Assembly: GCA_017528825.1 (NCBI GenBank)
Contig: JAFXOI010000019.1
Location: forward strand, 1 to 46,789
DNA length: 46,789 nucleotides
Source: Elusimicrobiaceae bacterium
Lineage (GTDB): Bacteria; Elusimicrobiota; Elusimicrobia; Elusimicrobiales; Elusimicrobiaceae
Direction: 5' to 3'
Notes under the pieces: model-generated
Databases searched by the model: none
What the model was told of the DNA's origin: nothing
What the model saw: the letters and a program-made list of their open reading frames with translations, nothing else
Made by a program: the position numbers and the translations under genes
Part shown: positions 1-46,789 of the stretch, piece by piece
How the letters are laid out: each line of letters begins with the position of its first letter
How positions within the stretch are numbered: the stretch's first letter is position 1

Positions 1-143
1 AACGGCAATGGGAACGGCAAGTTTCCCTTGACTATCTGATGAACGAGAAGTTTGTCCAGTTTGCCGCGTCGGAGCCGGACGAGGAATACCCATTTACCGT
101 CTGCGGTCAGACCGTCCTGCTCTGCAACGCCGCCCTTGCCTAA
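1..143 (+). CDS. C-terminal end of an unidentified protein (5' truncated)
   Basis: An open frame enters from the left edge (first full codon at 3) and ends with TAA at 141-143. The 46 visible residues include RQWERQVSLDYLMNEKF and the tail VCGQTVLLCNAALA. I recognise no domain in this short piece. It ends 37 bases before the YqaA-like gene on the same strand, so the two may be co-transcribed. A real gene end is likely because the frame is open from the edge and GC-rich like the next gene. Confidence 0.5.
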   Translation, partial: RQWERQVSLDYLMNEKFVQFAASEPDEEYPFTVCGQTVLLCNAALA

Positions 144-180
144 AAGTAAAATCCGCCATAACTTATAAACGGGGGTTACT

Positions 181-621
181 ATGTTGCAAGAATTACACAT
201 TTTGCTTTTTTTAGGGGGGTTGTCCGTTTTATCCGCCACGTTGGTACCGGCGCAAGCGTCTTTAGTAATGTTTGCGCTCATGGTCACAGGCCGATACGCC
301 GCATGGAAATTGCTTGCCGCGGCATGCGTGGGCACCGTCTTGGGCGTGGGCATAAACTGGGTGCTGGGGCAGTATTTGGACCGCCTGGAAAACAAAACCT
401 GGTTTCCCGTTAAAAAAGAATACCTGCAAAAAGCGCAGAATCTTTTTGCAAAAAACGGAAGCATTACGCTTTTGTTGGCCGGCGTGCCGATTATTGGGGA
501 CCCTGTTATGCTGATTGCGGGCGCGAGCAAAATAAACTTTTGGCTTTTTCTGTCGGTAGCGGCCCCTGCCAAATGCGTCCGCTTCTTTTTATTCTGGCTG
601 ATTTATTTGGGATTGACATAA
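181..621 (+). CDS. YqaA-type (SNARE-associated/DedA-like) inner membrane protein
   Basis: A 146-residue protein that is almost entirely hydrophobic, with about four membrane segments. The layout matches the small YqaA branch of the DedA/SNARE-associated family: an early helix with a PAQ motif (about residue 23-25), a GTxLG turn near residue 51-55, a polar stretch with KAQNLFAKNG (about 84-93), then the family signature GVPIIGDPVMLIAG (about 101-114) and a terminal helix with a conserved K and R. DedA-family proteins act in the membrane, probably in lipid or undecaprenyl-phosphate flipping, but the role of YqaA itself is not settled. A terminator follows directly. The family call is fairly safe and the function is not. 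Confidence 0.7.
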   Translation: MLQELHILLFLGGLSVLSATLVPAQASLVMFALMVTGRYAAWKLLAAACVGTVLGVGINWVLGQYLDRLENKTWFPVKKEYLQKAQNLFAKNGSITLLLAGVPIIGDPVMLIAGASKINFWLFLSVAAPAKCVRFFLFWLIYLGLT

Positions 622-625
622 GAGG

Positions 626-655
626 AAAAAGCACTTTGTAAAAAGTGCTTTTTAA
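626..655 (+). terminator. Intrinsic terminator of the YqaA-like gene
   Basis: A perfect hairpin, AAAAAGCACTTT / AAAGTGCTTTTT around a GTA loop, begins five bases after the stop codon and ends in a T run. The flanking A run makes it usable in both directions. Confidence 0.8.
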
Positions 656-1513
656 AGGTACGCACAACAAGCGCTAAAACATCGCGTGTCCATTATAGGG
701 TACCATAGTTCTTATACTCAGTTTTAGCACTCCCCATTATTATTTTGGTACTTTGGCTAGTTCGAGTTTACCAGTGCATAGCAAGGATTTGGTACAAAAA
801 ATGGGACAGTAAATAAGAGAAAATGCCTGCGGTGGAGCAGAATATGACTACGCTCATTGCCATCATCACGGAAACTGTCATCATTAACGATATATTTCCA
901 TTAGATAACCTCTGGTAAAAGGGAAAGACTCTAACTGGGGACTTTTTTATTACTTGTACTCTGCAAAAAGTATATAAAATGGACAGTATAATTTTCGTAA
1001 TTAGCTCATAATTATAGCGTCTAAACTCTGTCCATATTTGCTTTATTTTGATTATTTGCTGTGCCCAAAAAGCGCACAAGGCATAATAAAAGCACAAGAA
1101 ATGGCAAACCAGTAACTGGAAAAATCACGCAGTTATAGTGTCCAAACTGTGCCCAGTATATTCATAGTTTTCAAGAATTTTTTTAGTAGTTTTTATACTT
1201 TTTCGACGAGAAGTAATAATTATAGTATGTAAAAAATCTTGGGAATTTAAGTTGTGCGGATATAGTTTGCAGAAAAAGAACGGATAATTTAGATTTTGTC
1301 GACGAGAAATACAAAGAAAACTAGCATTTACTGTACACCATAAAGGGTCCACTAAGAATATACACTTTTTTGCGTTTTTTGCAAAATCGCTACTTCCTGC
1401 CATTTTTCTGCCGAGCGTTTGTATAGCTTATGATACATAATGTTGCTTAAATTATAGTGTCCAAAATATGTAGAGTTGTCCTATATGTGCTACAATACCA
1501 GAAAGGAGAGTTT
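656..1513. other. AT-rich gap without a convincing gene; holds repeat copy 1 and a palindrome
   Basis: About 860 bases without a supported coding region. Short open frames on the minus strand lack a ribosome binding site and run through DNA that is repeated downstream, so I do not call them. The stretch holds the first copy of the ~340-bp direct repeat (1051-1390), a nested palindrome at 980-1034 (TGGACAG...CTGTCCA enclosing TATAATT...AATTATA) and several copies of the string TTATAGTGTCCAAA or near variants. The sequence at 944-970 also resembles the start of the repeat, as if copy 1 were split by about 100 bases containing the palindrome. Confidence 0.5.
1051..1390. repeat. ~340-bp direct repeat, copy 1
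   Basis: Aligns over nearly its whole length with 1987-2330. Identical blocks include AAAAAGCGCACA, CGCAGTTATAGTGTCCAAAC, TGTGCCCAGTATATTCATAG, TTGTGCGGATATAGTTTGCA and GGGTCCACTAAGAATATACA. The unit contains TCGACGAG at two places (near 1203 and 1301). It lies upstream of the small secreted-protein gene while copy 2 lies downstream. I see no transposase, clear terminal inverted repeats or target duplication. Confidence 0.8.
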
Positions 1514-1894
1514 ATGAAAAAATTAATTTGTATTTTATGCATGCTCGTAGTTTGTAGCATTTGTATACATGCCGCCAGTGATGACAAACATTATAATCTA
1601 TATAAGACGGACAACATGTATACTTTCCTAAAATTAGATACTCGCACAGGACAGATTTGGCAAGTTCACTGGAGCACGGAGAAAGATGGGCGTGCGGTAT
1701 TGCCATTATCTACAGAGAGATTATCATCTGATAGTAAAGATGGAAGATTTGTTTTATTTCCAACCACTAACATGTACAATTTCATTTTATTGGATACCAC
1801 CGATGGAAGAACATGGCAGGTACAGTGGTCTTTCAAAGAAGGAGAGAGAATGATTGTTCCTATTAAATTGCCTAGCAACGATACAGCAGACTAG
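1514..1894 (+). CDS. Small secreted protein with an internal two-fold repeat
   Basis: 126 residues from the ATG at 1514, chosen because GAAAGGAG sits just upstream; an earlier in-frame ATG at 1457 has no such site and would put 19 residues before the signal peptide. The N-terminus is a clear signal peptide (MKKLICILCMLVVC followed by AA). The mature part is two copies of one ~33-residue unit: NMYTFLKLDTRTGQIWQVHW (about residues 34-53) and NMYNFILLDTTDGRTWQVQW (about 87-106), each followed by a charged turn and a strand ending in LPL or PIK. The pattern suggests small beta-sheet repeats. I do not recognise a family. The gene sits between two direct repeats and ends in its own terminator. Confidence 0.7.
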   Translation: MKKLICILCMLVVCSICIHAASDDKHYNLYKTDNMYTFLKLDTRTGQIWQVHWSTEKDGRAVLPLSTERLSSDSKDGRFVLFPTTNMYNFILLDTTDGRTWQVQWSFKEGERMIVPIKLPSNDTAD

Positions 1895-1961
1895 ACTCCT
1901 TCCTCATGGGATGATTTCCTGCTACGACAGAACCAATAACTTAAACTAATTAACCCAACAA

Positions 1962-1988
1962 GCCGCTCCTGATGGGGCGGTTTTTTAT
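1962..1988 (+). terminator. Intrinsic terminator of the small secreted-protein gene
   Basis: GCCGCTCC TGAT GGGGCGG followed by TTTTTT, about 70 bases after the stop codon. The T run is also where repeat copy 2 begins. Confidence 0.75.
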
Positions 1989-2330
1989 TACTTCTACTGT
2001 GACCAAAAAGCGCACATGACACAATAAAAGCGCAAGAAATCGTATCCTGTAACCGGAAAAACCACGCAGTTATAGTGTCCAAACTGTGCCCAGTATATTC
2101 ATAGTTTTGAGAGGAAGTTTTAGTAGTTTTTATACTTCTTCGACGAGAACTAATAATTATAGTATGTGAAAAAGATTCGGGAATTTGGGTTGTGCGGATA
2201 TAGTTTGCAGAAAAATCGTGTATATTTACACTTTTGTCGACGAGAAAAAGAGAAAATCCAAGCATTTACTGTACACCATACAGGGTCCACTAAGAATATA
2301 CAAGATTTGCGTAATTTTGCTCATTTTGCT
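1987..2330. repeat. ~340-bp direct repeat, copy 2
   Basis: Partner of 1051-1390, with conserved blocks in the same order and orientation. It carries TCGACGAGAA near 2141 and 2237, and a further TGTCGACGAGG lies just past its right end near 2338. The copy fills the gap between the secreted-protein gene and tRNA-Arg(GCG); I see no gene in it. Confidence 0.8.
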
Positions 2331-2356
2331 CAAAAAGTGTCGACGAGGAAGTATAA

Positions 2357-2386
2357 GAAAAAACCCGCTCTCGACGGAGAACGGGT
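2357..2386 (-). terminator. Terminator of tRNA-Arg(GCG)
   Basis: Read on the minus strand, ACCCGTTCTC CGTC GAGAGCGGGT followed by TTTTTT, about 14 bases after the tRNA 3' end. Confidence 0.75.
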
Positions 2387-2399
2387 ATATTCTAAGACG

Positions 2400-2471
2400 T
2401 GCGCCCAACAGGAATCGAACTTGTATCTTCAGCTCCGCAGGCTGACACTCTATCCATTGAGCTATGGGCGC
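2400..2471 (-). tRNA. tRNA-Arg (anticodon GCG)
   Basis: Read on the minus strand this folds as a 72-nt cloverleaf: acceptor GCGCCCA pairs with TGGGCGC, discriminator A, D arm with AATGGATAGAG, anticodon stem TCAGC/GCTGA around loop CTGCGGA, T arm with GTTCGATTC. The anticodon GCG reads CGC. Many bacteria instead read CGN with an A34 (inosine) tRNA. The CCA end is not encoded. A terminator follows. Confidence 0.9.
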
Positions 2472-2572
2472 GGAAAACGATTGCAAATTTTTACTACCTA
2501 AGTATTATAACATTTTTTGTAAAATGGTGCAAAATTATTTTTTCGGGTATGAATTTTTATTTTTCCCCCTCA

Positions 2573-3601
2573 CTATAAATTCTTAAAATTGTTTGGGTCC
2601 ATGTAGTAGGGGTCACAGGTGATGCCGCGCGAGGCACAAGAAGGTGCTTTGCCACAATAAGTCCCGCAACAACAAGAAGTTTCATCGTAGGTAGTAACAG
2701 AACGATGACCCCATTCATTAGCCCAATATTGAGTATCTTGAACATGATTTCCACAGGAATATTCTGCATTGGCATAACAAATAGAGCCATTTGTAAATTG
2801 AGCAAAAGCACATCCACCCCAAGAATATGAGCCTGTTTTATTAGATACACAGATACTACCATTTGTAAAAGTATCATTATGACAAGTTCTTCCTGAAGTA
2901 CTAACGCAGATGCCTCCGTCAATATCTAAACTGTTACATCCTCCGTCGTCATCATCACCAATACACACGCTTCCATCTTCCAGATTTTCTTCACGATTAT
3001 TTTTATACCTACATTTCCCGTCCAGTACGCCTAATGCTCCGGCGGCATTACACTTTTCTTCTACAGTGTTATAACATTCTCCGGTAGTAGAGCCCCATAC
3101 ACATGTGCCGTCATTGTCCAATAAATACTTTGTATAACCGTCTTTGCTCCCGGTTTTTGTGCCCATTAATAGTTTTTCACATAAGCGTTCTGCGCGGCTG
3201 TCGCCTGTTTTTGCCTCGCAAAATAAATAACTATTCGGGGCTTTTAAAGACATGGATAGTTTGACATTGGGGAGCGTATTTAACTGTCCGGTAATAGTGC
3301 TTTGATTATTACTTTTAGTTTCTAGGCTATATTCGGCGTCGGGCAGAACAAATTGATTATCGTCTGTTTCTCCCGGTAAAGAAATTGTTAAGGCATCTGC
3401 CACATATGCATAACTTCCATTCTCTAAATAAGCGGCCGCTTGTGCTGTTTGCAGCGCTTTTGCAGGAGTTAGTAAGGTACTCCAGCGGCTTTTATCAATA
3501 GCCCCCTGATACATCGGGATAGCTATGGCACTTAATACAGCTATAATCAGCACTACTACTAATAGTTCGACAAGTGTAAATGCCTGTTTGTTGTATTTCA
3601 T
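2573..3601 (-). CDS. Type IV pilin-like protein A with cysteine-rich repeat tail
   Basis: 342 residues from the ATG at 3601 (AAGGAG upstream); a longer frame to 3715 would run back into the structured leader. The N-terminus is a prepilin leader plus helix, KQAFTLVELLVVVLIIAVLS, with Ala rather than Gly at the cleavage position and the conserved Glu at +5. Residues ~30-170 form a pilin-like region shared with genes B and C (MYQGA-DKS-W-STLL, later CEAKTGDSRAERLCEKLLMG). The tail from ~residue 200 repeats a unit with Phe, Gly-Ser and spaced Cys (FTNGSICVSN, FTNGSICYANAEYSC) and ends in CCCGTYCGKAPSC plus extra residues. Probably exported by a type IV pilus or type II-like system as a minor pilin or surface protein; the role is unknown. 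Confidence 0.85.
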   Translation of the reverse strand: MKYNKQAFTLVELLVVVLIIAVLSAIAIPMYQGAIDKSRWSTLLTPAKALQTAQAAAYLENGSYAYVADALTISLPGETDDNQFVLPDAEYSLETKSNNQSTITGQLNTLPNVKLSMSLKAPNSYLFCEAKTGDSRAERLCEKLLMGTKTGSKDGYTKYLLDNDGTCVWGSTTGECYNTVEEKCNAAGALGVLDGKCRYKNNREENLEDGSVCIGDDDDGGCNSLDIDGGICVSTSGRTCHNDTFTNGSICVSNKTGSYSWGGCAFAQFTNGSICYANAEYSCGNHVQDTQYWANEWGHRSVTTYDETSCCCGTYCGKAPSCASRGITCDPYYMDPNNFKNL

Positions 3602-3842
3602 ATTTTTCTCCTTATCTGTTTTGAAATACAACAAAAACGGCTGTTGTATTTGAGCTAACTCGACTAACCCAAAGTACCACAGCCGTGGTTTGCTATCACC
3701 CGAAGATGATAGCAAACACTCGGCACAACACTGCCGATGGATCAGATCGGTAATGTTGTGCCTAAAACGACTGTCTTTGGAGTCGAGTTATGCTATTGGT
3801 TTCCAATAGCGCACCGTATTCTTCATACGGTTCCAAAAACAG
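3602..3842 (-). promoter_or_regulatory. Structured leader A of pilin-like gene A (putative attenuator RNA)
   Basis: In minus-strand order: P1 5' arm CTGTTTTTGG (3842-3833); hairpin P2 CCGTAT/ATACGG; hairpin P3 GCTATTGG/CCAATAGC; P4 5' arm AACTCGACT (3789-3781); P1 3' arm CCAAAGACAG (3780-3771); P5 GGCACAACA/TGTTGTGCC; P6 GTTTGCTATC/GATAGCAAAC with a TTCG loop; P7 ACAGTCG (3774-3768) with CGGCTGT (3685-3679); P4 3' arm AGTCGAGTT (3665-3657); terminator. P1 and P4 form a pseudoknot with no base between the P4 5' arm and the P1 3' arm. An extended -10 (TGtTATACT, hexamer 3879-3874) lies about 30 bases upstream. The same arrangement precedes genes B and C with different helix sequences. I match it to no known riboswitch class. 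Confidence 0.75.
3633..3685 (-). terminator. Attenuator terminator in leader A
   Basis: On the minus strand CGGCTGT (3685-3679) pairs perfectly with ACAGCCG (3644-3638), followed by TTTTT. The 5' arm is also the 3' arm of P7, so terminator and junction helix exclude each other, and the P4 3' arm lies in the terminator loop. A longer nearby pairing, AATACAAC/GTTGTATT, overlaps the T run. Confidence 0.6.
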
Positions 3843-3903
3843 ATTCAAATTTTATACATCTACTACTATTTCCAGTATAACAAATTTGTGACTATATTGC
3901 ATA

Positions 3904-3935
3904 AAAATCGCCCACATTTCTGCGGGCGGTTTTGT
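3904..3935 (-). terminator. Terminator of the eda-kdgK operon
   Basis: CGCCC...GGGCG hairpin with T runs on both sides, 18 bases after the kdgK stop. On the minus strand it ends in a T run and separates kdgK from the promoter of pilin-like gene A. Confidence 0.75.
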
Positions 3936-3952
3936 GTGATAAGAGAAACACC

Positions 3953-4978
3953 TTACCGTTGGACGCGGCCGGATCCGTCGCCTTGCGCAAGCTTTAATAC
4001 CTCATCGACAGAGACTTGGTTGAAATCGCCTTCAATGCTGTGTTTGAGGCAGCTGGCGGCCGTGGCAAACTCAATAATTTCTTGCGGTTTCATACCGGCT
4101 AGACACGCATAAATCAATCCGCCACCGAAGGAATCCCCCCCGCCCACGCGGTCCACAATGTGCATGAGGTAGCTCTTGCTGAAATAATAATCTTTTCCGT
4201 CGTAGAGCATCGCGGCCCATTTGTTGTCGTTAGCGGACAAAGAGGTGCGTAGTGTAATGGCCACTTTTTGAAAGCCAAAGCGTTCAGCTAGTTTAGCGGC
4301 GACTTCTTTGTAGCCCTCGTGATTGACTTGGCCGGTGGTTACATCCGTTCCAGAGGATTTAATGCCGAACACGTCGGAGGCGTCTTCTTCGTTAGCAATA
4401 CAAACGTCCACATATTGGCAAATTTCCGCCATGACTTGGCCGGCTTTTTCTTTACTCCACAATTTTTTACGATAGTTCAAATCACAGCTGACGGTCAGGC
4501 CCAATTTTTTGGCGGCTTTACACGCTTCTAAGGTAATAGCGGCAATTTTGTCGCCCAAGGCCGGAGTGATACCGGTAAAGTGGAACCAATCGGCTCCTTT
4601 GAAAATTTCGGCCCAATTAAAATCGGTGCTTTCCGCTTCGGCAATAGAGGAGCCGGCGCGGTCATAAATCACTTTAGAGGGGCGTTGGCTGGCGCCTTTT
4701 TCCAAATAATAAATACCTACGCGGTTTCCGCCACGGGCAATAAAGCGCGTATCTACGCCGTAGCGGCGCAACGCATTGACGCCGGCTTGGCCGATTTCGT
4801 GCGCCGGTAATTTGCTTACAAATGCGGCATCTAAACCGTAATTAGCCAAGGAAACAGCCACATTGGCTTCCCCCCCACCGTAGGTGGCACCGTAGGTTTC
4901 CGCTTGTACAAAGCGGGTGTAGCCCTCGGGGGCCAAGCGTAACATAATTTCTCCGAAAGTGATTACTCTTTTTGTCAT
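3953..4978 (-). CDS. kdgK: 2-keto-3-deoxygluconate (KDG) kinase, PfkB family
   Basis: 341 residues. Transfers phosphate from ATP to 2-keto-3-deoxygluconate, giving KDPG for the next enzyme, Eda. PfkB/ribokinase features are present: the N-terminal FGEIMLRLAPEG, the substrate-side GGGEANVAVSLANYG (about 34-48), CDLNYRKKLW in the middle (~165), and the nucleotide and catalytic-base motif VGGGDSFGGGLIYA near residue 280. The first part (GYTRF and AETYGATYGGGEAN) is typical of KDG kinases rather than fructokinases. AGGAGATTTT precedes the ATG. It lies eight bases after eda on the same strand, and the uronate genes upstream make the same product, KDG, which supports the assignment. Confidence 0.92.
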   Translation of the reverse strand: MTKRVITFGEIMLRLAPEGYTRFVQAETYGATYGGGEANVAVSLANYGLDAAFVSKLPAHEIGQAGVNALRRYGVDTRFIARGGNRVGIYYLEKGASQRPSKVIYDRAGSSIAEAESTDFNWAEIFKGADWFHFTGITPALGDKIAAITLEACKAAKKLGLTVSCDLNYRKKLWSKEKAGQVMAEICQYVDVCIANEEDASDVFGIKSSGTDVTTGQVNHEGYKEVAAKLAERFGFQKVAITLRTSLSANDNKWAAMLYDGKDYYFSKSYLMHIVDRVGGGDSFGGGLIYACLAGMKPQEIIEFATAASCLKHSIEGDFNQVSVDEVLKLAQGDGSGRVQR

Positions 4979-4986
4979 AAAATCTC

Positions 4987-5949
4987 CTATTTTTGCAAAA
5001 TATGTAAGGCAAAACCGGCTACTTCATTTTGTAAATACACTACGCGCAAACTGCCGTCGGCATTATATCCGGCACTGTCCCAGTTCAGTTTTACACCGGC
5101 TTTTTCCAGACGATAGGCCGCGCGTTCTGCGCTGTTGGTGGCAATAGCGATATGGCCTTTGGTACCGTAGAACGGTTTTTTCATTACTTCAATAAAATCC
5201 GCCGCAAAGTAGGCTCCACCGCGGTCCTGTTTGGCAAATCCGAATAATTTTTCGAAGATACCGGCAACGGCGGAAGATTCTTTTTCGTCGGCGCAATTGA
5301 TACCTACATGGCGTAGTTCAAAACCGAGCATCAAATCTACCGCTTCTTTGGATAAACGGGTGACTTCGGCCCAGTTTTTGGCTTTGAGTAAATCTTTGCT
5401 GACCATCCAACTGCCACCGCAAGCAATAATTTTCTTAAAAGATAAATAGGTATTTAAGTTTTTGGCATTAATGCCGCCGGTAGGCATAAATTTTACTTTT
5501 CCGTACGGCGCAGACATGGCTTTTAACATCGGCAGTCCGCCGGCAGCTTCAGCCGGGAAAAATTTGACTACTTCAAGCCCTAGTTCAATAGCGCCTTCCA
5601 CTTCGCTAGGTGTAGCACAACCCGGCGTGACAGGGATGTTTTTAGCCAAACAATGTTTCACAACGGCCGGATTGAAACCCGGGCTGACGATAAATTTAGC
5701 TCCGGCCGCTACGGCGCGGTCGGCTTGCTGCGTGGTTAAAACGGTTCCGGCTCCCACTAACATTTGAGGGAACTGCTTGGACATAATTTTAATGGCTTCT
5801 TCGGCCGCGGCGGTGCGGAATGTTACTTCGGCACACGGTAGTCCGCCATCAATTAAAGCTTGTGCAAGCGGGGCGGCATCGGCGGCATCTTCTAAGGCGA
5901 TTACCGGCACGATACCGATTTTGGATAGTTCACTTAAAACTGGGTTCAT
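4987..5949 (-). CDS. eda: KDPG/KHG aldolase fused to a C-terminal VOC (glyoxalase-like) domain
   Basis: 320 residues. Residues 1-~210 are a class I KDPG aldolase, which splits KDPG into pyruvate and glyceraldehyde-3-phosphate: the Glu of CAEVTFRT (~40), VGAGTVLT, SPGFNP, the Schiff-base Lys in EVVKFFPAE (~133) and MPTGGI are all present. The normal enzyme stops near 210. Here another ~110 residues follow, starting LRHVGINCADEKES and containing GAYFAADFIEVMKKP and KGHIAIAT, which look like a single VOC-type beta-alpha-beta-beta-beta unit. Its function is unknown; it could sense a ligand or act on a related sugar acid. First gene of the eda-kdgK operon, under a good sigma-70 promoter at 5982-6009. 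Confidence 0.9.
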   Translation of the reverse strand: MNPVLSELSKIGIVPVIALEDAADAAPLAQALIDGGLPCAEVTFRTAAAEEAIKIMSKQFPQMLVGAGTVLTTQQADRAVAAGAKFIVSPGFNPAVVKHCLAKNIPVTPGCATPSEVEGAIELGLEVVKFFPAEAAGGLPMLKAMSAPYGKVKFMPTGGINAKNLNTYLSFKKIIACGGSWMVSKDLLKAKNWAEVTRLSKEAVDLMLGFELRHVGINCADEKESSAVAGIFEKLFGFAKQDRGGAYFAADFIEVMKKPFYGTKGHIAIATNSAERAAYRLEKAGVKLNWDSAGYNADGSLRVVYLQNEVAGFALHILQK

Positions 5950-5981
5950 AAATTCTCCTGTATAAAAACATCTACTTGAAT

Positions 5982-6009
5982 TTTATAATCTTTGAGTCCA
6001 AAGTGTCAA
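5982..6009 (-). promoter_or_regulatory. Sigma-70-type promoter of eda-kdgK
   Basis: On the minus strand TTGACA (6009-6004), a 16-base spacer, then TATAAA (5987-5982). The start would lie about 25 bases before the eda ATG. It sits in the 145-bp divergent gap between eda and uxaB, where an operator for uronate control would be expected; I see no clear palindrome. Confidence 0.65.
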
Positions 6010-6016
6010 AAGCCCA

Positions 6017-6045
6017 TTGCCTTTTGTTGCCTAAAATGATAAAAA
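6017..6045 (+). promoter_or_regulatory. Probable promoter of the uxaB operon
   Basis: TTGCCT, a 17-base spacer and TAAAAA on the plus strand, 49 bases before the uxaB ATG. The -10 is poor, consistent with an activated or regulated promoter. It is back to back with the eda promoter. Confidence 0.4.
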
Positions 6046-6094
6046 GGTAGAGAAGGCTGATTTTTAACTTACCTAATAAGGAGTCATAAAATTT

Positions 6095-7567
6095 ATGCAA
6101 ACTGTCAATCAAACCATTCAAAAGGTCTATGGAAAACGTCCGGAGAAAATTTTACAATTTGGAGAAGGAAATTTCTTACGTGCTTTTGCCGATTGGATGG
6201 TAGATTTAGCCAATGAAGAAGGTGTATTTGAAGGATCTATTGTTCTGTGCCAACCGATTAGTTTTCCCCCCATGTGCGAAAAAATTAATAAGCAAGACGG
6301 TGTTTATACATTAGTGATGCGCGGCGTAGAAGACGGAAAAGCGCAAGAACGCACCCGTGTGTTGACCTCTGTTTCCCGCTGTATTGATCCGGTGAATGAT
6401 TATCAAGCCTTAATGGATTTAGCCAAAAGTGAAGATTTAAAAGTAGTCATTTCCAATACCACCGAAGCCGGCATTGCCTATAAAGAAGGTGTCAAATTGA
6501 CCGATACTCCCCCCGCCTCTTTCCCCGGAAAAGTGGCGGCTTTTTTATATGCACGCTATAAAGCTTTTAACGGAGCGTCTGATAAAGGGTTGTTGTTTTT
6601 GCCGGTGGAACTGATTGATTTTAACGGCGATAAACTCAAAGAGTTTGTTTTGAAATATGCACAGGAATGGAATTTAGAGCCGGCCTTTTTAGAGTGGGTC
6701 AAAACCGCCAACCATTTTACTAATACCCTCGTGGACCGCATTGTAACGGGTTACCCCAAAGATCAAATTGCCGAATTTGAACAAAAATTAGGATATAAAG
6801 ACGACATTTTGGTAACGAGTGAATTATTTAACTTGTGGGTAATTGAAGGGAAAAAAGAATGGGCCGATATTTTACCCATTCATAAAACCAAAGCCCATGT
6901 GTTATGGACAGAGGATGTAAAGCCCTATAAAATGCGCAAAGTACGTATTTTGAACGGTGGCCATACTTCTACGGTGTTGGCGGCTTATTTAGCCGGACAT
7001 AATATCGTGTTGGATTTTATGAATGACCCTGTGTTCAAAACGTATTTGCATACGCTATTATATAAGGAAGTCATCCCCACGTTACCGCTTCCGGTGGAAG
7101 AGTTGGAGCAGTTTGCCCACGCGGTGGAAGAACGTTTTTCAAACCCGTATATCAAGCATAAATTGTTGGATATTTCACTCAATTCCTGCTCCAAATTTAC
7201 AGCCCGTTGTTTGCCGTCTTTGTTGGAATATGTCAAGAAGAACGGAGAGCTGCCTAAACTGTTGACTTTCTCGTTAGCGGCCTTCATTAAATTCTATCAG
7301 GTACAAGAAGAAAACGGTGCGTATTTTGGTGTACGTAACGGTGAAAAATATCCGGTCAAAGACGACGCGGAAGTGTTGGCCTTCTTTGCTAGTACATGGA
7401 AAACCGGTACGCCCGCTCAAGTGGCGCACGCGGTACTGTCCAATGCTAAATTGTGGAACGGACAAGATTTAACAAAAGTAGCCGGGCTTGAACAAGCCGT
7501 GGCGCATTGGTTAGAAGTATTAGCTAAAGAACCGATGAAAAACGTTGTAGCGGAATTGGTCAAATAA
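6095..7567 (+). CDS. uxaB: Tagaturonate reductase (altronate oxidoreductase)
   Basis: 490 residues, the usual length for UxaB. NADH-dependent reduction of D-tagaturonate to D-altronate in galacturonate breakdown. The N-terminus has the mannitol-dehydrogenase-type dinucleotide fold region (ILQFGEGNFLRAFADWMVD, about residues 19-37), followed by VISNTTEAGIAY (~129-140), NHFTNTLVDRIVTGYP (~206-221) and the catalytic KMRKVRILNGGHT (~280-292). AATAAGGAGTC lies upstream of the ATG. First gene of the six-gene plus-strand operon; uxaA starts one base after its stop. UxuB is the relative to exclude; the NFLRAF start and the adjacent uxaA and uxaC favour UxaB. Confidence 0.92.
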   Translation: MQTVNQTIQKVYGKRPEKILQFGEGNFLRAFADWMVDLANEEGVFEGSIVLCQPISFPPMCEKINKQDGVYTLVMRGVEDGKAQERTRVLTSVSRCIDPVNDYQALMDLAKSEDLKVVISNTTEAGIAYKEGVKLTDTPPASFPGKVAAFLYARYKAFNGASDKGLLFLPVELIDFNGDKLKEFVLKYAQEWNLEPAFLEWVKTANHFTNTLVDRIVTGYPKDQIAEFEQKLGYKDDILVTSELFNLWVIEGKKEWADILPIHKTKAHVLWTEDVKPYKMRKVRILNGGHTSTVLAAYLAGHNIVLDFMNDPVFKTYLHTLLYKEVIPTLPLPVEELEQFAHAVEERFSNPYIKHKLLDISLNSCSKFTARCLPSLLEYVKKNGELPKLLTFSLAAFIKFYQVQEENGAYFGVRNGEKYPVKDDAEVLAFFASTWKTGTPAQVAHAVLSNAKLWNGQDLTKVAGLEQAVAHWLEVLAKEPMKNVVAELVK

Positions 7568-7568
7568 T

Positions 7569-9068
7569 ATGGCAGAACAACTCGTAATTCGCATCACGGA
7601 CAGAGACAATGTGGCGGTTGCGCTGCAGCCGTTGCAAGCCGGACAAACCGTTACGGTTAGTGGGCAGGATATCGTCTTAAAAAATGATATTCCGTTCGGG
7701 CATAAAATTGCCTTGCAAGATTTTCAGCCTAATGAGAATATCATTAAGTACGGCCAACCGATCGGCCACGCCAAAGTGGCTATTGCGCGCGGGGAGCATA
7801 TCCACACGCACAATCTGAAAACCAATTTGGACGGGCTGTTAGATTACACGTATCAGCCGCAGGAAAAACCGGCCGCCCAAACCGCCAAGCACGCAGAAGC
7901 CTCTTTTATGGGTTATGTGCGCACCGACGGACAAGTGGGCATTCGCAATGAGATTTGGATTATTCCTACGGTAGGTTGTGTTAATACTACGGCGCAACGC
8001 TTAGCTAAAGCCGCGTCTGAAAAATTAAAAGGTCTGGTAGACGGTGTTTATGCGTATACGCACAATATGGGTTGCAGCCAGTTGGGCGCAGACCACCGCC
8101 GTACGCAAGACATTTTGAAGGGCCTAATTCGTCACCCCAATGCCGCCGGTGTACTCGTGTTGAGCTTGGGCTGTGAAAACAATAATTTAGATAATTTTAA
8201 ACCCGTTTTAGGTGATATAGACCCAAAACGGGTTAAATTTTTAGTGACGCAAGATGTCAATGACGAATATGGAGCTGGCATGAAAATTTTAGACGAACTG
8301 GCCGCGTATGCGCAAACATTTAAACGTGAGCCCGTTCCGGCCAGCAAATTAGTATTAGGATTTAAATGTGGCGGTTCTGATGCGTTTTCGGGCATTACGG
8401 CTAACCCGTTGTGCGGGCGCATTAATGACTTGCTTGTTTCGCTAGGCGGTACGACTATTTTGACGGAAGTACCGGAAATGTTCGGTGCGGAAACACTGCT
8501 GATGAAGCGGGCGGTAAGCAAAGAAGTTTTTGAAAAGACCGTTCACTTGATTAACGATTTTAAGAGTTATTTTACCCGTTACGGCCAAACGATTTATGAA
8601 AATCCCTCCCCCGGCAATAAAAAGGGCGGTATTTCTTCTTTGGAAGAAAAATCGCTGGGTTGCACGCAAAAAGGCGGTCATGCTCCGGTGGTGGACGTGC
8701 TAAACTATGGCGAGCAAGCCGTTAAAAACGGGCTTAACTTGCTCATCGGGCCGGGTAATGACCAGGTGTCGTGTACAAATTTGGTGGCTAGCGGAGCACA
8801 AATTGTTTTATTTACTACCGGCCGCGGTAATCCTTTTGGCTCTCCAGTCCCGACCATAAAAATTGCTACCAATACCGGTTTATATACACGCAAACCGCAT
8901 TGGATTGATTTTAATGCCGGACAAATTTTAGATGGGATGTCCTTTGAACAGGCTACAGAAGCACTTTTTCACTACGTGCTGGATATTGCTTCGGGGCGCG
9001 TTCAAACCAATAACGAAAAATTTGGTTATAAAGAAATTTCCGTCTTCCGCGATGGTGTAATTTTATAA
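7569..9068 (+). CDS. uxaA: Altronate dehydratase
   Basis: 499 residues. Removes water from D-altronate to give 2-keto-3-deoxygluconate. Residues 1-~95 form the small N-terminal SAF-like domain (FGHKIALQDF, GEHIHTHNLKT). The large catalytic domain starts with GYVRTDGQVGIRNEIWIIPT (~115-134) and has CVNTTAQRL, HNMGCSQLGADH, SLGCENNN and FKCGGSDAFSGITANP, the Cys-rich metal-binding pattern of the UxaA/GarD family. It starts one base after uxaB, with translation probably coupled. A weak hairpin (CCCG...CGGG) follows it before dctP. Confidence 0.93.
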   Translation: MAEQLVIRITDRDNVAVALQPLQAGQTVTVSGQDIVLKNDIPFGHKIALQDFQPNENIIKYGQPIGHAKVAIARGEHIHTHNLKTNLDGLLDYTYQPQEKPAAQTAKHAEASFMGYVRTDGQVGIRNEIWIIPTVGCVNTTAQRLAKAASEKLKGLVDGVYAYTHNMGCSQLGADHRRTQDILKGLIRHPNAAGVLVLSLGCENNNLDNFKPVLGDIDPKRVKFLVTQDVNDEYGAGMKILDELAAYAQTFKREPVPASKLVLGFKCGGSDAFSGITANPLCGRINDLLVSLGGTTILTEVPEMFGAETLLMKRAVSKEVFEKTVHLINDFKSYFTRYGQTIYENPSPGNKKGGISSLEEKSLGCTQKGGHAPVVDVLNYGEQAVKNGLNLLIGPGNDQVSCTNLVASGAQIVLFTTGRGNPFGSPVPTIKIATNTGLYTRKPHWIDFNAGQILDGMSFEQATEALFHYVLDIASGRVQTNNEKFGYKEISVFRDGVIL

Positions 9069-9105
9069 ACCCGTTTGAAGCGGGCATCTTAGTATAGGAG
9101 TTCTC

Positions 9106-10119
9106 ATGAAACGCAAAAACCGCTGTATCCTAGGTTGTTTAGTTTTGTTAGCAGTTATGTCGTTGGCAGCTTGTCATTCCGATACGGTTCACATTCCAAA
9201 AGTATGGAATGTCGCTACAATTCAAAATGAAACTCATCCGCAGACATTGGCCGTTAAAAAAATGGGTGAGATATTTTCTCAACTGACAAACGGAAAATAT
9301 AAAATTGAGGTTTTCCCCAATGAACTGCTGGGTCCTCAACGTGAAACATTGGAGCAGGTGCAATATGGCATCATCGAAATGGCTGTCATGGGAAATCCAA
9401 ATGTGTCTAGTTTTGAACAGGGATTTTTGACTTTTGAAATGCCGTTTTTGTTTGATGATTTGGCGCATCAAAAACGGTTTTTTGAAACTTCTCCTGTCGT
9501 AGAAGAATTATTCAAATCTACCGATCAATATAATTTCTCGATTTTGACTTATTTTACGGCCGGTACGCGCAATATGTACGCCAAAAAACCGATTCGTAAT
9601 TTACAAGATCTAAAAGGAATGAAAATTCGTACTGCCGAATCCGATACCTATGCCAAAATGATGTCTGCTTTGGGCGGAGCGGCAACGCCCATGTCTTTTG
9701 GCGAAGTGTTCACGGCCATCCAATCGGGTGTGGTGGACGGAGCCGAAAACAATGAGGCCTCTTATTCCAATACCAAGCATTATGAAATTGCGCCGTATTA
9801 TTCCTTAACTCGGCATTTAATCGTACCGGATTATTTGGTAATCAATACCAAGTTGTATAATGCTTTGCCGGAAGAAGATCGCCAAGCGTTGCATGAAGCG
9901 GTGCGTCAAGCAGCCGTTTACGAACTGGAACTTTGGGAGCAAGATGCTGCCGAGCGTTTAGAGCAAGTAAAGAAGGGCGGTGCGACCATTATCGAAGATG
10001 TGGATGCCTTTGAATTGCAACAGGCGGTCAAGGGATTGCATGAAGAATTAACTCAAAATCCCAAAGTAAAAAATATTTATGATGCCGTCAAAAATACTTC
10101 TAATCTAAAACAGGACTAA
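9106..10119 (+). CDS. dctP: TRAP transporter substrate-binding lipoprotein (DctP family), probably for a uronate
   Basis: 337 residues. The signal peptide ends in LAAC (Cys at 23), a lipobox, so the protein is probably a membrane-anchored binding protein. DctP-family features follow: the start of the fold at KVWNVATIQNETHPQ, then FPNELLGPQRETLEQVQYG (~67-85), the ligand-binding Arg in LKGMKIRTAESDTYAKMM (~168-185) and the hinge region SFGEVFTAIQSGVVDGAENN (~198-217). It captures the substrate outside the membrane and hands it to DctQ/DctM. Placement between uxaA and uxaC points to galacturonate or glucuronate; this is inference from context. TATAGGAG precedes the ATG. Confidence 0.9.
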   Translation: MKRKNRCILGCLVLLAVMSLAACHSDTVHIPKVWNVATIQNETHPQTLAVKKMGEIFSQLTNGKYKIEVFPNELLGPQRETLEQVQYGIIEMAVMGNPNVSSFEQGFLTFEMPFLFDDLAHQKRFFETSPVVEELFKSTDQYNFSILTYFTAGTRNMYAKKPIRNLQDLKGMKIRTAESDTYAKMMSALGGAATPMSFGEVFTAIQSGVVDGAENNEASYSNTKHYEIAPYYSLTRHLIVPDYLVINTKLYNALPEEDRQALHEAVRQAAVYELELWEQDAAERLEQVKKGGATIIEDVDAFELQQAVKGLHEELTQNPKVKNIYDAVKNTSNLKQD

Positions 10120-10121
10120 TT

Positions 10122-10616
10122 ATGACACCACTTAGAAATATACTCAATAAAATTACTGCTTTTTTATCATGTGTTATTTTGGCGTTTATGACACTACTGG
10201 TTACGTGGCAGGTGATTACCCGCTTTATTTTGAACTCCCCCAGTACCATTACCGAAGCATTGGCGAAATATATGTTCTTGTGGCTGGTCATGATTGCCTC
10301 GGCCTATGTAGTGGGTAAGCGTGATCATATGAATTTGCGCATTTTAGTGCATCGTTGCAGCCCGCTCAATCAAATTCGCTTGGGTTTTGTGTCGGAGCTC
10401 ATTGTTTTTGTATTTGTGTTGTGCGTGCTAACTTACGGCGGCGGCTATATTGCGCTTAATGCTATGGTGCAGATGGATTCGGCTTTGCCGGTGCCGGTGG
10501 GCGTAGTGTATTTGGCCTTGCCGGTGGGCGGTATTTTAGCGGCAGTTTATTCTTTGTGTAATATGGTCGACTTTATCAAACTTTATAAACAAACCAAACA
10601 AGGAGGTGCCCAATGA
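10122..10616 (+). CDS. dctQ: TRAP transporter small membrane subunit (DctQ family)
   Basis: 164 residues with four predicted membrane helices (about 15-35, 48-66, 89-109 and 128-150), the usual DctQ plan. The motif WQVITRFILNSPSTITEALAK (helix 1 into the loop) is typical of the family. The subunit holds the large DctM subunit and is needed for Na+- or H+-driven uptake. It starts two bases after dctP and its stop codon overlaps the dctM start by four bases. Confidence 0.9.
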   Translation: MTPLRNILNKITAFLSCVILAFMTLLVTWQVITRFILNSPSTITEALAKYMFLWLVMIASAYVVGKRDHMNLRILVHRCSPLNQIRLGFVSELIVFVFVLCVLTYGGGYIALNAMVQMDSALPVPVGVVYLALPVGGILAAVYSLCNMVDFIKLYKQTKQGGAQ

Positions 10617-11917
10617 GTATTGCGCTGACTTGTGGACTTATTTTGTTGATTTCTTTGCTCATCCTGTTAATGTTAGGGGTGCCTATTAGCGTGAGTTTAG
10701 GGTGTAGTGCTACACTGGCGATGCTCGTGGTGCTTCCCGGTGAAAAAGCCGCTTTAATGGCCGCGCAAAAGACCTTTACCGGAATTAACTCTTTTACCTT
10801 GTTAGCGATTCCTTTCTTTATTCTGGCCGGAATTATTATGAATAATGGCGGAATTGCTCGGCGGTTGGTTAATTTAGCTAAGGCCATTGTGGGCCGCTTA
10901 CCCGGTGCGCTGGCGCTGACAGATGTGGTAGCCAATATGTTATTTGGCTCTATTTCCGGTTCGGGCTCTGCTTCCTGTGCGGCCATTGGCAGTATTATTA
11001 CTCCCATGGCGGAAGAAGAAGGGTATGATAAAGACTACATTGCTGCTGTCAATGTAGCATCTGCTCCGTCGGGTATTTTAATTCCCCCCAGCAATACGCT
11101 CATTATTTATTCTACGGTAGCGGGTGGCGTGTCCATTACCTCGCTGTTTTTAGCCGGTTATATTCCCGGTATTATGTGGGGACTGGGCGTGATGATTTTG
11201 GCCTTCTGTATGGCTAAAAAACGCGGATATAAAGGTGCCGCTCCGGTGCCCATGAAAGAATTTGTAAAAATAGCTTGGCAGGCAATTCCTAGCTTATTGT
11301 TAATTGTGGTGGTAATCGGCGGTATTTTGCTGGGTATTTTTACACCGACAGAGGCCTCGGCCATTGCAGTTTGTTATGCGTTAGTATTGTCGTTTATTTA
11401 TAAGACAATCACGGTAAAAGATTTACCGCGTATTTTATTGGAAGCGGCGGAACTGACGTGTATTATTGTTTTCTTAATCGGCCTTTCCTCTATCATGTCA
11501 TGGATTTTGGCTTTTACGAAAATTCCGGACATGTTAGCTAGCGGGCTCTTGAGTTTATCAGAAAGCCCGATTGGTATCTTGCTGATTATGAATGTGCTAC
11601 TGCTAGCGATTGGTACCTTCATGGACCCGACGCCGGCTATTTTGATTTTCACTCCCATTTTCCTGCCAATTGCGCTCAAATTTGGCATGGATCCGGTACA
11701 ATTCGGTATTATGATGACTTTTAACTTGTGTATCGGTTGTATTACTCCCCCCGTCGGTGCGATTCTATTTACCGGTTGTAAGGTAAGCAAAATAGGAATT
11801 GAACAAATCATACGTCCGCTTATTCCGTTCTTTGCGGTGTTGGCGGCTATTTTATTGATGGTCACATTCATTCCGGCTCTATCGTTGTGGATTCCTAAAA
11901 TAGCCGGTTTGTTATAA
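10613..11917 (+). CDS. dctM: TRAP transporter large permease subunit (DctM family)
   Basis: 434 residues with about 12 hydrophobic helices. DctM signatures: GVPISVSLGCSA, FTGINSFTLLAIPFFILAG, NMLFGSISGSGSASCAAIG (~103-121) and the loop ASAPSGILIPPSN (~150-162), with a second related half containing FMDPTPAILIFTPIFLPI and CIGCITPPVGAILF. This is the ion-coupled channel of the TRAP system, in the cytoplasmic membrane. A strong site (AAGGAGG) lies inside the end of dctQ, and the start overlaps that gene's stop as ATGA. Confidence 0.93.
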   Translation: MSIALTCGLILLISLLILLMLGVPISVSLGCSATLAMLVVLPGEKAALMAAQKTFTGINSFTLLAIPFFILAGIIMNNGGIARRLVNLAKAIVGRLPGALALTDVVANMLFGSISGSGSASCAAIGSIITPMAEEEGYDKDYIAAVNVASAPSGILIPPSNTLIIYSTVAGGVSITSLFLAGYIPGIMWGLGVMILAFCMAKKRGYKGAAPVPMKEFVKIAWQAIPSLLLIVVVIGGILLGIFTPTEASAIAVCYALVLSFIYKTITVKDLPRILLEAAELTCIIVFLIGLSSIMSWILAFTKIPDMLASGLLSLSESPIGILLIMNVLLLAIGTFMDPTPAILIFTPIFLPIALKFGMDPVQFGIMMTFNLCIGCITPPVGAILFTGCKVSKIGIEQIIRPLIPFFAVLAAILLMVTFIPALSLWIPKIAGLL

Positions 11918-11926
11918 GGAGAAATT

Positions 11927-13333
11927 ATGAAACCATTTATGGATAAGGATTTTTTACTTTCTACGCCTACTGCGCAAAATTTATATCACGCGCATGCCGG
12001 TCAAATGCCGATTGTGGATTATCACTGCCATATTAATCCGCAAGAAATTTACGAAGACCGCCAATTTGAAAATATCACGCAAGTGTGGCTGGGCGGAGAT
12101 CATTATAAATGGCGTCAAATGCGCTCTAACGGCGTAGATGAAAAATACATTACCGGCAACGCTACCGACCGCGAAAAATTCCAAAAATGGGCCGAAACAT
12201 TGGAAAAAGCGATTGGCAATCCGTTGTATCATTGGAGCCATTTGGAATTGCAGCGGTATTTCGGTTATCATGGCGTACTGAATGCGCAAACGGCTGAGGA
12301 AGTGTGGAATTTGTGCAATCGGAAATTACAAGATAAATCCATGAGTGTGCGTAATTTAATCAAACAATCTCATGTTCGCCTGATTTGCACCACCGATGAC
12401 CCGGCTGATAGTCTGGAATGGCATCAAAAATTAGCGGCCGATAAAACCTTTGACGTGCAAGTCTTGCCCGCGTGGCGTCCTGACAAAGCCATGAATATTG
12501 AAAAACCGGAGTATTTGGACTATTTGGCTAAATTGTCGGCCGCGGCCCAATTGCCGATCCGTAGTTTTGCGGATTTGAAAAAAGCCTTACAGGTGCGCAT
12601 GGACTTTTTTGCTTCGCTGGGCTGTTGCGTGTCTGATCATGCCTTGGAGTACGTTATGTACTTCCCTGCGAGCGAAAACGTCATAGAAGCCATTTTTGCC
12701 AAACGAATGAAAGGTGAAAAGTTGTTACGCCAAGAAGAATTGGCTTTTAAGACCGCTTTTATGATTTTTGTGGGTAAAGAGTATCACAAACGGGATTGGG
12801 TCATGCAACTTCACTACGGTTGTAAACGCGACAATAATTCCTTGATGTATAAACAGTTAGGGCCCGATACCGGATATGATTGTATTAACAATTATGCGCC
12901 GTCTATGCAAATGGCCGATTTCCTAAATGCTCTGCAAGTGAGCGACGAACTGCCCAAAACGATTATTTATAGCTTAAATCCCAATGACAATGCTGCCATT
13001 GGCACGATTTTGGGTTGTTTCCAGAATAGTACAGCTATCGGCAAAATACAACAAGGTTCTGCGTGGTGGTTTAATGACCATAAAACCGGTATGACCGACC
13101 AAATGATTTCCTTGGCTAATTTAGGGCTCTTGGGCAATTTTGTCGGGATGCTGACCGATTCGCGCAGTTTTCTCTCTTATACGCGCCATGAGTATTTCCG
13201 CCGGATACTGTGTGATTTAATTGGCCGCTGGGTGGAAAACGGCGAATATCCTAACGACGAAGAACTGTTAGGACAGCTGGTGGAAAATATCGCTTATCAC
13301 AACGCGGTACAATATTTCGGCTTTAAGTTGTAG
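11927..13333 (+). CDS. uxaC: Uronate (glucuronate/galacturonate) isomerase
   Basis: 468 residues, normal UxaC length. Converts D-galacturonate to D-tagaturonate (or D-glucuronate to D-fructuronate). An amidohydrolase-fold enzyme: the N-terminal metal site motif VDYHCHINPQEI (~28-39), then ICTTDDPADSLEWH (~153-166), LPAWRPDK, QLHYGCKRDNN (~290-300) and AWWFNDHKTGM. AAGGAGAAATT precedes the ATG, nine bases after dctM. Last gene of the operon, ended by a strong terminator at 13352. No uxuA or uxuB is present, so within this window only the galacturonate branch is complete. Confidence 0.93.
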   Translation: MKPFMDKDFLLSTPTAQNLYHAHAGQMPIVDYHCHINPQEIYEDRQFENITQVWLGGDHYKWRQMRSNGVDEKYITGNATDREKFQKWAETLEKAIGNPLYHWSHLELQRYFGYHGVLNAQTAEEVWNLCNRKLQDKSMSVRNLIKQSHVRLICTTDDPADSLEWHQKLAADKTFDVQVLPAWRPDKAMNIEKPEYLDYLAKLSAAAQLPIRSFADLKKALQVRMDFFASLGCCVSDHALEYVMYFPASENVIEAIFAKRMKGEKLLRQEELAFKTAFMIFVGKEYHKRDWVMQLHYGCKRDNNSLMYKQLGPDTGYDCINNYAPSMQMADFLNALQVSDELPKTIIYSLNPNDNAAIGTILGCFQNSTAIGKIQQGSAWWFNDHKTGMTDQMISLANLGLLGNFVGMLTDSRSFLSYTRHEYFRRILCDLIGRWVENGEYPNDEELLGQLVENIAYHNAVQYFGFKL

Positions 13334-13351
13334 GGATTTATAAAATCACCT

Positions 13352-13383
13352 AGGGCTGTGTCTAGGCACAGCCCTATATTTTT
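13352..13383 (+). terminator. Terminator of the uxa/TRAP operon, shared with convergent pilin-like gene B
   Basis: AGGGCTGTG / CACAGCCCT hairpin with a 6-base loop, followed by ATATTTTTAA, 18 bases after the uxaC stop. It abuts the 3' end of the minus-strand gene at 13382. Confidence 0.85.
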
Positions 13384-14482
13384 AACATTTGGGAGCGTTT
13401 GATGGGCAATAGGCTCCTTCACAACATCCTCCGTCATAGGTTACATCTCCATAAACATGTCCACAAGTCCCATATTGATTCGCTATACACTTACTGCCGG
13501 CCTTAAAAGTAGAGCCATGACAAGAATAACCATGATCACCGTTGCATACACTTCCAGAATCAAAAGTTCCCATACACGCATGCGCTCCGCCTGCAATACA
13601 AATAGAATTATCATGAAATTCTCCAGAACAAGTAGAAGCGTTTCCTTCACATGTAGCTCCATAAAATTTGCCTGTACATCCATCCCCTCCTGGAGTAGCT
13701 AAAGACGTACATTTAGATCCTGAATTAAATATGCTATTCTGACAGCCACTTACATATTGATTCCCTCCATAATTTCTAACTGTGCATTCTCCACCCTCAT
13801 TGACTTGCAGATAATTACACGTCCATCCACCATAACAATTTCCTCCCTCTTCAACAACTAACCGATTTTCTTCAGTGCCATTTCCACTAAATGTACAAGA
13901 ATCCATTCCATTAGCTTTACAACGTTCTTCATTTGTTTTATAACATTTTGTTTGTTTATTAGACCACACACGACTAGCATCACCACACGTGGCTTTGTCA
14001 ATTTCTTGGTCTAGTAAATAGGCCGTATAGCCGTCTGCAGAAGTTAAATCCTGCCCCATGAGTAGCTTTTCACAGAGTTTATTGGCACGTTCATCTCCTG
14101 TTTTGGCCTCACAATGTAACTGTCCGGCAAACATTGGGCTTTGGTCTAAATAACTGGCTAAACGCACATTGGCAAGCTTACTATTCGTCACGCGGATGAC
14201 ATTCGGGTCAGCGGTATTATTGGGCGTTACTAAAGCAAAGGTTAAATCACTATTATTCATGGTAACATCTAAATTCGCCATTTCATCGGTATAAGCGCCA
14301 TTGCTCATTTTAATGGCTTCTTCGGCATCTTTAATGGCTTTGGCTCCCGGCAACATGGTGCTCCAATGGCTCTTATCCACCGCCCCTTGGTACATAGGCA
14401 AAGCTATGGCGGATAAAACACCGATAATCAGTACAACAACTAGTAATTCTACTAGCGTAAATGCTTGTGTGTGTTTTGGCAT
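13382..14482 (-). CDS. Type IV pilin-like protein B with cysteine-rich repeat tail
   Basis: 366 residues from the ATG at 14482 (AAGGAG upstream). Prepilin region TQAFTLVELLVVVLIIGVLS with Ala at the cleavage position and Glu at +5, then the shared domain (PMYQGAVDKSHWSTMLPGAK, DPNVIRVTNSKLANVRLASY, GQLHCEAKTG, TAYLLDQEID). From ~residue 190 the chain is a series of units of about 16-20 residues, FxxGSxCx(2-7)C, for example KFYGATCEGNASTC, EFHDNSICIAGGAHAC and TFKAGSKCIANQYGTC, ending GCCEGAYCPSNAPKC. Regular spacing of F, G, S and C suggests a disulfide-stacked beta-solenoid. Closer to gene C than to gene A. Preceded by structured leader B. Confidence 0.87.
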   Translation of the reverse strand: MPKHTQAFTLVELLVVVLIIGVLSAIALPMYQGAVDKSHWSTMLPGAKAIKDAEEAIKMSNGAYTDEMANLDVTMNNSDLTFALVTPNNTADPNVIRVTNSKLANVRLASYLDQSPMFAGQLHCEAKTGDERANKLCEKLLMGQDLTSADGYTAYLLDQEIDKATCGDASRVWSNKQTKCYKTNEERCKANGMDSCTFSGNGTEENRLVVEEGGNCYGGWTCNYLQVNEGGECTVRNYGGNQYVSGCQNSIFNSGSKCTSLATPGGDGCTGKFYGATCEGNASTCSGEFHDNSICIAGGAHACMGTFDSGSVCNGDHGYSCHGSTFKAGSKCIANQYGTCGHVYGDVTYDGGCCEGAYCPSNAPKC

Positions 14483-14712
14483 AATTTCTCCTTGATTGAT
14501 TTTATTTTTAACATAAAAAAAGACGACTGCTATTTGTGAGGTTCAAAGCACACAAATAAACAGCCGCCTACTCGTATTACACGTAATACGAGATGAATGC
14601 TAGTAAATATGGGTAATTAGTCCATATTCACTAGCATCTAAAGCGACTGTTTTTAGCTTTGAACCTCTTTTGCTTACGCAAAAGTGCGGCCTTTACAGAC
14701 CACTAAAAACAG
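14483..14712 (-). promoter_or_regulatory. Structured leader B of pilin-like gene B (putative attenuator RNA)
   Basis: Same plan as leaders A and C with other bases. P1 CTGTTTTTAG (14712-14703) with CTAAAAACAG (14656-14647), ten pairs; a P3 hairpin CTTTTGC/GCAAAAG; P4 GAGGTTCAAAG (14667-14657) with CTTTGAACCTC (14548-14538), eleven pairs; P5 a long hairpin with apical GGACTAATTACCC; P6 CTCGTATTAC/GTAATACGAG; P7 ACAGTCG (14650-14644) with CGGCTGT (14566-14560). P1, P3, P4, P5 and P6 all differ from A and C but still pair. The P4 5' arm directly abuts the P1 3' arm, as in the others. A TACAAT hexamer (14725-14720) lies just upstream. Confidence 0.75.
14515..14566 (-). terminator. Attenuator terminator in leader B
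   Basis: On the minus strand CGGCTGTTTATTTGTG pairs with CACAAATAGCAGTCG (14538-14524) with one bulge and a few G-U pairs, then a T-rich run (TCTTTTTTT). It shares its 5' arm with P7 and encloses the P4 3' arm. Confidence 0.65.
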
Positions 14713-14831
14713 TATTCAAATTGTATTAAGCCCGGTATGGCTTATGGTACAGCAAAAATCTCCTATCATCTAACAGATATATTTTCATATTAGCATATTC
14801 GGAGATATTTTTTGTAGAAACTGGCATTTTT

Positions 14832-14860
14832 TGGACAGTTTCTGTATAGTTTAGTATAAT
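14832..14860 (+). promoter_or_regulatory. Promoter of tRNA-Arg(CCG)
   Basis: TGGACA, a 17-base spacer and a perfect TATAAT, ending 24 bases before the tRNA. Confidence 0.75.
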
Positions 14861-14884
14861 AGAAATATAATTTCTCGTCGTAAC

Positions 14885-14956
14885 GCGCCCGTAGTTCAAT
14901 GGATAGAGCGTCAGCCTCCGAAGCTGGAAATATGGGTTCGACTCCCGTCGGGCGCA
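14885..14956 (+). tRNA. tRNA-Arg (anticodon CCG)
   Basis: 72-nt cloverleaf: acceptor GCGCCCG/CGGGCGC, discriminator A, D arm AATGGATAGAG, anticodon loop CTCCGAA flanked by CAGC/GCTG, T arm GGGTTCGACTCCC. The anticodon CCG reads CGG. CCA is not encoded. The last 17 bases (14940-14956) are repeated exactly at 15285-15301. Confidence 0.92.
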
Positions 14957-15301
14957 AATTTTTTCTTCTAAAATTGCTTTTATACTTTGTTATGTGCTTC
15001 CTCGGGTACCTCGGCCTGCCGGCCTGTTACAGTACACGCTCGGTCGCACATGCCTCGTCTAAAAGCAATTTTTTTTGAAAAAATGCTACTTTCGCAAACG
15101 CCTAGAATTAGGGCTTTTTACTTTGAAAAATTAGTGTATGTACGTCTGAGCACACCCACTACTGGGTGTGCGTGCGGGAGGCGAAGGCCGGAGCGATGTT
15201 TTTGTTTGAGCCGCTTGGCGGAGAAAGGCAAAAACCGCGAGGCCCGGCCCGAAGGCGTTTTATGTCAATAAAACGACCGGAGGGGACTCCCGTCGGGCGC
15301 A
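14957..15301 (+). repeat. tRNA-end element at tRNA-Arg(CCG): structured unit closed by a copy of the tRNA 3' end
   Basis: 345 bases between the tRNA and a 17-base copy of its 3' end. Left part: inverted repeat AAAATTGCTTTTA (14971-14983) / TAAAAGCAATTTT (15060-15072) around GC-rich sequence, then hairpin GCACACCCA/TGGGTGTGC. Core at 15183-15244: GGCC, GCG and GTTTTTG paired with CAAAAAC, CGC and GGCC around an inner stem. Then hairpin CGTTTTAT-GTCA-ATAAAACG (15256-15275), ACCGGAGGG, and the tRNA-end copy (15285-15301). Core, GTCA hairpin, ACCGGARGG and tRNA-end copy recur in the same order beside tRNA-Ser at 24487-24694. No coding region supported. Confidence 0.75.
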
Positions 15302-15535
15302 CTTTTTTGCTACCTCTTTTCAATTTTGCCGTTGTTCTCACTCGCTCGAATACCTCGGCGCTACCGCGCCGCTACGCACAGTATACTTCGTTCGTTCGTG
15401 CCTACTCAAAATTGAAAATAGTTGCAAAATATCTACCCTTATCTTGTCTAAAAGCAATGTTTTTGAAAAAATATTACATTGTATACCCGAGCACACCCAC
15501 TGCTGGGGGTGCGGGTACAAACCGTCTATTGCCTC
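15302..15535 (+). repeat. Second, partial copy of the left half of the tRNA-end element
   Basis: Parallels 14957-15180: an inverted repeat of different sequence (TTTTCAATTTTG near 15317 / CAAAATTGAAAA near 15406) around TACCTCGGC and a GC-rich hairpin, then TGTCTAAAAGCAAT, TTTTTGAAAAAAT and a hairpin starting GAGCACACCCACT. The core and the tRNA-end copy are missing. The two left halves differ in sequence but keep their stems. No gene seen. Confidence 0.6.
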
Positions 15536-15545
15536 TCTCCAAAAT

Positions 15546-15584
15546 AAAACGCCCCGAAAATAATATCTTTTTCGGAGCGTTTGA
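15546..15584 (-). terminator. Terminator of the outer-membrane protein gene
   Basis: On the minus strand AAACGCTCCGAAAAA ... TTTTCGGGGCGTTTT, a long hairpin ending in a T-rich run, 17 bases after the stop codon at 15601. Confidence 0.75.
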
Positions 15585-15600
15585 TGGGTAGCAGTTTTCT

Positions 15601-16350
15601 TTACAAATACAAAACTTTAAATCCGGCGCTTATCGTCCAATCGGCTCCGGGCATATTTCCCCCCATTTTCCCACCGCCGCGTAAATATACCGCCGTGCCT
15701 TGATTAATCATGGTGCCCACTTCCGCTTCCGGCTGAAATTTGGCCACTCCCGGTGTATCGTAGTCAATATAATAGCGCGGATCCAAAAATACCCACCAGT
15801 TGGTATCGGATAAATAGACAATCGCGCCGCGAATACGGCCATTATTGATATTGTCACGACCACCGTCACCGGCGATAGACCAAGATTGTTTGTATCCCAG
15901 CGCAAAGAACCAGTTGGGCGTGGGCATATATACACCATACACAGATGGGTTTAATTGCACTTTACCGCTTCCTAATTCTTTTCCGGTGGCAGTAGGCCAA
16001 ATGGTTTCTAATACCGCACCGAAAGACCAAATTTCCCCCTCGTTGTAGCGTCCAAAGGAAAGCGAGAGAGTGGTGTCTCCCAATCCGTTTTTGCTCTTAG
16101 CAGGCGATTCAAAGCGCGCTAAGGGTAATTCTATACCCAGTGTCATAGCCGGAGCAAATTTATAATACCCTTTCATCGTCATTTTAGACAAAGAAACCGA
16201 ACCGGGCGAATCCAGCACATCCATAGAAGGGTTGAATTCCAAAGAGGTTACTTTATCGTTGGGAAGAACATCACGGATTTCCTGTATTTGGGCGTACACG
16301 GGCGCGGCCAAAGCGCACAACATCCACAAAACGGCGTATTTTTTGAGCAT
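15601..16350 (-). CDS. Outer-membrane beta-barrel protein (MetA-pathway/transporter-like)
   Basis: 249 residues from the ATG at 16350, chosen because GAAGGAG precedes it; an upstream in-frame start at 16377 would add nine residues before the signal peptide. Signal peptide MLKKYAVLWMLCALAAPVYAQ, cleaved after AYA-type residues. The mature chain alternates polar and aromatic residues in strands (GYYKFAPAMTLGIELPL, TTLSLSFGRY, WFFALGYKQSWS, WWVFLDPRYYIDYD) and ends in a hydrophobic strand FKVLYL, as barrels do. The region NGLGDTTLSLSFGRY resembles proteins labelled transporter/phenol-degradation MetA. Cargo unknown. It stands alone between terminator and promoter. Confidence 0.7.
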   Translation of the reverse strand: MLKKYAVLWMLCALAAPVYAQIQEIRDVLPNDKVTSLEFNPSMDVLDSPGSVSLSKMTMKGYYKFAPAMTLGIELPLARFESPAKSKNGLGDTTLSLSFGRYNEGEIWSFGAVLETIWPTATGKELGSGKVQLNPSVYGVYMPTPNWFFALGYKQSWSIAGDGGRDNINNGRIRGAIVYLSDTNWWVFLDPRYYIDYDTPGVAKFQPEAEVGTMINQGTAVYLRGGGKMGGNMPGADWTISAGFKVLYL

Positions 16351-16424
16351 AGCATCTCCTTCAGGTGATTTAAACAACTTAGTAGTATTGTAATAATTTT
16401 GGGCGTACTAAAACAGGAGAAAAT

Positions 16425-16886
16425 TTAATTATTAGAAGAATTTAATTTGCGGCGTAATAGAATAATTTGTTTTTCCAAATAATTGTGAGCTTCCCGAGAT
16501 AAATTCGAGTTTTTTCCGGAGAGGATATCAGCAGATAATGCCTGTTCGTAAGTGCTTAGCGCGCGCTTGAGGTCTTTTTCGGTACCGTAGCCGGTAGATA
16601 GCATATCTCCAAGTACCAACCACACGGCCGGATCTTTTCTATAGGCGGCCAGTAAACTGACCCATTTGAAAATTAGCGGATAATAGTCTTCGTCGTCTTC
16701 TTCGTAATATAGTTCAGCAAAGCGGTACAAACTTTGTAAGTCGCCATTTTTAGATTTTTTTTCTAACGTTTTATACATAGCTTTTTTTGCTTCCAAGGCC
16801 ACTTGAGTACGCTTGTGACGAAGTAGTGTGTGTATGGTCACAAGTAATACGATTAGAACTAAAATCAGAATGGCTATTAGTCGCAT
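16425..16886 (-). CDS. Membrane-anchored protein with Sel1-like repeats
   Basis: 153 residues. One N-terminal membrane helix (MRLIAILILVLIVLLVTIH), then a basic linker and helical repeats. Sel1-type pattern is visible in LQSLYRFAELYYEED (about 55-69) and WLVLGDMLSTGYGTEKDLKRAL (~94-115), with the Gly-Tyr-Gly and the spaced Ala/Leu typical of these TPR-like units. Such proteins usually act as adaptors. No partner is apparent; the neighbours are an outer-membrane protein and a pilin-like gene on the other strand. Confidence 0.6.
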   Translation of the reverse strand: MRLIAILILVLIVLLVTIHTLLRHKRTQVALEAKKAMYKTLEKKSKNGDLQSLYRFAELYYEEDDEDYYPLIFKWVSLLAAYRKDPAVWLVLGDMLSTGYGTEKDLKRALSTYEQALSADILSGKNSNLSREAHNYLEKQIILLRRKLNSSNN

Positions 16887-16951
16887 ATTTTAAGTATAAA
16901 ATTTTTTATAAAGAGAAGACAATAGGTTTTCTTACTTGGCAAAAAAATTGT

Positions 16952-17236
16952 TATACTGTATGGGTAGTACTTGTTACAATTTATCTGTTTTTGGAACCGT
17001 ATGTGGAATACGGAAAGCTTTGAGCTTGCTCAAGGCATCATGCAGTCCAAAGACAGTCGTTTTAGGCACAAAGTGCACGGACTAATTACCCGGGTGCTTT
17101 GTGCCGAGTGTTTGCCGCACCTTCGGGCGCGGCAGACCACGGCTGTTATCATTTTGGGTCACTGCATGAGCTCAAGGATAACGGCCGTTTTTTTGCGTTC
17201 CTTTTCCAAAGACAGAAATAATATGGAGACGAGAGT
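16952..17236 (+). promoter_or_regulatory. Structured leader C of pilin-like gene C (promoter plus putative attenuator RNA)
   Basis: An extended -10 (TGtTATACT, hexamer 16952-16957) and a TACAAT hexamer (16975) precede the fold. P1 CTGTTTTTGG (16985-16994) pairs with CCAAAGACAG (17047-17056); P2 CCGTAT/ATACGG; P3 GCTTTGAGC/GCTCAAGGC; P4 ATGCAGT (17040-17046) with ACTGCAT (17161-17167); P5 GGCACAAAG (17065) with CTTTGTGCC (17097), apical loop ACTAATTA; P6 TGCCGC/GCGGCA with a TTCG in the loop; P7 ACAGTCG (17053-17059) with CGGCTGT (17140-17146). A second CCAAAGACAG lies at 17206-17215 past the terminator, so the P1 5' arm has two possible partners. Confidence 0.75.
17140..17194 (+). terminator. 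Attenuator terminator in leader C
   Basis: CGGCTGTTATC (17140-17150) pairs with GATAACGGCCG (17177-17187), eleven pairs with one G-U, followed by seven T. It lies 43 bases before the start codon, so it would stop transcription unless P7 or P4 forms instead. Confidence 0.7.
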
Positions 17237-18397
17237 ATGCAAAAAAATAAACGAGCGTTTACGCTCATTGAACTACTAATAGTAGTGCTTATCATTGGTG
17301 TGTTAAGCGCGATTGCCATTCCGATGTATCAAGGGGCGGTGGATAAAAGTCATTTCAGCACGTTGTTGCCCGCTACAAAAGCTATTAAAAATGCCGAAGA
17401 AGCCTATAAAATGGCAAACGGAAGGTATACCAATGAAATGAGCGAATTAGATGTAAGTATGACAAACGGTGATGTTTCATATGAGATCCTTACCCCCAAT
17501 AACATGTCAGATCCAAATGTGATCCGTGTGACAAACAATAAACTTTCAGGTGTACGCCTAGCTAGCTATCTAGATGATAGCCCAAAATTTGCTGGGCAGT
17601 TGCATTGTGAAGCGGAAAATGGAAATACACGCGCACAAAGATTGTGTGAAAAATTATTAAGTGGGGAAGAGTTAACAACTACCGACAGTTATACAGCATA
17701 TTTGTTAGATCAAGAGGTAGATTACGCTTTGTGCGATAGCGTAAATCGTAGTTGGTCAACGAGCAAGTCAAAATGTTATAAAGACACTTCATCCCGTTGT
17801 GCGGCACTTGATGTGCCAGTACTTAGTGCTGGAGAAGACACATGTGGTTATCTAGGGAAGAATGGATCCTCATACGATAATAAATTTGATATCGGATCAG
17901 AAGGAGTATGTATAGGAACTAACAGTTGGTCCTGTAATATGGATATTTTTGATAACGGAACTTGTTGGCCCGAAAACTACCACGCATCTTGCATGCAGAA
18001 TGAATATAAAAATAACAGTACTTGTCAGGGAAATGCAAGTGCTGCCTGTATAGATTCGCAATTTTATTCTGGCAGCATTTGTCAAGGAAATACAGCTACA
18101 GCTTGTTCTCGATCAGGTTTTCATGATGGAAGCGTATGTATCGCAAATGTCGAAGGAACTTGTACATACCGAGACTATGCTACTAGTGTGTCAACTTTTG
18201 ATTCCGGCGCTATGTGTGTAGGGAATGCCTCCGGTACATGCAGTACAGGGCTTAAATTAAACCAAGGTGCTATTTGTATCGCTAATGCCAGCGGAACATG
18301 CAATACAGATTATTCTTTAGGGGCGTGTTGCTGTGGAAATTATTGCCCCAGTAGTGCGCCCAAATGTGCCGCTTGCGATTCTCAATATATACATTAA
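17237..18397 (+). CDS. Type IV pilin-like protein C with cysteine-rich repeat tail
   Basis: 386 residues, the longest of the three. Prepilin region KRAFTLIELLIVVLIIGVLS (Ala before the cleavage Phe, Glu at +5), then the domain shared with B (PMYQGAVDKSHFSTLLPATK, DPNVIRVTNNKLSGVRLASY, FAGQLHCEAENG, TAYLLDQEVD). From ~residue 205 at least five units read like QFYSGSICQGNTATAC, GFHDGSVCIANVEGTC, TFDSGAMCVGNASGTC and KLNQGAICIANASGTC, ending ACCCGNYCPSSAPKC. The even Cys spacing suggests a stacked, disulfide-braced solenoid displayed outside the cell. GGAGACGAGAGT precedes the ATG. Preceded by leader C and followed by a strong terminator. Confidence 0.87.
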   Translation: MQKNKRAFTLIELLIVVLIIGVLSAIAIPMYQGAVDKSHFSTLLPATKAIKNAEEAYKMANGRYTNEMSELDVSMTNGDVSYEILTPNNMSDPNVIRVTNNKLSGVRLASYLDDSPKFAGQLHCEAENGNTRAQRLCEKLLSGEELTTTDSYTAYLLDQEVDYALCDSVNRSWSTSKSKCYKDTSSRCAALDVPVLSAGEDTCGYLGKNGSSYDNKFDIGSEGVCIGTNSWSCNMDIFDNGTCWPENYHASCMQNEYKNNSTCQGNASAACIDSQFYSGSICQGNTATACSRSGFHDGSVCIANVEGTCTYRDYATSVSTFDSGAMCVGNASGTCSTGLKLNQGAICIANASGTCNTDYSLGACCCGNYCPSSAPKCAACDSQYIH

Positions 18398-18402
18398 TAT
18401 AA

Positions 18403-18430
18403 AACACCCCGCCTTTCGGCGGGGTGTTTG
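18403..18430 (+). terminator. Terminator of pilin-like gene C
   Basis: AACACCCCGCC TTTC GGCGGGGTGTTT, an 11-bp perfect stem. It also serves the convergent SWIB gene. Confidence 0.85.
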
Positions 18431-18452
18431 CTAAATTGCATTCAAAAACAAC

Positions 18453-18707
18453 TTATTTGACGTTTTTAGAGATATATTTGCTCATGTCAAACATGCTGAT
18501 TTGTTTTTTGCCTTCAAAAATAACGGCCAATTTGGCATCAGAGTTGATCATGCGTTTGTTGGTTTTATCTTGTAAACCGTTTTTCTTAATATAGTCCCAC
18601 ATCTTTTTGACGATTTCAGTTCTCGGAAGAGGGGCGGCTCCCACCACAGCGGCCAGTTCGGCGCTGGGGGTTAACGGGGCCATAAATTTTGCATTTGCTT
18701 TTGCCAT
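18453..18707 (-). CDS. SWIB/MDM2-domain protein
   Basis: 84 residues, essentially one SWIB domain. Visible pattern: APLTPSAELAAVVGAAPLPR, then EIVKKMWDYIKKNGLQDKTN, INSDAKLAVIF and ISMFDMSKYISKN, matching the helix order of the SWIB fold (the P-S-xx-L-A start, W-xYIK, LQD and the D-x-L-xx-[VI]F stretch). In eukaryotes SWIB occurs in chromatin-remodelling proteins; in bacteria it is best known in chlamydiae and a few other phyla, with unknown function, possibly DNA-related. AAGGAG precedes the ATG. Downstream of pckA in the same direction, separated by a strong hairpin. Confidence 0.85.
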   Translation of the reverse strand: MAKANAKFMAPLTPSAELAAVVGAAPLPRTEIVKKMWDYIKKNGLQDKTNKRMINSDAKLAVIFEGKKQISMFDMSKYISKNVK

Positions 18708-18763
18708 AGGGAATTCTCCTTTTCGTTTCTTAATCTTTTTATTTATTGTAGTAAATTATAGGC

Positions 18764-18799
18764 CTAATTGTAAGGGGATATTTTTCCCCCTACAATTAG
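18764..18799 (-). terminator. Long hairpin between pckA and the SWIB gene (terminator-like without a T run)
   Basis: CTAATTGTAAGGGG pairs with CCCCCTACAATTAG with one mismatch around an AT loop. There is no T run on the minus strand after it, so it may be an mRNA-stabilising or processing hairpin instead of a terminator. Confidence 0.4.
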
Positions 18800-18812
18800 A
18801 CGATAAAACAAC

Positions 18813-20450
18813 TTATTTGCCGCAAGTGCAGCATTCTTTCACTTTCGGCGCGGCGGCCAAGACTTCTTTAGACACACCGTCTTCGTATTTTTTGAAGTTT
18901 TCCACGAAGGATTTGGCCAAGGCTTGATATTTTTCCATATAAGCCTCTTTGTCTTTCCACAAGTTCATGGGGTTCAAAATTTCAGACGGTACGCCTTCAC
19001 ATTCTGTCGGGATTTGGAAACCAAATACCGGGTCGGTGGTGAAGTTTACTTTAGCGAGTTTGCCATCTAACGCGGCATTGAGTAAAGCGCGGGTGTATTT
19101 GATGCTGATGCGGTTGCCGACGCCATAAGGGCCGCCAATCCAGCCCGTATTGACGAGCCAGCAATCCACATTATGCTCTTGAATTTTCTTTTTGAGCAGT
19201 TGCGCATACGTATCCGGATGCAAGGGCATAAACGGAGCACCAAAGCAGGTAGAGAACGTGCTGGTCGGTTCTTTTACGCCTTTTTCCGTGCCGGCTACTT
19301 TGGCCGTGTAACCGCTGATAAAGTGATACAAGGCTTGATCCGGGCTAAGTTTAGAAATCGGCGGCATCACACCAAAGGCATCACAGGTCAAGAAGATGAT
19401 GTTTTTCGGGTGGCCTGCGCGTTTGGTGGGTACGGAGTTGCTGATAAAGTTAAGCGGATAGCAAGCGCGGGTATTTTCGGTCAAGGTATCATCATCTAAG
19501 TCTAATTTGCCGGTTTCCGGGTCAAATACGACGTTTTCCAAGACGGTACCAAAGCGTTGGGTGGTAGAATAGATTTGCGGTTCGGCTTCGGGGTTTAAGC
19601 GAATAACTTTAGCATAACAACCGCCTTCAAAGTTAAATACACCGGAAGCATCCCAACCGTGTTCGTCATCACCAATCAGTCCGCGGGATACATCGGCAGA
19701 CAAGGTGGTTTTACCCGTGCCGGACAAACCAAAGAAAATAGCGCTGTCGCCTTTATCACCCACGTTGGCAGAGCAGTGCATGGTCATAATGCCTTTTTGC
19801 GGCAAGAGATAGTTCATGACAGTAAATAAGGCTTTTTTATTTTCGCCGCCATATTCGCTACCGATGACCAAAACGGTTTTCTTGGCAAAGTTGGTCACGA
19901 TGACCGTTTCGGAGTTGGTTCCGTCGGTTTTCGGGTCCACTTTCAATTTCGGCAAGCAGATTAACGTAAATTCCGGTACGAAGGATTTCAATTCTTCTTT
20001 GGCCGGTTCAATGAACATATTCTTGACAAATAAGTTGGTCCAGGCGCATTCGGTGATGGCACGGACTTTTAAGCAAGATTCTTTGCTAGATCCTACATAG
20101 GCATCGCGCACGAATAATTCTTTGTCCGCGGCATATTTTTTGGCCTTTTCAAAAATGGCATCCCAGTATTTTTCTTCAATACCGACATTGCCTTTGCTGA
20201 ACCACAATTTCCCTTCTACATCTTTCGTTTTAACGAAAAAGCGGTCGTTGGGGCTGCGGCCAGTGTGTTTGCCGGTGCTAACGCAGAACGGTCCGCCATA
20301 AACGACGTTACCTTCGTTACGTTTGATTGCTTCTTCATACAAGGCCGGAGTGGAATAGTTCCAATACACGGTCTTGGTGGTGGTAAGGCCGGAATTTTCC
20401 AGCCCAAAGTCCGGTTTATAAAAATCCGGTTTTGCATTTTTTGTATTCAT
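18813..20450 (-). CDS. pckA: Phosphoenolpyruvate carboxykinase (ATP)
   Basis: 545 residues from the ATG at 20450 (AAGGAAG upstream). An in-frame GTG at 20471 overlaps the preceding gene's stop and leaves no room for a binding site. Interconverts oxaloacetate plus ATP with PEP plus CO2 and ADP. Diagnostic motifs: CVSTGKHTGRSPNDRF (about 63-78), the P-loop GLSGTGKTTLSAD (~249-261), IGDDEHGWD just after it and RAGHPKNIIFLTCDAFGVMP. The protein ends in an unusual CCTCGK tail. In a fermenting anaerobe it may run towards oxaloacetate to make succinate; that is inference. Confidence 0.95.
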   Translation of the reverse strand: MNTKNAKPDFYKPDFGLENSGLTTTKTVYWNYSTPALYEEAIKRNEGNVVYGGPFCVSTGKHTGRSPNDRFFVKTKDVEGKLWFSKGNVGIEEKYWDAIFEKAKKYAADKELFVRDAYVGSSKESCLKVRAITECAWTNLFVKNMFIEPAKEELKSFVPEFTLICLPKLKVDPKTDGTNSETVIVTNFAKKTVLVIGSEYGGENKKALFTVMNYLLPQKGIMTMHCSANVGDKGDSAIFFGLSGTGKTTLSADVSRGLIGDDEHGWDASGVFNFEGGCYAKVIRLNPEAEPQIYSTTQRFGTVLENVVFDPETGKLDLDDDTLTENTRACYPLNFISNSVPTKRAGHPKNIIFLTCDAFGVMPPISKLSPDQALYHFISGYTAKVAGTEKGVKEPTSTFSTCFGAPFMPLHPDTYAQLLKKKIQEHNVDCWLVNTGWIGGPYGVGNRISIKYTRALLNAALDGKLAKVNFTTDPVFGFQIPTECEGVPSEILNPMNLWKDKEAYMEKYQALAKSFVENFKKYEDGVSKEVLAAAPKVKECCTCGK

Positions 20451-20467
20451 AATTTTTAGTCTTCCTT

Positions 20468-21637
20468 TCACGACAGATTTTTCAGCGCCTTGGCTATCCT
20501 TTGGACTCCGCGGACAATGCTATCCTCAGAGGCGCAAAAGCTAATGCGCAAGTGTCCGTCCATCCCAAAGGCTTTTCCGGGCACTACAGCCACTAACGCC
20601 TGTTCTAACAAATACTGTGCCAGTGCTTGTGAGTCGGCATTATAATGGCTAAAATCGGTAAAACAATAGAAAGTACCTTGCGGCTTATGCAGCACTAGAT
20701 GCGGAATTTTTTGTAACTCAGCCAGTAAGATATTTCTATTTTTTTCTAATAACGCGCACAATTCTGCGATACAACTTTGGTCCCCTAATAAGGCGGCCGC
20801 CGCGGCTGTTTCAGATAAATCGCAGTTGCACGAGGTGCTTTGGGCTTGCATACGGCCCATGGCACTGATTAATTCTTCATTTTCACATACGGCCCATCCG
20901 ATGCGAAGCCCTGTTAGGCCGTACAATTTGGACACGCCGTTTCCAATCACTAAGTTTTGACTGTTATGACTGAAAGCGTACGGATTAGGGCACTTCTTAC
21001 CGTCAAAAACGAGCTGATGATAAATATCATCCATAAACAGGAAAATATGTTTTTGCTCGGCCAGTTCCACTACCCCTTTGATGAAATTCTCATCAAAAAT
21101 TAGTCCGGAGGGATTGTTAGGGCTATTGAGCAAAATGGCTTTGGTTTTTTCCGTAATGGCAGCTTGTAATTCTTCAAGCGTAATTTGCAATCCGTGTGCC
21201 GGACGCACGACTACCGGTGTACCGCCGGCCAATTTGACCATTTCCGGATAGCTGACCCAATAGGGGGCCGGAAATACCACTTCGTCACCCGGGCTTACAG
21301 TGGCCAATAAAAAATTGAACAGAGCCTGTTTGGCTCCGGCGGAAATTAAGATATTTTTCGGGGAGGGTTTACGCCCGTAATAGGTCTGAGTGTAATGGGC
21401 TACGGCCTCTTTTAGTTCCGGTGTACCCGATGACGGGGTATATTTAATTTGTCTGGTTTGGGCTTTCTTAACAATAGCTTGCACCGCGGAAAGCGGAGCC
21501 GGAAAAACAGGTTCTCCCCCGCCTAAATGAATAAGCGGTTGACCTGCTTTTGTAAGGGCACGCACTAAAGCATTGATTTTTAACGTAGGGGAATCCCCGA
21601 TCATTTGTGCGCGCGTAGACAAATTCAAATCAGACAT
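20468..21637 (-). CDS. PLP-dependent class I aminotransferase (aspartate aminotransferase-like)
   Basis: 389 residues, a normal length. Fold type I aminotransferase: substrate loop LGGGEPVFPAP (near 38-48), YTPSSGTPELKEA, SAGAKQALFNFL, the NSPNNPSG motif (~170-177), the PLP-binding Lys in GVSKLYGLTGLRIGW (~232-246) and the carboxylate-binding Arg in LRISFC near the C-terminus (~365). The Ib-subgroup aspartate/prephenate type is the best guess, but the exact amino acid cannot be read from sequence alone. It ends just upstream of the pckA start and may share its transcript. Confidence 0.85.
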   Translation of the reverse strand: MSDLNLSTRAQMIGDSPTLKINALVRALTKAGQPLIHLGGGEPVFPAPLSAVQAIVKKAQTRQIKYTPSSGTPELKEAVAHYTQTYYGRKPSPKNILISAGAKQALFNFLLATVSPGDEVVFPAPYWVSYPEMVKLAGGTPVVVRPAHGLQITLEELQAAITEKTKAILLNSPNNPSGLIFDENFIKGVVELAEQKHIFLFMDDIYHQLVFDGKKCPNPYAFSHNSQNLVIGNGVSKLYGLTGLRIGWAVCENEELISAMGRMQAQSTSCNCDLSETAAAAALLGDQSCIAELCALLEKNRNILLAELQKIPHLVLHKPQGTFYCFTDFSHYNADSQALAQYLLEQALVAVVPGKAFGMDGHLRISFCASEDSIVRGVQRIAKALKNLS

Positions 21638-21702
21638 TGGGCCAAAATCTCCTATTATCTATTGTAGCATTTCACGCGGCATTATACCTAGAGAAAAATT
21701 CG

Positions 21703-22533
21703 CTATTTTTTTATTTGTTCGATTTTTTCCAGTACGGCATTAAGTTGAGGTAAATTAATTCCCTCAATTCCGCCTCGGTCGGCAGCAGCCGCGATGTCTG
21801 GGCTGAGCGGCAATCGGGCCGTCGAGGCAATATGATAAGAGTCAGCCGTTTCTTGCAGGTGGCTTTTACCAAAGATTTCATGTTGTTTGCCGCAATCGGG
21901 ACATATAAAATAGCTCATATTTTCTACTAAGGCAGTTAACGGTAATTTCATGAGTTCGGCCATTTTGACTGCTTTTTTAACAATCATCCCTACCAGTTCC
22001 TGCGGCGAAGTCACAAAGACAATCCCATCAATGGGCAGACTTTGGAAAACCGTCAGCGTTACATCTCCGGTACCCGGCGGCATATCCACAAATAAAATAT
22101 CTACATTGTCCCAAATGACTTCGGTCCAAAATTGTTTAACCGTGCCGGTAATGAGCGGCCCGCGCCAAATGACAGGGTCGTTTTCATTGTCTAGCAATAA
22201 ATTGAGCGACATTAATTGTACCCCGCTTTTGGACTGTACGGGATAAACGCCGCTTTGGTCTCCCATCGCGCGCTCGTGTACACCAAACATTTTAGGAATT
22301 GACGGGCCGGTGATATCCGCATCTAAAACGGCAGCTTGCAGGCCTTTCTTTTGGGCGGCCGATGCCAATAATGCAGTGACCATGGATTTGCCCACTCCCC
22401 CCTTGCCGCTACAAACGGCAATTACTTTTTGCACGCGGGCATGCGGATTTAATTTTTCCAGTAAACTCTGCGGTTCGGTACGATCCCCGCAATTTTGCGA
22501 ACAGGTTTTACAATCGTGTGTGCATTCAGCCAT
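21703..22533 (-). CDS. mrp: Mrp/NBP35-family P-loop ATPase (iron-sulfur carrier)
   Basis: 276 residues. A cysteine-rich N-terminus (HDCKTCSQNCGDR) precedes the deviant Walker A CSGKGGVGKSMVTALLA (~41-57), followed by DADITGPSIPKMFG, IWRGPL, VDMPPGTGDVTLT (~150-162) and ENMSYFICPDCGKQHEIFG (~204-222) with the CxxC that binds a bridging cluster. These proteins load Fe-S clusters onto client enzymes, fitting a cell with several Fe-S and di-iron enzymes. A good site (ATAGGAG) precedes the ATG. Confidence 0.9.
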   Translation of the reverse strand: MAECTHDCKTCSQNCGDRTEPQSLLEKLNPHARVQKVIAVCSGKGGVGKSMVTALLASAAQKKGLQAAVLDADITGPSIPKMFGVHERAMGDQSGVYPVQSKSGVQLMSLNLLLDNENDPVIWRGPLITGTVKQFWTEVIWDNVDILFVDMPPGTGDVTLTVFQSLPIDGIVFVTSPQELVGMIVKKAVKMAELMKLPLTALVENMSYFICPDCGKQHEIFGKSHLQETADSYHIASTARLPLSPDIAAAADRGGIEGINLPQLNAVLEKIEQIKK

Positions 22534-22602
22534 AAAATACTCCTATAGAAATCTTTTTTATATTTTAGCAATTTATCAAGTCGTACGCGAGGATAAATTT
22601 GT

Positions 22603-22614
22603 TATACTTATTCT
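22603..22614 (+). promoter_or_regulatory. Extended -10 immediately before an ATG (leaderless mRNA)
   Basis: TGtTATACT (hexamer 22603-22608) lies only six bases before the first ATG at 22615, and no Shine-Dalgarno sequence is present. Transcription should begin at or next to the start codon. Confidence 0.55.
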
Positions 22615-24411
22615 ATGATGAAAAAAATATTCTTTTTGATAATGCTGTCAATGGTACTAATAAGTACTGTTTTTGCTCAGGAGATAGCAACTTCCTATAC
22701 TCCTCAATTTGACCCGGAAAAAATTTATTTATTTGATGTGAATATTGAGGTTTTACAGAATGGGCGTATTGTAGTAACGGAAAACATTACTCTCAATGCC
22801 CGACATCAACAAATTAACCGTGGTATTTACCGAGATATTCCTATCTCTTTATTGGAACAAGTAGAGCCTATTTCTTTAACTTTAGATGGTAAAAAACATC
22901 CCTTTTTTACAGAAAAGAAACCCAAATATTTACGGGTGAATTTCGGCGATGATAATTATATAGATACCGGGGTGCATACTTATTCTTTTGTGTATGCCTA
23001 TACCGGGGCGATTAATTTTCTGAAAAATTATGATGAACTGTATTGGAATGTAACCGGAAATGGATGGAATTTTGATATAGATAAAGCGCAAGTAAGCGTG
23101 TCTTTCCCTTCTAATGTAGAAATAAATAAAAATGGGATTTCTGCTTATACGGGAGTATTGGGAGCTAAAGGAAGAAGTGTACAAGAAGTTGCCCCATTGA
23201 CCTATGAAACGACACGGACTTTGCGTCCAACAGAAGGACTGACTATTGCCATTCCATTTCAAAAAGGAGCCATACAACCTCCCTCTTTATCTCAACGATT
23301 ATCTGGGATAGCCTCTTGTCCTCTATTTTTCTCAATAGTTGTGAGCTTTATTTTGCTGTTTTATTTTATTATTACGTGGGCTAAAGTAGGCAAAGATCCC
23401 TCTTATTTAGCTTTGACTCAATATACCCCGCCGGAAGGTATTTCTCCCGCATTTATGTATTATTTAGAAAATGGAATGGTAGATGCAAAACTGTTGACTT
23501 GTGCTATCTTGGATTTAGCGATGAAGGGACATATAGAAGTGAACAAAACAAAAAGTTTTTTTTCGCAACATGAATTAGTGCTAAAGAATATGCCGACAGA
23601 GAAATTACCGATAGAAGAAAATGAAATGATCAGACGTTTTTTCACTCGTTCTTCTAGTTTTACCCTAAATAAGCAGCACACAGAAGTTTTTGGAAAATTA
23701 ACGCAAGAGATAAAGATACTATTTTCCCAACAATGCAAACCCTATATTGTTAGCAATGCCGGTTACTTGCTAATCGCGGGTATACTGGTTTTGTTTTTAG
23801 GAACAGTTCCTTTTATTTTAGGGAAAAATGCGCCACTTATTTTTATCAATTTTCACTTCTCTATATTTTTTATTTTTCTGAGTTTAGGAATAAATAAAAT
23901 GATACCTAAGATTTTTTTAAGCTTATTTCTAACGGCATTTTACGGTGTCTTTTGGATCGGAGCCGGACAGATAAACGGTCCGGATATACTGATATGCCAA
24001 ATATTATTCATATTTAGTATGTGGGGTCTGTCTTTATATGCCACGCTTATTCGTAATGTGACCCCGCAAGGCAAAGTATTATTTGAAGCAATCTCTGGAT
24101 TTAAGAAATATATGAAAATAGCGGAAGTGAATCGGGTAGCGGCCTCTAATCCGGTGGAAGCAGAAAAAATATTTTGCGATTATTTACCTTTCGCTTTTGC
24201 GTTGGGGCTTTATAATAAATGGATGAAACAATTTAGCCATATTTTGTCCAAGGACACCATTGAACGATGTACGGCTTCTGCCGGCGGGGCTCATTTTATA
24301 GCAAGAGGCTTATCTAGCAGTATTTCTTCTTCTATGAGTAGTAATAGTGGGAGCCATGGCGGCGGTTGTAGCGGCGGCGGCCACGGAGGAGGTGGCGGTG
24401 GCGGCCGCTAG
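22615..24411 (+). CDS. DUF2207-type membrane protein with glycine-rich tail
   Basis: 598 residues. Signal peptide (about residues 1-22), then an extracytoplasmic beta-rich domain with the DUF2207 pattern: VNIEVLQNGRIVVTENITL (~42-60), RGIYRDIPISL (~71-81), TYSFVYAY and LYWNVTGNGWNF (~142-153). A membrane helix follows at ~235-257, then a cytoplasmic part (TPPEGISPAFMYYLENG, LTCAILDLAMKGHIEV) and further helices near 380-480. The tail is Ser/Gly-rich and ends HGGGGGGGR, typical of this family. Function of the family is unknown. Two ATGs in tandem (22615, 22618); the first fits a leaderless transcript. Confidence 0.8.
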   Translation: MMKKIFFLIMLSMVLISTVFAQEIATSYTPQFDPEKIYLFDVNIEVLQNGRIVVTENITLNARHQQINRGIYRDIPISLLEQVEPISLTLDGKKHPFFTEKKPKYLRVNFGDDNYIDTGVHTYSFVYAYTGAINFLKNYDELYWNVTGNGWNFDIDKAQVSVSFPSNVEINKNGISAYTGVLGAKGRSVQEVAPLTYETTRTLRPTEGLTIAIPFQKGAIQPPSLSQRLSGIASCPLFFSIVVSFILLFYFIITWAKVGKDPSYLALTQYTPPEGISPAFMYYLENGMVDAKLLTCAILDLAMKGHIEVNKTKSFFSQHELVLKNMPTEKLPIEENEMIRRFFTRSSSFTLNKQHTEVFGKLTQEIKILFSQQCKPYIVSNAGYLLIAGILVLFLGTVPFILGKNAPLIFINFHFSIFFIFLSLGINKMIPKIFLSLFLTAFYGVFWIGAGQINGPDILICQILFIFSMWGLSLYATLIRNVTPQGKVLFEAISGFKKYMKIAEVNRVAASNPVEAEKIFCDYLPFAFALGLYNKWMKQFSHILSKDTIERCTASAGGAHFIARGLSSSISSSMSSNSGSHGGGCSGGGHGGGGGGGR

Positions 24412-24433
24412 AAATTATTTCCTGTATTAGCAT

Positions 24434-24460
24434 AAAAAGCCCCCTGATGGGGGCTTTTTA
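24434..24460 (+). terminator. Terminator of the DUF2207 gene
   Basis: AAAAAGCCCCC TGAT GGGGGCTTTTT, perfect stem, 22 bases past the stop. Confidence 0.85.
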
Positions 24461-24486
24461 AGTGGAAGGTTTGTAAAACCAAGCAA

Positions 24487-24694
24487 CGGAGAGGGAGGGA
24501 TTTTCCTTCCGGTTATTTTCCTGACGGAAAATACCTGCAGTCCGGCCTCGCGGTTTTTGCCTTTCGCCGTTAACTACATCGGCTCAAACAAAAACATCGC
24601 TCCGGCTTTCAAATCCCTACGCGGCATAAAGCAGTTTATGCCGCTTCCAATTCCCTAAAATTAAAAACCCCACATAAAGTGGGGTTCAAATTTT
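24487..24694 (-). repeat. tRNA-end element at tRNA-Ser(CGA): structured unit closed by a copy of the tRNA 3' end
   Basis: Read with the tRNA (minus strand): a terminator, hairpin GCGGCATAAA/TTTATGCCGC, then the same core as at 15183 (GCCGGAGCGATGTTTTTG...AAAGGCAAAAACCGCGAGG, 24543-24610), a hairpin TATTTTCC-GTCA-GGAAAATA (24533-24514), ACCGGAAGG (24513-24505) and a 16-base copy of the tRNA-Ser 3' end (24502-24487; original at 24710-24695). The GTCA loop, ACCGGARGG and order are shared with the tRNA-Arg element, while the tRNA-end copy matches the local tRNA. No coding region. Confidence 0.75.
24661..24687 (-). terminator. Terminator of tRNA-Ser(CGA)
   Basis: On the minus strand AACCCCAC TTTAT GTGGGGTTTTTAA, beginning about eight bases after the tRNA. 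It lies inside the tRNA-end element. Confidence 0.75.
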
Positions 24695-24779
24695 CGGAGA
24701 GGGAGGGATTCGAACCCTCGAAGCCTTGCGGCTTACAGGTTTTCGAGACCTGCTGTTTCGACCACTCACACACCTCTCC
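24695..24779 (-). tRNA. tRNA-Ser (anticodon CGA)
   Basis: 85-nt class II tRNA: acceptor GGAGAGG/CCTCTCC, discriminator G, anticodon stem CAGGT/ACCTG around CTCGAAA, long variable arm AAGCCGCAAGGCTT, T arm GGGTTCGAATCCC. The anticodon CGA reads UCG. CCA is not encoded. Its 16 3'-terminal bases are repeated at 24487-24502. Confidence 0.92.
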
Positions 24780-24880
24780 AACTATTCTATACACATTATA
24801 CAAAACTCTTGCATACATTCTCATCTCTAACGTTGTGGCGCGCTTTGTAATTTAACACAATGTGTATAGGGTATCCACTT

Positions 24881-24913
24881 AAAAACAGCCAGCCTTTTGA
24901 GAAGGCTGGCTGT
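24881..24913 (-). terminator. Terminator of groES-groEL
   Basis: On the minus strand ACAGCCAGCCTT CTCAA AAGGCTGGCTGT then TTTTT; a perfect 12-bp stem about 20 bases past the groEL stop. Confidence 0.85.
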
Positions 24914-24932
24914 TGTCAAAATAACGGCTGGC

Positions 24933-26570
<1,638 letters not shown>

Positions 26571-26587
26571 ACTAATATCTCCTTAAT

Positions 26588-26881
26588 TTACCCCAAAATA
26601 CCTAAAATTTCATCTTGGTGAATGATTAAATAGGTTTCATCATCCAATTTGATTTCTGTGCCGGAATATTTTCCGTATAATACTCTGTCTCCTACTTTGA
26701 CATCCATGGGGGCACGGTTCCCTTTATCATCCAATTTCCCCGGGCCGGCCGCTAATACTTCCCCTTCCATCGGTTTTTCTTTGGCGGTGTCGGGAATGAT
26801 AATCCCGCCTTTCATGGTTTCGCGCTCAATGGGCTTTACAATCAGTCTGTCACCCAAGGGCTTAATTTTCACATCGTTCAT
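26588..26881 (-). CDS. groES: Co-chaperonin GroES (10 kDa)
   Basis: 97 residues. The lid of the GroEL chamber. Family pattern: [20 protein letters not shown] (about 5-24), mobile loop [51 protein letters not shown] (~61-80) and [13 protein letters not shown] at the end. AAAGGAGCGGTT precedes the ATG. First gene of the heat-shock operon behind a CIRCE-like operator. Confidence 0.96.
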
Positions 26882-26929
26882 AATAACCGCTCCTTTTTTA
26901 GATATATTAGATAGTGCGCAAAAAATAAA

Positions 26930-26956
26930 TTAGCACTCTTTTTGCGTTAATGCTAA
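26930..26956 (-). promoter_or_regulatory. CIRCE-like operator of groESL (HrcA site), imperfect
   Basis: TTAGCACTC-N9-TAATGCTAA on the plus strand; on the coding strand TTAGCATTA-N9-GAGTGCTAA. One arm is the exact CIRCE half-site; the other matches at seven of nine positions. A TTGACA (26984-26979 on minus) and TAAATT 18 bases later place the promoter just upstream, so HrcA binding would cover the transcription start. Confidence 0.75.
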
Positions 26957-27043
26957 TTTAGCATAAAAGAAAGATAATTGTCAATAGTTTGTTGAGTTTG
27001 CTAAAAAAGAAAGCAACTAGACAGTTTATTTTAGACGGAAAAG

Positions 27044-27871
27044 TTATTTTTTCCGGGAGAAGAAATTACGTAACTTTTGGGAAAAAGTTTGTTTTTGGGG
27101 CGCCAGTATTTTAATGACTACAGCGGAAATATTATCTTGTCCGTCACGGTCATTAGAGAGGCGGACTAACTGCTTGCACAGTTTGACAATGGACATGTTT
27201 TTACCTTTTTGTACAATTTGTCCAATGGCTTGTTCTGTAAGTCCTTTGTACAACCCATCTGAACACAGGACCAAGATGTCTCCGGGGCGTACTGGGAATT
27301 TTAACAAGTCAAATTCTACATTTTTCTTGATTCCCATGGCGCGGGTGAGTACGTTTTGAATTTTACTGTGGTCTGCATCTTCTTTGGATAGTAGCCCTCG
27401 GCGTACATGTTCCATAGCCAAAGAATGGTCGGTAGTAATTTGAACGATTTTACCGTCTCTGCACAAATAAATACGGGAATCCCCTACATGCACTGCCACC
27501 GCACAATTTTGGTCAAAAACGACCCCGGTCAACGTAGTACCCATCATTTTGTAGACGGAAGAGGATTGGGCTGTGGAATAAATTGCGGCATTGGCCAAAT
27601 TGGCCGCCATCAAAAGTTTACGTTCTACAAATGTTAATTTTGGTAAGAAAGTATCGGGGATTTTCAGCGTACCCGTATTTATTTTGCGAATGGTTTCTGC
27701 TAACACGGAAACAGCAATACTGCTGGCAATTTCTCCGGCACTATGTCCCCCCATCCCGTCGGCTACGGCGCCCAGTGCCAAGTCCGAAGAAATGACGACA
27801 TTGTCTTCGTTCTTCTCACGGATTTTTCCGATGTCCGTTACAGCCGCGAATTCAATATCAAATTGGTTCAT
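27044..27871 (-). CDS. PP2C-type Ser/Thr protein phosphatase
   Basis: 275 residues. Metal-dependent (PPM) phosphatase: DIGKIREKNEDNVVIS (~13-28), the metal site GAVADGMGGHSAGEIAS (~34-50), VHVGDSRIYLCRDGKIVQIT (~131-150), LVLCSDGLYKGLT (~204-216) and RDGQDNISAVVIKI (~245-258) carry the conserved Asp residues. A basic tail (RNFFSRKK) follows. Its start overlaps the stop of the kinase gene by four bases, so the two are translationally coupled and this enzyme very probably removes phosphates placed by that kinase. Confidence 0.92.
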   Translation of the reverse strand: MNQFDIEFAAVTDIGKIREKNEDNVVISSDLALGAVADGMGGHSAGEIASSIAVSVLAETIRKINTGTLKIPDTFLPKLTFVERKLLMAANLANAAIYSTAQSSSVYKMMGTTLTGVVFDQNCAVAVHVGDSRIYLCRDGKIVQITTDHSLAMEHVRRGLLSKEDADHSKIQNVLTRAMGIKKNVEFDLLKFPVRPGDILVLCSDGLYKGLTEQAIGQIVQKGKNMSIVKLCKQLVRLSNDRDGQDNISAVVIKILAPQKQTFSQKLRNFFSRKK

Positions 27872-30180
27872 AGATCCTCTTTGAACAATAAGCTGCTAAC
27901 ACAACTGTACACGGCTGAAAAGAATAATAACAGAACGAGGAAATAATAAGCATTATTCTCTTGAGCATGGCGGTTAAAATTATCTACCGGATAACTAATA
28001 GCGTGATCCCATATAGCAAATTTGGTATTGGATGGGCCATGCATGTAATAGTCACTTAGCATAGATACAAAGAACGGATAGGCTTCCGGTTCGATGGCCT
28101 CGGCTGCGTAAGTGTTTAAGGCATTGACCAAGAATTTCTGTTTTTCTTCTTCCGGCATATAATTGATGGCTTTATCTTGTGCAAACGCTTTTAGCACGAT
28201 AGGTTTATTTTCCAAATATATGATATCGGAGTCAGAATCATCATTTTTTTGCTGTTCTGTCGGTTTTTCCATAGGGATAGTATCTACTAACGTGTTCAAG
28301 GTAGTAGTGAGATTGCCCGCCAAGCCAGACACGTTGTATAACCAAAAACAGCCGACACCTGCCAGCAAACAAAAAGTGGGTAACAAGACCGCTTTTTCCT
28401 CTTTTAGTGCCACGTGATATAGAGCCAGAAGACTGAATAAAAATCCACCGGCAAATAGGATCTTTGTGAGCACGGCACTCCAGTCCGGCAATACTGTCAG
28501 AGAGGTCGCTCTGTAAACTAAAACGCCGGAAAGAATAATCAAAGAGGCCGCCAACAATCGTTGTGCCGGAGAACGATCCATTCTCCAACAGAGCGAAATC
28601 GCCAACGATACAGCCAACATCAGATAGCAGAAATAATACTCCGGTGATAAAATGTATTGGCCAAGCTGAGAAAGATTGAAAAACTCTACATTAGGAGTAA
28701 ATACACCGGCTAAGTAACACGTGATAGCCAACGTAAGCAAAATAAGTGTGCTCTTCATATAGGCGCGCAACGAGGCCAAGACAAAGATACACGCAATAGT
28801 GATAATCGCTAAAGCGGAGAAAAGTAGTTGATTGGGTTCCATATGGCCGGAATAGAAGGGGGCCAATAAATTATGGATAATACCCATATTATCAGACGTA
28901 TATACCGAGCAAATGCGTCCTAAGGTCAAAAACACATATCCGATTAACAAGGTAGACACCACGAAAATGGGTAACCAAATGGCCAGTTGCAATGCTGTGC
29001 GTGGCAGGGTCGTCTTATGCTGGACCACTTGTTTAGCTTGCGGCGTTTGTTGTAAGGCCGCCGGTGGCACGATCATATCGGCCGGCTCAGGTGCTGGAGC
29101 AGAAACGGACTTGGAAGGAACTGGAGCATCTGTTGCTGACGGCAAATCATTCAAATTGGGCATCTGTGTTTCAGGTTGCGTATGCTTATGCGGTTGCGTA
29201 GACGACATAGAACGATATATGTCTTGTGCCCGATTTTGGCGGATAGTTTCCGTCGAAAATTTTTCTTCTTTTGCAATATGGAGAGGACCTTCTATGCCTA
29301 AATCAATGGCTCCTCTGCCTTGTTTGGTTTTAATGCGCAACTGCTCTTCCGCGCGCATTTTATTAAAGTATAAATAGGTTTCTTTCGCGGTTTGGAAACG
29401 GTCATCCGGGTTTTTGCTCATTAATTTTTGAATAGCCAAGGATAACCAACCGGGCATTTCTGGACGTAATTTAGCCGGATTAGGAACAGGTTCGTTAATA
29501 TGTTTTTGAATAATTTCAACCGTGTTTTTGCCGTTATACGGGAAATGACCCGTCAGCACATAATACATGCTGGCACCGATGGAGTATAAATCGGCGCGTG
29601 GATCAATTTCCTTCCCTAAAGCCTGTTCGGGCGCAATAAAATATGCAGTACCGGCCAGTTCTGTGGTTTTGGTAGAACCGGTTTCTTTATCGACTTTTTT
29701 AGCGATACCAAAATCTACTATTTTGGGCTTTCCCTCCGGAGTGATTAAAATGTTGGAGGGTTTAATGTCACGGTGAATGATTCCTTTTTCGTGAGCTACG
29801 GCTAATCCTTTTAGTACGCCCTCAAACAAATCTAAGATTCGGCCAATAGGGAGCACGCGTTCTTTTTTCAGCATAGCCGACAAAGTTTGTCCTTCCACAA
29901 AGGACATCACGATAAAATAGTAGCCCTGCTCTTTTCCTACATTGTACACGTTGACGATGTTTGGGTGGTCTAGTTCGGCAATAGCACGCGCCTCAGTCAG
30001 AAATAAACTGACTGCCTTTTTATCATTGGCTAAATTGGGACTTAAAATTTTAACGCAGACGATACGGTTCAGAGCTTTGTGACGAGCTTTGAAAACGGCG
30101 CCCATTCCCCCTTCGGCTACTTTTGCTAAAATCTCACAGCCGGAAATTTCTTTGCCGACTAACGTTTGTGCATCGAGCAT
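27868..30180 (-). CDS. Membrane Ser/Thr protein kinase (PknB-like catalytic domain)
   Basis: 770 residues. Residues ~10-275 are a Hanks-type kinase: Gly-loop AEGGMGAVFKA (22-32), ATP-binding Lys in IVCVKIL (44), HRDIKPSNIL (~138-147), DFGIAKK (~159-165) and the APE equivalent APEQALG. A Pro/Ala/Gln-rich linker (~320-395) joins it to a C-terminal part with about eight hydrophobic helices (~400-640), a non-repeated outside region with EKPTEQQKNDDSD (~650-663), and a final helix near 745-765. There are no PASTA repeats. The long membrane part probably senses a membrane or external state. Operon with the PP2C phosphatase. Confidence 0.9.
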   Translation of the reverse strand: MLDAQTLVGKEISGCEILAKVAEGGMGAVFKARHKALNRIVCVKILSPNLANDKKAVSLFLTEARAIAELDHPNIVNVYNVGKEQGYYFIVMSFVEGQTLSAMLKKERVLPIGRILDLFEGVLKGLAVAHEKGIIHRDIKPSNILITPEGKPKIVDFGIAKKVDKETGSTKTTELAGTAYFIAPEQALGKEIDPRADLYSIGASMYYVLTGHFPYNGKNTVEIIQKHINEPVPNPAKLRPEMPGWLSLAIQKLMSKNPDDRFQTAKETYLYFNKMRAEEQLRIKTKQGRGAIDLGIEGPLHIAKEEKFSTETIRQNRAQDIYRSMSSTQPHKHTQPETQMPNLNDLPSATDAPVPSKSVSAPAPEPADMIVPPAALQQTPQAKQVVQHKTTLPRTALQLAIWLPIFVVSTLLIGYVFLTLGRICSVYTSDNMGIIHNLLAPFYSGHMEPNQLLFSALAIITIACIFVLASLRAYMKSTLILLTLAITCYLAGVFTPNVEFFNLSQLGQYILSPEYYFCYLMLAVSLAISLCWRMDRSPAQRLLAASLIILSGVLVYRATSLTVLPDWSAVLTKILFAGGFLFSLLALYHVALKEEKAVLLPTFCLLAGVGCFWLYNVSGLAGNLTTTLNTLVDTIPMEKPTEQQKNDDSDSDIIYLENKPIVLKAFAQDKAINYMPEEEKQKFLVNALNTYAAEAIEPEAYPFFVSMLSDYYMHGPSNTKFAIWDHAISYPVDNFNRHAQENNAYYFLVLLLFFSAVYSCVSSLLFKEDL

Positions 30181-30328
30181 ACTTTATACTCCTGTTAATA
30201 AACCCAAATTTATTATACTAAAAGGCTTGCTTTTTAAGCTATCAAATCTTACAATATAACCAGACTATTCTATCATAGCATATTTGGACACCTTTGAAAT
30301 ACAAGCGTTAGGAAGGAAAGGAGGAGAT

Positions 30329-30784
30329 ATGGCTGAAAGCAGTTTCATGCGTTTACAGGAAATAGGGGTTATTAAACAAGAGCAGGGAAGTGAAATTCAA
30401 TTTTCTATCGATGCCTATCGGGGCTATCGATATGCGTCTATCCGTAAGTATTTAACGGAGGGTGCTTATACGGGAGCCACCCGTGCCGGAATTACCCTAA
30501 CGCCGGATATTGTCAAAGCAGTAGCTCCTTTACTGGCGGCGCTTCCGGATGATCCGGCACAACTCCAAGAAGTAGAAATAGGTAAATTTGCCAAGCGTCC
30601 CGGTTTATCTGTGATTGTGCGTATCAGCGAATTTCGTGGCAGCAAAGGAATTGATTTCCGCCAATGGCAAGAAGATGCCGCCTATAAAGGATGGACCAAA
30701 AAAGGAATTCGCCTTCCGGCACAGAAAATAAAAGAGATTAAAACGCTTTTTGCTCAACTGGCACAAGCCCTACAAAATGGGTAA
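30329..30784 (+). CDS. Protein with two tandem PC4/p15-like (ssDNA-binding) domains
   Basis: 151 residues from the ATG at 30329, preceded by the strong site GGAAAGGAGGAG; an earlier in-frame ATG at 30284 has none. Two copies of a PC4-like pattern are seen: FSIDAYRGYRYASIRKYLTE followed by GITLTPDIVKAVAPLL (about 21-65), and SVIVRISEFRGSKGIDFRQW followed by KGIRLPAQKIKEIKTLF (~94-145). PC4 units (four strands and a helix, with an xxR-xx-[YW] core and a K-GI-L-P/T segment) bind single-stranded DNA as dimers; a tandem protein could be a pseudo-dimer. The first copy is clearer than the second. Function in bacteria is not established. Confidence 0.65.
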   Translation: MAESSFMRLQEIGVIKQEQGSEIQFSIDAYRGYRYASIRKYLTEGAYTGATRAGITLTPDIVKAVAPLLAALPDDPAQLQEVEIGKFAKRPGLSVIVRISEFRGSKGIDFRQWQEDAAYKGWTKKGIRLPAQKIKEIKTLFAQLAQALQNG

Positions 30785-30850
30785 TTCAGCAAGAGCAATT
30801 GCATCCTGTCTTTTAACAGAAGTACCGAAGGAATTCTACTTCAGTTTTGT

Positions 30851-30862
30851 TATAATATAAGT
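30851..30862 (+). promoter_or_regulatory. Extended -10 immediately before nadE (leaderless mRNA)
   Basis: TGtTATAAT (hexamer 30851-30856) ends six bases before the nadE ATG, and there is no Shine-Dalgarno sequence in between. Same six-base spacing as at 22603-22614. Confidence 0.6.
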
Positions 30863-32776
30863 ATGCAACTAGGATTTATAAAAGTAGCCGCGGCAGTTCC
30901 CCAAGTACGTGTCGGAGATTGCCAGTATAATTTACAACAAACTCTATCCTTACTGCATCGGGCAGCAAAGGAGGGAGCTGAATTGGTGGTATTTCCGGAA
31001 TTGGGCCTTACCGGATATACTTGTGCGGATTTGTTTCATCAATCTTTGCTTTTAGACCAAGCCGAACACTCTCTGCAACAATTACTTCAACAAACTTCCC
31101 ATTTGCCATTAATATCGGCGGTAGGAATGCCGCTGCGCATAGGGAACGCTTTGTACAATGTCGCCGTTGTTTTTCAGAAAGGTAAGATTTTAGGGGTAGT
31201 TCCCAAAAGTTTTTTACCCAATTATGCGGAGTTTTATGAAAAACGCTGGTTTGATAGCGGTGCTGAAACGGAAGTTTCGGAAATTGAGTTAGCCGGTCAA
31301 ACCGTTGCTTTTGGGACCAACTTGCTATTCCAATATGGACCGGCTGTGCTAGGAGTGGAACTTTGTGAAGATTTATGGGTGCCGATTCCCCCTTCTTCTA
31401 AAGCGGCATTGGCCGGAGCTAACATTATCTTAAATTTGTCAGCCAGTAATGAACTAACCGGCAAGCATACTTATTTGGAACAATTAATCTTGCAACAATC
31501 CGCTCGTTGTTGTTGCGGATATGTATATGCTTCTGCGGGAATCGGAGAGTCTTCTACGGATTTAGTTTTTACAGGAAATGGTTTAATTGCGGAAAACGGC
31601 GCATGGCTAACGCGTACGGCTCGTTTTGTGCCCAGTGAACAATTAGTGATTACGGAAATGGACGTGGAAAAATTGCAGGCAGAACGCCGTTTTCGAACTT
31701 CTTTTGCGCAAGAAAAGACGAACCCGTTCCGTATCATTCAAGCAATTGCCCCCGCGCGCACAAAGTTGCAGCTTACACGTTCTGTAGCGGAGCATCCTTT
31801 TGTGCCGGCTGATGGCGTAAAATTGGCTCCGCGTTGTGAAGAAATTATCCAAATTCAAACGCATGGTTTAATGCAACGCTTGCGCCATACACATTGTCAA
31901 CGGGTCGTACTAGGGATTTCCGGCGGACTGGATAGCACGTTGGCATTATTGGTGAGCGTACGTGCTTTTGATCAGCTGGGACTACCGCGCAAAGGTATTA
32001 TAGGGGTTACCATGCCTTGTTTTGGCACAACGGACCGCACGTATTCTAACGCCATTTCTTTGATGAAAGCATTGCAAATTACCCGTAAGGAAATTAACAT
32101 TCGGGCGGCTGTTACGCAACATCTAAAAGATTTACAACATCCTCTTTCTTCACGGGATGTGACGTATGAGAACGCACAAGCGCGCGAACGTACGCAGGTG
32201 CTAATGGATGTGGCAAACCAGCAACAGGCCTTGGTAATAGGTACAGGAGATTTATCGGAACTGGCTTTGGGTTGGGCTACATATAACGGGGATCACATGA
32301 GCATGTATGGAGTTAATGCCGGGGTTCCTAAAACATTGGTGCGATATTTGGTGCATTATAGTGCAGACAGCACGAATATCGCTTCTCTAAAAAAGACTTT
32401 AACGGATATTTTAGATACCCCTGTCAGTCCCGAACTGTTACCACCTTCCGGTAAGAATATTTCTCAGAAAACAGAAGATTTAGTAGGACCTTACGAGTTG
32501 CATGATTTCTTCTTGTATTACTTTTTGCGCTTTGGATTTTCTCCGGCCAAAATAGCTTTTTTAGCCCAGTATGCTTTCGGAAAAAAATATAAAAAAGCAA
32601 TAATCAAGAAATGGCTGCTCGTTTTTATAAAACGTTTTTTTTCGCAACAATTTAAGCGTTCTTGTTTACCAGACGGTCCCAAAGTGGGATCGGTGAGTTT
32701 ATCCCCCCGAGGAGATTGGCGCATGCCTTCGGATATGTCTGCAGCGTTGTGGACCAAAGAGGTGGAAAAATTGTAA
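30863..32776 (+). CDS. nadE: Glutamine-dependent NAD+ synthase
   Basis: 637 residues: an N-terminal carbon-nitrogen hydrolase (glutaminase) domain and a C-terminal NAD synthase domain. Converts nicotinate adenine dinucleotide to NAD+ using ammonia from glutamine. The glutaminase triad is visible as Glu46 (VVFPELGLTGY), Lys in VVPKSFLPNYAEFYE (~113) and Cys in GVELCEDLWVP (~172). The synthase part has the P-loop GISGGLDSTLALL (~351-363), TMPCFGTTDRTYSNA, GTGDLSELALGW (~465-476) and YNGDHMSMYGVNAG. The ATG lies directly after the promoter, without a binding site. Confidence 0.94.
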   Translation: MQLGFIKVAAAVPQVRVGDCQYNLQQTLSLLHRAAKEGAELVVFPELGLTGYTCADLFHQSLLLDQAEHSLQQLLQQTSHLPLISAVGMPLRIGNALYNVAVVFQKGKILGVVPKSFLPNYAEFYEKRWFDSGAETEVSEIELAGQTVAFGTNLLFQYGPAVLGVELCEDLWVPIPPSSKAALAGANIILNLSASNELTGKHTYLEQLILQQSARCCCGYVYASAGIGESSTDLVFTGNGLIAENGAWLTRTARFVPSEQLVITEMDVEKLQAERRFRTSFAQEKTNPFRIIQAIAPARTKLQLTRSVAEHPFVPADGVKLAPRCEEIIQIQTHGLMQRLRHTHCQRVVLGISGGLDSTLALLVSVRAFDQLGLPRKGIIGVTMPCFGTTDRTYSNAISLMKALQITRKEINIRAAVTQHLKDLQHPLSSRDVTYENAQARERTQVLMDVANQQQALVIGTGDLSELALGWATYNGDHMSMYGVNAGVPKTLVRYLVHYSADSTNIASLKKTLTDILDTPVSPELLPPSGKNISQKTEDLVGPYELHDFFLYYFLRFGFSPAKIAFLAQYAFGKKYKKAIIKKWLLVFIKRFFSQQFKRSCLPDGPKVGSVSLSPRGDWRMPSDMSAALWTKEVEKL

Positions 32777-32783
32777 ATTCTAC

Positions 32784-32812
32784 TTGAAAATATTTGTTTT
32801 TTAAGTTAGACT
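32784..32812 (+). promoter_or_regulatory. Sigma-70-type promoter of the small secreted-protein gene
   Basis: TTGAAA (32784), 17-base spacer, TAGACT (32807). It gives a short 5' end of ~35-40 bases including the ACTAGGAG binding site. Confidence 0.55.
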
Positions 32813-32855
32813 TATTATATAGTGTATGTGTAAACTACAAACTAGGAGAAAACGT

Positions 32856-33533
32856 ATGAGAAAAAATTTATTGTTCGTTTCGCTTTTTTTGGCGGCTGCG
32901 ATAGGCGCACAGGCGGATGGATTGAAGTTTGTCACCACACTTTCGCAACCGGTGGGAGTGTTTCAGAATATAGAAGCGGTGGATGCGAATGCCACTTCTA
33001 ACATTTATTCGGTGAACTTTTGCCGCGATACGGTGGCTCGTGGCGGTTCCATTTCCAGCAAAAAAGCGACTGTGGTTACCGACTTATTATTGACCAAGCC
33101 ATCTTCCGTGTTATCAAGTGCGGATGGTGTGGATAACCTTGTGGTGAAATCTTTCCAATTAAAAGGAAGCGATTTGAATACAGACGCGCTTCAAACAAGC
33201 ATTCCATCTGTGAAAGCGAAATCGTTACAAGCTCAAAATATAGCTCTTACCACTACTTCTTTGATTCCTGAAAAAGGTGTAAAGATTTGGGTAAAAGACA
33301 CCATTCTGCAAAGAGCTTTTCCCAATAATAGTAGCCACAATATGTCGACGGTAGTGGCTTCTATGAATGCGAAAATGAATATTCCGAACGTAGCGGTTTA
33401 TAGCACCGGCCCTGAAAGCGCTAATTTAGCTAGCAATATGAGATGGCACTCCATTGCCTGCGCTACCGGAGAAACTTCTTGCAATTCCACTAACGCGAGC
33501 AAAACTCGTATCTTACTTGGAGACAAAAATTAA
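32856..33533 (+). CDS. Secreted protein of unknown function
   Basis: 225 residues from the ATG at 32856, chosen for CTAGGAG upstream; an in-frame ATG at 32826 would add ten residues before the signal peptide. Signal peptide MRKNLLFVSLFLAAAIGAQA. The mature part is rich in Ser, Thr, Asn and Val with few charged residues, and reads like a beta-strand protein (SVNFCRDTVARGGSISSKKA, VVKSFQLKGSDLNT, AKSLQAQNIALTTTSL). Three Cys (one near 45, two near 198-204). No family recognised. Flanked by its own promoter and a strong terminator, so it is a single-gene unit. Confidence 0.7.
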   Translation: MRKNLLFVSLFLAAAIGAQADGLKFVTTLSQPVGVFQNIEAVDANATSNIYSVNFCRDTVARGGSISSKKATVVTDLLLTKPSSVLSSADGVDNLVVKSFQLKGSDLNTDALQTSIPSVKAKSLQAQNIALTTTSLIPEKGVKIWVKDTILQRAFPNNSSHNMSTVVASMNAKMNIPNVAVYSTGPESANLASNMRWHSIACATGETSCNSTNASKTRILLGDKN

Positions 33534-33548
33534 GTTTGTTATCTTCAA

Positions 33549-33583
33549 TAAAAAACCTCCCGGTTAATCCGGGAGGTTTTTTA
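33549..33583 (+). terminator. Bidirectional terminator after the secreted-protein gene
   Basis: AAAAAACCTCCCGG TTAAT CCGGGAGGTTTTTT, perfect stem with T runs on both strands; it also serves the convergent AsmA-like gene. Confidence 0.9.
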
Positions 33584-33605
33584 TTGCTACTACCCTATGC
33601 AATGA

Positions 33606-35780
33606 TTATTGATTTTTTTCCTTATCTTTCTTAAATAAACCGCTTATATTTTTTACAGTATTAACAGCCGTATTGACGGTAGAGGATACAGCTTGAGACC
33701 CTGTATTTACTACCGTTTTACCGGCATCCTTGGCGGTGTGTACGGTGGAACTGGCCACTTTTCCGGGAGTCTTATAGTTGACAATTCCCCCCACCAGCGA
33801 TACGGCAGTTTTTGTAATGTCTAATTTGCCGGACGGATTGCTAGTTGTGCCGCCGATTTTAATCACAATAGGTGTTTGGGAAGTTAACACGGTGGCTTTT
33901 ACACGCATGTCTAAGGCATCGGTTTTGAAGTTAATATTCCCGGTGGCGGTCATATTGCTGATAGCGGAATTAAAGTGGGTTTCTTCTATATTCATCAGCC
34001 CATTATTAAACTGATAAGTACCCGAACCGGAAGAGAATTTAATCTGGCCGGAATTCTCCGATGGCTGGAATAGATTAATACCAAGTTTAGAGGTCACTTT
34101 CTTGACTAGTGTAAGCGGTAAAAGCAGAATTTTGACAATTTTGTTATCCTTTACAAAAGTCATTAAGTCATTGATCGTTCCTTCTTGCAAATCAAAAGAT
34201 ATAGTGCCGTTTGCCTGCTTGAGTGAGGCGCTGGCTTTAGTTAGGGATACATTTAAGCTCGCACCTGTTGACGAAAAATAGGGAACGGCAATTTCTCCGA
34301 CAGTAAGCGTGCCTTTTAGGTTAAACAACGTTTCTGCAGTAGCACTTTGTGAAGAGGGGGCCGTTTCCACAGGAGTATCCGAAACGTTTTGTTCCGTATC
34401 GCTACCAGAGGAAGTAGAGAAAGTATCTAATTTGAGTTTAGACAAATTGGCCTGAAACAAGATATCCAGCACGCTTCCCAAATCTTTGTAGGTAAAAGAG
34501 AGAGAGAAGGGTTCTTGATTCAAATTACCGGTAATTTTGGGAGAAGTAATTTCTGCCAAAGAGGCTAATGTAATGTTTCCGCTCATTTCTGAGACGGTGA
34601 CTGGCGGATATTGTACAGCCACTTTATCTAACGTGATAGTTCCATGTACATCTTGTTTGTCTTTTTTATCCGTGGCGGTCAATTGGCCGGTAATCTTTCC
34701 TTTCATGCCAAAACCATCCAGCAAGTTTGTCATGGAAGCTAACTGAGTGAGATTCAAATTGATATCGTTTTGGATGTTGTAAGACGGAGTATCTCCCCCC
34801 CAACCGACCTTTCCGACGGCTAATATGGAAGAGTCCGATACCGCCAATTTAGCCTGTGATAGCGTAAACAAGGAGTTATCCAAATCAGCTACGCCATCTG
34901 CCTCAAAGGAAATATTCGGTAATACGAAATGGGGTAAATCCGGTGCTAATTCCGCCAGGGCTGTGTTCGAAACACCGGATATTAGCCCTTGTAAATTTAC
35001 AGTGGGCTGATTAAAGTTTTTTACGCCTCCCTTCAAAGCGAGGGTAATTTCTCGATAATTCGTATCTAAATTTTGTAGGGTGACGTAGGCCTGCGCAAGA
35101 TCTAGATTGCTTAAATTAATCGTTAAATTACTTTTAATGGGAAGCGAAATGTTTTGTCGCTCATCTTGATAACCAAGATTAAATTGTAACCGTGCATCAA
35201 AGGGAGATGTTAAATCAAAATCTTTAACATCTACATTCAAATTTGTGACGGAAACTTGTAAATTCTCTTGTTGGTCTTTATAAAAGACGGCACAGTTTCT
35301 GGTATACACATGTTCGGCCAACAAATCGAAGAATTGTGTAGAGGAATCGCTGCCGGAAGAAGTATCCTCTTGCGGTTCTGTCGTTGAAGATTGCGTTAAA
35401 TCCTCAAAATTAAATTTTCCCTCTTTATCTTTTATTAAGTTTATCTGTAAGCCCTTGAGCCCGACGGTAGAAATGTTAATTTGCTTTTTAAGCAACGGTT
35501 TTAATTTCAGCTTTACAACAACATTGTCTGCTCGAATGAAAGTGCCTTGCTCGAAAGTTGTACTTTCCGAAATAGCTAAATCTTTTAAGGTAATACCAAT
35601 CAGATTAAATGATAAGTCCGAAAAAGTAATTTCACGTTTCAACGTGTTTTGTGCATACGTTTGTATAATGGACTTAATTTTTTCTTCAGGAAAGATGGCC
35701 TTTAACGTAAAAAACGCTGCCACCAATAATACAGCCGCCACACCGGCTAAGATACCAACCCATTTAAGTAATTTTTTCAT
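33606..35780 (-). CDS. AsmA-family protein (inner-membrane-anchored, periplasmic)
   Basis: 724 residues. One N-terminal membrane helix (GILAGVAAVLLVAAFFTLKA, about 9-28) followed by the AsmA/TamB-type start: KSIIQTYAQNTLKREITFSD, then LIGITLKDLAISES and a long series of beta-rich segments. The C-terminal region shows the family pattern (GSGTYQFNNGLMNIEETHFN, ATGNINFKTDALDMRVKATV, KIGGTTSNPSGKLDITK). AsmA-like proteins span the periplasm and are linked to outer-membrane lipid and protein transport. Low-complexity Ser/Thr/Glu insertions lie at ~130-148 and ~450-478. Confidence 0.85.
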   Translation of the reverse strand: MKKLLKWVGILAGVAAVLLVAAFFTLKAIFPEEKIKSIIQTYAQNTLKREITFSDLSFNLIGITLKDLAISESTTFEQGTFIRADNVVVKLKLKPLLKKQINISTVGLKGLQINLIKDKEGKFNFEDLTQSSTTEPQEDTSSGSDSSTQFFDLLAEHVYTRNCAVFYKDQQENLQVSVTNLNVDVKDFDLTSPFDARLQFNLGYQDERQNISLPIKSNLTINLSNLDLAQAYVTLQNLDTNYREITLALKGGVKNFNQPTVNLQGLISGVSNTALAELAPDLPHFVLPNISFEADGVADLDNSLFTLSQAKLAVSDSSILAVGKVGWGGDTPSYNIQNDINLNLTQLASMTNLLDGFGMKGKITGQLTATDKKDKQDVHGTITLDKVAVQYPPVTVSEMSGNITLASLAEITSPKITGNLNQEPFSLSFTYKDLGSVLDILFQANLSKLKLDTFSTSSGSDTEQNVSDTPVETAPSSQSATAETLFNLKGTLTVGEIAVPYFSSTGASLNVSLTKASASLKQANGTISFDLQEGTINDLMTFVKDNKIVKILLLPLTLVKKVTSKLGINLFQPSENSGQIKFSSGSGTYQFNNGLMNIEETHFNSAISNMTATGNINFKTDALDMRVKATVLTSQTPIVIKIGGTTSNPSGKLDITKTAVSLVGGIVNYKTPGKVASSTVHTAKDAGKTVVNTGSQAVSSTVNTAVNTVKNISGLFKKDKEKNQ

Positions 35781-35823
35781 ACTCCTTATTATACCAATTT
35801 GTCGTCAGGAGGTATGAAAAGAA

Positions 35824-36111
35824 CTATTTTTTATGCTCGTTGATATCGCCGATGTCTATTACATTGTCTTTGGGAGCGGTTAGCGTAGCACGATATTTGT
35901 CCAAATCGCGACGTATTACCGCCAATACGAGTAATATAAACGTCACGTCATCGGTAATACCTAAAATCGGCAATACATCCGGTAGTAAATCGATTGGACT
36001 GACGAAATAAAATATGCAAAATAATACCAAAAAAAACGTTTTCCACGGCATCGGATAACGCCGCTGTAAAATCGCTTTACTCATTGCAAAAAAGGTAAGA
36101 ATATCTCTCAT
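35824..36111 (-). CDS. DUF1232 (YkvA-like) small membrane protein
   Basis: 95 residues. The family signature FYFVSPIDLLPDVLPILGIT followed by DDV is present at about 34-56, within two hydrophobic segments. DUF1232 proteins are small membrane proteins of unknown function. A second ATG ten codons in (MSKAILQRR) is possible. It is upstream of the AsmA-like gene on the same strand with a 43-base gap. Confidence 0.8.
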   Translation of the reverse strand: MRDILTFFAMSKAILQRRYPMPWKTFFLVLFCIFYFVSPIDLLPDVLPILGITDDVTFILLVLAVIRRDLDKYRATLTAPKDNVIDIGDINEHKK

Positions 36112-36220
36112 ATCTTCATTTAATTATTTTTGGGCGAGCTATGCAAGGCCCCCTTCACACTTGGCGTAGATTGCGGCTGAGTAATACGCGCATTTTATTG
36201 CCTGCCATATATAAGTATTA

Positions 36221-36250
36221 TAAAAAAAGAGAGTCTAAAAAGACTCTCTT
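36221..36250 (-). terminator. Terminator of the paired membrane-protein operon
   Basis: AAGAGAGTCT/AGACTCTCTT hairpin with a four-base loop; on the minus strand it ends in TTTTTTTATA, nine bases past the stop at 36259. Confidence 0.85.
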
Positions 36251-36258
36251 GAAAAAGA

Positions 36259-37083
36259 TTACTTTTGTTCTGTCTGCTCAAATAATTTGGGAGATAAGTC
36301 TAAATACAAAGCAATCAAAGGTACCTGATATATCAGCGTCATAAAAGCAATTGGAATGATTGCCAAGAAACTGACTATGTACCGACTGACCGGTAGTAAA
36401 ATCCAACTAATTGCTCCGAGCAGTCCTATGGCTAACATAGTGATTATAGAAACGATGATAGAGATCAACAACAATATGAATAACAGACCCACCGTATGCC
36501 AAAAATGTCCTTTAACTAACTGGTACGAGGAAGAAAAACAAGTTACAAGGGGCAAATCCGTCAATAACAATAAATAGGGAACAAATATCCAATATATAAT
36601 TGTTACTAACAAAAGTAAGATAAAAAAGAGAATCCATATTGCTACCAATCCCCAAGCTACTAACGGTGCGGCCGCAAGTAAATAGAGAATGAGCCAGCAA
36701 ATACCGAAGGCCACGGCCGCTCCGGCGCCTATCACGAGCATGTAAAGCAAAGATCCTAAGATTAAGCGCGGAAGACGATATAAAGCCAAGGCCCAACTTT
36801 CTGTTAGGTTTTGCGTGTGTTTACAGATATATAGTATTAAAGCACTTACAAACCAGCTAGATAGCAAAGTGCTCAGCACCGATGCCGTTAACGATTGCCA
36901 AAGATTTGGCTGAGTGGTAACGGCCTGAATAGGATCAAATCCTACCAATATCCCTTTTATGAACCAACTGGCTGCCGGCGCACAAGCAGCCAACAAGAAA
37001 AATGGAAGAAATCTCTTCATTATTTCTTGCCAACTGCGTTCCAACAAATCTTGAAAGTCTAATACATTATCTGTTTCGTTCAT
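36259..37083 (-). CDS. Polytopic membrane protein, unknown
   Basis: 274 residues with about six membrane helices. N-terminus FQDLLERSWQEIMKRFLPFF is amphipathic, followed by helices near 25-50, 68-90, 105-140, 142-172, 195-228 and 232-255. The end VPLIALYLDLSPKLF resembles the end of the helical part of the upstream gene (IMTGLFLNLEYLDRS), and both resemble the YIP1/GDPD-membrane-domain style of multi-helix proteins. Function not known. Its ATG overlaps the stop of the preceding gene by four bases, so they are translated together and probably form a complex. Confidence 0.65.
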   Translation of the reverse strand: MNETDNVLDFQDLLERSWQEIMKRFLPFFLLAACAPAASWFIKGILVGFDPIQAVTTQPNLWQSLTASVLSTLLSSWFVSALILYICKHTQNLTESWALALYRLPRLILGSLLYMLVIGAGAAVAFGICWLILYLLAAAPLVAWGLVAIWILFFILLLLVTIIYWIFVPYLLLLTDLPLVTCFSSSYQLVKGHFWHTVGLLFILLLISIIVSIITMLAIGLLGAISWILLPVSRYIVSFLAIIPIAFMTLIYQVPLIALYLDLSPKLFEQTEQK

Positions 37084-38246
37084 AGGGGTTTGTCCGATAT
37101 TTTAATAGAGTTTTGCTCATCCGGTTCTTGCTGTTGTTTATTTTGTGTCTGCTGATTATGCATTTTGCGTTCATTTTCAGCTAGCTGACGAGCCATATCT
37201 TCATCAAACAGGATGGTTGGCATGCGATCTTCTTCTTGATCTAAGGTTTGCGGTAGGTGGTCTGTGGCACTATATACTTCCTGCAGATGGCGTTCCGTCG
37301 AATCATCCGGCTGCGTATTAATGGATGCTTGTGTTACTGAAATATCTAAATCTTCCGGCTGAATCGGTTGCGGCGGTTCTACGGGGTCAGCATGTACTTT
37401 CTCAGCCGATAAAGGCGGTAAAGGAACGATAGCGGATCTGTCTAGATATTCCAAGTTTAAGAACAGTCCGGTCATGATTGCCTGAAAGGTAATGAGAACG
37501 TACAAGTAAATCATAGCGGCTAATATAGCAGCTCCTATCAGATAAATAGGAGAAAGGGTCGATAACCACATCATCAATTGAAATTGTAAAGCCATCGGGT
37601 TGCTCAGTAATTGCGGCAGGAAGGCTTTTACGGCACAGGCGGCGACTAAACCCAATAAAATACATAATACGCCTATAGACAATAAAACAAAGAGAACTCG
37701 TCCATAATGAGCAGACACCAGTCTCCAGCTATATTGCAAACCGGACAACGGACCTTCGCCGCGCAAGGTAATGGCATATTGCGTGAACATAAAGGGTAGC
37801 ATCCCAAATCCAAGACCGATGTATACTAATGCTACGACCCATGCGGAACCGGAAAAGGCCGCTCCTAATAAAATCAAGAACACCGGAATAGACAAAAGAA
37901 TAGAACTAATAATAAAGTAGACAGAAGGAAGGAAAGCTCCTTTGAAACACTCCATAGCGCCAAATCCGGTGCCTTCAATTCTGTCTGCTATGATTTGAAT
38001 AATTGCCGTTGTAAATACCACTCCTAGTAGAGCAGAAAATAAGCCCAAAGGGATTTGCAGCAGCATCATTAATGGGTGTTGTTTGCCTACTAATAAAACA
38101 ATACCTGTAGAGACTGCTACAGCCAATATATTACACAGCATGACCAAAAAGCATAAGAGTATTACAGAACCGAATGCTTGATTGGCGACTTTTAAACTTC
38201 CAAAGATTAAACCAAATATAGATACCGGACCTTGTTTTAATTCCAT
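37080..38246 (-). CDS. Polytopic membrane protein with acidic, Gln-rich cytoplasmic tail
   Basis: 388 residues. Six or seven membrane helices occupy residues ~20-270, including the PLSGLQYSWRLVSAHYGRVL segment between helices (~161-180), which has a counterpart in its partner (FSSSYQLVKGHFWHTVGL). The last ~115 residues are hydrophilic (DPVEPPQPIQPEDLDIS, then NERKMHNQQTQNKQQQEPDE) with no fold I recognise. Paired by a four-base overlap with the downstream membrane protein. Unknown function. Confidence 0.65.
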   Translation of the reverse strand: MELKQGPVSIFGLIFGSLKVANQAFGSVILLCFLVMLCNILAVAVSTGIVLLVGKQHPLMMLLQIPLGLFSALLGVVFTTAIIQIIADRIEGTGFGAMECFKGAFLPSVYFIISSILLSIPVFLILLGAAFSGSAWVVALVYIGLGFGMLPFMFTQYAITLRGEGPLSGLQYSWRLVSAHYGRVLFVLLSIGVLCILLGLVAACAVKAFLPQLLSNPMALQFQLMMWLSTLSPIYLIGAAILAAMIYLYVLITFQAIMTGLFLNLEYLDRSAIVPLPPLSAEKVHADPVEPPQPIQPEDLDISVTQASINTQPDDSTERHLQEVYSATDHLPQTLDQEEDRMPTILFDEDMARQLAENERKMHNQQTQNKQQQEPDEQNSIKISDKPL

Positions 38247-38304
38247 ATAATTTCCTCAAGTTTATTATATCAAAAAGCAAGCTATTCTCTTATCTTAGCA
38301 GAAT

Positions 38305-39486
38305 TTACGAATTATTGAAAGAGTTTGCAACAGCCTGTGCACTGGCCCAGGCCCAATGCAAATTGTATCCCCCCACTCTGCCCGTTACGTCCAGTGCCTC
38401 TCCGATTACAAATAAACCGTTTTGCTTTTTACACTGCAAAGTATTTGGGTCAAATTGAGAGACTTCTATTCCACCGGCTGTTACTTCAGCTTGTGTATAT
38501 CCCATGGTGCCGGCGGGTATAAAATCAAAATGTTGCAGACGTTTGGCCGCCGCGATTAAGACAGATTTGGTAGTGTTTGAGGCAGATTGGTCTAATTCTT
38601 GCAATAAAGTAGCCGCAATTTTAGTAGGAATGTAAGGAGACAATAATTTAGAAAATAAAACATTCTTTTGTTTATGATCTTGCAAAAAAGTACACACATC
38701 AATACGAGGAACAAAATTGATAGAGAGTTTTTTCCCTTCTTCCCAATATAAAGAGGTTTGCAATACGGCCGGTCCACTAATTCCCTGATGGGTAAACAGC
38801 AGATTACCCTGTTCTATATGTTTATCCAATGTGATTTTGACAGATAAAGAATTACCCGTTAGCTCACGGAAAATAGGGCGCCAAGTTGTATCGGCACGCA
38901 AACCTACCAGCGCCGGACGCGGTGACACGGTTTGTAAATCAAGTTGCGGAGCTATTTTCCAAGCCAGCGAAGTAGCTCCTAATTGAGGATAAGACATTCC
39001 CCCACAAGCTAAAACTACATGTCGGGCATATATTTTTCCATTGGAGGTAAGCAGACAAAATTGTTCTGGTTCTGCTAGAATTTGTAACACTTGTGTATTG
39101 AACAAAAAAGAGGTGTGGTTGGCCTTCGCTCGTCGTAACAGCCACGCTGTAACTTCTGTCGCGCGCTGGGTAACAATGCGACCGTCTTCCTTTTCTATAT
39201 AAGGGATGTTATTCTGTTGTAATAGTGCTAATAATTTGTCGGGTGGAAAAGCGGCCAATGCGTGGTGACAAAAATGTTTATGTTTGCTGTAATAATCCTG
39301 CGCAGAAATTTGTCGGTGGGTGATATTGCATTTGCCTCCACCGGTAATGGATAATTTGCGTCCGGCACGAGGATTGTGTTCTATGACTAGCTTGGGAGAC
39401 GAAAAAGATCCCGCGCAAAATAAGCCGGAAGCTCCTGCACCTATGATTACAGTATGCCATGTAGATGAATGTGGATTTTGTGCCAT
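38305..39486 (-). CDS. HI0933/YhiN-type FAD-dependent flavoprotein
   Basis: 393 residues. An N-terminal dinucleotide fold VIIGAGASGLFCAGS (~14-28) and the HI0933-family motifs NPRAGRKLSITGGGKCNITH (~38-57), AFPPDKLLALL, EDGRIVTQRATEVTAWLL (~101-118), HVVLACGGMSYPQLGATS (~155-172), and the C-terminal GEALDVTGRVGGYNLHWAWASA (~361-382). The family binds FAD; its substrate is not known. No partner gene is evident. Confidence 0.88.
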   Translation of the reverse strand: MAQNPHSSTWHTVIIGAGASGLFCAGSFSSPKLVIEHNPRAGRKLSITGGGKCNITHRQISAQDYYSKHKHFCHHALAAFPPDKLLALLQQNNIPYIEKEDGRIVTQRATEVTAWLLRRAKANHTSFLFNTQVLQILAEPEQFCLLTSNGKIYARHVVLACGGMSYPQLGATSLAWKIAPQLDLQTVSPRPALVGLRADTTWRPIFRELTGNSLSVKITLDKHIEQGNLLFTHQGISGPAVLQTSLYWEEGKKLSINFVPRIDVCTFLQDHKQKNVLFSKLLSPYIPTKIAATLLQELDQSASNTTKSVLIAAAKRLQHFDFIPAGTMGYTQAEVTAGGIEVSQFDPNTLQCKKQNGLFVIGEALDVTGRVGGYNLHWAWASAQAVANSFNNS

Positions 39487-39511
39487 GTAGCTAGTATAAC
39501 AAAATTTTTAA

Positions 39512-39540
39512 TGCACAAGACAGGTTTCAAATGCTATACT
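39512..39540 (+). promoter_or_regulatory. Promoter of rubrerythrin
   Basis: TGCACA, a 17-base spacer and TATACT (39535), 39 bases before the ATG; TTAAGGAG lies between. Confidence 0.55.
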
Positions 39541-39579
39541 GTAGACAAGATTTTTAAACCAGTTGTTTAAGGAGATAAT

Positions 39580-40119
39580 ATGGAACTCAAAGGTTCTAAG
39601 ACGGAAAAAAACTTGATGACGGCATTCGCTGGCGAATCTCAGGCGCGCAATAAATATACCTATTATGCGTCTAAGGCTAAAAAAGAAGGTTTTGTTCAAA
39701 TCGCTAAAATTTTTGAAGAAACCGCAAACAATGAAAAAGAACATGCCAAAATGTGGTTCAAAGAATTGCATGGTGGTGAAGTGCCTGCTACCGCGGCCAA
39801 CTTGTTAGATGCCGCTCAGGGCGAAAATTATGAATGGACCGATATGTATGCCGGTTTCGCCGCTACTGCCAAAGAAGAAGGTTTTACTCGTATTGCTGCT
39901 TTGTTTGAGTTGGTAGGTAAAATTGAAAAATCTCATGAAGAACGCTATCGCAAATTGCTGAAAAATATCGAAACTAACGAAGTATTTAGAAAGGCCGGTA
40001 TCGTAATGTGGGAATGCTCTAACTGCGGACATATTCACATCGGCGAAGAAGCCCCCGGCATTTGCCCGGTGTGTGCGCACCCGCAAGCTTACTTTATGGT
40101 ACGCCCTGAAAATTATTAA
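39580..40119 (+). CDS. rbr: Rubrerythrin
   Basis: 179 residues: an N-terminal ferritin-like di-iron domain and a C-terminal rubredoxin-like domain. It reduces hydrogen peroxide in anaerobes. The metal ligands are visible in [20 protein letters not shown] (Glu ~19) and [15 protein letters not shown] (~46-60), and again in [25 protein letters not shown] (~106-130). The rubredoxin centre is CSNCGH...CPVCAH (about 146-168). TTAAGGAG precedes the ATG. Single-gene unit with promoter and terminator. Confidence 0.95.
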
Positions 40120-40140
40120 GCTGATTGCTTATAATGTATC

Positions 40141-40175
40141 AAAAAACGGAAAGGAACTATCCTTTCCGTTTTTTT
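40141..40175 (+). terminator. Terminator of rubrerythrin
   Basis: AAAAAACGGAAAGG AACTAT CCTTTCCGTTTTTTT, perfect stem with T run. Confidence 0.9.
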
Positions 40176-40207
40176 CAATTTTGTCTACACAAAAACATTA
40201 CTGAGAA

Positions 40208-40235
40208 TTAATCCCTCTTAGCCGATAATTTCCCC
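40208..40235 (-). pseudogene. Possible C-terminal remnant of an MFS gene like the one at 44983
   Basis: On the minus strand this encodes GKLSAKRD and a stop; the intact transporter at 44983 ends GILSAKRD and a stop. About 25 of 29 bases match, and most differences are silent (AAG/AAA, AGG/CGG, TAA/TAG), as expected for a degraded coding copy. No further similarity is visible upstream of it, so only the tail remains if the reading is right. Confidence 0.3.
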
Positions 40236-40389
40236 CAAACACGATTCTTTACACAAACCCGATACTTGGTAACGGGTTTGTTGGCATATAATGGGTCTTT
40301 AGACCCGTAAAGATGCTGGGCCTTTTTTCTGCTAGGTTTTCCGTCAGAATTTTCATATAATAAAAAAAAGACAGTACGGGATGTGAAAA

Positions 40390-43300
40390 ATGATAAAAAA
40401 AGGCATTGCTTTACTTCTAAGTATCTTGCTGCTCCATAATATGGTGCTGCCCGCTTATGCACAAGCAGCACAAAGTGCGGCAATGCGACGTATGCCCTTT
40501 GAGGCAAGTGCTATCCCAGCGTTACCTACGGATGCGGTCAGCCGTGCGGTGGAGCAGGCACAATTTGAACGTTATAAACAAGTTAAAAATCTCGAATATG
40601 AAATATGGGAGAGAAACTTTGGGGATTTATCGCGGGAAATAGATGAAGTAGTAGATCTGTTGACGAAAGATGATGATAACAAGACTAACTATGACTATTT
40701 TAGAGAAGCGTACATAACGCAATTAAATGAGAGCTATGAAAAAGAAAAAGCAAAGATAGATAAAGAGTTGAAAAACTTAGACGAGGAGTATAGTCGTTTG
40801 CGTAAACGGGAAGCAATAGCGGATCTTTGTGAAGAAGCGGAAAACAAAGCATCCTGTGAATTGGCATATCGAAATTTATTAATAGAAATGTATGAAACCG
40901 GCAAAGCAGAAATACAGGAAGCCAAATTTGAATTGGACAACTGGTATAGCACACAGAGCCGGGAGCAAGCGATGCAAGCGGCTTACAAGAAAGTAGGGGC
41001 CAAATTTGACAAAGAATTAGAGAAACTGAAAGAGCAGCAAGATGATAGTAATTTTGAAGCGGGTAAGGCCTATATTCAAGGATTAGGCAGCCGTATCCAT
41101 GCCCAAAAGTACACAGCGGCAGTTGAAGAAGTATATCCTTTATTTCATAGCATTGGGGCCTTGAAGGAAGCCGATCGGGCATGGGGCGCTCAGGTATTAC
41201 GCCAAGAAATAGCGAATGAAAAATCATATTGTAAAAAGGTTGACTTTAAAACTCGTTTTCACGGTGCTGAACAAGAACAACAGGGAAAATGCAATGGTGC
41301 AATTTCCGCAGCGGGTGCTTTAACGATCATAGGGAAAGGACAAGAGGATAAAGATGCTTTATTTGACTTATTGAAAGAGGGACATAATGGGATTATGGCT
41401 CCGTCGGTGATTATGGCGGCAGGAATGGGATTGGTGGCATTAGGTGGAGCCAATTTATTAGCGGTACTTATCACAGAGAAAGCACGAGAAATTCCCCCTA
41501 GTTGGCAAATAAGCTTAGCAGTCCTCTCACTTGAAGAGTGGGGGCGCGCGTTTAGAGAATTGGAAGAAGGCGGAGAATGGTTGGGCTACAATCAGCAAGC
41601 GAGTCTGTACCAAGTGCAAAAAGGAGAGAAAGGATATCGTAGTGCTTGGAGTGATTTAGGAATTTATTTAGGGTTGGAAGCAAAAGCCGGGAATAAAGAT
41701 GCAAAACATGCAATAAGTGTAATTGTAGGAGAAGGATATCATGGTCTAGTATATTTCGGATACACCAGTAGTGACTGGATTAGTGTAAAATTCCCTGCAG
41801 TTTTGGAAGGGATACTGGCAAGCGGCTATCAACTAGATGATAGTTTCTTAACACGAGATGCCCATGATGTGATAGATGCCAAAGGGCAGTATGAGGTAAA
41901 TCCGAAAGCAAAATGGGCCGGCACGAAGCAATATTTGGATAAAAATCATTTAGATTTAACGGGCTATTTGATAAAAGTACTGTACTTTGGTGGAAAATCG
42001 GACTTAGATCCGTGGAGCCGATTGATTATCCGTAATGAATTGGTCAAAGCGTATAACGAAGTACCAAATCGTCCCAAGTATAAAGGTATGGTTAGCCAAA
42101 GAGCTCCTTCTCAGGAAGAGATTAATAGCTATCAACACTGGCAGAAGGTGCTAAGCAATCTCAGAGGCGTAGATATTGTACTAGCGATAATAGGCGTTTT
42201 AGCACTAGGAACTGGACTAGTAAAAGGTTTTGCCTCTGGAGTAAGCGGAATTGCTAAATTAAGTAAAACATTAAAAATTGCTCGTGCTGGGATGGGCACA
42301 GCTCGAGGCGCAAACGGTTTTGCCAAAATGTATGGTCGAGTAGTGCGGCTGGGTACTTTGCAGAAATCCGGAACCAGTAGCTATCGATTATATAGAATCA
42401 ACCAGGCCTCTAAGGTATTAGAGACCCAGAGTATTTTGCCGAAAGTCCCTGTAAAGAATCTTCCTGTAAAACTGAGCTCTAAGATGAAAGCACGGGCCAG
42501 CCAGTCTATTATGCAAGCTACTGAATCCTATCAGGCCGAGAGAGCTGCTGCACAGGCTGCCGCTCAAGCTACGACTAAAGTGCCGCTAAGTGCAACTCCT
42601 GAGGTTAAGTTGGCTGGCCCTGCCTATACTGGGCCCGTCAAAGTAACGCATGCTCCTCAACCAGTGACCAATGCTATGGGACAGACCGTCATGCAATATC
42701 GGCCTATTAATCCGGAGCCAATTATTAAACCTTCTGGATGGAATGTTTTTAAAACCAATTTAGGCCAAAAATGGAACTGGTTTGGAGTGGGTGCAGAAGA
42801 TTTAGGCGGCCAATTCTTAAAAGCTTTCCGCAGTAAAGTGGCTGGAACTGCCTTGGTAATTGGACTTAATACTACGCCATTTCCAAGCACTGGTTTAAGT
42901 AGCTTTGTCAAAGCCAGTAATACCATACGTACAGAACTGGTTATGGGTCGTACCACAAAAGGACTGACCGAGGTAACTTCCTTGTCCAGAGCAACTACTC
43001 CCATAAGCGAACTCGGACACGTAGGGGCAGGTTTACGGACTACTACTCCGCTTAGCTTGCGGACGCCAGCAAATATCACGAAAGCTGGACTCGGATTTAA
43101 TCTGCCATTTAGCGGTAGCTTGCCCTATTTGTTGCCATTTTCTCTTCAAGCAATCGGAATCGATTCTAGAGCAGGGAACTGGTTGGGTATTGGCGGTGGC
43201 GGTGGTTTCCGCTTAAGTGAAAAAGATTATTCACGCTTGTTACTTCCTTACGATAACATGCCATTGTCTTCGCCAGATAAACTGACTCCGACGGTACAAG

Positions 43301-44955
43301 GAGTTGTCGCCTCTACTGTGGCGGTTACTTCTGTAAATGCTACGGTGGGACTTTCCCAACATGTTACCCCCCTTGTAGCCATTTCGTTGCCTTCTACACG
43401 CAAGGCGGCCTCATGGGTGGCACCTTTGGTGCTAACGGGCAGTATGCTACCGCAGCCGGCATGGGCGGCTACTTCTATAGGAAATGTGTTTTCTTCTCCG
43501 GCATTTATGATTGGTGCCGGTGCAGTTGGAGTGATGGGTTTAGCGGCCAGTGGTGCCTTTGGAAAAGAAGGATTAATTGGAAAACCTATCTATAAGCTGT
43601 TTAATACCCCCTATCAAATTACGCCCATGGTTTCCCCACGGGGCAAGCAACATACGGTATGGCAATTAAATAATTTAGTGGGCCGTCCGCTGGGATATAT
43701 CAAATATGCACCGAGTGAAGAATTAGAACGTACACAACAGTTTTTGGATTTAATAAAACAGATAGATCCGACATCTATAAATTTACTCTCTCTGCAATAT
43801 CCGTCTATAAGGGCACAAGGAATAGCGCATTTGTCCCCACGGTTACAACGTAATATACGTCAACAGGCCAATTCCTTCCTATTGTCTAAATTTCACAAAA
43901 ATCCGGTATTTATGGATTTATCTAGCATAGATACCTCCGGTCAATTATTAATGGATTTGGAAGCCCATCCGGAAGCGTTTGCCCAAGCTTTGGTGTGGCA
44001 ACCTATTTCCCTTGAGGAGTGGAATCAAGTAGAAAGTTTATTCCGACAACTTAATGATTTGGGCTTTCAGCATACGGATTTGGAAGCTAATATTTGGTTT
44101 AAGCGTCTTTCTGACGGCAGATTACAGTTAAGTATTTTGGACTTTGAAAAACGTTCGCTCCCAAAACACGGCACGGATTTGCAAACACTGCAATATTACA
44201 AGCAGCAATTAATCGCGCATCAGTTACTGGGAAAAAGCAACTTTTTTGACCATCCGCAAAACCGTCCGCATTATCTTTCTCAGGCAGATGAGAATTTAAC
44301 GGAACGTGTCGTATGGGAAGTTCAAAATCGAAAGCATCAAAAGGTGGGATATTTGAAACTAACCGATTTAAGAGAAATGGAACGCACCAAAAAATTTGCG
44401 GTACTGGCTCAACAGAAAATCCCCTCCCTTGATTTGATAGAAATAGAGTACCCGCAAATCTTATCTACGGGTTGGCGTTATCTACCTGCCAAATTACACC
44501 CCCTGCTGATAGAAGAGGGCGCTGATAAAGATTTCGTGGCACACAATCGCGTAGGCCCTATGATTGTTTCGTCGGTAGATGTATCAGGGTTTATGCCCAG
44601 TTTGGTAGCTACCAATCATGCTATGCGTGTACGCGCCAAAAAGGCCTTGCGCGGTCAGCCCATTATGATGGTAGAGTGGGAACAACTGCTGGCTTTTTTC
44701 CGGTATATGAACCAGCAAGGTTTTAAACACGGCGATTTAACGCATAATTTATGGTTACGCCGCACCGAAGACGGCATTTTAAAAATGACCGTGATGGATT
44801 TTGAAGAAATTGATGATAATGACCCCGGCTATAATGACGTACAAACGCTACAAAGTTGGCAAAGAGCCTTGCGGAAGCATGGCCTTTTACAACAAAACGC
44901 AGTTCAAAATTTACCCACTTGGCAGCAGAGCTGGTTATCTGAAGAAGATTTTTAA
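40390..44955 (+). CDS. Large secreted protein with two C-terminal kinase-like domains
   Basis: 1521 residues. Signal peptide MIKKGIALLLSILLLHNMVL...AYA. Residues ~50-240 are charged and helical (coiled-coil-like, DKELKNLDEEYSRLRKRE). A middle region with hydrophobic stretches (~335-357 and ~595-620) and a Ser/Thr/Ala-rich part follow. The end holds two related units. Unit 1 (~1087-1290): GYIKY, EELERTQQF, QHTDLEANIWF (near 1226) and ILDFEKR (near 1250). Unit 2 (~1307-1500): GYLKL, EMERTKKF, KHGDLTHNLWL (near 1446) and VMDFEEI (near 1470). These line up with kinase beta-3 Lys, alpha-C Glu, HxDLxxN and DFx. A promoter-like TATAAT lies at 40287. Confidence 0.75.
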   Translation: MIKKGIALLLSILLLHNMVLPAYAQAAQSAAMRRMPFEASAIPALPTDAVSRAVEQAQFERYKQVKNLEYEIWERNFGDLSREIDEVVDLLTKDDDNKTNYDYFREAYITQLNESYEKEKAKIDKELKNLDEEYSRLRKREAIADLCEEAENKASCELAYRNLLIEMYETGKAEIQEAKFELDNWYSTQSREQAMQAAYKKVGAKFDKELEKLKEQQDDSNFEAGKAYIQGLGSRIHAQKYTAAVEEVYPLFHSIGALKEADRAWGAQVLRQEIANEKSYCKKVDFKTRFHGAEQEQQGKCNGAISAAGALTIIGKGQEDKDALFDLLKEGHNGIMAPSVIMAAGMGLVALGGANLLAVLITEKAREIPPSWQISLAVLSLEEWGRAFRELEEGGEWLGYNQQASLYQVQKGEKGYRSAWSDLGIYLGLEAKAGNKDAKHAISVIVGEGYHGLVYFGYTSSDWISVKFPAVLEGILASGYQLDDSFLTRDAHDVIDAKGQYEVNPKAKWAGTKQYLDKNHLDLTGYLIKVLYFGGKSDLDPWSRLIIRNELVKAYNEVPNRPKYKGMVSQRAPSQEEINSYQHWQKVLSNLRGVDIVLAIIGVLALGTGLVKGFASGVSGIAKLSKTLKIARAGMGTARGANGFAKMYGRVVRLGTLQKSGTSSYRLYRINQASKVLETQSILPKVPVKNLPVKLSSKMKARASQSIMQATESYQAERAAAQAAAQATTKVPLSATPEVKLAGPAYTGPVKVTHAPQPVTNAMGQTVMQYRPINPEPIIKPSGWNVFKTNLGQKWNWFGVGAEDLGGQFLKAFRSKVAGTALVIGLNTTPFPSTGLSSFVKASNTIRTELVMGRTTKGLTEVTSLSRATTPISELGHVGAGLRTTTPLSLRTPANITKAGLGFNLPFSGSLPYLLPFSLQAIGIDSRAGNWLGIGGGGGFRLSEKDYSRLLLPYDNMPLSSPDKLTPTVQGVVASTVAVTSVNATVGLSQHVTPLVAISLPSTRKAASWVAPLVLTGSMLPQPAWAATSIGNVFSSPAFMIGAGAVGVMGLAASGAFGKEGLIGKPIYKLFNTPYQITPMVSPRGKQHTVWQLNNLVGRPLGYIKYAPSEELERTQQFLDLIKQIDPTSINLLSLQYPSIRAQGIAHLSPRLQRNIRQQANSFLLSKFHKNPVFMDLSSIDTSGQLLMDLEAHPEAFAQALVWQPISLEEWNQVESLFRQLNDLGFQHTDLEANIWFKRLSDGRLQLSILDFEKRSLPKHGTDLQTLQYYKQQLIAHQLLGKSNFFDHPQNRPHYLSQADENLTERVVWEVQNRKHQKVGYLKLTDLREMERTKKFAVLAQQKIPSLDLIEIEYPQILSTGWRYLPAKLHPLLIEEGADKDFVAHNRVGPMIVSSVDVSGFMPSLVATNHAMRVRAKKALRGQPIMMVEWEQLLAFFRYMNQQGFKHGDLTHNLWLRRTEDGILKMTVMDFEEIDDNDPGYNDVQTLQSWQRALRKHGLLQQNAVQNLPTWQQSWLSEEDF

Positions 44956-44982
44956 GAAAATACTAAATGACTGCACTATTAA

Positions 44983-46368
44983 CTAATCCCGTTTAGCCGA
45001 TAATATCCCCCCCGCTACCGAGCATACTGCGCCAAATAGTAGGGCCGCCATGTAACCATAAATAAACGAGGGTTGATAAGGCATTCCGCGCCTAGATAAA
45101 TACTGCTGTACTATCGTATATACCACTACGGATAATACGGTGCCGCTAATCATGCCCACATTGCGCGAAAGTGCGTTTACGCTGGCTACTACCCCTAAAT
45201 GTTCTTTAGGAGCGGCGCTGAGCACCGCAGTATTATTAGGTACTTGGAAAGTGCCGGAACCAATTCCCATAGTCAGTTGTGCCAGTACAATATAGGAGAT
45301 GCTGGGAGCAGCGCCGATAAAGGCGAACATCAGCGTAGAAATTAACAAAAATACAAATCCCACCGTCGTAATAATCCGCGCGGGCCACCTGGCACATAAA
45401 GCGCCGGACACGGCCGAAGTCAAAGCCAACATAATGGGAAAAGGTAACATCAGCAAACCTATTTTGACAGGATCCATGCCCATAATTTCGGTTAGATAAA
45501 AAGGCAGTAATACGGAATTAACAAATAAAGCGGTGAACCCCAACACCGCAACAGCGCATCCGTAGGCAATGGCAGGAATTTTGAAAATATCAAGTCCTAT
45601 AAAGGGGTGCGTAGAAATTTTTTCTCTGCGAAAAAATAATACCCCAAACACAAGTGACGCCGCAAAACAAGCCAAAACCGTCCATAAATTTTCCCCCTCT
45701 GCCGAGGCTGTACTCATCGCATATAAAAAGGTAAAGCTGGTTACTACATAATAGGCGGCCCCCTGCCAATCTAATCTTTCTCGTTTTTTGGAGCGGAAAC
45801 GCGGAATAATATAAATACCTCGCCATACGCCTATTGCACAAATGGGAATTGTCAACCAAAATAGCGACTTCCACCCCCACCACTGTATGAGTGCACCGCC
45901 AATGGCCGGGCCCGCCAGTCCTCCACAGGCTACTACCGCTCCAATCGCGCCAAATGCTTTCCCGCGGGATTTTCCGTGAAATACTTGTGTGATTAAAGCC
46001 TGCGCCGTAGCCATCATGGCAGAGGAGCCGATTCCTTGAATGACCCGTGCAAAAAGTACGGTTGCAAAAGAATTAGCCAATGCGCCAAATAGCGCCCCAA
46101 TTCCAAATACCAAAAATCCGCCCAAATACATCCACTTGCGGCTATACATATCGGACAATTTTCCAAACACGGGTAGTAAACTGGTTAGCACTAATAAATA
46201 TAAACTGACTACTAACTGTATGTCATCAATCGGTACCTGAAATTCAGCAGACATCGTCGGTAAGGCAATGTTTAAGATGCCGGCCGACAGAGTGGACATA
46301 AAAGTGCCGTTGGCCGTTACCGAAAAAATGGTCCATTTGCGAGATAGTTTGAAATGTACTTTCTGCAT
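44983..46368 (-). CDS. MFS efflux transporter, DHA2 (EmrB/QacA) type
   Basis: 461 residues with about 14 hydrophobic helices. The first-helix pattern STLSAGILNIALPTMSAEFQ (about 25-44), the motif-A loop GKLSDMYSRKWMYLGG (~68-83), RVIQGIGSSAMMATAQALI (~108-126) and the motif-C region AVVACGGLAGPAIGGALIQW (~143-162) are those of DHA2 drug-proton antiporters. It probably exports a toxic compound or metabolite in exchange for protons. It lies between the two genes for secreted proteins with similar N-termini, on the opposite strand. Confidence 0.88.
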   Translation of the reverse strand: MQKVHFKLSRKWTIFSVTANGTFMSTLSAGILNIALPTMSAEFQVPIDDIQLVVSLYLLVLTSLLPVFGKLSDMYSRKWMYLGGFLVFGIGALFGALANSFATVLFARVIQGIGSSAMMATAQALITQVFHGKSRGKAFGAIGAVVACGGLAGPAIGGALIQWWGWKSLFWLTIPICAIGVWRGIYIIPRFRSKKRERLDWQGAAYYVVTSFTFLYAMSTASAEGENLWTVLACFAASLVFGVLFFRREKISTHPFIGLDIFKIPAIAYGCAVAVLGFTALFVNSVLLPFYLTEIMGMDPVKIGLLMLPFPIMLALTSAVSGALCARWPARIITTVGFVFLLISTLMFAFIGAAPSISYIVLAQLTMGIGSGTFQVPNNTAVLSAAPKEHLGVVASVNALSRNVGMISGTVLSVVVYTIVQQYLSRRGMPYQPSFIYGYMAALLFGAVCSVAGGILSAKRD

Positions 46369-46411
46369 ACTACTATTATATCTTTTCGAAAGATAAATTT
46401 AAAAATTGCTC

Positions 46412-46528
46412 TTTACAAGTTACAAGAAAAGAATTAGACTACAAGTATGGGGTATTTTAGACCTTAAATAACCCTGAGGGCCCAGGTAGTATCTGGGTCC
46501 AAAAAATGAACCAAAATAGGTCTTTTTT
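46412..46528 (+). promoter_or_regulatory. Promoter, six-codon mini-ORF and terminator-like hairpin upstream of the last gene
   Basis: TTTACA (46412), 17-base spacer and TAGACT (46435) are followed after six bases by ATG (46447), which opens a six-codon frame MGYFRP and stop (46447-46467). The last two sense codons, AGACCT (46459-46464), pair with AGGTCT (46518-46523) followed by TTTTTT, enclosing hairpin GGGCCCAG/CTGGGTCC (46478-46500). The layout is that of a leader-peptide attenuator but the outer stem is only six pairs. Confidence 0.35.
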
Positions 46529-46554
46529 CACTTTCATATTTTGCAGGACAACGT

Positions 46555-46590
46555 TATACTATAAGTATGAAGTATTGCGTGAGATATTGA
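46555..46590 (+). promoter_or_regulatory. Second promoter-like copy with a seven-codon mini-ORF
   Basis: TATACT (46555) is followed after six bases by ATG (46567), giving MKYCVRY and stop (46567-46590). The string TTATACTATAAGTATGAAGTATT closely matches the copy at 46434-46456. No good -35 hexamer. It probably drives the gene at 46617. Confidence 0.35.
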
Positions 46591-46616
46591 ATTTAACTCG
46601 TAGAGGACTATTTATT

Positions 46617-46789
46617 ATGTGCAAATTATTTCAAAAGTTTCTTGCCTGTTTTCTAAGTTTCTTGATGATCTACACCAGCGTAGTGCCGTCTTATGCGCAG
46701 GCGGCGGAGGGTGCTGCGCAGCAACGCGCGCAAGCCGGAGCCGGCGCCACCGGTACAGGGACGCAGCAAGAATCTCCCCAGAAAATAGC
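46617..46789 (+). CDS. N-terminus of a secreted protein (3' truncated by the window edge)
   Basis: 57 residues visible, open to the right edge. A signal peptide (CKLFQKFLACFLSFLMIYTS, then VVPSYAQAAEGAAQQ) is followed by an Ala/Gly/Gln-rich linker. The sequence around the cleavage site, PSYAQAAEGAA, is close to PAYAQAAQSAA in the large secreted protein at 40390, so this may be a paralog. TAGAGGA lies ten bases before the ATG. Confidence 0.65.
   Translation, partial: MCKLFQKFLACFLSFLMIYTSVVPSYAQAAEGAAQQRAQAGAGATGTGTQQESPQKI

What the first reader, a model, noticed from the sequence alone, without database searches (positions are those of the whole stretch)
3602..3842. Unrecognised pseudoknotted leader RNA family before all three pilin-like genes
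Leaders at 3602-3842 (-), 14483-14712 (-) and 16985-17194 (+) share one architecture. P1 is CTGTTTTTGG/CCAAAGACAG in A and C and CTGTTTTTAG/CTAAAAACAG in B. P4 has three unrelated sequences that all pair (AACTCGACT/AGTCGAGTT, GAGGTTCAAAG/CTTTGAACCTC, ATGCAGT/ACTGCAT), which is strong covariation. In every copy the P4 5' arm lies inside the P1 loop, directly abuts the P1 3' arm, and its 3' arm lies beyond P1, so P1 and P4 form an H-type pseudoknot that can stack coaxially. P7 closes a junction with P5 and P6. The motif lacks the conserved strings of c-di-GMP-I/II, the class I have seen with pilins, and I cannot assign it to any class.
Basis: partly seen in the sequence, partly recalled or inferred. 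Interest (0 to 1): 0.95.

Follow-up and report, generated by a model that had tools for sequence, protein, structure and literature searches.

The report
Barcoded RNA switches before pilin genes
Gut bacteria of the phylum Elusimicrobiota carry up to about 48 copies per genome of a previously uncatalogued RNA switch in front of pilin and other surface genes; each copy has its own private base-paired 'barcode' and looks built to stop or allow transcription of the gene behind it.

Summary
All three leaders exist at the stated coordinates. Own genome: about 48 copies; 39 of 115 pilin-like genes carry one. It also occurs in 81 of 89 genomes of the family and in a second family of the phylum. No Rfam 15 family matches. 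Covariation is overwhelming (50 of 72 pairs with double changes). P4 is complementary within each copy and different in all 39 copies compared.

The fixed-pseudoknot reading is probably incomplete. P7 is a terminator-like hairpin with a U-run, and four strands compete. P1 (1:2) plus terminator P7 (3:4) is one fold. Strand 2 pairing with strand 3, extended coaxially by P4 and enclosing P5 and P6, is the other. The 2:3 complementarity survives in variants with changed sequences. Folding predicts the antiterminator just before the terminator's 3' arm is made (39/39) and the terminator afterwards (37/39). I conclude: a new transcription-attenuator family.

Downstream genes are not only pilins but glycan, outer-membrane and DNA-methylation genes. 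Unexpectedly, P5 loops are palindromes (66% six-nt versus 6% shuffled) in HIV-DIS-like geometry, suggesting leader-leader kissing. Signal, switching and dimerisation are untested.

The parts
3630..3842 (-). Leader A, whole element (P1 5' arm to end of U-run)
   Evidence: CM match 196 bits, E 8.9e-66; blastn family
3833..3842 (-). A, strand 1 = P1 5' arm CTGTTTTTGG
3768..3780 (-). A, strand 2 = P1 3' arm + TCG; pairs with strand 1 (P1) or strand 3 (antiterminator)
3781..3790 (-). A, P4 5' arm TAACTCGACT
3722..3762 (-). A, P5 hairpin; loop CTGATCC holds the 4-nt palindrome GATC
3688..3717 (-). A, P6 hairpin
3633..3685 (-). A, P7 hairpin (strands 3 and 4) plus U-run: intrinsic-terminator-like; loop holds P4 3' arm (3656-3665)
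3874..3884 (-). A, extended -10 TTTGTTATACT
2573..3601 (-). pilin-like gene after leader A (N_methyl)
14516..14712 (-). Leader B, whole element
   Evidence: CM match 97.7 bits, E 2.6e-31
14703..14712 (-). B, strand 1 = CTGTTTTTAG
14644..14667 (-). B, P4 5' arm GAGGTTCAAAG + P1 3' arm CTAAAAACAG + TCG
14596..14639 (-). B, P5 hairpin; loop ACTAATTAC with palindrome TAATTA
14568..14595 (-). B, P6 hairpin
14516..14568 (-). B, P7 hairpin + U-run with P4 3' arm CTTTGAACCTC in its loop
13382..14482 (-). pilin-like gene after leader B
16985..17195 (+). Leader C, whole element
   Evidence: CM match 198.6 bits, E 1.5e-66
16985..16994 (+). C, strand 1 = CTGTTTTTGG
17038..17059 (+). C, P4 5' arm TCATGCAGT + P1 3' arm CCAAAGACAG + TCG
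17065..17105 (+). C, P5 hairpin; loop ACTAATTAC with palindrome TAATTA
17110..17137 (+). C, P6 hairpin
17140..17194 (+). C, P7 hairpin + U-run; P4 3' arm ACTGCATGA at 17161-17169
17202..17215 (+). C, post-terminator repeat of the P1 3' arm (TTTTCCAAAGACAG), complementary to strand 1, just before the ribosome-binding site
16947..16957 (+). C, extended -10 ATTGTTATACT
17237..18397 (+). pilin-like gene after leader C

Best explanation
A new family of cis-acting transcription attenuators. Shown by sequence: a 5' leader of about 210 nt with hairpins P1-P3, P5, P6 and a terminator-like hairpin P7 followed by a U-run, tens of nt before the start codon in most copies. Strand 2 (P1 3' arm plus YCG) can pair either with strand 1 (P1) or with strand 3 (P7 5' arm). 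Strand 3 can pair with strand 2 or with strand 4 (P7 3' arm, terminator). P4, unique to each copy, extends the 2:3 helix coaxially and encloses P5 and P6. Inferred: P1+P7 is the OFF state (termination); 2:3+P4 is the ON state (antitermination). RNA polymerase passes a window between P4b and P7b, where ON is favoured, and then P7b, after which OFF is favoured. The outcome is set kinetically or by a factor or ligand bound to P2/P3 or P5/P6. The genes controlled are variable cell-surface and DNA-modification genes.
For: Covariation. P4 in 39/39 own copies, all different. Truncated before P7b: antiterminator and P4 dominate in 39/39, P1 absent; full length: P1+P7 dominate in 37/39. Across 109 leaders 80 meet a strict switch criterion. 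J pairs with the first three bases of P7a in 102/130 leaders (117 with one bulge) against 5-10% expected, and 116/130 keep all five core 2:3 pairs. 1:2, 2:3 and 3:4 complementarity is kept in ten representatives, including type II and three odd variants: own 2:3 mean -9.4 versus cross-type -4.4 kcal/mol. U-run directly after P7 in nearly all copies. Extended -10 promoter upstream in 28/39.
Against: No transcript, termination or probing data. The apical loop of P7 (about 12 nt) is long for an intrinsic terminator, and the consensus scanner, limited to loops of 3-8, did not report it. Vienna cannot score the pseudoknot, so coexistence of P4 with P1 and P7 is not excluded. Swapping P4b among copies still left the antiterminator above 0.5 in 75% of cases, so P4 is helpful but not essential in the model. 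Most type I copies keep strands 1 and 3 invariant, so 2:3 covariation rests on few independent variants, and one cross-type duplex scored as well as the native ones.
Confidence: 0.74

Rival explanations
1. Static pseudoknotted riboswitch or scaffold: P1, P4 and P7 coexist, P4 coaxial with P1.
For: P4a abuts P1b with no gap and all P4 pairs covary; nothing rules out coexistence.
Against: Does not explain the conserved complementarity of strand 2 with strand 3 or why nested folding alternates between two exclusive structures. About 10 pairs inside a loop of about 12 nt is sterically demanding (inference).
Confidence: 0.15
2. The leader is mainly a stand-alone small RNA (terminated at P7) that acts in trans; pilin read-through is secondary.
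For: Own extended -10 promoter, terminator-like end, about 48 copies, palindromic P5 loops that could join leaders.
Against: Almost always within tens of nt of a start codon on the same strand; cis position is the constant feature.
Confidence: 0.12
3. A second-messenger or metabolite riboswitch (for example c-di-GMP-like) using P2/P3 or P5/P6 as aptamer. This is a more specific version of the best explanation rather than an exclusive alternative.
For: Switch anatomy; surface genes; three GGDEF domains in the genome.
Against: No match to c-di-GMP-I/II or any Rfam aptamer. P5 loop and P2/P3 vary widely. DNA-methylase targets do not fit a c-di-GMP regulon.
Confidence: 0.25
4. DNA-level element (recombination or operator site) rather than RNA.
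For: Inverted repeats and palindromes; many dispersed copies.
Against: G-U pairs are used freely, polarity and distance to the gene are fixed, a promoter lies upstream and a U-run downstream; recombination between P4a and P4b would have mismatched P4, which is not seen.
Confidence: 0.03

Closest known systems
Four-strand transcription attenuators (trp/his type) and terminator-controlling riboswitches
   Same: Mutually exclusive 1:2, 2:3, 3:4 pairings ending in a U-run hairpin just before the gene
   Different: No leader peptide or T-box/tRNA elements seen; antiterminator extended by a copy-specific P4; about 48 paralogous copies in one genome
c-di-GMP-I/II riboswitches (upstream of pilins in other bacteria)
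   Same: Leader RNA before pilin and surface genes; class II contains a pseudoknot (general knowledge)
   Different: No Rfam match at E<=5; other architecture
HIV-1 dimerisation initiation site (DIS) kissing loop
   Same: Six-nt palindrome in an apical loop; here 57 loops are 9 nt with 2 nt + palindrome + 1 nt (the DIS palindrome GUGCAC with flanking purines is described in PMC7357161)
   Different: Bacterial leaders, many different and often A/U-rich palindromes, no dimer shown
UpxY/LoaP-type leader antitermination of polysaccharide loci
   Same: Terminators in leaders of surface-variation genes (general knowledge; LoaP is the subject of PMC12691694)
   Different: Only one NusG-domain protein in the genome, so no dedicated paralogue
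Termite-flg and Termite-leu motifs (Rfam RF01729, RF01730)
   Same: Structured RNAs known only from termite hindgut (PMC2864571), a habitat of Endomicrobia
   Different: No match in the leaders

Membership tests
Any Rfam 15 family | cmscan score above gathering, or a clear E-value, in a leader | tested here: not met
   No hit in leaders A-C (E<=5) or in the leaders of 15 diverse loci of both families and type II
Structured RNA leader family | Compensatory base changes beyond shuffled and slid controls | tested here: met
   0/500 shuffles reach the observed values
Transcription attenuator | Terminator hairpin with U-run upstream of the start codon | tested here: met
   By sequence in nearly all copies; not recognised by the loop-limited scanner
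Transcription attenuator | Alternative antiterminator pairing conserved across sequence variants | tested here: met
   independent variants are few
Transcription attenuator | Regulated termination in vitro or in vivo | not testable with these tools
   Needs transcription assays
c-di-GMP-I/II riboswitch | Match to the Rfam c-di-GMP riboswitch models | tested here: not met
Riboswitch | Ligand-dependent change of fold | not testable with these tools
   Needs in-line probing
H-type pseudoknot | P1 and P4 formed in the same molecule at the same time | tested here: inconclusive
   Complementarity holds, but the nested alternative explains it too
DIS-like kissing-loop dimer | Self-complementary apical loop conserved through sequence changes | tested here: met
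   89/134 P5 loops with a 6-nt palindrome, eight sequences; none in P2, P3, P6 loops
DIS-like kissing-loop dimer | Dimer formation | not testable with these tools
   Needs native gels

The most novel reading that the evidence does not exclude
Leader RNAs find each other through palindromic P5 kissing loops, and the unique P4 barcode lets only transcripts of the same gene exchange P4 strands. A terminated leader could then antiterminate (or lock off) its own gene in trans, giving self-specific feedback and an RNA-based, heritable choice of which surface genes of a large repertoire are expressed.
Probability: 0.13. Interest if true: 0.97.

Novelty: new variant of a known kind. Interest (0 to 1): 0.86.

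Why it matters
It is a high-copy RNA family, spread over two families of one phylum and absent from Rfam 15, with up to about 48 paralogous switches in a 1.5 Mb genome, each carrying a private base-pairing code that is kept between species and differs between paralogues. It sits before exactly the kinds of genes that other bacteria phase-vary: pilins, glycan enzymes, outer-membrane proteins, DNA methylases. If the attenuator model holds, it is an RNA-level counterpart to phase variation in mostly uncultured gut bacteria. If P5 kissing is real, it would be a bacterial leader network with self-recognition. Both ideas can be tested in vitro with short transcripts.

Tried and rejected
Rfam search of the window and of divergent loci: nothing. 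c-di-GMP as the obvious pilin signal: GGDEF proteins exist but there is no aptamer match. NusG-paralogue antitermination: only one NusG. Mobile or viral origin: no exact-pattern match in viral contigs. Downstream 'locks': strand 1 pairs with a repeat before the ribosome site (20 of 39 above the 95th percentile of shuffles) and P7b with a downstream segment (14 of 39), suggestive but not universal. The consensus terminator scanner was uninformative because its loop limit is 8. The P4b swap control was only partly discriminating. The 2009 Elusimicrobium minutum genome paper is not held; literature searches found no description of this RNA, but many papers are not in the library.

Full report
WHAT WAS CHECKED. 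The window is a whole contig of a 1.53 Mb genome in 41 contigs. A blastn search with leader A already gave dozens of copies in that genome, most of them just upstream of a pilin-like N-terminus. I aligned 39 copies, built a covariance model and searched again. About 48 sense copies score E<=1e-9 in the own genome. Thirty-nine are followed by a pilin-like gene, two are cut by contig ends, and seven precede another gene or no clear gene.

IS IT REAL. On 39 own copies 90.9% of cells pair (75.5% shuffled, 37-45% slid), 50 of 72 pairs show changes on both sides, and none of 500 shuffles reaches any of the five measures. The same holds on the independent sets from other genomes, which include some weak antisense or partial matches. 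P1 itself is nearly invariant in type I copies. P4 is complementary in all 39 copies, mostly over 9-11 bp (one copy has an internal mismatch), P4a abuts P1b with a gap of 0-1 in 38, all 39 P4 sequences differ, and in 38 of 39 the own partner is the best of all 39 candidates.

HOW WIDESPREAD. 81 of 89 genomes of the family have it; genera g1, g2 and g5 do, g3, g4 and g6 do not. In the phylum search hits extend to a second family, f21. A pattern search of named genomes returned only Elusimicrobiota records or unnamed uncultured bacteria, many from rumen, horse, deer and other gut samples. The order-level relatives listed lack it.

WHAT THE ANATOMY SAYS. P7 (CGGCTGTT...AACAGCCG) is followed at once by TTTTT and lies tens of nt before the start codon: an intrinsic-terminator-like hairpin. 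Strand 2 (CCAAAAACAG-YCG) resembles strand 4 (AACAGCCG), and strand 1 (CTGTTTTTGG) resembles strand 3 (CGGCTGTT..TTTGGG). So 2 can pair with 3. J (YCG) has no partner in P1, yet it pairs with the first bases of P7a in 102 of 130 leaders (117 with one bulge), against 5-10% at random positions; 116 of 130 keep all five core 2:3 pairs. In variants with other sequences (L161 AATAG/CTATT, L181 AAGAG/CTCTT, L264 AACGGCG/CGTCGTT, type II ATAATCG/CGATTAT) all three pairings are kept. P4 then is a coaxial, nested extension of 2:3, because P4a lies directly 5' of strand 2 and P4b 3' of strand 3. This removes the need for a pseudoknot, though it does not exclude one.

FOLDING TEST. Without pseudoknots, transcripts cut just before P7b fold into 2:3 plus P4 in 39 of 39 copies, with P1 at zero. 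Full leaders fold into P1 plus P7 in 37 of 39; leader B of the window stays in the antiterminator fold and L021 is balanced. Of 109 leaders, nearly all from other genomes of two families, 80 pass a strict switch criterion. Foreign P4b lowers the mean antiterminator probability from 0.94 to 0.69, so the model does not depend on P4 alone.

P4 AS A BARCODE. Across species, apparent orthologues keep P4: own L033, L147, L125 and L156 share CAGAGCAAGT while the rest is 86-87% identical. Other copies with 84-93% identity elsewhere often share only 30-60% of P4. Orthology was judged from sequence similarity, not from synteny. Recombination between P4a and P4b would break the match, so matched P4 is evidently under selection (inference).

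P5 PALINDROMES. P5 apical loops are self-complementary: 89 of 134 contain a six-nt palindrome (5.9% in shuffled loops) and 126 a four-nt one (38% shuffled). The six-nt ones include UAAUUA, UUAUAA, UCAUGA, UUCGAA, UUGCAA, CUCGAG and UAGCUA; 57 loops have exactly 2 nt + palindrome + 1 nt. P2, P3 and P6 loops have no six-nt palindrome, although those loops are shorter. This is the layout of the HIV-1 DIS kissing loop (layout from general knowledge; palindrome and flanking purines in PMC7357161). Intermolecular pairing is the natural reading, but many of these palindromes are A/U-rich and weak, and type II leaders lack P5, so dimerisation cannot be required for the basic switch.

WHAT IT CONTROLS. 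In the own genus mostly pilin-like genes. Elsewhere also polysaccharide pyruvyl transferase, RgpF, GT8 and DUF4422 glycosyltransferases, outer-membrane barrels, a capsule-type epimerase, EcoRI-type, N6_N4 and Eco57I methylases, and lipoproteins. The automated pilin count (45 of 103) is too low, because about ten pilins with long N-termini were missed. These are the gene classes that other bacteria phase-vary (general knowledge). In the same genome 34 of 67 examined pilin-like genes without the leader have a -35/-10 spacer made of 8-16 T, the classic form of a phase-variable promoter.

MECHANISM. Shown: family, structure, conserved alternative pairing, genomic context. Inferred: termination at P7, antitermination through 2:3+P4, regulation by an unknown factor or by kinetics. 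Unknown: the signal and whether leaders meet in trans.

COMPARISON. It works like a four-strand attenuator or a terminator-type riboswitch. It is not a member of any Rfam 15 family and shows no sign of c-di-GMP aptamers or of a NusG-paralogue system. I rate it a new family and a new variant of a known kind, not categorically new, because attenuation is well known; the private P4 code over dozens of paralogues and the palindromic loops are the unusual parts.

Noticed in passing
Other contigs of the same genome: L189-L257, e.g. L190, L195, L211, L237, L250: 34 of 67 pilin-like genes without the leader have TTGAC(A) - T(8-16) - TA..AT promoters with poly-T as spacer (spacing 13-20), i.e. probable slipped-strand phase-variable promoters.
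   Followed up: partly
Genome G000: 115 N_methyl (PF07963) pilin-like starts in 1.53 Mb, an extraordinary repertoire.
   Followed up: partly
L208, L220, L221, L229, L263, L267 (own genome), L169-L171, L182: A second leader type with P1 GATTATTTGTTGG/CCAACAAATAATC and only one hairpin in place of P5 and P6.
   Followed up: partly
L009, L016, L019, L229, L238, L240: A repeated palindromic element (GTCATGCTGAG..CTCAGCAT..AATAAGG..) sits between leader or promoter and pilin, in several cases apparently in frame, lengthening the pilin N-terminus.
   Followed up: no
L006, L014, L018, L019, L021, L023, L036 upstream of P1: A good part of the leaders have a longer 5' end with a GGAG(G) ribosome-site-like sequence and a small hairpin but no evident start codon.
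   Followed up: no
window 14885-14956 and about 15287-15303: The 3' end of the tRNA gene (GACTCCCGTCGGGCGCA) is repeated about 350 bases downstream, as after insertion of a small element at a tRNA.
   Followed up: no
window 2573-3601, 13382-14482, 17237-18397: The pilin-like proteins are 340-390 aa with a Cys-rich C-terminal part made of repeated motifs (GSxC.GN...C) that Pfam does not recognise.
   Followed up: no

What the first reader, a model, noticed from the sequence alone, without database searches (positions are those of the whole stretch)
24487..24710. Same element beside tRNA-Ser(CGA), with a copy of that tRNA's own 3' end
Downstream of tRNA-Ser the core GCCGGAGCGATGTTTTTG...CAAAAACCGCGAGGCC reappears, then a hairpin of different stem sequence but identical GTCA loop, then ACCGGAAGG, then 16 bases identical to the end of tRNA-Ser, not tRNA-Arg. 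Two loci, two tRNAs, same order and each with its own target copy: the element family is real and reads its target. The compensated hairpin stem shows that structure is conserved, which hints at an RNA or folded single-stranded DNA step (compare integron attC sites, which are recombined as folded strands).
Basis: partly seen in the sequence, partly recalled or inferred. Interest (0 to 1): 0.85.

Follow-up and report, generated by a model that had tools for sequence, protein, structure and literature searches.

The report
Self-aiming mini-elements that invade tRNA genes
This is one copy of an apparently undescribed family of roughly 200-base mobile elements, found in two distant bacterial phyla, that sit in the tail of tRNA genes, rebuild the tRNA they interrupt and carry a short guide complementary to that same tRNA; it matters because no known transposon, integron or RNA family that was checked explains them.

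Summary
The core beside tRNA-Ser(CGA) belongs to a family in 80 of 90 Elusimicrobiaceae genomes, other Elusimicrobiota (104 of 340 genomes) and Paceibacteria (83 of 285). In the sampled copies 123/134 (Elusimicrobiaceae) and 90/103 (Paceibacteria) lie just 3' of a tRNA or tmRNA gene, on the same strand. Unit order: tRNA positions 57-76, terminator, complement of the acceptor 3' strand, hairpin 1, complement of the T-arm, hairpin A, hairpin B, then the displaced original tRNA end from position 57. So the unit sits at C56^R57 in the T-loop and carries its own replacement tRNA end. Its 'guide' arm complements its own tRNA (z=22), including positions 54-56 outside the direct copy. Stems covary strongly on the tRNA-sense strand. 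Orthologous loci with 0, 1 or 2 units, and near-identical cores with different guides in one genome, indicate mobility with retargeting. No integron integrase, IS110, consistently present Y1 transposase or reverse transcriptase was found; five Paceibacteria genomes show only housekeeping Xer. No Rfam, phage, plasmid or literature match. Best reading: a non-autonomous mini-element whose folded strand pairs with tRNA genes to direct its insertion. Enzyme, and DNA versus RNA, are unknown.

The parts
24694..24780 (-). tRNA-Ser(CGA), the target gene; T-loop TTC (positions 54-56) at 24714-24712
   Evidence: ARAGORN; coordinates
24694..24711 (-). Left end of the inserted unit: replacement tRNA 3' end (from position 57), carried by the element (inferred)
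   Evidence: Identity block starts at position 57 in both junction copies
24658..24693 (-). Terminator-like hairpin carried in the unit
   Evidence: stem 24687-24665 with T tail
24645..24656 (-). Region expected to complement the acceptor 3' strand (weak in this copy; significant over the family)
   Evidence: family z=15
24621..24644 (-). Hairpin 1, variable stem, conserved loop ACTGCT, bulging from the guide arm
   Evidence: 99.7% of cells paired, 8 of 9 pairs compensated
24608..24618 (-). T-arm guide AGGGATTTGAA, complementary to tRNA positions 54-64 (one mismatch in this copy)
24545..24606 (-). Hairpin A, conserved core GCCGGAGCGATGTTTTTGTTTGAG...CGAAAGGCAAAAACCGCGAGGC
24505..24544 (-). Hairpin B: base stem, 3x3 internal loop, bulged A, upper stem, GTCA loop
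24487..24503 (-). Displaced original tRNA-Ser 3' end (direct copy, 16 bases identical to the tRNA)
   Evidence: family test z=31
14940..15284 (+). Second unit in the window, after tRNA-Arg(CCG) 14885-14956: replacement end 14940-14956, hairpin 1 15150-15171, guide 15175-15185, hairpin A 15187-15243, hairpin B 15244-15284
15285..15301 (+). Displaced original tRNA-Arg(CCG) 3' end GACTCCCGTCGGGCGCA

Best explanation
A non-autonomous mini mobile element (about 160-350 bp, no gene seen) inserts in the T-loop of tRNA and tmRNA genes, between C56 and R57. It brings its own copy of tRNA positions 57-76 and a terminator, so the tRNA stays whole and the original 3' end is displaced to the far side. Its tRNA-sense strand folds into hairpins A and B plus a guide arm complementary to the target across the insertion point. 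I propose that the folded single strand, more likely DNA than RNA, pairs by this guide with an exposed strand of a tRNA gene, and that a recombinase or endonuclease supplied in trans, recognising the conserved hairpins, cuts and joins there. Shown by sequence: anatomy, junction, target tracking, covariation, gain/loss, spread between tRNA types within a genome. Inferred: guide function, single-strand intermediate, the enzyme.
For: Guide matches own tRNA in 123/123 tested copies better than other tRNA types (10.1 of 11 versus 7.8 shuffled, z=22); direct copy z=31; acceptor guide z=15. In Paceibacteria the guide also tracks positions 54-56, which lie outside the direct copy: TTC gives GAA in 76 of 78; TGC gives GCA; TCC gives GGA twice. 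One copy lies behind tmRNA with a matched guide. Covariation 862 compensated cells versus 268 shuffled in Elusimicrobiaceae, 235 versus 56 in the second set. Orthologous tRNA-Tyr locus with 0, 1 and 2 units; G007 and G061 differ by one 191-bp unit, upstream flank 99% and downstream 93% identical. Cores in one genome at different tRNAs are more alike (0.68) than cores at the same tRNA in different genomes (0.59); example Tyr versus Met in G048. Sense-strand asymmetry G-T:A-C 295:33 and 91:8, or 70:33 and 27:8 without fixed pairs.
Against: No enzyme found: IS110 absent from 25 of 25 genomes; Y1 transposase absent from G000 and most high-copy genomes; reverse transcriptase patchy; no integron integrase. 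No excised form seen. Several guides mismatch the target at positions 57-59 (e.g. GGACGAGAA for TTCGAGTCC). How the guide changes when the target changes is unexplained. Some sampled copies share ancestry, so counts are not independent events.
Confidence: 0.5

Rival explanations
1. Integron-cassette-like site: the folded strand is an attC analogue, the tRNA T-arm is the attI analogue, and a tyrosine recombinase joins them; complementarity of the arms only serves to make a double-stranded core.
For: Folded sense strand, covarying stems, tandem arrays at a fixed platform, order conserved.
Against: No integron integrase; tested element-bearing Paceibacteria have one tyrosine recombinase, the Xer; guide tracks 54-56, which the element's own right end does not contain; no cassette genes seen.
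Confidence: 0.2
2. Ordinary double-stranded attachment-site remnants or miniature derivatives of tRNA-integrating tyrosine-recombinase elements; hairpins are recombinase-binding or regulatory sites.
For: tRNA 3'-end duplication is the classical mark of such elements; two prophages in this genome sit at tRNA-Ser(gga) and tRNA-Ser(tga).
Against: No related core found in IMG/VR, INPHARED or PLSDB; no core seen at the two prophages by eye; compensatory covariation and target-tracking inverted arms are not expected.
Confidence: 0.12
3. RNA-level guide: a transcript of the unit binds a protein or acts in reverse splicing, pairing with tRNA genes or tRNAs.
For: Strong primary-sequence conservation of hairpin A, GTCA loop, bulged A, sense-strand folding; hairpin 1 sits at the T-stem/acceptor boundary, as tRNA arms do.
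Against: Terminator upstream and no promoter-like site inside the unit in this copy; few wobbles (about 1.4%, versus 3.7% in tRNA acceptor stems); reverse transcriptase missing from many high-copy genomes.
Confidence: 0.13
4. Immobile structured RNA or regulatory element of tRNA genes, copied by local duplication.
For: Nearly always beside tRNA, highly structured.
Against: Empty, single and double states at one orthologous locus, 21 tRNA types, patchy copy number 0-24, displaced tRNA ends, cores shared within a genome across tRNA types.
Confidence: 0.05

Closest known systems
IS200/IS605 family (IS608) single-strand transposons
   Same: Folded single-strand ends; target chosen by base pairing with a short guide that can be reprogrammed (PMC5934647, abstract)
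   Different: Guide about 11-18 nt instead of 4; target is the tRNA T-loop; Y1 transposase absent from the host and most carriers
Integron attC cassettes / CALIN arrays
   Same: Folded strand with covarying arms, tandem units at a fixed platform
   Different: No integrase, no genes seen, sequence-conserved hairpins, arms complementary to the target
Filamentous phages and IMEX that use Xer with folded attP (CTXphi; own knowledge)
   Same: Folded single strand as recombination partner; host Xer present wherever a tyrosine recombinase was found
   Different: Target is tRNA, not dif; no phage genes; Xer involvement not tested here
IS110/IS1111 bridge-RNA elements (own knowledge)
   Same: Guide halves flanking a hairpin, structured unit of similar size
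   Different: Both guide halves pair with the same strand; IS110 transposase absent
REP/REPIN and MITEs
   Same: Small, palindromic, non-autonomous
   Different: Found at tRNA genes, target-matched arms, no Y1 transposase in the host

Membership tests
Integron | IntI integrase with its extra domain | tested here: not met
   0 of 90 genomes over the TIGR02249 cut-off; matches are split around profile positions 186-244
Integron | attC folded site with covarying arms | tested here: inconclusive
   Folded covarying structure present but with conserved sequence and target complementarity not known for attC; strand preference in recombination not testable
Integron | gene cassettes | tested here: inconclusive
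   Sampled tRNA-to-unit spacings are mostly 4-73 nt, at most 277 nt; ORFs inside units were not searched for systematically
IS200/IS605 | Y1 HUH transposase | tested here: not met
   PF01797 absent in G000 and 67 of 90 family genomes, including many high-copy ones
IS200/IS605 | guide pairing with target | tested here: inconclusive
   Complementarity strong; pairing itself not testable
IS110 / bridge RNA | DEDD transposase | tested here: not met
   PF01548 absent from 25 genomes
Group II intron / retroelement | reverse transcriptase in carriers | tested here: not met
   PF00078 in 5 of 19 genomes, missing from several high-copy ones; no Rfam intron match in the window copies
tRNA-integrating tyrosine-recombinase element | tRNA 3' identity block at both junctions | tested here: met
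tRNA-integrating tyrosine-recombinase element | linked or dedicated integrase | tested here: not met
   Only Xer in five element-bearing Paceibacteria genomes, none detected in two more, all of unstated completeness

The most novel reading that the evidence does not exclude
A new class of guide-carrying mobile element: a gene-free folded single strand whose guide, complementary to the tRNA T-arm across the insertion point, directs insertion at tRNA position 56/57, restores the tRNA, and is rewritten when the element moves to another tRNA type.
Probability: 0.45. Interest if true: 0.95.

Novelty: categorically new. Interest (0 to 1): 0.86.

Why it matters
If true, it is a natural retargetable insertion system of about 200 bases that uses nucleic-acid pairing and spans two distant phyla, with host or trans-acting proteins doing the chemistry. 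It would add a further kind of nucleic-acid-guided mobility to IS608, bridge RNA and CAST, explain a class of tRNA-adjacent repeats in Elusimicrobiota and Patescibacteria, and make the questions 'which enzyme' and 'how is the guide rewritten' directly testable.

Tried and rejected
Rfam: no family match for the element. Phage, plasmid and IMG/VR searches: none. Prophage integrases at tRNA-Ser(gga) and tRNA-Ser(tga) as autonomous parents: no core seen there by eye. Y1, RT, IS110, IntI as the enzyme. Core-pattern hits at C31:85932 and C41:71160 are chance matches in protein-coding sequence. Domain V/VI group II resemblance (bulged A) considered and not pursued, as the paired positions do not fit. 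The first acceptor-guide test used the wrong sub-region and gave z=-0.1; it was repeated on a wider region, z=15. In one search three tRNA-Leu/TGG rows are parsing errors and were not used. Four Paceibacteria loci without a standard tRNA upstream: one has a tRNA fragment beside a phage-like junction, one a tmRNA, two no recognisable target.

Full report
OBSERVATION. The two cores are real and not chance. On the strand of tRNA-Ser(CGA) the order is: tRNA, terminator-like hairpin, hairpin 1 (loop ACTGCT), AGGGATTTGAA, hairpin A, hairpin B (loop GTCA), then 17 bases that copy the tRNA end from position 57, 16 of them identical. The same order lies behind tRNA-Arg(CCG) at 14940-15301.

FAMILY. Pattern searches of the genome (window = contig C19 of a 1.53-Mb assembly) gave copies behind ten different tRNAs: Val(gac), Val(cac), Gln(ttg), Gln(ctg), Arg(ccg), Ser(cga), Ser(gct), Leu(gag), Leu(caa), Tyr(gta). 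A covariance model from ten copies found the element in 80 of 90 genomes of the family, with 0 to 24 copies each. Of 134 matches read, 123 have a tRNA just upstream on the same strand (median 40 nt to the model start), of 21 types. Named records show the hosts to be Elusimicrobiaceae, mostly from animal guts, and exact pattern matches also in Patescibacteria such as Kaiserbacteria and Adlerbacteria. A second model found 104 of 340 Elusimicrobiota genomes (18 genera) and 83 of 285 genomes of the Kaiserbacteria class. In that second group (with a few further records) 90 of 103 matches lie within 450 nt downstream of a tRNA or tmRNA; one is behind tmRNA.

ANATOMY. Single-sequence and consensus folding agree: an outer stem between the inverted arm and the direct copy, hairpin 1 bulging from the inverted arm at the T-stem/acceptor boundary, and hairpins A and B inside. 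Hairpin B has a base stem, a 3x3 internal loop, a bulged A and an upper stem with GTCA loop, the same in both phyla. Pair counts: 96.5% of cells paired, 36 of 45 pairs with compensatory changes in Elusimicrobiaceae; 94.0% and 28 of 31 in the second set; no shuffle of 500 reaches either, and slid structures drop to about half. These alignments were fitted to the models, so the figures lean towards them.

JUNCTION. The direct copy starts at position 57 in both phyla; the bases before it belong to hairpin B. The simplest reading is insertion between C56 and R57 with the unit supplying 57-76, which leaves an intact tRNA (inference).

TARGET TRACKING. The T-arm guide matches its own tRNA at 10.1 of 11 positions versus 7.8 when tRNAs are shuffled (z=22, 123 of 123 above the mean for other types); the direct copy gives z=31; the acceptor part gives z=15. 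Related copies inflate these z values; with one copy per tRNA type the own tRNA is best or tied-best in 19 of 21 for the guide. In the Paceibacteria set the guide also follows positions 54-56: GAA for TTC in 76 of 78, GCA for TGC, GGA for TCC twice. Those three bases are not in the direct copy, so the guide complements the uninterrupted target across the insertion point. Only three informative exceptions were available, so this point needs more copies.

MOBILITY. At the orthologous tRNA-Tyr locus genomes carry 0 (G052, which has no copy at all; G008; G060), 1 (G007, G051, G002, G064) or 2 units (G061, G048), and G059 has a truncated remnant. G007 and G061 share 99% upstream and 93% downstream flanks and differ by one 191-bp unit; this indel alone could also be a tandem duplication. 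Core similarity is higher within a genome across different tRNAs (median 0.68) than between genomes at the same tRNA (0.59); Tyr and Met copies of G048 have almost the same core but different guides. This implies movement with retargeting.

STRAND AND MATERIAL. On the tRNA-sense strand G-T pairs exceed A-C 295:33 and 91:8, or 70:33 and 27:8 without positions where G-T is fixed. Because pairs were chosen on that strand, the second figures are the fair ones. Variable stems have about 1.4% G-T, against 3.7% in tRNA acceptor stems with no A-C. I read this as a folded sense strand, more like DNA than RNA; it is suggestive only.

ENZYME. Not found. Five element-bearing Paceibacteria genomes show one tyrosine recombinase each, all close relatives of one another and Xer-like; in two more none was detected, and completeness of these genomes is not stated. 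Integron integrase 0 of 90 over cut-off, IS110 0 of 25, Y1 23 of 90 and not in the host, reverse transcriptase 5 of 19. No match in phage or plasmid records or in IMG/VR by pattern, so the helper, if mobile, does not carry a recognisable copy there. Xer itself, found wherever any tyrosine recombinase was found, is not excluded.

LITERATURE. Nine full-text searches gave no description of such elements; the library lacks preprints and many journals. IS608 is the nearest by working principle: base-paired, reprogrammable target choice (PMC5934647, abstract only).

VERDICT. A new family by every test available, with a strong sequence case for a target-complementary guide and for mobility, and an inferred mechanism. 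Not an integron, IS200/IS605 or IS110 member. 'Categorically new' rests on the absence of any matching family in what was searched.

Noticed in passing
window 14957-15170 and 15302-15545: Spacer of the Arg unit contains another repeat (AAAGCAATTTTTTTTGAAAAAAT, CTCGGGTACCTCGG) partly shared with the Ser(gct) unit (L006); a second part-copy with a hairpin-1 relic follows the displaced tRNA end, perhaps a decayed second unit.
   Followed up: partly
L038 1-3400 and L035 1-3400 (contigs C17, C20 of the same genome): Two prophage-like regions with related 390-aa integrases facing the 3' ends of tRNA-Ser(gga) and tRNA-Ser(tga); no element core there by eye.
   Followed up: partly
L078, L104, L090, L118, L351: Elements preceded by a tRNA 3' fragment rather than a whole tRNA, probably because a prophage integrated in the tRNA upstream of the element.
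   Followed up: partly
L050, L052, L075, L100, L126, L148 (displaced copies): Displaced tRNA copies often differ from the tRNA mainly at positions 58-62, just behind the junction; not explained.
   Followed up: no
L200, L202, L212, L220: Tandem units fused at the CAAATCC/hairpin-1 loop with the spacer missing, suggesting recombination or slippage at hairpin 1.
   Followed up: no
L352 1043-1421 / L216: Kaiserbacteria tRNA-Leu prediction of 379 nt, so probably an intron-bearing tRNA gene, itself followed by an element.
   Followed up: no
window 2399-2471: tRNA-Arg(GCG) in the same window carries no element, so not every tRNA is occupied.
   Followed up: no
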